Shown piece after piece: positions 1 to 36,280 of a stretch of 36,280 nucleotides of DNA. The number at the start of each line of letters is the position of its first letter. The first letter of the stretch is position 1. Position numbers and translations under genes: made by a program. Below the pieces are notes generated by a model. It saw only the letters and a program-made list of their open reading frames with translations. It did no database searches and had not been told where the DNA came from. Location of the stretch: assembly GCA_016935365.1 (NCBI GenBank), contig JAFGRB010000188.1:1-36280 (forward strand), given 5' to 3'. The stretch comes from Deltaproteobacteria bacterium (lineage in GTDB: Bacteria > Myxococcota > B64-G9).

Positions 1-1
1 C

Positions 2-1135
2 GCTCTGAACCTCCGACGACTCCGCAAGGCGAAGGACTTCTCTCAGGAGCGCTTGGCCGAGAAGTCGGGGCTTTCCAGAGCAGCATATCGAAACATCGAG
101 ACTGGCAAATCCGAGCCACGGGTCAGCAATCTACAAGCCATCGCTGCCGCGCTCGAGGTGCCCATCCAGCGACTCGTCGAACCCGTGCAGGAGCTTCGGG
201 CGGTTCGGTTCCGCTCGAACAAGAAGATGCGCAGTCGAGAGCAGGTCATGGTGGACGTGGGCCGTTGGCTCGCTGACTTCGGCGACATCGAGAACGTCCT
301 CGATGACCGAGAGGATTACCAGCTCGACGATATTCGGAAGAAGATCAAGGTCCGCAAGAACCGAGGCGAAGCCGCCGCCACTCTTGCACGAGAGGCGTTC
401 GGTCTGGACGCCGAGGAACCGGTCCGCGACATCTGCGGACTCCTCGAGTCGGGAGGCATCAAAGTCGGCGAACAAAAAGTCGCGTCTCATGATTTCTTCG
501 GCCTCTCGGTCGCCGCTGCCGATGGCGGCCCGGCCGTGGTCGTCAACACCTGGGACCGCATCTCGGTTGAGCGATGGATTTTCACCACCGCCCATGAGCT
601 CGGCCATTTGATTCTTCATCTGTCCGACTATGACGTGGCTCATACCGACGAGGAGAAGGCCCACGAGGAAGAGGCAAACGCCTTTGCCGCCGCCTTCCTG
701 ATGCCCGATGTCTCGTTTCGCAAGGAATGGAACGAAACCTATGGGCTCGCCTTCGTTGACCGGGTGCTCAAGGTGAAGCGCATCTTCAGGGTCAGCTACC
801 GCACCGTTCTGCACCGCCTGGCTCCCAGCTACAAAGGCCCTGGCAACATCTGGGCCCGCTTCCAGATGGAGTACAAGCGTCGGACTGGCCGAACCCTGCT
901 CCGAGACGATGAGCCGGACGCGCTCGCTCAGGACGCCTTTCGAGCGAGCTTCCCCGAGGACCGTTCCGCTGGCGAGCCCGACAGCTTGTCCCCGGTGGAC
1001 TTCATCCAGGACCGCCTGTCCAGGCTCGTGCGCAAGGCCATCGAGCAGGAGAAGATCAGCCTCGGGCGCGGCGCCGAAGTCCTGGGTATCTCCCTTCAGG
1101 ACATGCGCGACTTGACCGCTTCCTGGGTCGGCTGA
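2..1135 (+). CDS. XRE-family HTH / ImmA-IrrE metallopeptidase (5' partial)
   Basis: The reading frame is open from base 2 and reads ALNLRRLRKAKDFSQERLAE before a TTG at 53, so the start lies left of the window. The first ~60 visible residues form a lambda-repressor-like helix-turn-helix (SQERLAEKSGLSRAAYRNIE). After a linker comes an ImmA/IrrE (COG2856-type) zinc metallopeptidase domain with HELGH at 593-607 and a downstream EEANAFAAAFLMP segment typical of the family. The C-terminal ~50 residues (KAIEQEKISLGRGAEVLGIS) look like a second small helical regulatory segment. Known relatives bind DNA and cleave a repressor or act as the antitoxin-like partner of a neighbouring toxin. The stop is 8 bases before the PIN gene, so the two are almost certainly co-transcribed. 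Inference: an antitoxin or regulator that controls its own operon. Domain calls are strong; role is by context. Confidence 0.9.
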   Translation, partial: ALNLRRLRKAKDFSQERLAEKSGLSRAAYRNIETGKSEPRVSNLQAIAAALEVPIQRLVEPVQELRAVRFRSNKKMRSREQVMVDVGRWLADFGDIENVLDDREDYQLDDIRKKIKVRKNRGEAAATLAREAFGLDAEEPVRDICGLLESGGIKVGEQKVASHDFFGLSVAAADGGPAVVVNTWDRISVERWIFTTAHELGHLILHLSDYDVAHTDEEKAHEEEANAFAAAFLMPDVSFRKEWNETYGLAFVDRVLKVKRIFRVSYRTVLHRLAPSYKGPGNIWARFQMEYKRRTGRTLLRDDEPDALAQDAFRASFPEDRSAGEPDSLSPVDFIQDRLSRLVRKAIEQEKISLGRGAEVLGISLQDMRDLTASWVG

Positions 1136-1143
1136 GGGGTTCG

Positions 1144-1665
1144 ATGCCAAAGAAGCACCAGGTCCTGCTCATGGACGCCAACGTGCTCATCGACTACCAG
1201 AAGTCGGACTTCTCGGTTCTCGGTCTGGTGAACAAGCGCGTTGCCGAGGTCCACGTCCTGACAACCATCATCGAGGAAGTCGACGGGTTGGAGATTGTCG
1301 ATTGTGAGCGCCTCGGCCTCAAGGCCATCGAGCCCGAACTGCACCAGTTGACACGCGCCGCCAGCAAGCGTGGCCAGCTCTCCTTTCGCGACCACCTCTG
1401 CCTAATCGTGTCATCGGACGCGAGCTTCGTCTGTGTCACCAACGACAAGCCGCTACGCCACGCCTGCACAGACGAGGGCGTCAGCATCCTGTGGGGGCTG
1501 GAGATCATGACCGCACTCGTGCGGGCGAACGCAATGCGCGCAGCGGACGCCATCCAGACCGCCGAGAAGATCCACCTCAACAACCCGCTGCATGTTCCCC
1601 GGAAGCTGGTCGACCACTTCGCCAAGATCGTGATCGACGTCGAAAAGAAGCGCAGCGGGAAGTAG
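1144..1665 (+). CDS. PIN-domain protein, probable toxin partner of the XRE-ImmA gene
   Basis: The 173-residue product opens with MPKKHQVLLMDANVLIDYQ, the first acidic strand of PIN ribonucleases (Asp11, then Asn and Asp). It continues with a Glu pair near residue 40 (TIIEEVDGLE), an internal LSFRDHLCL helix carrying an Asp, and a CVTNDKPLR strand, the usual late acidic position. These fit the Mg-binding acidic cluster of the fold. PIN domains are Mg-dependent RNases, often toxins of type II toxin-antitoxin pairs. The start is an ATG with GAGGGG about 5 bases upstream, 8 bases after the XRE-ImmA stop, so translation is probably coupled. XRE-ImmA plus PIN-like pairs are known. Which RNA it cuts cannot be read from sequence. 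Confidence 0.83.
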   Translation: MPKKHQVLLMDANVLIDYQKSDFSVLGLVNKRVAEVHVLTTIIEEVDGLEIVDCERLGLKAIEPELHQLTRAASKRGQLSFRDHLCLIVSSDASFVCVTNDKPLRHACTDEGVSILWGLEIMTALVRANAMRAADAIQTAEKIHLNNPLHVPRKLVDHFAKIVIDVEKKRSGK

Positions 1666-1768
1666 CAGCCGCGGCCGCGCCTGCCGCATTCAGGATTGCC
1701 TTCCTCGCCCGACAACGCCGGTGTGTTCACCGTGGCCCGCCCTTTCCCCCGGGCCGAGGAGGTGAACC

Positions 1769-1849
1769 ATGAAGCAACCGAGTGGTCCAGTGAACCGTCA
1801 GCGGGCAGTCGGTCTGACCCTGCGAGCTCGAGCCGCCCACCGCGCATGA
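1769..1849 (+). CDS. Possible 26-residue peptide or gene remnant
   Basis: An ATG at 1769 is preceded by GAGGAGGTGA, close to a perfect anti-16S match at good spacing. The frame reads MKQPSGPVNRQRAVGLTL and a few more basic residues before TGA. It is basic (about six Arg/Lys) and has no recognisable domain. It may be a real small protein, a leader peptide for the RhuM operon, or the surviving 5' end of a gene lost when the island was assembled. The ribosome-binding site is the only positive evidence. Confidence 0.3.
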   Translation: MKQPSGPVNRQRAVGLTLRARAAHRA

Positions 1850-1914
1850 GGAAGTGATCGCCGCACGCGGTCTGCTGAGAGCGTTGCATGGCGCTTGTGG
1901 GGACAGAGCACTGG

Positions 1915-1946
1915 TCTGCGCCACATTGTGTCTGCGCCACATTGTG
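1915..1946. repeat. Tandem 16-bp direct repeat upstream of RhuM operon
   Basis: TCTGCGCCACATTGTG occurs twice with no spacer (1915-1930 and 1931-1946). The second copy's CGCCACA pairs with TGTGGCG around 1964-1970. Two exact binding-site-sized repeats 55-90 bases upstream of a start codon suggest an operator or an integration/recombination scar. No regulator is assigned. Confidence 0.6.
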
Positions 1947-2001
1947 GTTGTATGCGTCATGTTTGTGGCGTACACAGGAGGGCGACCATGAGGAAAGCGC
2001 G

Positions 2002-3090
2002 ATGAGAGACGAAACCGGCATCGTCCGTCAGGAAGCCGAGTTTCTCCTCTATCAGACAGAGGACGGACGCAACCGCCTCGAGGTCCGATTCGAGGGCGAT
2101 ACGGCTTGGCTCACCCAGGCCTCCCTGGCCGAGCTGTACCAGACCACGCCGCAGAATATCACCCAGCACATCGCCGCGATCTACGATGAGGGCGAGCTGG
2201 ACGAAGAGGAAACTTGTAAGCCGTTCTTACAAGTTCGCCAGGAGGGCTCGCGGAAGGTGCGCCGCAGCCTCAAGTTCTACAGCCTGCCCGTGATCATCGC
2301 CGTGGGCTACCGGGTCCGATCCCATCGCGGCACCCAGTTTCGCCAGTGGGCGACCAGTCGCCTGGAGGAGTACGTCGTCAAGGGTTTCACCATGGACGAC
2401 GAGCGCCTCAAGCGAGCCGGTGGAGGGAATTACTTCGACGAGCTGCTCGAGCGCATCCGTGACATCCGCTCGTCCGAGAAGGTCTTCTGGCGCAAGCTCC
2501 TGGAGATATACGCCACAAGCATCGACTACGATCCGAGCGCCGAAGCGTCCAAGCGGTTCTTCGCCACGGTGCAGAACAAGATGCATTGGGCCGTGCACGG
2601 ACAGACCGCCGCCGAGGTCGTCGTGGCGCGCGCCGACGCGAACAAGCCCAACATGGGGCTCACGACTTGGGTGGGTGAGCGCCCTCGGAAGGCGGACGCC
2701 TCCATCGCCAAGAACTACCTCGGTGAAGATGAGCTGGCGGCGCTCAATCGCATCGTCATGGCCTACATCGAGTTCGCCGAGCTGCGAGCACTGGACCGCA
2801 AGCCGATGTACATGTCGGACTGGATCCGCAAGCTGGACGACTTCCTGAAGCTCTCCGAGAGGGATATCCTCACCCACGCCGGCAAGATTTCCCACGACGA
2901 GGCCGTGATCAAGGCCGAGCTCGAATACGACCGTTTCGCAGAACAGCGGCGCGCACTGCCAGCGCCGGTGGAGAAACACTTCGAAGATGCGGTTCACGAC
3001 GTGAAGCTGCTCGACAAGCAGCGTGCGGCTGCACCCAGGTCGAAGTCCAAGACTGGGGGCGCCAGGCGTCCTCGCAAGAAGAAGCGGTAG
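2002..3090 (+). CDS. RhuM family protein (virulence-protein RhuM / COG3943 type)
   Basis: The 362-residue product shows the RhuM layout. The N-terminal ~110 residues are a winged-helix/HTH-like segment with the family pattern TAWLTQASLAELYQTTPQNI, then LKFYSLPVIIAVGYRVRSHR and TQFRQWATSRLEEYVVKGF. The rest is helical (YFDELLERIRDIRSSEKVFW; MHWAVHGQTAAEVV) and ends in a Lys/Arg-rich tail. RhuM was named in Salmonella pathogenicity island 3; homologues are common on mobile and defence islands and share the N-terminal part with some Fic/DOC proteins, but their biochemistry is not settled. The ATG at 2002 was chosen over an in-frame upstream start because the family match begins there and AGGAAAG precedes it. 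It heads a four-gene operon, 6 bases before the next start. Confidence 0.88.
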   Translation: MRDETGIVRQEAEFLLYQTEDGRNRLEVRFEGDTAWLTQASLAELYQTTPQNITQHIAAIYDEGELDEEETCKPFLQVRQEGSRKVRRSLKFYSLPVIIAVGYRVRSHRGTQFRQWATSRLEEYVVKGFTMDDERLKRAGGGNYFDELLERIRDIRSSEKVFWRKLLEIYATSIDYDPSAEASKRFFATVQNKMHWAVHGQTAAEVVVARADANKPNMGLTTWVGERPRKADASIAKNYLGEDELAALNRIVMAYIEFAELRALDRKPMYMSDWIRKLDDFLKLSERDILTHAGKISHDEAVIKAELEYDRFAEQRRALPAPVEKHFEDAVHDVKLLDKQRAAAPRSKSKTGGARRPRKKKR

Positions 3091-3096
3091 AGACCG

Positions 3097-4326
3097 ATGG
3101 CTGCCAAGAGCAAGACCACCGCCCACAAGTGGCAGTTCAAGGCGCGCTTCCGCAGGCACGCCTTCGGTTGGCGGTCTGGGCCCGCCATCACACGGGTCAA
3201 GGAAGCCATCTCGGAGATCAAGAAGGTCGCGCGCAAGGACAAGGTACTGGCGGCCGAGGGCGCGGTCTCCTTTCTGGAGAAGGTCTCCCCCGCCCTCGAG
3301 CACGTCGACAGCTCCTCGGGCGCCATCGGAACAGCCGTCAACAACGCCATCGCCGCCCTCGTTGACATCATCGCCTCGGCACCTGCCGATGAAAAGACCC
3401 GCCAGAAGTGGCTCGAGCGCCTGTTCGAAGCGCACGCGGCCGATGAGATCCCCTACATCGAAAGCCTCGCCGAGTACTGGGGAGAGCTCTGCGCGTCGCC
3501 CGAGGTCGCCTCGCGCTGGGCTGACGAACTCATCGGCGTCACCCGCATGGCCCTCAGTCCCGACAAGAGTCTTCGAGGCCACTTTCACGGTACCTCGGCC
3601 TGCCTGACCTCGCTCTTTGCCGCGGGCCGCTATGATGATCTGCTCGATGTCCTCAAGGACGAGGACTTCTGGCCTTACAAGCGCTGGGCGGTGAAGGCCA
3701 TGGCTGCGCAGGGCAAGAAAGCCGAGGCCATCGGCCTCGCCGAGAGCAGCCGCAGCCCGTGGGCGAGCGACCTCGACATCGACAGGCTCTGCGAGGAGAT
3801 GCTGCTCTCGAGTGGCCTCGTCGATGAGGCCTACGAGCGCTACGGCCTGAGAGCGAATCGCGCCGGAACCTACACGGCCTGGTTCCGGGCCGTCTCGAAA
3901 AAGTACCCCTACAAGAAGCCCGCCGAGGTTCTCGAGGATCTCGCAAACGAGACCCCCGGCGAAGAAGGCAAGTGGTTCGCCGCCGCCAAGGACGCGAAGC
4001 TGTTCGACGAGGCCATCGCGCTCGCGAATCGTACGCCCTGCTCTCCGCAGACCCTGACCCGCGCCGCGCGTGACTTCGCCGAGAAGAATCCTGCCTTTGC
4101 CGTCGAAGCGGGCATGGCTGCCCTGCGCTGGCTGGTCGAAGGATACGGGTACGAGATCACCGGACTCGATGTACTCAACGCCTACTCGTTCACGATGAAG
4201 GCGGCCGAGAACATCGGGGTGGCCCTGCAGACACAGGAACGTATCCGCGCGCTCGTGGCCGCGGAGAGCTTCGGGGAGCGGTTCGTGACGAAGGTTCTAG
4301 GACGGCAGCTGGGGCTATCGCAATGA
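3097..4326 (+). CDS. Conserved alpha-helical (TPR/solenoid-like) protein of unknown function
   Basis: The 409-residue product lacks a signal peptide or membrane segment. After a basic N-terminus (KWQFKARFRRHAFGWRSG) it is nearly all amphipathic helix. Paired-helix units such as YDDLLDVLKDEDFWPYKRW and KKAEAIGLAESSRSPWASDL, then DEAIALANRTPCSP, resemble TPR/SEL1-like solenoids. No catalytic motif is visible. From memory, similar proteins occur on proteobacterial accessory islands, but I cannot name a family. It starts 6 bases after RhuM and its TGA overlaps the next gene's ATG, so it belongs to the same operon. A protein-binding scaffold is the natural guess, not a finding. Confidence 0.8.
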   Translation: MAAKSKTTAHKWQFKARFRRHAFGWRSGPAITRVKEAISEIKKVARKDKVLAAEGAVSFLEKVSPALEHVDSSSGAIGTAVNNAIAALVDIIASAPADEKTRQKWLERLFEAHAADEIPYIESLAEYWGELCASPEVASRWADELIGVTRMALSPDKSLRGHFHGTSACLTSLFAAGRYDDLLDVLKDEDFWPYKRWAVKAMAAQGKKAEAIGLAESSRSPWASDLDIDRLCEEMLLSSGLVDEAYERYGLRANRAGTYTAWFRAVSKKYPYKKPAEVLEDLANETPGEEGKWFAAAKDAKLFDEAIALANRTPCSPQTLTRAARDFAEKNPAFAVEAGMAALRWLVEGYGYEITGLDVLNAYSFTMKAAENIGVALQTQERIRALVAAESFGERFVTKVLGRQLGLSQ

Positions 4327-4634
4327 GGCGTGGACATCACTCGACATTCAAGCCCGAGGGTTCGGTCGTCGATGCGGCGCTCGATGCCATGGACGCAGAG
4401 GCGCTGCGCGAGTTAGTTCGCGGAGTGCTTCCCTGGCTCGACGACAAGATACACGCAAAGGTCACAGGCGAGATCATCGACCGGGCAGCGAGATGCAGAA
4501 GCGAGTGGGCCCCCGACGCTCCCACCAATGAAAGTGTCGCCGAGGTTCTCGAATTCGCCGAGGCCGCGCAGCGTGTCGGTTGCGCGGATACGCCCAGCAG
4601 ATCGGCGGTGAGGGGTAGATGGACAGCGGCATGA
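4323..4634 (+). CDS. Short unknown protein, probably C-terminally truncated
   Basis: The ATGA overlap (4323-4326) with the preceding gene supports real translation. The 103 residues start MRRGHHSTFKPEGSVVDAAL and contain a helical DAEALRELVRGVLPWLDDKI segment followed by VAEVLEFAEAAQRVGCAD. The last ~14 residues (after VGCAD) look like out-of-frame sequence rather than a designed end. From memory, this N-terminal pattern heads a much longer helical protein in other genomes, with the family continuing past the VG-AD position; I could not verify this. The frame runs 16 bases into the next gene. Likely a truncated member that may still be translated. Confidence 0.6.
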   Translation: MRRGHHSTFKPEGSVVDAALDAMDAEALRELVRGVLPWLDDKIHAKVTGEIIDRAARCRSEWAPDAPTNESVAEVLEFAEAAQRVGCADTPSRSAVRGRWTAA

Positions 4635-5074
4635 CCAGAATAGATCCGCCCCTCTACCTCGCCAGCACGACCATCGCCTGCTGGCGGTGCGGAGCCGACA
4701 TGCCCGCCTTGGCGATTATCGCTCCCAACGTGCCTGAAACCGAGGGAACGGTCTGCATCCTATCCGACATTCGGAGCCTGCCAGGCAAGATCCGGGCATT
4801 CATCCAGAAGCGCTTCCCCACCTTCAAGCTCACCTACTCGAGGACGACCCGATCAAAGTACTACGCCAACACCTGTCCCAAATGCAGGGTGCTGTCCGGA
4901 GATTTCTTCTTGCACTCGGAGCCCGGCGGTCCCTTCTTCCCAGAATCAGAAGAGGAGGCAGCACAACTGACCCTTGTGGAGATCCCGATGGACGGCCCCA
5001 TCGAGGTCGAGGCTGGTCTTGGGATGGGGATGGGAGAAATCATCCTTAAGCACGCAAGAAGAGGGGAAGAATAA
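4619..5074 (+). CDS. Zinc-ribbon-like protein (CxxC...CxxC), function unknown
   Basis: The 151-residue product has CWRC near residue 21 and CPKC near residue 87, an arrangement expected for a split zinc ribbon, and no other recognisable domain. The middle (VCILSDIRSLPGKIRAFIQK) and the tail (PIEVEAGLGMGMGEI) look like conserved surface. ATG 4619 has GAGGGG just upstream. An alternative ATG at 4631 forms an ATGA overlap with the previous stop, so both starts are plausible and both imply coupling. It is the last gene of the RhuM operon. Zinc-ribbon proteins of this size often bind nucleic acid or recruit partners; that is inference. Confidence 0.7.
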   Translation: MDSGMTRIDPPLYLASTTIACWRCGADMPALAIIAPNVPETEGTVCILSDIRSLPGKIRAFIQKRFPTFKLTYSRTTRSKYYANTCPKCRVLSGDFFLHSEPGGPFFPESEEEAAQLTLVEIPMDGPIEVEAGLGMGMGEIILKHARRGEE

Positions 5075-5150
5075 CAACGGAGCAGGTTGCCAGATTGATT
5101 GTCATGCCAGACACCTGCAGAGCAGCGGGTGGCGGGAGCTGCCGATCAGC

Positions 5151-7646
5151 TCACGCGTACTTGATGACCACCTGCCGGGTGCCTGCAGGGATTGCGATGT
5201 CGTGGTGCTCGTTTACTGGGTTCCCTGTCGGAATCGGTCGTCCGTCGGCCGTGGCGGTTCGCGGAACGCCGAACCGGAAGGGGTAGATGTAGCGGACGCC
5301 TGTCGGCGCTGGCGATGTGATGTCGATGGTCACCTTCCTGGACTGCCGGTCGTGGCATAGCCGGTAGCCGAAGAGCTGGCCGAAGATGGTCGGGGCGTCG
5401 CTGACCTCGACCTTCTCGTCGTCCTTCACCCAGTGCGGCATGACGCCCGGAGCGATGTAGATCTGCCGATCGCCGTCCTCGTCCGCCTCGAAGAAGAGGA
5501 TGTCGCGAAGCAGGAGCATGAACTCGGCGCACGCCCAGCCGTGCGGGATGTCGCCCATGTACCAGCCTGCTGGGATCTCGCCGAAGTTTTTGGCCACGGG
5601 ATAGCAGTGCTGCTCGTTCCAGGATCCCAGGGAGACCTGCCAGACGTCGGGAGGCGATCCGGTCCGAGAGGCGCCCATCGCAGATCCGGCCCAGACCGTC
5701 CAGGTGAGGCATCGCTCCATGTGCTCGACATTCCCCGTGAGCAGGAAGGCATGGGCGAGCTGCATGGTCAGGTACGGCCCGTAGCAGTGCCAGGCGCTGT
5801 CGTGGCGGAAGCCTCCGTCCATGAAGCGGCCCCAGATCGTCTCGAGAGTCTTCTTGGCCGCATAGTCGACATGCGGCCCGAGCTGAGCGCCCATGTACAG
5901 CCGGCACGGGTGGAAGTAGGCCAGGGTGCCGATCATCGTCGAGTCCCGCACGCCCGCGTCCCCGGGGCCCGTGGGGATGTAGGTCTCCCAGGCTCCCTGC
6001 TCCTTCTGCCTGTCCAGCACCCAGGCGATTGCCTTGGCCGTGGAGGTCTTGACCTCGTCGTAGGTGCTCCATATCTCCTGGGAGCTGCTGGAGCCTATCC
6101 GCTCGGCCAGTCGAGCAGCCTCGCGAAGCCCCGCCAGCGCCCAGAAGTCGTCCCAGAAATGAGGCTGGCCTTCGCTGCCCAGATGCTCGGCGCTCCAGCC
6201 GCTCAAAAGGAGGCCGTACTGGCTTCGATTGCGCCGGATCCAGCGGGCGCCGTCGAGCACGTATGGTATGAACAGGCCGCGGCCGAAGTAGCTCCCCCCG
6301 CCGCGAATCCGGTCGAAGCGTCCGATGGCCCACAGGGCCTGCCCGTTGCTGTCCCACTCCTTGTGTTTCTTCTCGGCATCCCCGCCGAAGAAGCCGTGCA
6401 GCTCCGCGCTGTCGATCGTGCCCGGTCCTTGGTTGAAGACCGCGGGATAATGCTCGCCGAACTGCTTCTCGGCGAGCCACCCGTCTCCGGCGAGGGCACA
6501 GGCGATGCCCTCCACCGCCGAGTCGCGGATCCAGAACGAGTCGTAGACCGTGGGCCCCGGGTGGATCTCGCCGTGGTCCGAGAGGATGAGGAGGTTGGCG
6601 CGGCAGGTCCGGTACAGGTCCCACAGGTGCGAGACTTGCGGTGGCAGCGAGACCTGCAGATCCTCTCCGAGCTTTTGCGTCCACCAGCTTCGGTTGGTGC
6701 TCTCGAGGTCGTCGGGGGTGGGATCGCGCATGTCGTCGAGATCCTCTTGGCCGCGGAAGTCGTCCACCGGCAGCCGGACGTCGAGCGCGAAGCTGGACTG
6801 CGCCGCCGTGAGGTCCATATCCCATGCGAAGGCGGCGCTGCAGAGGCCGGCGCCCTGGGTGTCCACGGCGACGCGCCAGCCGTTGAGCGAGCCGCGGGTG
6901 GCCAGGTCCTCGAAAGGGTTGTTGAGGACGTAGAACAGCGGGTCGTCCGGCGAGGTCCCGTTCCCGTAGGTGCCGAAGTGATGCGGGGGCTGGTCGAAGG
7001 TGGGACCCCAGAACCGGTTGACGAGGACGCGCGCCTCGGAAGGCAGGTACTCGATGGAGTTGATCCGCCGGTCCGTGGAGCACCCACCCCACTTGTCGCG
7101 GTGCTGGAACCCGCTCGGCCCGGCAGGCATGACGGCCAGGCAGAGCCAGGCCTTTCGAGGCGCGCTGGCCGAGGACAGAGAGGCATTCAGCCGCACGAGC
7201 ACGATGCTCCGCTTCTGGCCGTCCACCGTCACGGGCGTGGCGATCACCTTCTCGTTCACCTCGATGCCCATGGAGCACCTGTATGCGGTATCGATGATCG
7301 GGAGGTAGCCCGACTCCCGCGACTGCGTGACCTCGCCCCTGGCCACGGAGGACTGCGGCAGGTGGACCACCTTGGTCGCGGGATCGAACAGGAAGAAGCT
7401 CAGGCAGTAGCCGTCGAAGACCGGCTCGACCTCGCCGGCCTGGCCAACGAGGCTCTCCTGGGTCTTTTCCTTCACGCCCACCATGTGCCAGTAGCGGTAG
7501 TGGGCGTTGGCGGCGAAGGATGCGTTCTTGTCCGCTGTGGACATCGGGTGGCGGAAGTACTGCATCACCCACCAGGGCTTCGGGATGCGTCGATCCCTGG
7601 CGTCGTCCTGCCACATCACCTCGTAGAACATCTCCTCGTGGTTCAT
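5151..7646 (-). CDS. Six-hairpin (alpha/alpha-6 barrel) glycosidase-like protein
   Basis: The 831-residue product has a beta-rich N-terminal ~330 residues and then a long alpha/alpha-barrel segment. YDSFWIRDS near residue 368 matches the barrel motif shared by glucoamylase- and debranching-enzyme-like hydrolases. Barrel segments follow, with Trp/His-rich turns (SAWHCYGPYL; SWNEQHCYPV; GWYMGDIPHGW) and a C-terminal beta cap. Start: the ATG at 7646 has GGGAGGAGAGGCC directly upstream, so 14 further in-frame residues upstream are excluded. No signal peptide is seen, so it should be cytoplasmic. Superfamily members hydrolyse or rearrange glycosidic bonds; the CAZy family, substrate and catalytic acids cannot be fixed by eye. 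It stands alone, convergent with the RhuM operon, with no sugar transporter or regulator next to it. Confidence 0.75.
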   Translation of the reverse strand: MNHEEMFYEVMWQDDARDRRIPKPWWVMQYFRHPMSTADKNASFAANAHYRYWHMVGVKEKTQESLVGQAGEVEPVFDGYCLSFFLFDPATKVVHLPQSSVARGEVTQSRESGYLPIIDTAYRCSMGIEVNEKVIATPVTVDGQKRSIVLVRLNASLSSASAPRKAWLCLAVMPAGPSGFQHRDKWGGCSTDRRINSIEYLPSEARVLVNRFWGPTFDQPPHHFGTYGNGTSPDDPLFYVLNNPFEDLATRGSLNGWRVAVDTQGAGLCSAAFAWDMDLTAAQSSFALDVRLPVDDFRGQEDLDDMRDPTPDDLESTNRSWWTQKLGEDLQVSLPPQVSHLWDLYRTCRANLLILSDHGEIHPGPTVYDSFWIRDSAVEGIACALAGDGWLAEKQFGEHYPAVFNQGPGTIDSAELHGFFGGDAEKKHKEWDSNGQALWAIGRFDRIRGGGSYFGRGLFIPYVLDGARWIRRNRSQYGLLLSGWSAEHLGSEGQPHFWDDFWALAGLREAARLAERIGSSSSQEIWSTYDEVKTSTAKAIAWVLDRQKEQGAWETYIPTGPGDAGVRDSTMIGTLAYFHPCRLYMGAQLGPHVDYAAKKTLETIWGRFMDGGFRHDSAWHCYGPYLTMQLAHAFLLTGNVEHMERCLTWTVWAGSAMGASRTGSPPDVWQVSLGSWNEQHCYPVAKNFGEIPAGWYMGDIPHGWACAEFMLLLRDILFFEADEDGDRQIYIAPGVMPHWVKDDEKVEVSDAPTIFGQLFGYRLCHDRQSRKVTIDITSPAPTGVRYIYPFRFGVPRTATADGRPIPTGNPVNEHHDIAIPAGTRQVVIKYA

Positions 7647-7950
7647 GGCCTCTCCTCCCGGAACCGGCATGCAAGGCCTGGATGCCACCCGCTTGCTTCG
7701 AGGTGGAGCCGGGGCATGAGTCTAGGTTTGCTTGCGTGCTTTCCCCAAGCAGCTCCGCGGATTGTCGTCGAGCTTGCGCCGGCCGTCAAGAGACCGCGCC
7801 GAGCAAGGCCTTTGACATCGACCCGTCCAGGATCAACATGATAGGCTGAGACTTCCAGACCGGTGAGTAATGGAAGACAGCCGACAAGGCCTTCGACCGC
7901 TACAGACCATCCGCTCGGACGCGGTTGCTCTGAGGGCGCTGGGAGAGCAG
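7647..7950. other. 304-base divergent intergenic region
   Basis: This separates two divergent genes. No conserved gene is recognisable. On the plus strand TTGACA (7812-7817) is followed after 19 bases by CATGAT (7837-7842), a possible sigma-70-like promoter for the gene at 7951 with suboptimal spacing. I see no strong terminator or repeat. Confidence 0.4.
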
Positions 7951-8520
7951 ATGATGAGGCATCTCGCTTTCATCTTGGCGGCCATTGCGGTCTTCGGGTG
8001 CTGCAGAGGGCACGACGAGAGATCGAAGGGAGGCTCGATGGAATCTCTGGCAGAGCTCACGGGATTCTTCGCCGCGCATGGGATTTGGTGCGTCTCCGAC
8101 AGCGGTCCCCTCATCCCCATGCTGGGCTACCGGATAGCCGACGGTTCGCGGGGGATGGACCGTCTCGCCGCAGCGCAGCTCGAGCAGGGTGTCGCGCAAG
8201 GAGAGGAGTGGCTTCGAGACAATCCGCACCGTGCTACCCACGCGGTGCTCGTCTACGATGGCTTCGTCACGCTCGACTCGGGCAAGACGGACGCGCTCAT
8301 GCTCAGGGCGCGAAAGTACGGCCCGTCGCCGGGAGCGCTCGACATGCTGGTGCCTTACCGCAACCCCGAGAGCGGGTTCACCGTATACAGACCGAAGTTC
8401 GTCGAGGTGGCGCCAGACACGTCAGATTACAGTGTGCTATCGGAGGCGTTCTTTCGGGGGGTGGATTCGCACGAGAAGGGAGCCGAGGTCTGGAATGCCC
8501 ACCTGGACCAGAGCCGGTAG
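7951..8520 (+). CDS. Unknown small protein, lipoprotein candidate
   Basis: From ATG 7951 (GGGAGAG just upstream) the product is 189 residues. It begins MMRHLAFILAAIAVFGCC, a basic then hydrophobic leader ending at a Cys, with VFGC an imperfect lipobox. The mature part has no recognised domain: SLAELTGFFAAHGIWCV, a DGFVTLDSGKTDALMLRARKYG segment, and PYRNPESGFTVYRPKF. An alternative start at 8038 (GGGAGGCTCG ATG) would give a cytoplasmic protein of 160 residues beginning MESLAELTGFF, and that start also has a good ribosome-binding site. I prefer the lipoprotein form but cannot decide. It converges on the next gene with an 18-base gap. Confidence 0.6.
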   Translation: MMRHLAFILAAIAVFGCCRGHDERSKGGSMESLAELTGFFAAHGIWCVSDSGPLIPMLGYRIADGSRGMDRLAAAQLEQGVAQGEEWLRDNPHRATHAVLVYDGFVTLDSGKTDALMLRARKYGPSPGALDMLVPYRNPESGFTVYRPKFVEVAPDTSDYSVLSEAFFRGVDSHEKGAEVWNAHLDQSR

Positions 8521-8538
8521 CTCCGCCGGACTTGCGTT

Positions 8539-10230
8539 CTAGCGCTTCTTCTTGCGGGACTTCCGCGCAGCCTTGCGCTTGGTCTTCTTCTTCGCCTTCG
8601 CCTCGGCCGCCGGCTTCTTGCTGGCCTGCTTCGGTCTTTCGGGCGAGGCCGCTCGAGGCGGCGAGGGGAGCTGGCTGTTGTACGCCCTGCGCCATGCTTC
8701 GATCCCCTCTGTGGTCTGCATGTCGTAGCCGGCCTCTAGCCCGGCCATCATGAAGGACTTGGCCATTCCGAAATTGCTGCTGTCCGAGAGCGCGGCCTCG
8801 AGCTCCTGCACCGCGTCCCCGCCGAGCACGCTGAGGCAGTCGTCGGCCTGCTCGAGCTGGTAGGCTCGCTTCAGGAAGGCATAGAAAGCTCGATTCCCCT
8901 CGATGATCCAGCCGGCCTCCGATGCGTCGATGCACACCTTGCGCGGGATGAGCTCGAAGAGGATCGCGTGCAGATCGGACGGGTCGAGGGTGGCGATGGT
9001 CTGGTTGAAGTAGTCCGAGGCGAAGTCCATCACATGGCGGCAGGCATCGGTGTCGGACAGGCCCTTCGCTTCCGGCGAGGCCTCGAAGCGGCGCACGAGC
9101 TCGTCTTCCAGTGGCTCGAGCGCATCCGGATCGATCCCGCCGCCGGAGCGGGCCAGGTCGTACAGAGCGGCGAGCAGCTCGTCTTCGGGGCGGCGCATCA
9201 CGTCGGCGAACTTGTAAGGAGCGCGCAGCTTCACCTCCACGTTTCCCCCGTGGGTCCGGACGGAGACCGTGCGAGACAAGGTCTCGCCAGAGACAAAGGC
9301 GGCCCGCACGGCTCTCTTGTCGGATACGACCTTCGCCAGGGCCAGGGAGACGGCCTCGGCCATGGCGACCTCCCTGGCGGACGGCGGACGCGCCACCATG
9401 TCATCGTCCATCGCGATCAGCCAGGGATATGCGTTCTCGGCCGCGACCTTCCATTTGTGCTCGACGATCTCCTCGCGCAGGCCTGGAGCGAGATCCTCGC
9501 CGCGATCGAAGTTCAGCACGACATGGGGCGGGACCTGACCCTCCTCGCCGTACTCCATCGCGTGGGCCATCTCCAGGTAGGCCCTGAAATCGTCGAAACC
9601 GGAGAACACGATGAAGCCCAGGCTCTCCCTCATCTGCCCGATGACCGATACCACCGCTTCCTCGAGACCGAGATCCTCGATGGTGACCGAAAAGAGGTCG
9701 GTGTCGCTCGGCACGACCTCCCAAGGCCTGGCGCGGAAGAGCTTGGCCGCCGCCCGGAAGAGCGACGCGATCGCCCCCGGCCCGATGTCGGGTGAGAGAT
9801 AGGATTGCTTATCCTCGGCGCGCTCGGACAGGAACTCGCGCATGTCCTCGAAGAACCCATCGACCTCCGGCGTGGGCGCGCACACGACCTCGATGGAGGG
9901 CATTCCCGCCCGCAGCGTCTCGGCGAGCTCCGGCGAGGCCACCCGCACCCGAGAAGGCGCGTGCGGCCGGCCGATCATCGGCTGCCTGATGGTGGCCTGC
10001 AGGCTCCCACAGGCCTGGCCGAGCAGCTCGCCGGGCCGGGCAATCGTCGAGCCAAGGGCCGCACCGTCGGCGCCCATCCAGAACAGCACCTCGGGCCGGT
10101 AGGGTTCGCCCTCGCCCGTGACGTAGGCGGGCATGGATAGGATGCCGCCGACCCACTCCACTCCGCCTGCTTTTCTCGCTTTAGCATGCATTTCACGTCT
10201 CTTCTGCGCTTGTTTCGAGTACAGGGCCAT
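8539..10230 (-). CDS. Unknown 563-residue cytoplasmic protein with Lys-rich tail
   Basis: Three regions are visible. Residues ~1-170 include RPEVLFWMGADGAALGS and a SRVRVASPELAETLRAGMPS stretch, a pattern I associate with uncharacterised DUF6930-like domains (memory only). Residues ~170-430 form a mixed alpha/beta domain containing GFIVFSGFDDFRAYLEMAHA and a DMVARPPSAREV loop. Residues ~430-510 are helical. The last ~40 residues alternate Lys, Ala and Arg (AAEAKAKKKTKRKAARKSRK), like nucleic-acid-binding tails of myxobacterial and actinobacterial proteins. No signal peptide or catalytic motif is visible. The ATG at 10230 has only a weak ribosome-binding site. It is divergent from the EGF-like lipoprotein gene and stands alone. 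Confidence 0.7.
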   Translation of the reverse strand: MALYSKQAQKRREMHAKARKAGGVEWVGGILSMPAYVTGEGEPYRPEVLFWMGADGAALGSTIARPGELLGQACGSLQATIRQPMIGRPHAPSRVRVASPELAETLRAGMPSIEVVCAPTPEVDGFFEDMREFLSERAEDKQSYLSPDIGPGAIASLFRAAAKLFRARPWEVVPSDTDLFSVTIEDLGLEEAVVSVIGQMRESLGFIVFSGFDDFRAYLEMAHAMEYGEEGQVPPHVVLNFDRGEDLAPGLREEIVEHKWKVAAENAYPWLIAMDDDMVARPPSAREVAMAEAVSLALAKVVSDKRAVRAAFVSGETLSRTVSVRTHGGNVEVKLRAPYKFADVMRRPEDELLAALYDLARSGGGIDPDALEPLEDELVRRFEASPEAKGLSDTDACRHVMDFASDYFNQTIATLDPSDLHAILFELIPRKVCIDASEAGWIIEGNRAFYAFLKRAYQLEQADDCLSVLGGDAVQELEAALSDSSNFGMAKSFMMAGLEAGYDMQTTEGIEAWRRAYNSQLPSPPRAASPERPKQASKKPAAEAKAKKKTKRKAARKSRKKKR

Positions 10231-10362
10231 TTCATTTCAATCCGACCCGATCTGCAATCTCTTTCTGCCGAGGTTGACCTAAAAGTGAGAGCCGGAGTAG
10301 GATTTCGAAACGGCATCATCGGCATGCGCGGTCGCAGCTAGGGGTTTGGGCTCTTGTCAGGT

Positions 10363-11967
10363 ATGCTTCGAAGATTCGCCTGCTTGCTGGTCGTCGGTCT
10401 GGCGGTCTCGTCTGCCTGTGGTCGACAGGGCTTCGACGAGCCGGAGACGGTCTGCCGCGGGGTGGACTGCGACGGGCACGGTGCATGCGTCAGCCTGAAC
10501 GACGCTCCCTGGTGCGTCTGCGATCCGGGCTTTCACAACCAGGACGGGATCGGCTGCGCGGCCGACAGCGATCCCTGCGCCGGGATCGACTGCTCGGAGC
10601 ACGGCACCTGTGCGGTGGCCGTGGACGGTACGGTCTTGTGCGCCTGCGACGCGGGCTATCAGAACGACGGTCCCACGAGCTGCGTTCCTTACGCGGTCTG
10701 TACCCAGGACATCGACTGCGACGACGGCCTGTACTGCAACGGCAGCGAGACCTGCCAGGAGGGCTCCTGCCGCCCGGGCAGCGGAGATCCGTGCCGGGCG
10801 GCCGGCCTCATCTGCGACGAGGGGAGCGACGCCTGCACGGGCTGCGGCAACGGAGTCGTCGATGAGGACGAGCACTGCGATCCCGGGCAGCCGCGCAGCG
10901 ACAACTGCTGTGATCCGCGCACCTGCACCTGGGTGGCCCCGGGCTCTACCGATCCGCAGGGAGTCTGCGCGCCGACCGAGTGCCAGTCGAACGCCTGCGG
11001 CGGCGCGAGCCGCTGCGCTGCACAGAACGTGACCGCCGGCACCCAGTGCACCGACAGCTCGCCGGACGACTGCCTGGACGCCCAGTGCGACGGCAGTGGG
11101 AGCTGCGATCAGGCGTACGACTTCGAGGGCAGGACGCACGTCTGCGACGATGGGCTGTACTGCAACGGGGTCGACCTGTGCGACGGGAGCGGCGGCTGCA
11201 CGCTGCACACCGGCGATCCCTGCCAGTCGAGCGCCTATCTCGAGACCTTCGAGGCCGGCTTCTCTCCGGGAGACGAGCTGGGCGATCACCCGGACTGGTA
11301 CGACGGCGACGACGACCTGGGCCCGCAGGTCGGCAGCGGCGTCGGGTGCGCGGGGTCGGTCGGGCTGACGCCCGGGCGGTGGATCTTCATCTGGACGGCC
11401 CACCCATTCGATTGGAAGGCGCCGAACTTCAAGCGCGTCATTCTCGAGATGGACTTCGAGAGCCAGTTCGACGGCCGGTTCGACGACGACCGGGTCGGCT
11501 GGACGATAGACTGCGAAAGCACGGATACATCCAACGTCTTCGGGGTCCAGCTCGATCCCGGCCCCTTCGAGCTCGGCCTCCAGATCGAGGGTTACTGGGA
11601 CATCGAGGACGAAGAGGACTACAGGCCGGAGATCGCGGACCTGATGGGCTCGATCTCGGCCCAGACCTGGTACCGCTTGCGGGCCGAGATCTCGAAGCGG
11701 AGCGCCGTCTCGGCCCGGATCGATGTGATGCTCTGGGAGCTGGACGCGAGCTGCGAGATCATCGAGCCGCCGGTGGCCTCGGGCTCCATCGCGGACACCG
11801 CCGCACTGGGTGCCGACGAGCCGGACGGCAAGTACTTCACCTCCGGGGCCATGTGGCCGGTCTTCAAGAATTTCAGTGGAAGGCAGGGCGAGGTGGACAA
11901 CGCGCGGGTCGAGTTCATCCTCGACTCCAGCGGCGTCTGCAACGAAGACAGCGACGCCTGCGAGTAG
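10363..11967 (+). CDS. Secreted Cys-rich EGF-like lipoprotein with C-terminal lectin-like region
   Basis: Start: ATG 10363 is preferred over a TTG at 10354. The leader MLRRFACLLVVGLAVSSACG is a signal peptide with a likely lipidated Cys, although the lipobox SSAC departs from consensus. Then come two EGF-like modules (VDCDGHGACVSLNDAPWCVC and IDCSEHGTCAVAV...LCACDAGYQ), then Cys-rich Dickerin/Myxococcus-type repeats containing DDGLYCNG twice and a CGNGVVDEDEHCDPG repeat. Residues ~290-520 have low Cys and look like an all-beta lectin/laminin-G-like domain (LETFEAGFSPGDELGDHPDW; RWIFIWTAHPFDW). Proteins of this build are abundant in Myxococcota and Bradymonadota and are exported to the outer membrane. 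The last residues, CNEDSDACE, and the following bases recur at the end of the next gene. Confidence 0.85.
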   Translation: MLRRFACLLVVGLAVSSACGRQGFDEPETVCRGVDCDGHGACVSLNDAPWCVCDPGFHNQDGIGCAADSDPCAGIDCSEHGTCAVAVDGTVLCACDAGYQNDGPTSCVPYAVCTQDIDCDDGLYCNGSETCQEGSCRPGSGDPCRAAGLICDEGSDACTGCGNGVVDEDEHCDPGQPRSDNCCDPRTCTWVAPGSTDPQGVCAPTECQSNACGGASRCAAQNVTAGTQCTDSSPDDCLDAQCDGSGSCDQAYDFEGRTHVCDDGLYCNGVDLCDGSGGCTLHTGDPCQSSAYLETFEAGFSPGDELGDHPDWYDGDDDLGPQVGSGVGCAGSVGLTPGRWIFIWTAHPFDWKAPNFKRVILEMDFESQFDGRFDDDRVGWTIDCESTDTSNVFGVQLDPGPFELGLQIEGYWDIEDEEDYRPEIADLMGSISAQTWYRLRAEISKRSAVSARIDVMLWELDASCEIIEPPVASGSIADTAALGADEPDGKYFTSGAMWPVFKNFSGRQGEVDNARVEFILDSSGVCNEDSDACE

Positions 11968-11974
11968 CCGCATC
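11938..11974 (+). repeat. 37-bp gene-end repeat, copy 1
   Basis: This covers the last nine codons, the TAG and seven bases beyond, of the EGF-like lipoprotein gene. It matches 13090-13126 at 34 of 37 positions; the three differences are all A/G. Copy 2 plays the same role, end of gene plus stop, for the Rid-GNAT gene. Confidence 0.9.
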
Positions 11975-12160
11975 GGAAGGGTTCCGTCGCCCGCTGCGCG
12001 CGGCGGACAGGATCTTGCCGGCAGGCACTGCGCCCATCGGACCCGATGGGAAGATGGTGTCTCCCGGAGATACCCATGCCCAGGCGATACGCTGCTTCTG
12101 GATCGTGTCCGGGTCGGTGGTGAGGAGCTCCGGGGCGATGTCGCCATGGTCGTTCAGCCG
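11973..12160 (+). pseudogene. Degenerate 5' fragment of a second Rid gene copy
   Basis: From about 11973 the sequence aligns with 12272-12450 inside the intact Rid-GNAT gene. GCGGCGGACAGGATCTTG against CGGCGGACAGGATCTTG is near-identical; CCCGGAGA and CAGGCGAT(A/G)CGCTGCTTC also align. The encoded residues read ADRILPAGTAPIGPDGK, with the intact gene giving ADRILLAGTAPIGPGGK. Homology fades after about 12110. No start codon or ribosome-binding site is present, the copy lacks the first ~25 codons and everything after the first third of the Rid domain, and substitutions are scattered. It is a decayed partial tandem duplicate, and it also fills the 225-base gap before the intact gene. Confidence 0.82.
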
Positions 12161-12192
12161 ATCGAGTGGAGCCGAGTTGCGGGAGAGAGTAC

Positions 12193-13119
12193 ATGCGCAG
12201 TATCCTCGGCAAGATGCATACAGGGGAAGAGCCCATCCGCAGGTGGCAGTCGGCCTCGCCTTACGAGGCGAAGGTGGGGTTCTGCAGAGCGCTGCGCACG
12301 GCGGACAGGATCTTGCTGGCGGGCACCGCCCCCATCGGCCCGGGTGGAAAGACGGTCTCTCCCGGAGACGCCCAGGGCCAGGCGATGCGCTGCTTCGAGA
12401 TCCTGGACGAGGCCCTCGGTCAGCTCGGAGGGCACCGCTCCGATATCGTCCGCACCCGCGTCTTCTTGACCCGGCGATCCGATTGGGAGGCGGTGGCTCG
12501 CGCTCACGGTCAGGTCTTCGGCGAGATCCGCCCCGTGGCGACCTTCGTCGTCGTCCGCGAGCTCCTGGATCCGGACTGGCTGCTCGAGATCGAAGCCGAG
12601 GCGATCGTGACGGCATGCGTTCCCGGAGGAGCGGTCCGCATCGAGCCCGCGAGCGAGCAGGCCGTCCGCCGGGTCTGGACCGACCGCTGGGGCGTGCCGA
12701 TCATCACGCCGTCGAAGCGCTACTCGGTGGAGGACGTGGAAGGTCTCGTTCTCTTCCGCGGGGGCGAGCTGGCCGCGCTCGTCACCTGGTGCATCTCCGG
12801 TCGGTCTGCAGAGATCGTGAGCCTGGACGCCCTGGTCGAGGGGGCTGGATACGGCTCCCGGCTGCTCGGCTTCGCCGAGCGCCATCTGGCGGATCGGGGA
12901 GTCCGGCGAGTGCACCTGGTCACCAGCAACGACAATGTCCGGGCGTTCGGCTTCTATATCCACCGCGGCTATCGGCTGCGCCGTGTGCATCTCGATGCCC
13001 TCGAGTCCGCGCGCGAGATCAAGCCCGGCATCCCGGAGCTGGGCAGCGACGGCATACGGCTTCGCGACCTGTGGGAGCTGGAGAAGGACTGCAGCGAGGA
13101 CGGCGACGCCTGCGAGTAG
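12193..13119 (+). CDS. Rid (YjgF/RidA-like) - GNAT acetyltransferase fusion
   Basis: The 308-residue product has an N-terminal Rid domain (about 25-125: RILLAGTAPIGPGGKTVSPG, QAMRCFEILDEALGQLGG, VRTRVFLTRRSDW, ATFVVVRELLDPDWLLEIEA). A GNAT domain follows (about 140-285: VEGLVLFRGGELAALVTWC, GYGSRLLGFAERHLADRG, VTSNDNVRAFGFYIHRGYR), including the acetyl-CoA loop and the late N..A..FY motif. RidA proteins deaminate reactive imines. The Arg that RidA uses for this (PARS-type site) is replaced here by PVATF, so the Rid part probably belongs to the Arg-less subfamilies and may not have that activity. Start: ATG 12193 with GGGAGAG upstream. The C-terminal CSEDGDACE looks appended and repeats the end of the previous gene. 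Confidence 0.85.
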   Translation: MRSILGKMHTGEEPIRRWQSASPYEAKVGFCRALRTADRILLAGTAPIGPGGKTVSPGDAQGQAMRCFEILDEALGQLGGHRSDIVRTRVFLTRRSDWEAVARAHGQVFGEIRPVATFVVVRELLDPDWLLEIEAEAIVTACVPGGAVRIEPASEQAVRRVWTDRWGVPIITPSKRYSVEDVEGLVLFRGGELAALVTWCISGRSAEIVSLDALVEGAGYGSRLLGFAERHLADRGVRRVHLVTSNDNVRAFGFYIHRGYRLRRVHLDALESAREIKPGIPELGSDGIRLRDLWELEKDCSEDGDACE

Positions 13120-13126
13120 CCGCATC
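13090..13126 (+). repeat. 37-bp gene-end repeat, copy 2
   Basis: This partner of 11938-11974 spans the last nine codons and TAG of the Rid-GNAT gene and runs into the antiparallel TGA of the FGE-like gene (13125-13127). The repeat spacing is 1152 bases. Confidence 0.9.
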
Positions 13127-13985
13127 AACCGACGACTGCGTCATCGCAGAGGGAGAGCGCAGGTCGAATCGCCAGAAAGCCCTCGTGCTCGTCGGAGCTC
13201 GAGCGGTGGGCGCTGAGGAGCGAGACCCACTCGCCGCAACCCTGCCACGGCCAGAGCTCGGCCGCGCCGCCGCGAACGACCAGGGCTCGCGACGCGCTGC
13301 TGCGCGCGCGCCCGTCGAGGGGCAGCCCTCGATGATCCGGGTGCCAGCCGTCGGCACACAGCTCGGCGAGCTCCCCCATCTCGTCGAAGCCGTAGTCGTT
13401 GCGAGGCGTCAGCGGCGTCGCGGGAGGCGCCGCGCCCCAGGGGAAGGGCGTCCGGGTGCCGGCCCGGTAGGCGTGCTCCCATTCGGACTCGCTGGGGAGA
13501 CGCAGCCCCTCTCCGGCCAGCGCCGCGATCGCCTCGCCGGCCCTGTCGCGCGTGAGGCAGCCGGACAGGTAGCCGAGCTCTGCGGGCTGGCCCGGGCCCA
13601 GGAGTCGCCTCAGGATCGGCTCGCCGAGCGGCCGCTGCGCCAGAAGAAATGGCGGCACGCGCACCTCCTGCACGGGCCGCAGCGTCTCTGTGGACATGGC
13701 GAGGAAGTCCAGGACCGGGGCCGCCATCGGGTCTCGATACGCGAGGTCTGCGAGCGCTTCCTCCTCGGCCTGGCTGAGCCCGATCTCGAGCCGGCCCCCG
13801 GGGACGAGCTGGAGCCGGAGGCCCGTGGAGCGATGCCGCAAGCGAAGCGCGGGCTCTCCCTCCCCGTCGGCGACTTCCAGATCCTGCCCCAGGGCGCCGG
13901 CGATGGCCGCCAGGACCTCGCGCCGGTCGTCGGGCGAGAGCCGAGGCCAGCTCTCGGCCTCGAGCATGTCCCAGTTCTCTGCCAC
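13125..13985 (-). CDS. FGE/sulfatase-modifying-factor-like (SUMF1-type) protein
   Basis: The 286-residue product carries C-terminal SUMF1-fold features: LQLVPGGRLEIGLS, LPSESEWEHAYRAGTRTPF, FPWGAAP, NDYGFDEMGELAELCADGW and a final VVRGGAAELWPWQ...GFLAIRPAL, matching the usual RGGSW...R...GFR ending. True formylglycine-generating enzymes use a Cys pair late in the domain; here only scattered Cys remain, so a non-catalytic ligand-binding role is more likely. Start: GTG 13985 is 8 bases after the stop of the upstream gene, with GAGG six bases before it; ATG 13967 is the alternative. It forms a coupled pair with the helical-repeat gene and converges on the Rid-GNAT gene with 5 bases between stops. 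Confidence 0.72.
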   Translation of the reverse strand: MAENWDMLEAESWPRLSPDDRREVLAAIAGALGQDLEVADGEGEPALRLRHRSTGLRLQLVPGGRLEIGLSQAEEEALADLAYRDPMAAPVLDFLAMSTETLRPVQEVRVPPFLLAQRPLGEPILRRLLGPGQPAELGYLSGCLTRDRAGEAIAALAGEGLRLPSESEWEHAYRAGTRTPFPWGAAPPATPLTPRNDYGFDEMGELAELCADGWHPDHRGLPLDGRARSSASRALVVRGGAAELWPWQGCGEWVSLLSAHRSSSDEHEGFLAIRPALSLCDDAVVG

Positions 13986-13993
13986 GGGGAGCC

Positions 13994-15175
13994 TCAGGCC
14001 TCTGGAGGGGTGAACGGCCCTCGGGTCCAGCCCGCAGCCTTCAGATCCCAGGCCCTGAGCTCGTGCAGGGCCTCGAGCACGTAGCGGATGCCGTCGATGT
14101 CCGGGCCGCGCGCCTCGTCGCCGAGGGCGTCGATCAGGCCGTGCAGCAGAGACGATCGCGGGCTGGGCGCCAGGCCGTCTTCGTTTTGGACGGCGTAGTG
14201 GAAGCTGAGCGCGTCGCGGGCGAGATCGACGATCTCGTCGGCCGAGAGCGCCTTCCCGATCGCCCGGCCGAGATCGTCGGCTGCGACGCTCCCGCGCGTG
14301 AGCATCCGGAACCACTTCCAGACGGGCCAGCTCCGCCGCTCGCCGTCGTGCTCGAGCTCGAGAAGACGATCCATCGGTCCGGCCGGGTCGAGCCCGAGGT
14401 AGCGGCGCCAGCTGGGCTGGCTGAGATCGTCGTAAGGCATCCCGAAGTCGAGGCCGTATCGCTCGCTCGTCGGCCGGAAGCCCTGCTCGACCGTGAAACG
14501 GAGCGCGCTTCGCTGCTCGTCGCGCAGCTCCTCGATCAGCGGCTCCTCCTCGCGCGGTCCCAGCGGCTCGAGAACGCGCTCGACCAGCAGCTTGCAGCCC
14601 AGTTCGGCAGCCTGGGGAGATCGGGCGCGCAGCGAGGCGATGGCGTCGAGCGCGGCAGCCACGTCGAGCGCCTCGAGCTCCGTCAGGACGAGAGCGATGA
14701 TGCCGCCGAGCTCGCCGTCGTTCCACGGCAGGCCGTCCGCCCGGTGGTCCCGGTGCTCCTTCAAGAGCGCCAGCGCCCCGGCGGTCACGAGCGGCGGGCA
14801 GATCCACGCGAGCGCGACGACGGCTGCCAGGCGCACCGCGAGGGGCGGCGGCTTTCGCAGCGCCTCGCTGTCCTCCCCTGTCAGGATGAAGACCTGCTCC
14901 CAGTGGGCGACGTCGCCGCAGGCGCGAGAGATGGCGCCGAGCGCCATGAGCTCGCTCGCGCGAGCGGGCTGGCTGCGCTCCATGACAATCTGATCGGCGA
15001 GCTTCGCCAGGACGCCCTCCGGGACCTCCGGGAGCTGGGCCAGCCGGTAGGCGGCGCGCGCCCGGTCTGCGGGCTTCTTGCCGCCGAGCTCCGCGAGCCA
15101 TTGCTCGACGAGCTTCGGATCCTCGGTCGCCCCGGCGACGAGCTCGGGCTCCGTCCCCTTGAGTTCTGCCAGCAT
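13994..15175 (-). CDS. HEAT-like helical repeat protein, unknown function
   Basis: The 393-residue product is soluble and helical, without a signal peptide. The first ~230 residues repeat paired amphipathic helices (RARAAYRLAQLPEVPEGVLA; PPPLAVRLAAVVALAWICPP; VLTELEALDVAAALDAIASL), as in HEAT/ARM proteins. The C-terminal half contains a Trp-rich central piece (SWPVWKWFRMLTRGS) and a DARGPDIDGIRYVLEALHEL helix. No enzymatic motif is visible. It begins with ATG 15175 behind GAGAGGG and its stop is 8 bases before the FGE-like gene, so the two are a translationally coupled operon. Pairs of a HEAT-like and an SUMF1-like protein might form one complex; that is speculation. Confidence 0.72.
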   Translation of the reverse strand: MLAELKGTEPELVAGATEDPKLVEQWLAELGGKKPADRARAAYRLAQLPEVPEGVLAKLADQIVMERSQPARASELMALGAISRACGDVAHWEQVFILTGEDSEALRKPPPLAVRLAAVVALAWICPPLVTAGALALLKEHRDHRADGLPWNDGELGGIIALVLTELEALDVAAALDAIASLRARSPQAAELGCKLLVERVLEPLGPREEEPLIEELRDEQRSALRFTVEQGFRPTSERYGLDFGMPYDDLSQPSWRRYLGLDPAGPMDRLLELEHDGERRSWPVWKWFRMLTRGSVAADDLGRAIGKALSADEIVDLARDALSFHYAVQNEDGLAPSPRSSLLHGLIDALGDEARGPDIDGIRYVLEALHELRAWDLKAAGWTRGPFTPPEA

Positions 15176-15324
15176 GTCGCTGCCCTCTCTTTCTGAAGAG
15201 AGTCTCGAAAATACCCCTCCCCAGTCAAGCCCGCTTGTCTCGTCCAGCCGGGCGCAGTCTGGAATTGACGGCCAGTCGGGAACGAGACATCCTGCCGTGG
15301 TAACCCTGTCGACAGGAGCGCGAG

Positions 15325-15575
15325 ATGGTGATGGTCAAGTTCGGAAAGAAGACCGACGTCGAGACGCCGCACAAGGTCTGCCCGCCGCCGGAAGAGGTCT
15401 TCGCGCGCGACGTGGACGAGAACGCCGAGTGGTTCCTGCCGCTTCTGACCGTCGACCTCGGGGCGATCGACCCCGCGTGGAGCGGCAAGGCTCCGACGAG
15501 GTCGCCGACAAGGACCTGTATCTCTTCTTCAGCCCCGAGCACGGCATCGTCACCCAGATCGACCAGTCGACCTGA
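15325..15575 (+). pseudogene. Small broken gene, frameshifted near 15481-15495
   Basis: ATG 15325 (GAGCGCGAG upstream, weak) opens MVMVKFGKKTDVETPHKVCP, continuing to LLTVDLGAIDPAWSGK. After about 15490 the sensible protein moves one frame, reading GSDEVADKDLYLFFSPEHGI and ending at a TGA at 15573-15575. The two halves make a coherent ~83-residue protein if one base is missing. The frame in use otherwise runs into Ser/Arg-rich nonsense. I do not recognise the family. A single-base assembly error would restore the gene, but the next gene is also broken, so real decay is likely. Confidence 0.6.
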
Positions 15576-15599
15576 CTCCTGGGTCACCGGGGGATCGCG

Positions 15600-15910
15600 T
15601 TGAGCCGCAGGAACTCAAACGCAGCTGCTGCCATTCTGATCGCCAGCTGCCTTTCGGCCGGCGGTGACGCTGAAGACCATCGAGCAGGCTCACGCGGACG
15701 TGCTGCTGCTCCAGGAGGTCACGCCTGCGTGGGGCCGCCGGCTGGAGCCCATCGAGCTCGACCTTTCCGGACCTGACCCGCGTGCCTCCTTTCCCGATGG
15801 TCCGCCTCGACGACGTGCTTGTGCGAGGCGTCGTGCCGATGGAGGCGAGGGTCCTGGCCGAGAGCGGCTCGGATCACCTGGCCGTGCTCGCCCGGTTGCG
15901 GGTGCAGTAG
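15600..15910 (+). pseudogene. Remnant of a secreted exonuclease/endonuclease/phosphatase-family protein
   Basis: Three pieces in three frames make sense together. TTG 15600 gives a lipoprotein-like leader (LSRRNSNAAAAILIASCL, lipobox IASC). About 15670-15770 in another frame reads TIEQAHADVLLLQEVTPAWG, the N-terminal VxxLQEV strand with the metal-binding Glu of the EEP superfamily. About 15796-15910 in a third frame reads VRLDDVLVRGVVPMEARVLA and ends SGSDHLAVLARLRVQ, the family's C-terminal SDH motif. The roughly 200-residue core between them is missing. Two frameshifts and a large internal deletion make this a clear pseudogene. Confidence 0.75.
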
Positions 15911-15935
15911 ATCGCGGATGGGCTGGTGCGCAGAT

Positions 15936-16727
15936 CTACACGAGAGCATTGACGTACATGAAGATGGCTGCGGCGAGCGTGGTGAGGGCGAAGATGCTCT
16001 TCAGCACCTTCGGCTTGGTCTTCAAGGCCAGCTTGCCTCCGAGCAATCCGCCGATCAGGGCCACAGCGACTTGCGGCACGGCCCAGGACCACTCGATGCC
16101 GCTTTCGACCACGTGCCCCAGAAATCCCATGCCGGCCGTGGCGCCGACCATGACCGACGCCGTGCCGACGGCAAGCTTCATCGGCATCCGGCAGGCCAGC
16201 ACCATCAAGGGGATCAGGAAGGACCCGCCCGACACACCGACCATGCCGGCGAAAAAACCGGTCGCGATTGCGAAAGGAGCCGCGAGCCAAAGATTGACGT
16301 GGATTGTCACCTCGCCCGATTCGAAGGACCAGTGGCCGGACTTGGGGACCGAGGACGTGCTCTCGGAGACCGGATAGAGCATCAGGAAGCTGGCCAGCAC
16401 CAGCAGGCACGCAAAGACCAGCTTCAAGACGGTCCCCGCGAAGAAGTGCGCCAGGAGACCTCCGAAGAAGGCCGTCAGGCTGGCCGTAAGGCCTAAAAAG
16501 AGCGCCATGCGCCAGGCGACGTTCTTGTGCTTCTGGAAGACGATCAGCGCGGCCAGCGACGTGAAGCACATGATGAGCTGCCCCGTCGAGGCCGCCAGAT
16601 GCATGGAGGCGCCTGCGAGGACCTGCAGCAGGACATAGAAGTTGCCCCCACCGCGACCCGCCATGGTCATGAAGACCGCGATCAGAAAGACGGCCGGGAG
16701 CAGGAAGGCCATGTGCATGTTCGCCAT
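15936..16727 (-). CDS. TauE/SafE-family membrane permease
   Basis: The 263-residue product has about eight hydrophobic segments in two halves. The first includes MAFLLPAVFLIAVFMTMAGRGGG; the second starts with LAAPFAIATGFFAGMVGVSG followed by GGSFLIPLMVL, the G-rich repeat that marks TauE/SafE (DUF81) proteins, then GTASVMVGATAGMGFLGHVV. The family exports or imports small organic or sulfur anions such as sulfite and sulfoacetate; the substrate cannot be told here. The start at 16727 is chosen from the family length; ATGs 9 and 15 bases further in are also possible. It is divergent from the ABC-transporter operon over a 136-base gap with a palindromic site. Confidence 0.87.
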   Translation of the reverse strand: MANMHMAFLLPAVFLIAVFMTMAGRGGGNFYVLLQVLAGASMHLAASTGQLIMCFTSLAALIVFQKHKNVAWRMALFLGLTASLTAFFGGLLAHFFAGTVLKLVFACLLVLASFLMLYPVSESTSSVPKSGHWSFESGEVTIHVNLWLAAPFAIATGFFAGMVGVSGGSFLIPLMVLACRMPMKLAVGTASVMVGATAGMGFLGHVVESGIEWSWAVPQVAVALIGGLLGGKLALKTKPKVLKSIFALTTLAAAIFMYVNALV

Positions 16728-16789
16728 CGAGAGGACGTAGTTATTCTTCTTCCATTCGTCCAGCCCGCAGAGGATTGGATAAAAGTAGA

Positions 16790-16826
16790 CGATCGCTTAT
16801 TTTGCTTCAAGTAAGCGAAGCGATCG
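16790..16826. promoter_or_regulatory. Inverted repeat, candidate operator between divergent transporters
   Basis: CGATCGCTT (16790-16798) and AAGCGATCG (16818-16826) are perfect 9-bp arms around a 19-base loop. Nested arms CGCTTA/TAAGCG (16794-16799, 16812-16817) give a second pairing in the same loop. The spacing fits a dimeric repressor, and the site lies 40-60 bases upstream of both start codons. No regulator gene sits next to it. Confidence 0.5.
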
Positions 16827-16863
16827 ATGTTCTGCTGTGCAGGGCTGTGATAAGAGTCGGCAG

Positions 16864-17622
16864 GTGAGCGCCGCGAAGCGAAAGAAGAGGCGAGAGGGAG
16901 ACGGGCCGGTCGTCGAGATGAAGGCCGCGGGGCGGGCCTTCGGCGAGCGGGTCGTGCTCTCGGGCCTGAACCTCGAAGTCTCCGGGGGAGAGATGCTGGG
17001 CGTGGTCGGGCCGAACGGAGGCGGCAAGACCACGCTGCTGCTGCTCATGGCGGGCCTGCTCCGCCCGAGCATGGGCGAGGTGCTGGTCTGCGGCATCGAG
17101 GCCCATCGCCTGTCGCGGACCGCCGCGGGCCAGGTCGGCCTGGTGACGGCCCGCCCGGGTCTCTATCCGCTCCTGAGCGGCCGGGAGAACCTGTGGCACT
17201 TCGGCGGTCTGTTCGGGCTCTCGCCCGCCGATGTCGACGAGAAGGCCGAGCCCCTGGCCCGGGCGCTCGAGCTCACCGCCGGGCTCGACGAGCGGGCCGG
17301 GCAGGTCTCGACCGGCATGCAGCAGAAGCTGTCTCTGATCCGCGCGCTGCTCCTCTCTCCGAAGCTGCTCCTCTTCGACGAGCCCACGGCCAATCTCGAC
17401 CCGCTCGCCTCGAGGACGCTGTACGCCGAGGTCCGCAGGCGGGCCGATGCAGGGCTCGCCTGCGTCCTGGTGACGCATGATCTCCCGGCCGCCGAGGCGG
17501 TCTGCGAGCGGGTCCTGCTGGTCGACGGCGGAGTCAAGCGAGAGCTCCGCTTTTCGGAGCGCAGGGCGCCTCTGGTGGGGCCGCTGCTCGACGCCTGGCA
17601 GGAAGCGATCGGTGGCCGATGA
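16864..17622 (+). CDS. ABC transporter ATP-binding protein (NatA/CcmA type)
   Basis: The ~252-residue product has Walker A GPNGGGKTT (about residues 49-57), a Q-loop region (VGLVTARPGLYPLLSGRENL), a degenerate signature VSTGMQQKLSL, Walker B KLLLFDEPT and the switch His in VLVTHD. The altered signature is typical of ABC-2 exporter ATPases. Start: GTG 16864 with AAGAG about 8 bases upstream; GTG 16837 or ATG 16918 are alternatives. Its TGA overlaps the next ATG (17619-17622), so it pairs with that permease to move an unknown substrate across the inner membrane. Confidence 0.92.
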   Translation: MSAAKRKKRREGDGPVVEMKAAGRAFGERVVLSGLNLEVSGGEMLGVVGPNGGGKTTLLLLMAGLLRPSMGEVLVCGIEAHRLSRTAAGQVGLVTARPGLYPLLSGRENLWHFGGLFGLSPADVDEKAEPLARALELTAGLDERAGQVSTGMQQKLSLIRALLLSPKLLLFDEPTANLDPLASRTLYAEVRRRADAGLACVLVTHDLPAAEAVCERVLLVDGGVKRELRFSERRAPLVGPLLDAWQEAIGGR

Positions 17623-18392
17623 GGTCCGTCTTTCGCATCGCGCGAACCGAGGTGCTGGAGCACCGCAGGCAGCCGTGGATGATCTTCATCCTGGCAGCGA
17701 ACTACGCGCTGTGGATCTCGATCTTCGGCATTCTCTTCTTGATCCTCGACGGGATCGCGAGCCGGCCCGAGTCGCTGGCGGCTCTCGAGCAGCAGCTGAA
17801 GGGCTTCGGCATCGGTCTCGACGCCTTGTTGCAGCTCGCGACCTCGACCTTCGGCTCGCTGTGCTTCACGAACCTGCCGCTCTTCGTGGCGATCATGTCC
17901 GGCACCTCGGTGCTCCACGACCGGGACTGCGGCAGCATGCCCTTCCTCATGCTGGCACCGCTCACGCGCCGGCAGTTGCTCATGGGCAAGCTCGCAGGCG
18001 CCATGGCCATCCCGCTGTGCTTCCACCTGCTCTTCGTGGGGACGAGCAGCATCCTGCTGGGGCGCCTCGGATTGCTCGCGCCGTATGCCCACAAGCTCGG
18101 GGCATCGCCGGCATGGTGGATCGCCTTCCTCGTCGGCGCACCTGCGTCGGCGGCCTTCGTGGGCGCGCTCGGGACCGTCATCTCGGCGCTCTCCCGCGAC
18201 ATGCGCACCTCGATGCAGTACACGTCTTTCTTCATCGGACTGCTCAGCCTCGGCATCGGCTTCGTCCTGGTGGACGGCATACCGGAGGGCGCGGTGCTCC
18301 AGCTCGGCTACGCCGGCGGCTGCATGCTCGCATGCGCGCTCATCCTGCTCTTCGGCGCCCACTTGATCAGCAGGGACGTGACGGTCACATGA
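17619..18392 (+). CDS. ABC-2-type transporter permease
   Basis: The 257-residue membrane protein begins MRSVFRIARTEVLEHRRQPW, the cytoplasmic helix found before TM1 in ABC-2 permeases. About six hydrophobic segments follow (MIFILAANYALWISIFGILF; IPLCFHLLFVGTSSILLG; MQYTSFFIGLLSLGIGFVLV; AGGCMLACALILLFGAHLI). The GTSVLHDRDCGSMPFLMLAP stretch is the usual loop between TM2 and TM3. It overlaps the ATPase gene by 4 bases and the MFS gene by 4 bases. Together with the ATPase it should form a simple exporter; no substrate clue is visible. Confidence 0.88.
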   Translation: MRSVFRIARTEVLEHRRQPWMIFILAANYALWISIFGILFLILDGIASRPESLAALEQQLKGFGIGLDALLQLATSTFGSLCFTNLPLFVAIMSGTSVLHDRDCGSMPFLMLAPLTRRQLLMGKLAGAMAIPLCFHLLFVGTSSILLGRLGLLAPYAHKLGASPAWWIAFLVGAPASAAFVGALGTVISALSRDMRTSMQYTSFFIGLLSLGIGFVLVDGIPEGAVLQLGYAGGCMLACALILLFGAHLISRDVTVT

Positions 18393-19588
18393 GTTCAGAC
18401 TCCGAGACAGCGGGCAGGGGCACGCTGCTGGGCTTCCACAGGAACGTCGTCTTCGCCGGGCTGGTCAGCTTTCTGACCGACACCTCCACCAAGATGGTCT
18501 ACTCGGTGATGCCGCTCTTTCTGATGTCGCTCGGCGCCTCGAAGACCACGCTTTGCGTCATCGAGGGCATCGCCGAGAGCACGGCGGCGCTGGTCAAGAG
18601 CGCGTCCGGCTTCTTCAGCGACAAGATCGGCCGCAACAAGCCCTTCATGGCGATCGGCTACGCCGTCACGGCGATCGTGACGCCGGTCTACGCTGCGGCC
18701 GGCTCTCCGCTGCACGTGCTGCTGCTGCGCTTCGTCGAGCGCTTCGGCAAGGGGGTGCGCACGGCCCCGCGTGACAGCCTGGTGGCCGCGTCGGCGAAGG
18801 AAAACGACACCGGCCGCAGCTTCGGCCTGCACAAGGCCATGGACAACAGCGGGGCCATCGTCGGGCCCCTGCTCGCCTTCGGCGTGCTGTCGCTGGTGGC
18901 GGAGGGCTACCGGATCGTCTTCTTGCTGGCGGCGATTCCAGCAGCGCTCGGGGTGATCACCCTGCTCGCCTCGATCAAGGAGGCGGCCAGGCCGAAGGAG
19001 AGCCGCTATCTCAGGTTCCGATTCCGGGACCTGCCGAGGCGCTACTACCTGCTGCTCGGGATCGTCTTCCTCTTCACCCTGGGCAACTCGACCGACGCGT
19101 TGCTGCTCGTCAAGGCGAGCGAGGTCGGGGTGAAGATCGCGTTCGTCCCGCTGGTCTACCTGGTCTTCCACGTCGTATCGGTCCTGTTCTCGATCCCGCT
19201 CGGGAAGCTCTCCGACAGGATCGGCAGGGAGAAGGTCCTGGTCTTCGGCTACCTGCTGTACGCCGGGGTTTACTTCGGCTTCGGCTACAGCCGGGACCTC
19301 TGCGCGATCGTCGGGCTGTTTGCGCTCTACGGCCTGTACTCGGCGGCCACCGACGGCGTCCAGAAGGCCTTCGTCTCCGACCTGCTGGATGCGAACAAGC
19401 GGGGCACCGGGCTCGGCATCTACAACGCGATGCTCGGCCTGACGCTGCTGCCTGCCAGCATCATCGCGGGCGTCCTGTACGACCGGGTCGACTCCAGCGT
19501 GCCGTTCTACTTCGGCGCGGCCACCGCGGCGGCGGCCGCCGTCCTGATGATCGCGTTCCTGGGCTGCAATCGCCGCAGCCCGCCATGA
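18389..19588 (+). CDS. MFS transporter (12 TM)
   Basis: The 399-residue product begins MSSDSETAGRGTLLGFHRNV and has about 12 hydrophobic segments. The loop GFFSDKIGRNKPFMAIGYAV between TM2 and TM3 is the MFS GxxxDRxGRR-type motif, and GKLSDRIGREKVLVFGYLLY repeats it in the second half. RTAPRDSLVAASAKENDTGR and FGLHKAMDNSGAIVGPLLAF match the drug/metabolite:H+ antiporter type. ATG 18389 overlaps the permease TGA as ATGA, so the protein is made with the ABC exporter. A second, unrelated exporter coupled to an ABC exporter suggests a shared substrate or stress, but that is inference. Confidence 0.9.
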   Translation: MSSDSETAGRGTLLGFHRNVVFAGLVSFLTDTSTKMVYSVMPLFLMSLGASKTTLCVIEGIAESTAALVKSASGFFSDKIGRNKPFMAIGYAVTAIVTPVYAAAGSPLHVLLLRFVERFGKGVRTAPRDSLVAASAKENDTGRSFGLHKAMDNSGAIVGPLLAFGVLSLVAEGYRIVFLLAAIPAALGVITLLASIKEAARPKESRYLRFRFRDLPRRYYLLLGIVFLFTLGNSTDALLLVKASEVGVKIAFVPLVYLVFHVVSVLFSIPLGKLSDRIGREKVLVFGYLLYAGVYFGFGYSRDLCAIVGLFALYGLYSAATDGVQKAFVSDLLDANKRGTGLGIYNAMLGLTLLPASIIAGVLYDRVDSSVPFYFGAATAAAAAVLMIAFLGCNRRSPP

Positions 19589-19598
19589 AGCGGGAGCG

Positions 19599-20390
19599 TT
19601 ACTTCAGGCGAGCGACCCGTCTGGCGATCCGCTTGCGGATGGCCTCGTAGCTCGGCGGTGGGCCCTTCTGCAGGACCTCGCCGTCGAGGAGGACCTCGTC
19701 GGCGACGCCCCACTCGGCGACCGCGCTCCTGGCCGAGGTGTCGATCTCGCGGAAGACGACCGCGTCGCCGAACTCGGCCGCTGCGCGCTTGGCCCGCTCG
19801 TAGACCAGGTTCTGCGCCAGGCACCAGCCGCTCGAGAAAGCGGTCAGGTCGACCTTCCCGGGCACGGGCGCGGGCAGCTTGTTCGTCTTGGGGAACCAGC
19901 GCGGCGGCCGGGCATCGTCGCGGAAGGGCTTCCACAGCAGGACCGCGAGGCCCTGTCGATCCGCCTTGCGGTAGCCGTGCTTCTTGAACCACGACGCCTT
20001 CATCCAGAATGGGAGCCAGATGCCCCAGGAGGCCATCCCGCTGGCGCCGAGCGCGCGGGCGTCCTGCTCGGCGGCGGCCAGCAAGGCCTTGCCCATGCCG
20101 CGCTTCCGGAAGTTGCCCCGGCCCTGCTTGTAGCCGTGCACGTGGATGCAGTAGATGAAGTACAGCCCCTCGCCGTCGACGTGCGAGTGCTCGATCGGCC
20201 CGTACTGGATCATGCCGCCCTCGACGCCGTCGTCGTCCAGGGCGAGCTTGGCCCGCAGCCCGTGATGCTTCATTCCGCGGTCCAGCCACTGGCGGCGCTT
20301 CGGTCCCGACTCCTTCGCGTCTGCGGACCAATCCTCGAGGCACAGGCAGAACAGGTCTTTTTTGTCTTCCGGGAGATCGATGACCCTCAT
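19599..20390 (-). CDS. GNAT acetyltransferase with C-terminal YoaP/thioredoxin-like domain
   Basis: From ATG 20390 (GGAG about 9 bases upstream; an 11-residue upstream extension is rejected) the product is 263 residues. The N-terminal ~170 residues are GNAT: YGPIEHSHVDGEGLYFIYCI, the acetyl-CoA loop GRGNFRKRGMGKALLAAAEQ, then WLPFWMKASWFKKHGYRKAD. The C-terminal ~90 residues (DLTAFSSGWCLAQNLVYERA, VVFREIDTSA, GVADEVLLDGEVLQKGPPPS) resemble a thioredoxin-like YoaP domain with a single Cys. The acceptor is unknown. It lies downstream of the hibernation-factor gene on the same strand, with a 90-base gap. Confidence 0.82.
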   Translation of the reverse strand: MRVIDLPEDKKDLFCLCLEDWSADAKESGPKRRQWLDRGMKHHGLRAKLALDDDGVEGGMIQYGPIEHSHVDGEGLYFIYCIHVHGYKQGRGNFRKRGMGKALLAAAEQDARALGASGMASWGIWLPFWMKASWFKKHGYRKADRQGLAVLLWKPFRDDARPPRWFPKTNKLPAPVPGKVDLTAFSSGWCLAQNLVYERAKRAAAEFGDAVVFREIDTSARSAVAEWGVADEVLLDGEVLQKGPPPSYEAIRKRIARRVARLK

Positions 20391-20480
20391 CGCGCTTGCG
20401 CTCCTTTCTGGCATACAGGACACGATAGGGATACATCAGGCACGCCCGGGAGACAATCTCCGTTCGGGCCGCATCGCGCC

Positions 20481-20858
20481 TCATCCGACCACGTGACCGA
20501 GATGCGCCTGGAAGTGGCCGTGTCGCCGCGCGTCGTGACGGTCCAGGTATGCGCTGACGGCGTGCTCGACCGCGTGGAATGCGCGGTAGACAGCCGCCGG
20601 GGCGCATACGGACTCGTCCGGATCATCGCTCCTCTTCGACGACACGATCACCTTTCCGCGCAGCTCGACGCTCACCTGGGCTCGGACTGGATTTCCGGTG
20701 CGGTGACGCCGGTGGCGCTTCTCGACGAGCACGGCGAGGCTCACGATCTGCGGGTGACGCCGCCGGAGCGCCCGGGCCTCGTGCTCGACGATCCCGACGA
20801 GATCGTCGGCCCGATCGATGCGGCGAAAGCGTACGGATATCGACTTGTCGGCTGCCAT
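20481..20858 (-). CDS. Short HPF/RaiA-type (sigma-54 modulation / S30EA) protein
   Basis: The 125-residue product matches the ribosome hibernation-promoting factor fold in length and layout: SISVRFRRIDRADDLVGIVE, HEARALRRRHPQIVSLAVLV, the basic HRTGNPVRAQVSVELRG strand, and a final helix AVYRAFHAVEHAVSAYLDRH. Short HPFs bind the decoding centre of the small subunit in resting cells. Start: ATG 20858 with AAGGAGGA at ideal spacing; a 6-residue upstream extension is unsupported. The strong ribosome-binding site and small size suit a highly expressed stress protein. Family call is from pattern only. Confidence 0.7.
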   Translation of the reverse strand: MAADKSISVRFRRIDRADDLVGIVEHEARALRRRHPQIVSLAVLVEKRHRRHRTGNPVRAQVSVELRGKVIVSSKRSDDPDESVCAPAAVYRAFHAVEHAVSAYLDRHDARRHGHFQAHLGHVVG

Positions 20859-20966
20859 GGGCTTCCTCCTTCGCACCGCGTACGGGCAAACCGATGAGCG
20901 GGCCTGTCTATTCCATCATCTCGCCGGCCCTTGCCAGATGCGAACGCGTGGTATAGATGGGAAGAG

Positions 20967-21677
20967 ATGAGACGGGTCTGGATTCCGATCGCGGCCTTGG
21001 CGCTGGCGTCGTTGGGGATCTGCTTGCTCTGGCCCAAGAGCCCGGAGATCGAGACGCCGGTGGAGCCGGAGCCGGAGCCGGTCTCGACTCCGAGCCCGCT
21101 TCGCGAACGGCCGGCGGAGGCGCTCCCCGCCGAGTCGGTTCAGGCCATCGATCCGGCCGAGCTGCTGCGCGTCCTGGAGGAGCTGTCGAAGAGCCAGCAG
21201 GCGATGGAGGACTGGTACCGAGAGCTCGCGCGGGTCTGCGAGAGGCTGACCCGGAGCGGGCACTACGATGAAGCCCTGCAGTGTCTGCTGCTCTTCGGCG
21301 ACAGCGGCGAGGACAACGCCGACTTCCACAGGCTCCTGGGCGAGGTCCACCAGCTTCGGGGCGAGGACAGGGAGGCGTACTGGTGCAACTTGAAGTACCT
21401 GGAGCTCGAGCCGGACGGCCCGCACGCGAGCGCAATCCGGCTCCGCATCGACGAGTACGAGAGGCGGCTCGACGAGAAGAGCCCTCCGGAGGACGTGGAG
21501 GAGCGCCTGCGCCAGGCCAAGCTGCTCTACGAGGAGGCGTACATCCTGCATGCGAAATCCGCCGAGCGCGCCGTGCGCAGGCTTCAGCGCGCCCTGGAGC
21601 TGCTGCCCGAAGGCGAGCAGGTCTACCGGAGCAAGATCGAGAAGCTCCTGGAGAGGATCGAGTCCGGGCCGGACTGA
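20967..21677 (+). CDS. Single-pass membrane protein with TPR-like helical domain
   Basis: The 236-residue product starts at ATG 20967 with GGGAAGAG just before it; twelve in-frame upstream residues are not supported. MRRVWIPIAALALASLGICL is an uncleaved signal anchor. A Pro/Glu spacer (PVEPEPEPVSTPSP) follows, then TPR-like helix pairs: LARVCERLTRSGHYDEALQC, EDNADFHRLLGEVHQLRGED and AKLLYEEAYILHAKSAERAV. Bitopic TPR proteins of this size often scaffold periplasmic or envelope assemblies. The gene is convergent with the CPBP protease gene, 6 bases between stops. Partner unknown. Confidence 0.72.
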   Translation: MRRVWIPIAALALASLGICLLWPKSPEIETPVEPEPEPVSTPSPLRERPAEALPAESVQAIDPAELLRVLEELSKSQQAMEDWYRELARVCERLTRSGHYDEALQCLLLFGDSGEDNADFHRLLGEVHQLRGEDREAYWCNLKYLELEPDGPHASAIRLRIDEYERRLDEKSPPEDVEERLRQAKLLYEEAYILHAKSAERAVRRLQRALELLPEGEQVYRSKIEKLLERIESGPD

Positions 21678-21683
21678 GCCCTG

Positions 21684-22619
21684 TCAGCGGGTGATCGGCT
21701 CCTTCGACACGAACCTGTCGTGGGCCAAGAAGCCGCAGACGATCACCAGCTCGGCGGCCAGCCAGGTCAGGCTGCCCATGCCGACCGTGATCTCCGAGCC
21801 GCCGGCCAGCGGCGCCACCGCGAGCAGCATCGCGGCCTCGGTCGTGCCGTGGAAGAGGCCGACTGCGAGGGACGAGCCGGCGCGCTCGCGCAGGTAGGCG
21901 TGCCCCACGGACACGAGCAGGCAGTGGGCGCTCAGGAGCGCGGCGCCCAGGCCTGGATGCTGCGGGAAGCCGTAGCCCAGCGCGAGCAGCGGCAGGTGCC
22001 AGCCCGCCCAGAGCAGCCCGGTGACGAGCGCGTTGCGAAAGAAGCCCAGCGGGCGGAGCGCCCCGTGCACGAAGCCCCGCCAGCCGATCTCCTCGCCGCA
22101 GCCGGCCAGAAAGGACATGCTGACGCTGGATAGGAGCCCCATCGGCACGAGGAGCAGGACCGTCGGCAAGCCGGCCTGCTCGGCTGTCCGCGCGAGCAGG
22201 TCGAGCTGCTCGGGCGAGAGGATCCTGGCCTCGACGGCCGGCTGCAGGGAGCCGTCCCAGCGCACGCCCGGGACCAGCAGCCCGAAGCCGAGCGCCAGCA
22301 GGCAGAGCAGCCAGGGGACCAGCAGGGCGACCAGGAGCCAGCGGTCGAAGCGCAGCCGCAGCGCGAGCGAATCGCGAAGCGGCATGCGCCAGAGCCAGCG
22401 GCCGAGCGCGATGGCCGAGAGCGCCGGCACGAGCGAGGATGCCTGCGCGAAGAAGACCCACGAGCTGTCCTCGAAGCTCCCCCCGGATGCCAGGAAGGCG
22501 CCCACCAGCCCGTAGCTCACGGCGTAGACGAGCAGGTAGTAGAAGGCCACCCGTCGCCAGCGCACCCGCGGCGGCTGGGCTTCGGCGGGTGCGCCCTCGA
22601 TTTGCCCGGCTGGCTGCAT
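21684..22619 (-). CDS. CPBP-family intramembrane metalloprotease
   Basis: The 311-residue product has about eight hydrophobic segments. The family signature is complete: GCGEEIGWRGF (EExxxR motif), then LLWAGWHLPL (FxxxH-like His) and a late GLFHGTTEAAML His. CPBP enzymes are membrane-embedded glutamyl proteases or bacteriocin-maturation/self-immunity factors (CAAX-protease-like, Abi). No prenylation or bacteriocin genes are nearby. The start at 22619 has a weak ribosome-binding site; the divergent MBL-fold gene's start is about 100 bases away. Confidence 0.9.
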   Translation of the reverse strand: MQPAGQIEGAPAEAQPPRVRWRRVAFYYLLVYAVSYGLVGAFLASGGSFEDSSWVFFAQASSLVPALSAIALGRWLWRMPLRDSLALRLRFDRWLLVALLVPWLLCLLALGFGLLVPGVRWDGSLQPAVEARILSPEQLDLLARTAEQAGLPTVLLLVPMGLLSSVSMSFLAGCGEEIGWRGFVHGALRPLGFFRNALVTGLLWAGWHLPLLALGYGFPQHPGLGAALLSAHCLLVSVGHAYLRERAGSSLAVGLFHGTTEAAMLLAVAPLAGGSEITVGMGSLTWLAAELVIVCGFLAHDRFVSKEPITR

Positions 22620-22727
22620 CGAGAGGAGATCCTAGCCCTGCGGTCAGGTGAGATCAACGTGATCGCCGCGGGAAGCTTGCGTCTTCGGGGCGGTCTTGAT
22701 TACCTGGTGTCCAGCGAGGCAGAATCC

Positions 22728-23696
22728 ATGGACCGCGTCTTCCGGCTCGAGCTGCCCACGCCTTTCCCGGTCGGCCCGGCCAACGCCTGGTGGCTCGACG
22801 GGCCCGAGCCGATGCTGATCGACGCGGGCGCGTACACGCGGGAGAGCCTGTCCGTCCTGGAGGCGGGTCTCGCCTCGCGCGGCCGGCGGCTCGAGGAAGT
22901 ACGGCGCGTTCTGCTGACCCACGATCACGTCGACCACGCCGGCTCCGCGGGCGAGATCGCCCGCCGCAGCGGCGCGCGCGTGTCGCTGCACGAGCGCGGT
23001 CGGCTCACACTCCAACGCTCGCCGGAGGAGATCGCGGCGGTGGGCGCGTTTCTCTCGCGCTGCGGCCTCCCCGGAGAGCTGATCGCGCGCGCCTGGTCGG
23101 TCTTCCGGCGCAGCGAGCGGGTCGCGGCTCCCGAGCCCGTGACCGAGTCGGCGATCGATCGTCTGAAGGGCGGGGATGAAGTCGAAAGCCCGCTCGGCCC
23201 GCTTACGGTCCTGGCCACCCCCGGCCACAGCCCGGATCACCTGTGCTTCCTGGCGCGAGAGGCCGGGCTGCTGTTCTGCGGCGACACGCTGCTGGCGGAC
23301 ATCACGCCCAACCCGATCCTCTACCTCGATCCCGAGGACGGCTTCCGGCGCAGCCCGAGCCTGCTCGCCTATCTCGACTCCCTGGCCATGCTGGCCGAGC
23401 TGCCGCTTCGCCTGGCCCACCCGGGCCACGGGCCGGACATCCCGGACGCAGCCGCGCTGATCGCGCAGAACCTCGCCTTCGTGGAGAGCCGGAAGCGGGA
23501 CTTCATCGCGGCCGCCGGAGGCGGTGCCGCGAGCCCGTATGCGCTCGCCCGCGCGGTCTTCGGCGAGCAGGACGTGATCGGACAGTTCCTGGCCCTGTCC
23601 GAGACCGTCGCCTACCTCGACCTGCTGGAGCGCGACGAGGGCTTTTGCGTCGCCTGGGACGAAGATCCCATCCGGATCGCATGCGAAGAGAGGTGA
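22728..23696 (+). CDS. Metallo-beta-lactamase-fold hydrolase
   Basis: From ATG 22728 (GAGG 8 bases upstream) the product is 322 residues. The MBL zinc motif HDHVDH sits at about residues 65-70, the next metal His in ATPGHSPDHLCF, the bridging Asp in FCGDTLLADITPN, and a final metal His in LAHPGHGPDI. N-terminal strands (NAWWLDGPEPMLIDAG) are canonical. After the lactamase core is a helical domain of ~90 residues that shapes the active site in glyoxalase-II/LACTB2-like members. Predicted cytosolic; it probably hydrolyses a thioester or phosphodiester. Substrate unknown. Confidence 0.9.
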   Translation: MDRVFRLELPTPFPVGPANAWWLDGPEPMLIDAGAYTRESLSVLEAGLASRGRRLEEVRRVLLTHDHVDHAGSAGEIARRSGARVSLHERGRLTLQRSPEEIAAVGAFLSRCGLPGELIARAWSVFRRSERVAAPEPVTESAIDRLKGGDEVESPLGPLTVLATPGHSPDHLCFLAREAGLLFCGDTLLADITPNPILYLDPEDGFRRSPSLLAYLDSLAMLAELPLRLAHPGHGPDIPDAAALIAQNLAFVESRKRDFIAAAGGGAASPYALARAVFGEQDVIGQFLALSETVAYLDLLERDEGFCVAWDEDPIRIACEER

Positions 23697-23994
23697 CGTT
23701 ATTTCGGTCGCCGCGTGCCGCCCGCCATAACTTGCAAGATGGGAAAGAGGGGGACGGAGGTGACAAAGGCCCTGTTTTTTCGCTAGGTTTCTGACGGTTT
23801 TTGTTTACTTCCCGCGCCGGGCGTGCTAGTCATATACCCACTTGTGTGGAGGAAAAAACAACCACCTGCATATCGCGTTCTGATTTGAAGGGCATCAATC
23901 CTCTCGTCCAAGCCCGGCCGTTCTGACAAAGCACCCCGGAATTCGGCGAAAAAAGACGCAAGGCCTGACAAGCAGACCCGCAGAAAGACCCACA
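23697..23994. promoter_or_regulatory. 298-base A/T-richer leader upstream of the DEAD-box helicase
   Basis: This has no gene and is less GC-rich than the flanks. GGGGGACGGAGGTGAC (about 23750-23765) followed by a T6 run (23775-23780) could be a decayed terminator or repeat end. A possible promoter is TTTACT (23804-23809), 17 bases, TAGTCA (23827-23832). Downstream, GGAGG (23848-23852) followed by AAAAAA has no start codon in reach, and the helicase ATG at 23995 has no clear ribosome-binding site. Long structured leaders are known for cold-inducible RNA helicases; that this is one is inference. Confidence 0.4.
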
Positions 23995-25359
23995 ATGACC
24001 AGTTTCAAACAACTCGAGTTGATCGATCCCTTGCTGCGCGCCGTAGCCAGGGAGAACTACCAGGAGCCTACCCCCATCCAGGCTCAATCCATTCCCCTCT
24101 TGCTGGCAGGCCGGGATATCCTGGGATGTGCCCAGACCGGCACCGGAAAGACGGCGGCTTTTGCCCTGCCCATGCTTCAGATGCTGACCCAGGGCAATGC
24201 TGTTAGAGGCAAACCGGCAATCCGCGCCCTGATTCTGTCTCCGACCCGGGAGCTGGCCGCGCAGATCGATGAGTCCTTCCATGCCTACGGGCGTTTCCTG
24301 AACCTGCGCCACCTTGTGATATTCGGCGGGGTCAAGCAGCATGCTCAGGTCGCCGCCATTCGCCAGGGCGTTCACATCCTGGTGGCCACGCCCGGAAGGT
24401 TGCTGGACCTGGTGGGCCAGGGCTACGTCCACCTGGACCAGGTGCAGTTCTTCGTGCTCGACGAGGCCGATCGAATGCTGGACATGGGTTTCATCCATGA
24501 CATCCGCAGGGTCTTGAAGCTCCTGCCCAGCGAGCGGCAGAACCTGCTGTTTTCGGCAACCCTGCCCCCAGACATCACCCGGCTGGCCGGGTCTTTCCTC
24601 GACAACCCCGCCCGGGTGGAGGTCAGCCCGCCGAGCTCCACCGTGGAGCAGATCGAACAACGCTTGATGTTCGTGGATCGATTGGACAAGCACGAGCTCT
24701 TGATCGAGCTTCTCTCCCGCCCCGGCATGTCTCGGGTGCTCGTCTTTACCCGGACAAAGCACGGCGCCAATCGGCTGGTCAAGCGGCTCACCAGGGCCAA
24801 GATCCCGGCAGTGGCGATTCACGGCAACAAGTCCCAGAGCGCCCGGCGCAAGGCCCTGGCCGGATTCCATTCGGGGGAGATCCCCATCCTGGTGGCCACC
24901 GACCTGGCTTCGCGGGGTATCGACGTCGAGAACATCAGTCACGTCGTCAACTTCGAGCTGCCCCACGAACCGGAGGTGTACATTCACCGCATTGGTCGCA
25001 CCGGCCGCGCGGGCCTCAGTGGGGTGGCCATCTCTTTTTGCGATGCGACTGAAAGCGCGGATCTGAGAAGCATCGAGCGGCTCATCGGCGACGAGATTCC
25101 GGTGGATGCCGACCATGTCTGGCACAGCCGCGAAGCCGCGACCACGGCTCACGCACCGGCGCTGTCCAGCCGCGAACCCCCGTCCAGAGACCGCAAGAAG
25201 GCGGGCAGACCTCAGCCGAAGACGAGGCCCTGCCCCAGAGCAAACCCGTCGGCCGGCGCAGGTCGCCAGTCCGTCGTACCGGTCCGCGATCCAGGCAGGA
25301 AGCCCGCGGGCTCGCGTCGTCGCCGCCGGCGAGTATTCCGGAACCCGAGCAGCACGTAG
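23995..25359 (+). CDS. rhlE: DEAD-box RNA helicase, RhlE type
   Basis: The 454-residue product has every core motif in order: Q-motif [17 protein letters not shown], Ia [14 protein letters not shown] ([13 protein letters not shown]), [28 protein letters not shown] and [12 protein letters not shown]. The RhlE-like start is [20 protein letters not shown], and the last ~80 residues are a disordered Arg/Pro/Lys tail that would anchor RNA. RhlE helicases remodel rRNA and mRNA in ribosome assembly and cold adaptation. Codon choice is plainer and less GC-rich than the flanking genes, which fits transfer or strong expression. It is convergent with the efflux operon over 42 bases. The symbol is a family assignment. 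Confidence 0.9.
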
Positions 25360-25401
25360 GTGTTCGAGGCCTTCCTTCTTTCTGGAGATGCCCGGGTGGG
25401 T

Positions 25402-26603
25402 TCACTCGTAGCGCAGCGCGTCGATGGGGTCGAGGCGCGCGGCCCGGCGCGCGGGGAAGTAGCCGAAGATCACGCCGATGGCGGCGGAGAAGAGGAAGGA
25501 GATGATGTGGATGCTCGAGTCGAAGAGGTAGGGCACGCCCATCACGCTCGAGAGGCCGATCGAGGCACCGGTGGCGAGCGCGATGCCGATGACGCCGCCG
25601 AGGCTCGACAGCACCACGGCCTCGATCAGGAACTGCAAGAGCACCTCCCGGCCCAGCGCGCCGATGGCCAGGCGGATGCCGATCTCGCGGGTGCGCTCGG
25701 TCACCGACACGAGCATGATGTTCATGATGCCGATCCCGCCGACCAGCAGGCTCACCGCGGCCACCGCGGCCAGCAGCATGGTCAGCACCCGGGTGGTGCC
25801 GGTCAGGGTCTCGGCGAGCTGGCGCGTGTCCATCACCCGGAAGTCCTCCTCCTCGCCCTTGCCGATCTTCCGCAGCTCGCGCAGCAAGGAGTTGAGCTGC
25901 TCCTTGGCCGCGTCGATCGAGGCGCCGTCGCGTACCGAGACCATGATCCGGTTGATGTCCTGGCTGCCCGTGAGCCGGCGCTGCACGGTGCGCAGCGGCA
26001 TCACCACGCTGTCGTCCTGGTCGTGGCCCATGCCCGCCTGGCCCTTGGACTTGAGCAGGCCGATCACGTCGCAGGCGAAGCCCTTGATGCGGATCTCGCT
26101 GCCGATCGGGCTCTGGCGGCCGAAGAGCTTCTCGCGGACCGTCTCGCCGATCACGCACACCGCCTTGCCCGAGCGCTCCTCGGCCTCGCTGAACGTGCGC
26201 CCGGCGGCCAGCTCCCAGTTGCCCACCTGGAAGTAGTCGTTGTGGGTGCCGTTGATCATGGTGGACCAGTTCTTGGCCTGGTGCACGGCGGTCTTCGTCG
26301 TGCTCACCACCGGGGCGACGCCCTGGGCGGAGTAGATCTGGTTGCGGATGGCCTCCACGTCCGCGCTCTTGAAGTTGGGGGCTCCCTGGGAGCCCGGGCC
26401 GAATCGCTGGCCGGGGACCACCATGAGCTGGTTGGTGCCCATGGATGCGATCTGGTCGGACACGGACCGGGTGGCGCCCTTGCCCAGGGTGACCAGGGTG
26501 ATGACGGCCGCGATGCCGATCACGATGCCGAGGATGGTCAGAAAGGAGCGCAGCAGGTTGCGCCGGATGGCGCGCAGCGCGAGCAGCAGCGTGTTCCACA
26601 GCA

Positions 26604-26604
<1 letters not shown>
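25402..26604 (-). CDS. MacB-type ABC transporter permease
   Basis: The 400-residue product begins MLWNTLLLALRAIRRNLLRS and follows the MacB four-TM plan: TM1 (LTILGIVIGIAAVITLVTLG), a periplasmic region of ~220 residues, then three closing TMs around VSLLVGGIGIMNIMLVSVTE and its RTREIGIRLAIGA cytoplasmic loop, and a final FGYFPARRAARLDPIDALRYE. All of this fits FtsX/MacB (mechanotransmission) permeases. Its ATG shares one base with the upstream ATPase stop (TGATG at 26602-26606), so ATPase and permease are separate polypeptides, unlike fused MacB. Last gene of the efflux operon. Confidence 0.92.
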
Positions 26605-27304
<700 letters not shown>

Positions 27305-27308
<4 letters not shown>

Positions 27309-28615
27309 GGCTGCATACCCACCAGGGTCTCGGTGATCACCTGGGTGCCGGCCTCGATCGGCCCGCCGGCGATCTCGGTCATCTGGCCGTTGCTGGGGCC
27401 GGTCTGGACCTCGATCGGCACGGCCCGGCCCTCGCGCAGCACCCAGACCCGCGGCGTGTCGTCTCGAGCCGGCGCCTGGGTCTTGCGCGGCCGAAAAGGC
27501 GGCCCGGGCAGCAGCTTGCCGACCAGACCGCCGCGCCGTCCCTTCGGCGCCGCGTCTGTCGCTGGCGGCGTGAAGCGAAGCGCGGCGTTCGGCACCAACA
27601 GCGCGTTCTCGTGCGTCAGGGTGATGATCTCGGCCGTACCGGTCATCCCGGGGCGCAGGCTGATGTCGTCGTTCTCGACCGCGATCAGCGTGGGGTAGGA
27701 CACGACCCCGTCCTTGACCTCGGATCCCAGGCCCACGCGGGAGATGACGCCCGTGTACTTGCGGCCGGGCCAGGCGTCGACGGTGAAGGTCGCCTGCTGG
27801 CCGACCTTCACCCGGCCGACATCGGCCTCGTCGACGTCCACCAGGAGCTCCATCTTGGCCAGGTCCTCGGCCAGGGTGAACAGCACCGGCGCCTGGAACA
27901 TGGCGGCCACTGTCTGTCCGGGCTCCACGCTGCGGACGAGCACCACCCCGTCGACCGGCGAGCGGATGCTGGCCTTGCCGAGGTTGGTCAGGTCCGACTG
28001 CAGGTTGGCCCGCGCCTGGGTGACGCTCGCGCGGGCGCTGGCCACGTTGGCCTCGGCGCGCTTCAGGTTGGCCTCGGCGGTGTCCATCTCGCTCCTGGAC
28101 GGCACCTTGCCGCCGGACAGCTCGGCGACCTCTCTCAGGCGCGCGAGCGTTGCCCGGGCTTCCATCTCCGTGGCCTGCGCCTGCTGCACCTGCGCCTCGG
28201 CCACGACCAGGCTGGCGCGGGACTTCGCCACGGCGTCTTTGAGCTTGGAGAGGTCGAGCTGGGCCAGCACCTGGCCCTTGCTCACCCGGTCGTTGTCGTC
28301 GACCAGCACCTCGGTGACGATGCCGGACTGCTCGCTGCTCACCTCGACCTTGTTGGTCGGCTGCAGGTTGCCGGTGGCGGAGACCTTGACCACCAGCCTG
28401 CCGAGCTCGGCCGGCTCGGTCCTGTAGCGCGGCATGTCCTGGCGCGCGTCGGGGCGAAGAAAGAAGGTGAATGCCGCGCCGAGGACCGCGAGCGTGACGA
28501 GGATCCAGATCCAGCGGCGCGAGCGATGTCCGGACGACTCGGCCGCGAGCAGCTTCGTAAGGGCGGCAGCCTGGTCGGCTGCCGGCTCGTCGGATGCGTT
28601 CTTCTCGTCGCTCAT
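27305..28615 (-). CDS. MacA-type membrane-fusion (periplasmic adaptor) protein
   Basis: The 436-residue product has one N-terminal TM (WIWILVTLAVLGAAFTFFLR), a lipoyl-like half (VKVSATGNLQPTNKVEVSSE), a long alpha-hairpin of about 100 residues (SRASLVVAEAQVQQAQATEM to ARASVTQARANLQSDLTNLG), the second lipoyl half (SPVDGVVLVRSVEPGQTVAA), beta-barrel and membrane-proximal domains, and a variable Arg/Pro-rich insert near the C-terminus (PKGRRGGLVGKLLPGPPFRP) that is unusual. It links the inner-membrane ABC pump to the outer-membrane factor. The start overlaps the outer-membrane-factor stop by 4 bases. Confidence 0.93.
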
Positions 28616-30057
28616 GGTGCGTCCTCGCCTGCCGGGCGGGCCTCGGCCTGCGGCGACCAGCCGCCGCCCAGTGCCTTGTACAAGCGGATCAGCGCGAGCA
28701 CCCCGTCGGCGCGGGTGCTCGCGAGACTGTCTTCCAGCGACAGCACGCTGCGCTCGGTGTCGAGCACAGACTGGAAGTCGATCACCCCGGCCCCGTATCG
28801 CTGCCTGGCGAGCTCGGCCGCGTTGCGCGCTGCCCCCGCGGCCCGCGTGAGCGCCTCTTCTCGCTCGCGGTGGCGGGCCAGGGCCACCAGCGCGTTCTCC
28901 ACGTCTTGCAGGGCGGTCAGCACGGCCTGCTCGTAGGCCACCAGGGCCTGCTCGCAGACGGCATCCTGGGCCTCGACCTGGGCGCGCAGGCGGCCGCCCT
29001 GGAAGAGCGGCGCGGTGATGCCGCCGAGCAGGGAGTAGACCAGCCCGGCGCCGTTGCCGAGCGCGCCCTGCACGGCTGCGTCCAGGCCGATCGAGCCCGA
29101 GAGCGAGAAAGAGGGGTAGAGCGCGGCCTCGGCGACGCCGATCCGGGCGGTCTCGGCGGCCAGCTTGCGCTCGGCGGCGCGCACGTCCGGGCGCTGGCGG
29201 AGCGCGTCGGCCGGGATGCCGACCGCGATCCGATCCGGCATCGCGGGCAGCTCGCCGCCCGCGGCCAGGCGCGCGTGCAGCGCGCCCGGCGCCTTGCCCA
29301 GCAGGACGTCCAGGCGGTGCTCCGCCTCGGCCAGGCCGGTCTCGAGGCTGGGGATCTGGGCCCGGGTCTGCTCCCGGTTGCTGGTGGCCTGCTCGACGTC
29401 CTGGCTGCTCACCAGCCCGGCCTTGGCGCGGAACTCTGTGAGCGCGAGCGTCTCGGTCTGGCTCTCGAGGTTGCGGCGACTGATCCGGAGGCGGATCTGC
29501 AGGCAGCGGACCTCGAAGTAGCTCCGCGCCACCTCGGCCACCAGCGTGATCCGGGCGTCGTGCAGGCCGGCCTCGGACGAGGCCCGATCCGCCTCGGACG
29601 CCTCCACGCTCCGGCGCACGCCGCCGAAGACGTCGATCTCCCAGCTCGCGTCGAAGCCCGCGGTGAACGAGTTGCTGGTCTGCCCGCTGCCGGTGTGGAC
29701 GATCGACTGCCTGCGGCTCGCCGAGCCCGAGGCGGAAAGCGATGGAAGCTGCGCCGCGCCGGCCATGGCGCGGCGGGCGCGCGCCTCGCGCAGCCGGGCC
29801 CTCGCCATGCGAAGATCGGGGCTCGCCCGCAGGGCCTCCTCCACGAGCGCGTCGAGCATCGGATCATCCAGGCGATGCCACCAGCGGCTGAGATCGCCCG
29901 GGTCGTCGGCGCTCGCGAGACCGGGCGTCTCGTCGAGCCGGCTCCAGCGCCCCGGCGCGTCCGGCTCTGCCTTGCGGTAGTCCGGGCCCACCGCGCAGCC
30001 CGGGCCGAGCCCGGAGACGAGCAGCAGCCAGAGCGATAACTTGGTCAGATAACGCAT
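28612..30057 (-). CDS. TolC/NodT-type outer-membrane efflux factor (lipoprotein)
   Basis: From ATG 30057 the product is 481 residues with signal peptide MRYLTKLSLWLLLVSGLGPG followed by Cys at lipobox GPGC and the family's CAVGPDYRKAEPDAPG start. Two OEP repeats follow: helical stretches such as RMARARLREARARRAMAGAA and SQDVEQATSNREQTRAQIPS alternate with beta segments LSASGSASRRQS and FSLSGSIGLDAAVQ. The final helix is QRYGAGVIDFQSVLDTERSV. A GTG at 30069 would add four residues. First gene of the operon; its upstream gap is shared with the divergent Fic gene. Confidence 0.92.
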   Translation of the reverse strand: MRYLTKLSLWLLLVSGLGPGCAVGPDYRKAEPDAPGRWSRLDETPGLASADDPGDLSRWWHRLDDPMLDALVEEALRASPDLRMARARLREARARRAMAGAAQLPSLSASGSASRRQSIVHTGSGQTSNSFTAGFDASWEIDVFGGVRRSVEASEADRASSEAGLHDARITLVAEVARSYFEVRCLQIRLRISRRNLESQTETLALTEFRAKAGLVSSQDVEQATSNREQTRAQIPSLETGLAEAEHRLDVLLGKAPGALHARLAAGGELPAMPDRIAVGIPADALRQRPDVRAAERKLAAETARIGVAEAALYPSFSLSGSIGLDAAVQGALGNGAGLVYSLLGGITAPLFQGGRLRAQVEAQDAVCEQALVAYEQAVLTALQDVENALVALARHREREEALTRAAGAARNAAELARQRYGAGVIDFQSVLDTERSVLSLEDSLASTRADGVLALIRLYKALGGGWSPQAEARPAGEDAP

Positions 30058-30139
30058 ACGCTCACACACTCCGAATGACCCACAATACCGAGATCGGGTT
30101 GACAGCCACCCGCAAGCCCATCCATTTTTATCCGATCGA

Positions 30140-30168
30140 TTGACAGATCTTCTGAAATTGGATAATTA
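30140..30168 (+). promoter_or_regulatory. Sigma-70-like promoter of the Fic gene
   Basis: A perfect -35 TTGACA (30140-30145) is followed by TAATTA at 17 bases (30163-30168) or GATAAT at 15 (30161-30166), giving a leader of about 20 bases carrying GGAGGTG. A second TTGACA at 30099 lacks a matching -10. This A/T-rich patch is the only clean consensus promoter in this part of the window. Confidence 0.65.
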
Positions 30169-30193
30169 TGGACAAAAATGCGGAGGTGCCGGG

Positions 30194-31240
30194 ATGGATC
30201 CCTTGGCCCAAACTGTCATCACACCGGAGCTTCTCAGGAGGATCGCCGAGATAGACGAGTTCAAGGGACGCTGGGAGGCGCTTGGAAATCTGGCGCCGGA
30301 GCGCCTGTCGGCGCTCAGACGCATCGCCACGATCGAGTCGGTGGGCTCGTCGACCCGGATCGAGGGCGCCAAGCTCGGCGACGACGAGATAGGCAAGCTG
30401 CTGTCCGGTCTGGACATGCGATCGTTCCGCACGCGCGACGAGCAGGAGGTGGCGGGCTATGCCGAGCTGATGGAGCGCATCTTCGAGTCGCATGCCGAGA
30501 TTCCGCTGACCGAGAGCTTCATCCGCCAGCTCCACGGGATCCTGCTCGGGTACTCCGACAGGGACGAGCGCCACCGGGGGAAGTACAAGACCCTTCCCAA
30601 CAGCGTGGAGGCCTTCGACTCGGACGGCCGCAGCGTCGGCATCATCTTCGAGACGGCCACGCCCTTCGACACGCCTCGCCTGATGGAGGCCTTGGTGGCC
30701 TGGACCCGCGAGGCGCTCGCCGAGCGCAGGCATCACGTCTTGCTGGTCATCGCGGTCTTCGTCGTTCGCTTCCTGGCGATCCATCCCTTCCAGGATGGCA
30801 ACGGTCGCCTGTCACGGGCGCTGACCACCTTGCTGCTGCTTCGGTCCGGCTACCGATACGTCCCGTACAGCTCTCTCGAACGGGTCGTCGAGGACAGCAA
30901 GGACGCGTATTACGCAGCCCTTCGCAGGGCGCAGGCCACCCTGGACGGAGACGAGTCCCATCTCATCGACTGGCTCACCTTCTTCGTGCGAACCCTGCAC
31001 CGGCAGAAAGAGGTCCTCGAGCGGAAGATAGAGCAGAAGAGGCTCATGGCCCCGCTCGCGCCGCTGTCGGAGAAGCTCCTCGGCATCGTGGCGGAGCACG
31101 GCCGGGTCACCGTTCGCGAGGCCGCAGTGCTCACGAAGGCCAACCGAAACACGATCAAGGATCACCTCGGCAAGCTTGTTATGGCGGGCCGGCTGGCGAG
31201 ACGCGGCCGCGGTCGCGGGACCTGGTACGAAAAGGCCTAG
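30194..31240 (+). CDS. Fic-domain protein with N-terminal inhibitory motif and C-terminal winged helix
   Basis: ATG 30194 sits behind GGAGGTG; an 18-residue TTG extension would start inside the promoter and is rejected. The 348-residue product has the Fic active loop HPFQDGNGR (about residues 197-205; catalytic His197) and a flap strand GKYKTLPNSV. An inhibitory helix with STRIEG at residues 53-58 matches [S/T]xxxE[G/N] placed before the Fic core, the class II arrangement, so the protein should be autoinhibited by its own Glu57. The C-terminal ~55 residues are a winged helix (LGIVAEHGRVTVREAAVLTK). Fic proteins transfer AMP or other nucleotides to hydroxyl groups of targets. No separate antitoxin neighbours it. 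Confidence 0.93.
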   Translation: MDPLAQTVITPELLRRIAEIDEFKGRWEALGNLAPERLSALRRIATIESVGSSTRIEGAKLGDDEIGKLLSGLDMRSFRTRDEQEVAGYAELMERIFESHAEIPLTESFIRQLHGILLGYSDRDERHRGKYKTLPNSVEAFDSDGRSVGIIFETATPFDTPRLMEALVAWTREALAERRHHVLLVIAVFVVRFLAIHPFQDGNGRLSRALTTLLLLRSGYRYVPYSSLERVVEDSKDAYYAALRRAQATLDGDESHLIDWLTFFVRTLHRQKEVLERKIEQKRLMAPLAPLSEKLLGIVAEHGRVTVREAAVLTKANRNTIKDHLGKLVMAGRLARRGRGRGTWYEKA

Positions 31241-31258
31241 CAGTGTTTCTTTCCGAGA

Positions 31259-31426
31259 GCCCCAAAGGGGCGTCATACACACAGCCCAGGGCGAAGCCCT
31301 GGGAAAAAAGGCGGACATGAATCGCTAAGCCCTTTCAGGGCTCTGGTGCTTTCTGCATCTCTATCCCAGGGCTTCGCCGGCAAAGCCGGCTTCGCCCTGG
31401 GCTATGTTGTTACGCCCCGTTGGGGC
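31259..31426. repeat. Cluster of intergenic palindromes (REP-like), copy A
   Basis: In order: GCCCC-AAA-GGGGC (31259-31271); CCCAGGGC-GAA-GCCCTGGG (31285-31303); AGCCCT-TTC-AGGGCT (31328-31342); CCCAGGGC...GCCCTGGG (31365-31401) enclosing GCCGGC-AAA-GCCGGC; GCCCC-GTT-GGGGC (31414-31426). The A-run after the second hairpin is on the wrong strand for a plus-strand terminator. The same two stem types recur at 35977 onward. No REP-associated transposase is present. Together with the 60 bases to the next gene this fills the 245-base gap. Confidence 0.8.
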
Positions 31427-31485
31427 TTGGACCCATCGGACATCGGTTGCGGAAATCGAGAGGCGCCTGTTTGTTCGCAACCCTG

Positions 31486-32415
31486 CTAAAAGCCCACCCC
31501 GAGCCCGACCTGCAGCGAGGGGGTGTAGAGGCCGGACTCGCCGAAGAGCAGCGAGTCGACGTCCTTGGCGGGGTGGAAGGGGATGAATCCGGCGGCGAAG
31601 AGGTCGCAGTCGAAGTCGTGGTAGCGGAAGAAGCGCACGCCCACCCGGGCCACCAGGCCGACCAGGAAGCAGTTGACCACGTCCCGGCTGTCGTCGTCGG
31701 CCGGGTTCAGCAGACCCTCGTAGCGCTGGTACTGCAGGCCGAGACCGGCGCTGGCATAGAAGCTGGCCGCGGACAGGGCGGAGAGCTCGTAGGCCACCTG
31801 GCCGTCGGCGCCGGCCGCGGCCCGGAGCACCTGCTCGTCGCCGCGCAGCGAGTCGTGCCAGCCGGCCGCGTGGATCCGGGCGATGACCTGCCAGTGGCCC
31901 GAGCCGCGGGCCATGCTGAAGGCCGCCCCGGGCGCGAAGACCGCGCCGTGCCCGCCCCGGCCCACGGTCTGGAAGAGCTCGAAGCGATAGGTGTTGGTGC
32001 CCTGGACGATGATCGAGTGGGAGGCCCGCTCCAGGAAGCTGTAGTGGGCGATGTCCTGCTGGAGCATGACCGGGTCGTTGCCCAGCACCAGCGAGATGGC
32101 CTGCTCGAGCCGCTCGAGCAGCTCGTCCGGATCGCGGATCTCGAAGCGCACCGGGATGGCCTGATCGATGCGGGCCGTCAGGGTGCGCGCGCCGGCGAGC
32201 TCCACCAGGCCCACCTGGAGCTGCTGCTGGCAGCCGTCCTCGACCAGCAGGTGGCTCGGGTGGCGGGCCAGCTCGATGCGGACCAGCCTCTCGAGCTCGG
32301 CCTGCTCCTGCTCGGGCGCCTGCACGCTCAGGCAGAGCCGGATCGCGGCCCGGGCCTGTGCGGCGATGCACAGGATCGCGAGCGCGAGCAGCGCTGACTG
32401 GACTTTCCGCGGCAT
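31486..32415 (-). CDS. Secreted outer-membrane beta-barrel-like protein, unknown
   Basis: The 309-residue product begins MPRKVQSALLALAILCIAAQ ending at ARA, a Sec signal peptide cut before AIRLC. Two halves follow: residues ~25-130 alpha/beta (LERLVRIELARHPSHLLVED; ELLERLEQAISLVLGNDPVM), then ~180 residues of beta strands (AAFSMARGSGHWQVIARIHA; SFYASAGLGLQYQRYEGLLN; CFLVGLVARVGVRFFRYHDF) ending SLQVGLGVGF. A C-terminal Phe is the Bam-recognised end of outer-membrane barrels. The start is preceded by GAGGGAGCC. It is 27 bases downstream of the related gene 32443-33795, so they form an operon. Confidence 0.72.
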   Translation of the reverse strand: MPRKVQSALLALAILCIAAQARAAIRLCLSVQAPEQEQAELERLVRIELARHPSHLLVEDGCQQQLQVGLVELAGARTLTARIDQAIPVRFEIRDPDELLERLEQAISLVLGNDPVMLQQDIAHYSFLERASHSIIVQGTNTYRFELFQTVGRGGHGAVFAPGAAFSMARGSGHWQVIARIHAAGWHDSLRGDEQVLRAAAGADGQVAYELSALSAASFYASAGLGLQYQRYEGLLNPADDDSRDVVNCFLVGLVARVGVRFFRYHDFDCDLFAAGFIPFHPAKDVDSLLFGESGLYTPSLQVGLGVGF

Positions 32416-32442
32416 GGCGGTGGCTCCCTCGTCCGAGGCGAC

Positions 32443-33795
32443 TCAGAACATCATTCCCAGCTTGACCGACAGGCCGGGGAACCAGGTGTGCAGCGCGCCG
32501 TGGTTGTCCTCGTTCTCCAGCCCGTAGGCCGGCAGGTTGAGCTCGGCCTGGAGAAAGAACTGCACCGTCGAGGCCCGCATGAACTCCCAGCCCGCGATCA
32601 GGTCCACGTCCAGGCCGCCGCCGAGCAGGGTGCTGCGGTCGCTCTCCCCCCGGGATCCCTCGGCCTTGATGGCCGAGAACCACAGGAGCTCGAACGACGC
32701 GCCGGCGCCCAGGTAGATCGAGTGCAGGCCGCGCGGGTTGAGGTAGCGCAGGAAGTGCAGCTGCAGGCCCACGTCGCCGCCGAAGTCGATGTGGCCTCCC
32801 TGGGAGTTGTGGCGCGAGGCGGTCTTGGAGGTGCTGATGCCCACCAGGGCCTTGGACTCGATGCCCCAGTTCTCGAACTTGCCCCGATAGCCCATCTCCA
32901 GGCTCATGGGGAAGAAGAGCCGCAGCTGGCTCTCCGTGCTGCCGTAGTCGGGGTCCGTGCTGTCCCGGGTGGCGGTCGTCTCGAACTGGCCGCCCCGGAC
33001 CTGGGTGCCCAGGCCGATGAAGAAGTGGTTGCTGCCCTTGATGCGCTGGGTGGACTGCTTCGAGTCCGAGCGCAGCACGGTGTCTCTGTTGATGGTGGCC
33101 GAGATGGGCACGTCGGCCAGCAGGGCGCTCACCGCCCGCTCGGCAAAGCGCGACAGCTCGTCCGGCTGCAGCTCGTCCACCCGCTCCTCGCGGTCGTGGC
33201 CCGAGTAGCGCGCGAAGACCGTCCAGCCGGACTGCAGGGGATAGAGCTCCACCCGCAGGGTCTCCTGGCAGTTCTCCCGCACGGCCGCGAAGCCCTGCTC
33301 GTGGGTGATGAAGTGCTCGATAAGCCGCCGCAGGTAGAGGGTGGGCGTCTGGCCGATGGGCAAGAAGCCCCTCCAGGCCTCGGCCTGCTCCTCGAGTACC
33401 TGCAGGTAGCGCTTGCCCTTGAGCTCGCTCTTGTCGGTGGGTTTCTCTTCGGGCTTGAGGGCTTGCGCGTGTTCCGGCCTCTCGTCCAGGGCGCTCACCT
33501 TGCCCAGGGCGTCCTCCCAGGGCCGGGCCGGCGGCTCGGATGCCGGCTCTTGGTCGGGCTTCGGCTCGGCGCCGGGCCTCGGCTCGCCGGGCGCGGTGGT
33601 CTCGGGCTTCTTCTCGGGCTCGGCCGGCTTCGCCTCCGGGGTCTCGATCACGGGCGCCTGGGCCTGCTCCTCGGCGGCCTCCACCAGCACGACCTCCACG
33701 CAGACCCGCGTGTTCTGCGCAGAGGCTCGCTGGCTCGAGCAGACCAGCGCAGCCAGAGCGAAACAGATTGGGATCCATTGTCTACTCGAGCGCAT
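32443..33795 (-). CDS. Secreted outer-membrane barrel protein with Pro/Glu/Lys-rich linker, unknown
   Basis: The 450-residue product has a signal peptide (RSSRQWIPICFALAALVCSS, cut after ASA), a short N-terminal strand (NTRVCVEVVLVEAA) and a disordered Pro/Glu/Lys linker (~residues 45-120). A helical middle follows (RYLQVLEEQAEAWRGFLPIG; PTLYLRRLIEHFITHEQGFA), then beta strands ending SVKLGMMF. The middle domain resembles the N-terminal half of its operon partner, so the pair look like divergent paralogues. The ATG is preceded by AAGGAGGTGA, a full-length anti-16S match and the strongest ribosome-binding site in the window. Divergent from the PEGA gene. Confidence 0.75.
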   Translation of the reverse strand: MRSSRQWIPICFALAALVCSSQRASAQNTRVCVEVVLVEAAEEQAQAPVIETPEAKPAEPEKKPETTAPGEPRPGAEPKPDQEPASEPPARPWEDALGKVSALDERPEHAQALKPEEKPTDKSELKGKRYLQVLEEQAEAWRGFLPIGQTPTLYLRRLIEHFITHEQGFAAVRENCQETLRVELYPLQSGWTVFARYSGHDREERVDELQPDELSRFAERAVSALLADVPISATINRDTVLRSDSKQSTQRIKGSNHFFIGLGTQVRGGQFETTATRDSTDPDYGSTESQLRLFFPMSLEMGYRGKFENWGIESKALVGISTSKTASRHNSQGGHIDFGGDVGLQLHFLRYLNPRGLHSIYLGAGASFELLWFSAIKAEGSRGESDRSTLLGGGLDVDLIAGWEFMRASTVQFFLQAELNLPAYGLENEDNHGALHTWFPGLSVKLGMMF

Positions 33796-34050
33796 GCATC
33801 ACCTCCTTGCTCCCGTCGCTTCGGGTGCAGATCTCCCCTGGCTTTCCAGCGCATCCATCTGTACTGGAAGCTCTCGCTCCGCGGGAATCGATGAGCAAAC
33901 CGCGTGCCAGGTGCTCCGGCTGTCGAGAGCCTCCCAGTGGACCGTATGGAACGGTGCGGCGCCCGAGCCGGCATACCGTGGCGTGTTTCGACCACAGGTG
34001 TGAAAGATGCGCACAATCCGCCGCCTAGGCTGTCTGGCAGCCTCACGAAT

Positions 34051-34079
34051 TTGACTCGACCAGGAGCCTCGGGGACAAT
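34051..34079 (+). promoter_or_regulatory. Promoter TTGACT-17-GACAAT of the PEGA gene (leaderless)
   Basis: TTGACT (34051-34056), a 17-base spacer and GACAAT (34074-34079) give two near-consensus sigma-70 boxes. Transcription should start at about 34085-34087, exactly at the ATG (34086), so the mRNA would have no leader. The rest of the 290-base divergent region holds no gene, repeat or terminator I can recognise. Confidence 0.6.
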
Positions 34080-34085
34080 GGCCGC

Positions 34086-35951
34086 ATGCGGAGCTGCTGC
34101 CTCATCTTCGCGCTCGCGCTGCTCGCCGGCCAGGCGCGCGGTCAAGCCGCCAAGCCCGCCCCCCGGTGCACGGGCTGGATCCAGGTGGAGACGCCCGGCG
34201 TCGAGGGCGCCAGCGTGATCCTGGACGGCAAGCAGGTCCCCGAGACCACCCCGGCCACGATCAAGGACGTGCCCTGCGGCCGGCATGCGATCCGGGTCGA
34301 GAAGCGGCTCTACAAGCGGGCGCGGCAGAGAGTCCGGGTGAAGCTCGGCGAGGTGAGCACGGTCCGGATCCGGCTCGTCGAGGACTTCGGCTTCCTGACG
34401 GTCCGGAGCGTGCCGCCCGAGGCGGTCATCAAGCTGGACGGCCAGGTGGCCGGAAAGAGCCCGCTCGAGGGCCTGGTCGTGCCGGCGGGCCGGCACGTGC
34501 TCGCAGCCGAGCTGCCCCACCACAGCCCGGCCCGCGAGCGGATCCGCATCCGGCCCGGCCAGCGCAAGGACCTGACGCTCCGGCCGCGCCTGAACGTCGC
34601 GCTGCTCGACGTCACCACCCGGCCTGCCGGGGCCGAGGTCCTGCTCGACGGCAAGAAGCTCGGTCCGGGTCCGATCGAGAAGACCCGGATCGCGGCCGGC
34701 CGACACAGCCTGCGCGTCGAGCTCGGGGATCACGATCCAATCGAGCGCCGCTTTCGCATCCGGCGCGGGCAGGCCCTGTCCTTCGATCTCGTGCCCGAGC
34801 CGCTCTTCGGTCGGCTCGAGCTGCACAGCGAGCCGGAGCCCCACTGCCCGGTGCTGCTCGACGGAGATCCGCTCGGTCCGGCACCGCTGGTCCTCGAGAG
34901 GGTGCCGGTGGGCGAGCACGAGCTGCGCGTGGAGTGCCCGCGATTCGCGGTCTTCCAGCGACGCGTGCGCATCCAGGCGGGCAAGAGCGTCCGGGTGGCG
35001 GCCAAGCTCACGCCGCGGACCGCGCGTCTGAGCGTCTGGACCGAGCCGCCGGACTGCTTCGTCTGGGTGGATGGATGGGATCTCGGGCCCGCGCCCGTCT
35101 CGGTGGAGATGGAGCCCGGGCGCTACGAGCTGCGCGCCGGCGCGTGCGAGCGGCAGGGCGAGGAGCTGGGCTTCGCGGCGACCCGGATCCGGCTCGAGCC
35201 CGGCAAGCACCTGGAGATGGACGTCGAGGTGCCGCGCAAGCCGGGCCGTCTGCTCATCAAGACGGAGCCGCCCGGAGCGCGCGTCCTGGTGGACGGGCGG
35301 AAGCGCGGCAAGGCGCCCGTGGACCTGGAGCTGCCCGCGGGGGCGCATGCGATCGAGGCCCGTCAGGGCAAGAAGAGCCTGCTGGGCCGGATCGAGCTGC
35401 GCAGCGGCCAGGTCTCCAAGGTGGGCCTGGACCTCGACCGTCCGGGGCGATCGGTCTTCATCGAGCCGACCGAGCCGGAGATCGCGAGCCTGCTGGAGCC
35501 CGGAGAGAAGCTGCGCGGCTCCGACCAGGACAGGCTCGATGGGAACGGCGCGGTCACCGACGTGAGCGCCAGGGCGGCTGCGCCCATGTCCACCCGGCGG
35601 GTCTTCGCATGGATCAGCGCGAGCGCAGCCGGGGCCTCGGCAGCGGCGGCCGTGGGCTGCCTGGTGGCCGGGGCGGTGACCGAGTCCGATGCGAACGAGG
35701 CCTACTCGGAATACCTGCAGAACCAGACGACCGAGAACAGGCTCCGCTACGAGGACCTGGACCGCAAGTCGTCGGATCTCTACCTCGCCGGCTGGATCAT
35801 GGTCGGGGCCGCGGCCGGAGTGGGGGCGCTTTCGGTGTATCTCTTCCTCAGCGAGCCGGAGCCGGAGGTCGATCTCAGCGGGCCGGCCGAGGGCCCGCGC
35901 GCAGCGCCGCTTCCCGGGGGTGGGTGGATCGGCTACCAGGGGCGTTTCTAG
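34086..35951 (+). CDS. PEGA-domain repeat protein with two C-terminal TMs
   Basis: The 621-residue product begins MRSCCLIFALALLAGQARGQ (signal peptide). It then carries six tandem PEGA-like repeats at about residues 30-98, 102-168, 170-238, 242-309, 312-383 and 386-452. Each has the motif of a Pro-x-Gly-Ala or Pro-Glu-Ala strand followed by VxLDG...G..P and a final GRHxLR strand. Residues ~506-531 (FAWISASAAGASAAAAVGCL) and ~566-588 are hydrophobic, separated by a coiled stretch. PEGA domains are short beta sandwiches thought to bind cell-surface or glycan partners. It is divergent from two secreted barrels and may belong to the same envelope apparatus. No upstream ribosome-binding site. Confidence 0.85.
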   Translation: MRSCCLIFALALLAGQARGQAAKPAPRCTGWIQVETPGVEGASVILDGKQVPETTPATIKDVPCGRHAIRVEKRLYKRARQRVRVKLGEVSTVRIRLVEDFGFLTVRSVPPEAVIKLDGQVAGKSPLEGLVVPAGRHVLAAELPHHSPARERIRIRPGQRKDLTLRPRLNVALLDVTTRPAGAEVLLDGKKLGPGPIEKTRIAAGRHSLRVELGDHDPIERRFRIRRGQALSFDLVPEPLFGRLELHSEPEPHCPVLLDGDPLGPAPLVLERVPVGEHELRVECPRFAVFQRRVRIQAGKSVRVAAKLTPRTARLSVWTEPPDCFVWVDGWDLGPAPVSVEMEPGRYELRAGACERQGEELGFAATRIRLEPGKHLEMDVEVPRKPGRLLIKTEPPGARVLVDGRKRGKAPVDLELPAGAHAIEARQGKKSLLGRIELRSGQVSKVGLDLDRPGRSVFIEPTEPEIASLLEPGEKLRGSDQDRLDGNGAVTDVSARAAAPMSTRRVFAWISASAAGASAAAAVGCLVAGAVTESDANEAYSEYLQNQTTENRLRYEDLDRKSSDLYLAGWIMVGAAAGVGALSVYLFLSEPEPEVDLSGPAEGPRAAPLPGGGWIGYQGRF

Positions 35952-35976
35952 CTACAGTGGCAATACTCGACCGAAA

Positions 35977-36192
35977 GCCCCGAAAGGGGCGCCATTAGCC
36001 AGCCCAGGGCTTCGCCCTGAGCCTTATACACATCTCAAAGCGCGAGGAAAGAATGGGCTTGGCACGCTCCGAGATCCGGGTGTTCGCTGCGAAGCAGCGA
36101 TGGGATGAAAGGGCGCGGCAATCTCGAGCCCTGTCCGAGACGCAGAGATGGCTGCGCCCCTTCAGGGCGCGTAAATCATCTTACCTTCTTAT
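35977..36192. repeat. Cluster of intergenic palindromes (REP-like), copy B
   Basis: Hairpins: GCCCC-GAAA-GGGGC (35977-35990), same type as copy A; AGGGC-TTC-GCCCT (36006-36018) inside CCCAGGGCTTCGCCCTGAG; TCGCTGC-GAA-GCAGCGA (36084-36100); GCGCCC-CTTCA-GGGCGC (36154-36170). No coding frame spans the region. The 14-base CTTATACACATCTC lies at 36023-36036. Clusters A and B flank the barrel/PEGA locus. Confidence 0.75.
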
Positions 36193-36220
36193 GCCTGGGG
36201 CTGAAGCCCCAGGCTTTATT
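36193..36220 (+). terminator. Strong hairpin with U-rich tail
   Basis: GCCTGGGGCT (36193-36202), loop GA, AGCCCCAGGC (36205-36214) is a perfect 10-bp stem (or 9 bp with a TGAA loop), followed by TTTATT. It can act as an intrinsic terminator for anything reading in from the left, yet it belongs to the same palindrome family as the rest of the cluster. Confidence 0.55.
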
Positions 36221-36280
36221 GTAGCGGCCGACAAGGCCACAATCCAGCAGGTGGAAGTCCTGCCATGTCAGTTGCCCGAG
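36221..36280 (+). other. Possible 5' part of a structured RNA element (group II intron-like), truncated
   Basis: The final 60 bases contain GGCC-GACAA-GGCC, then CAGCAGGTGGAAGTCCTGCC, which pairs as GCAGG...CCTGC, then GTTGCCCGAG. From memory, a CAGGTGGAAGTCCTG element of this kind occurs in the first domain of bacterial group II introns that carry a reverse transcriptase. The window ends here, so neither the intron ORF nor domain V can be seen. Confidence 0.3.

Follow-up and report, generated by a model that had tools for sequence, protein, structure and literature searches.

Genes A and B, which lie one behind the other on the minus strand of the window (the whole 36,280-nucleotide stretch of DNA analysed here), encode two predicted outer-membrane proteins that, judged by their sequences, make up a new and unnamed family. 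On balance we think that B and A are probably the two partners of a heteromer of outer-membrane barrels that has not been described before and has a function of its own, and which in one family has been recruited next to a module consisting of a PEGA-repeat protein and a kinase. The sequence-only reading that this analysis followed up had proposed that A, B and the PEGA protein may form a new trans-envelope assembly. What it observed of the three genes (exact coordinates, PEGA repeats, paralogy, barrels and ribosome-binding site) is confirmed. Its interpretation gains partial support: there is indeed a new, tightly conserved pair of barrels, and the case for an assembly of all three proteins depends on a gene order limited to one lineage. 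The features referred to throughout are these:

31486..32415, minus strand: gene A, 309 amino acids
A, residues about 1-23: signal peptide
A, residues about 24-113: predicted periplasmic alpha/beta domain, with invariant Cys28 and Cys62
A, residues about 141-309: predicted outer-membrane barrel of eight strands
32443..33795, minus strand: gene B, 450 amino acids
B, residues about 1-26: signal peptide
B, ahead of the insert: first strand of the N-terminal domain, with Cys32
33375..33675, minus strand: low-complexity Pro/Glu/Lys insert of B (residues about 41-140), which the model shows as disordered and which differs among orthologues in length and sequence
B, residues about 145-229: remainder of the alpha/beta domain, with invariant Cys176
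B, residues about 254-450: barrel of eight strands, ending in Phe
33796..33814, minus strand: Shine-Dalgarno sequence of B, AAGGAGGTGAT, -17.1 kcal/mol, the strongest of 21 window starts scored
33796..34085: divergent intergenic region between B and the PEGA gene, 290 bases
34051-34079, plus strand: weak sigma-70-like match, the single one in the intergenic region
34086..35951, plus strand: PEGA protein, 621 amino acids
34200-34379, 34389-34580, 34605-34793, 34848-35015, 35025-35135 and 35247-35435, plus strand: six PEGA repeats, above the PF08308 gathering score

Architecture and paralogy of A and B

The paralogy of A and B is borne out at every level of comparison. A single-pair BLASTP gives an E-value of 2e-5 and profile–profile alignment one of 3.5e-13, spanning nearly the whole length; compared domain by domain with hhalign, the N-terminal domains alone match with E 2e-9 and the barrels alone with E 2e-6, against 0.05-0.5 for unrelated controls. 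Neither protein matches a family in Pfam or NCBIfam, in keeping with the earlier remark that none has a named function, and searching the PDB by sequence found no relative of either. Apart from A and B themselves, no relative of the N-terminal domain was found in the window's own genome. Several candidates were rejected as below cut-off: for A this was BtrH_N (E 0.029), and for B they were Herpes_DNAp_acc, TspB and TonB, the B ones being low-complexity matches to the Pro/Glu insert. The periplasmic alpha/beta domains of TolB_N (PF04052) and CsgG (PF03783) have a strand–helix order that we take to be broadly like that of the N-terminal domain; profiles made from those families' own members in the relatives showed no similarity to it, with hhalign E-values of 0.08-0.58, the same as for unrelated controls.

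Though the AlphaFold2 models were built from shallow alignments of only 6-7 sequences (pLDDT 71 and pTM 0.49 for A, 64 and 0.41 for B), both contain a signal helix, an alpha/beta domain ordered as strand, helix, four strands and helix, and eight barrel strands, which in these moderate-confidence models are antiparallel and close a barrel. Foldseek searches of the PDB matched A to OmpX, NspA, OmpA and Ail, and B to OmpA and NspA, with E-values of 1e-6 to 1e-7 and TM-scores to the target of 0.6-0.7; the weaker matches to A include OmpW and PagL. The barrel-type C-termini proposed from the sequence are thus well founded, and the likeness is one of general eight-strand shape, identity to the matched barrels being 8-18%. 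What A and B have in common with OmpX, NspA, Ail and the transmembrane domain of OmpA is an eight-strand C-terminal barrel ending in Phe and, for B, first and third outer loops that vary among orthologues. However, in OmpA the periplasmic domain follows the barrel, whereas in A and B it precedes it, no OmpA-like C-terminal domain being present after the barrel of either; OmpX is without a periplasmic domain altogether. No sequence family match connects A and B to these proteins and, unlike them, A and B are obligately paired paralogues.

Both proteins carry a Sec signal peptide and a C-terminal aromatic residue, the signal for BAM. The leader of A is a computed hydrophobic segment, that of B a leader-like N-terminus recognised by eye, and the C-terminal residue is Phe in all correctly framed orthologues of both. 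The earlier term “secreted” holds insofar as the proteins are exported, but a predicted outer-membrane location describes them better. Cysteines occupy matching positions in the two N-terminal domains (C28/C62 in A, C32/C176 in B), and the conservation of these pairs points to a disulfide bond, which would place the domains in the periplasm. The Pro/Glu/Lys-rich stretch of B, taken before to be a linker, is real, but it is inserted within the N-terminal domain, where it separates the first strand from the first helix, rather than placed ahead of the barrel; its mean pairwise identity among orthologues is 0.18. B is otherwise the more conserved subunit, chiefly in the N-terminal domain and the later strands.

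Distribution of the B-A pair

Of 195 genomes searched from the window's phylum, the same 7 contain both A and B, with one weak exception, G091, where a single weak match to the B profile covers the barrel only. In this genome the locus L060 (8207-9364) encodes a single distant barrel protein that matches both profiles weakly (E 3e-5 with the A profile, 5e-12 with the B profile), possibly an unpaired outlier of the family. A scan of named genomes gave 13 loci, all from metagenome-assembled Deltaproteobacteria/Myxococcota (NCBI phylum Myxococcota), and a second phylum group, larger than the first, has matches in 26 of its 379 genomes, mostly strong, though some are weak and to the barrel only. 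In all 29 genomes of the two groups where adjacency could be tested (6 of the first group, 7 found by the named scan and another 16), B is followed immediately by A, with both genes on one strand; in G004 the two genes are at the edges of two contigs, and at L096 the contig stops at B. Overall the pair is present in about 30 Myxococcota-type genomes, and the main clades are common to the A tree and the B tree. Adjacency, co-occurrence and shared clades together indicate that B-A is inherited as a unit.

An all-against-all comparison of neighbours at 27 loci found no third universal partner outside the window's family, and no PEGA gene was found near B-A outside it. Kinases do lie near B-A at L040, L101, L102 and L107, though these are only ~30% identical, several kb away, and expected by chance given the numbers of kinases. 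At L041 (11660-12510), L042 (8797-9647) and L043 (5476-6326) genes for a CheX phosphatase and a CheY-like receiver, assigned by a Pfam run on L041 only, are convergent with A; they are a local feature of three related genomes rather than a universal partner.

It is conceivable, though we doubt it, that the two genes encode generic small outer-membrane barrels independent of each other, which lie side by side through tandem duplication and co-transcription and make no contact, the PEGA gene being an unrelated neighbour. The window's own genome (G000, 7.7 Mb) has 84 PF08308 matches and 71 matches to the Ser/Thr kinase query, and several contigs hold both, so neighbours of this kind come cheaply; moreover, the surroundings of B-A are unconserved outside one family. 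However, independent barrels would hardly be expected to co-occur so strictly, with no singletons among the genomes examined apart from the weak barrel match in G091, and A and B are each a separate clade-wide family and not recent duplicates. The strong conservation of B even across distant genomes would also be unusual for a generic barrel.

The PEGA protein and its neighbourhood

The third gene encodes a six-repeat PEGA membrane protein, just as had been read from the sequence: it has a signal peptide, six repeats above the curated cut-off (PF08308, E 1.4e-65 for the protein as a whole), hydrophobic helices at residues about 510-532 and 571-589, and a conserved C-terminal tail, PLPGGGWxGYxGRF. 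The repeats are what it has in common with other PF08308 periplasmic proteins; it differs from them in the two C-terminal helices and the PLPGGG tail, and has orthologues only in the window's family. To our knowledge there is no agreed function for PEGA domains, and a search of one literature library found nothing relevant on PEGA in myxobacteria or on barrel pairs of this kind.

The 290 bases separate the start codons of B and the PEGA gene, and the ribosome-binding site of B is, as previously claimed, the strongest in the window (the next best scores -11.5 kcal/mol). Aligning this region from five genera gave only scattered conserved columns with a mean column identity of 43%, and no conserved regulatory motif was found in it.

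B-A is divergent from a PEGA gene in the window and at L018, L019, L021 and L023 (the L021 contig ends before A), that is, at 5 of the 6 B-A loci of the window's family. The PEGA proteins in these four relatives are orthologues of the window's, and those of the blocks are 31-45% identical. Beyond PEGA, all four have a convergent Ser/Thr kinase gene, either adjacent or across one gene for an FGE-type Cys-rich protein; this kinase, which rounds off the PEGA side in the relatives, did not figure in the sequence-only reading. The kinase has an N-terminal Pkinase domain, a long linker, one transmembrane helix and a small C-terminal PEGA-like domain, which scores 20.5-23.6 bits in five relatives (20.5 at L019) and 18.6 at L018, against a cut-off of 20.8 bits that is exceeded at L021 and L039. 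This layout is also that of the PASTA-type membrane Ser/Thr kinases, from which the relatives' protein differs in that its terminal domain is PEGA-like, not PASTA.

In the window's own genome the kinase gene is cut by a contig end. The window stops 329 bases past PEGA, the orthologue of the kinase (70% identity, against 48% for the next best) is truncated at the first base of contig C168, and no overlap joining contigs C319 and C168 was found. On the other side of the kinase in G003, and close to it in G002, there is a similar lipoprotein-like gene. Given this neighbour and the position of the orthologue at the edge of C168, synteny makes it likely that PEGA and kinase are arranged here as in the relatives, although the contigs do not overlap.

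Several other elements flank the block. Acido-Lenti-1 RNA elements (RF01687) are found at 31258-31303 (minus strand), 31365-31427 (plus), 35976-36021 (minus) and 36194-36239 (plus), forming two divergent pairs that flank the block formed by A, B and PEGA; in a regional scan two of the four pass the gathering score and the others are weaker. Allowing up to 2 mismatches, their core sequence has 38 copies genome-wide (control 0), many of them close to contig ends, and a search of the relatives' loci found no such element. The published description of this RNA is from Acidobacteria and Lentisphaerae (PMC2864571). Immediately after the last element, positions 36245-36280 on the plus strand may be the beginning of a group II intron (RF02003, a weak match at E 0.66) that is truncated where the contig stops; an intron present in repeated copies could account for the assembly breaking off ahead of the kinase. 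On the other side, a Fic/DOC family protein with an N-terminal extension and a TTG start (30140-31240, plus strand) adjoins the barrel operon, and before it lies a MacB-type tripartite efflux operon (25405-30069, minus strand) of a MacB/FtsX permease, an ABC ATPase, an HlyD-type fusion protein and an outer-membrane efflux protein.

Across the genomes of the window's family the association of B-A with PEGA and kinase is weak (n=9 genomes), and adjacency to PEGA is confined to that family: G002 has B-A but no adjacent PEGA, G003 lacks B-A while keeping PEGA and the kinase, and G005 and G008 have the kinase only. The expectation that the three genes are conserved together thus holds for B-A, and for PEGA in 5 of the 6 same-family genomes with B-A, but not beyond the family, and the proposed assembly of all three gains from the linkage there and loses from its absence elsewhere. 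Since A's other neighbours differ among the four relatives, the linkage is not merely frozen gene order, and it suggests shared control or contact. A stronger version, in which surface barrels A and B signal through a PEGA-repeat bridge, engaged by their periplasmic domains, to an inner-membrane PEGA-tipped Ser/Thr kinase, would account both for the block of B-A, PEGA and single-pass kinase in four relatives and for its persistence among changing neighbours. We nevertheless regard such a sensor as unlikely, as G003, G005 and G008 keep the kinase, with or without PEGA, where B-A is missing, and most lineages keep B-A with neither PEGA nor kinase.

A probable paired outer-membrane unit

Least probable of all, in our estimation, is that B-A is an enzyme-like or pore unit akin to OmpW, OmpX or PagL, with a conserved extracellular segment of A as the working site and the N-terminal domains as anchors: P279 and D285 in the last loop of A are invariant and D287 nearly so while its other loops vary, and OmpW and PagL are among the weaker structural matches, but neither a catalytic triad nor a known active-site pattern could be recognised in A or B, and the structural matches reflect barrel shape at low identity.

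A and B are the products of a duplication of one ancestral gene and, in the heteromeric pair that we favour, would be the two subunits of a single outer-membrane unit. A and B would be exported by Sec and inserted by BAM, leaving their disulfide-bonded N-terminal domains to hang in the periplasm, and they may work as a stoichiometric pair, most likely through contact between these domains. The proline-rich insert of B might then be a flexible spacer reaching toward peptidoglycan or a periplasmic partner. Within one family, that of the window, a periplasmic PEGA-repeat protein has become the divergently encoded neighbour of B-A, and the C-terminal PEGA-like domain of the kinase is presumably periplasmic too. 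Judged from gene order, the most economical function of this block would be an envelope module whose PEGA parts span the periplasm, with the barrels as its surface element or as a co-regulated client.

The strong conservation of B-A, and the fact that its genes stay together across two deep branches, mean that the pair must have a specific task in these envelopes. In the window's own genome PEGA domains rank with the most frequent periplasmic modules, and a locus where a PEGA-repeat protein is repeatedly linked with both a PEGA-tipped kinase and surface barrels offers a defined place to probe their role.
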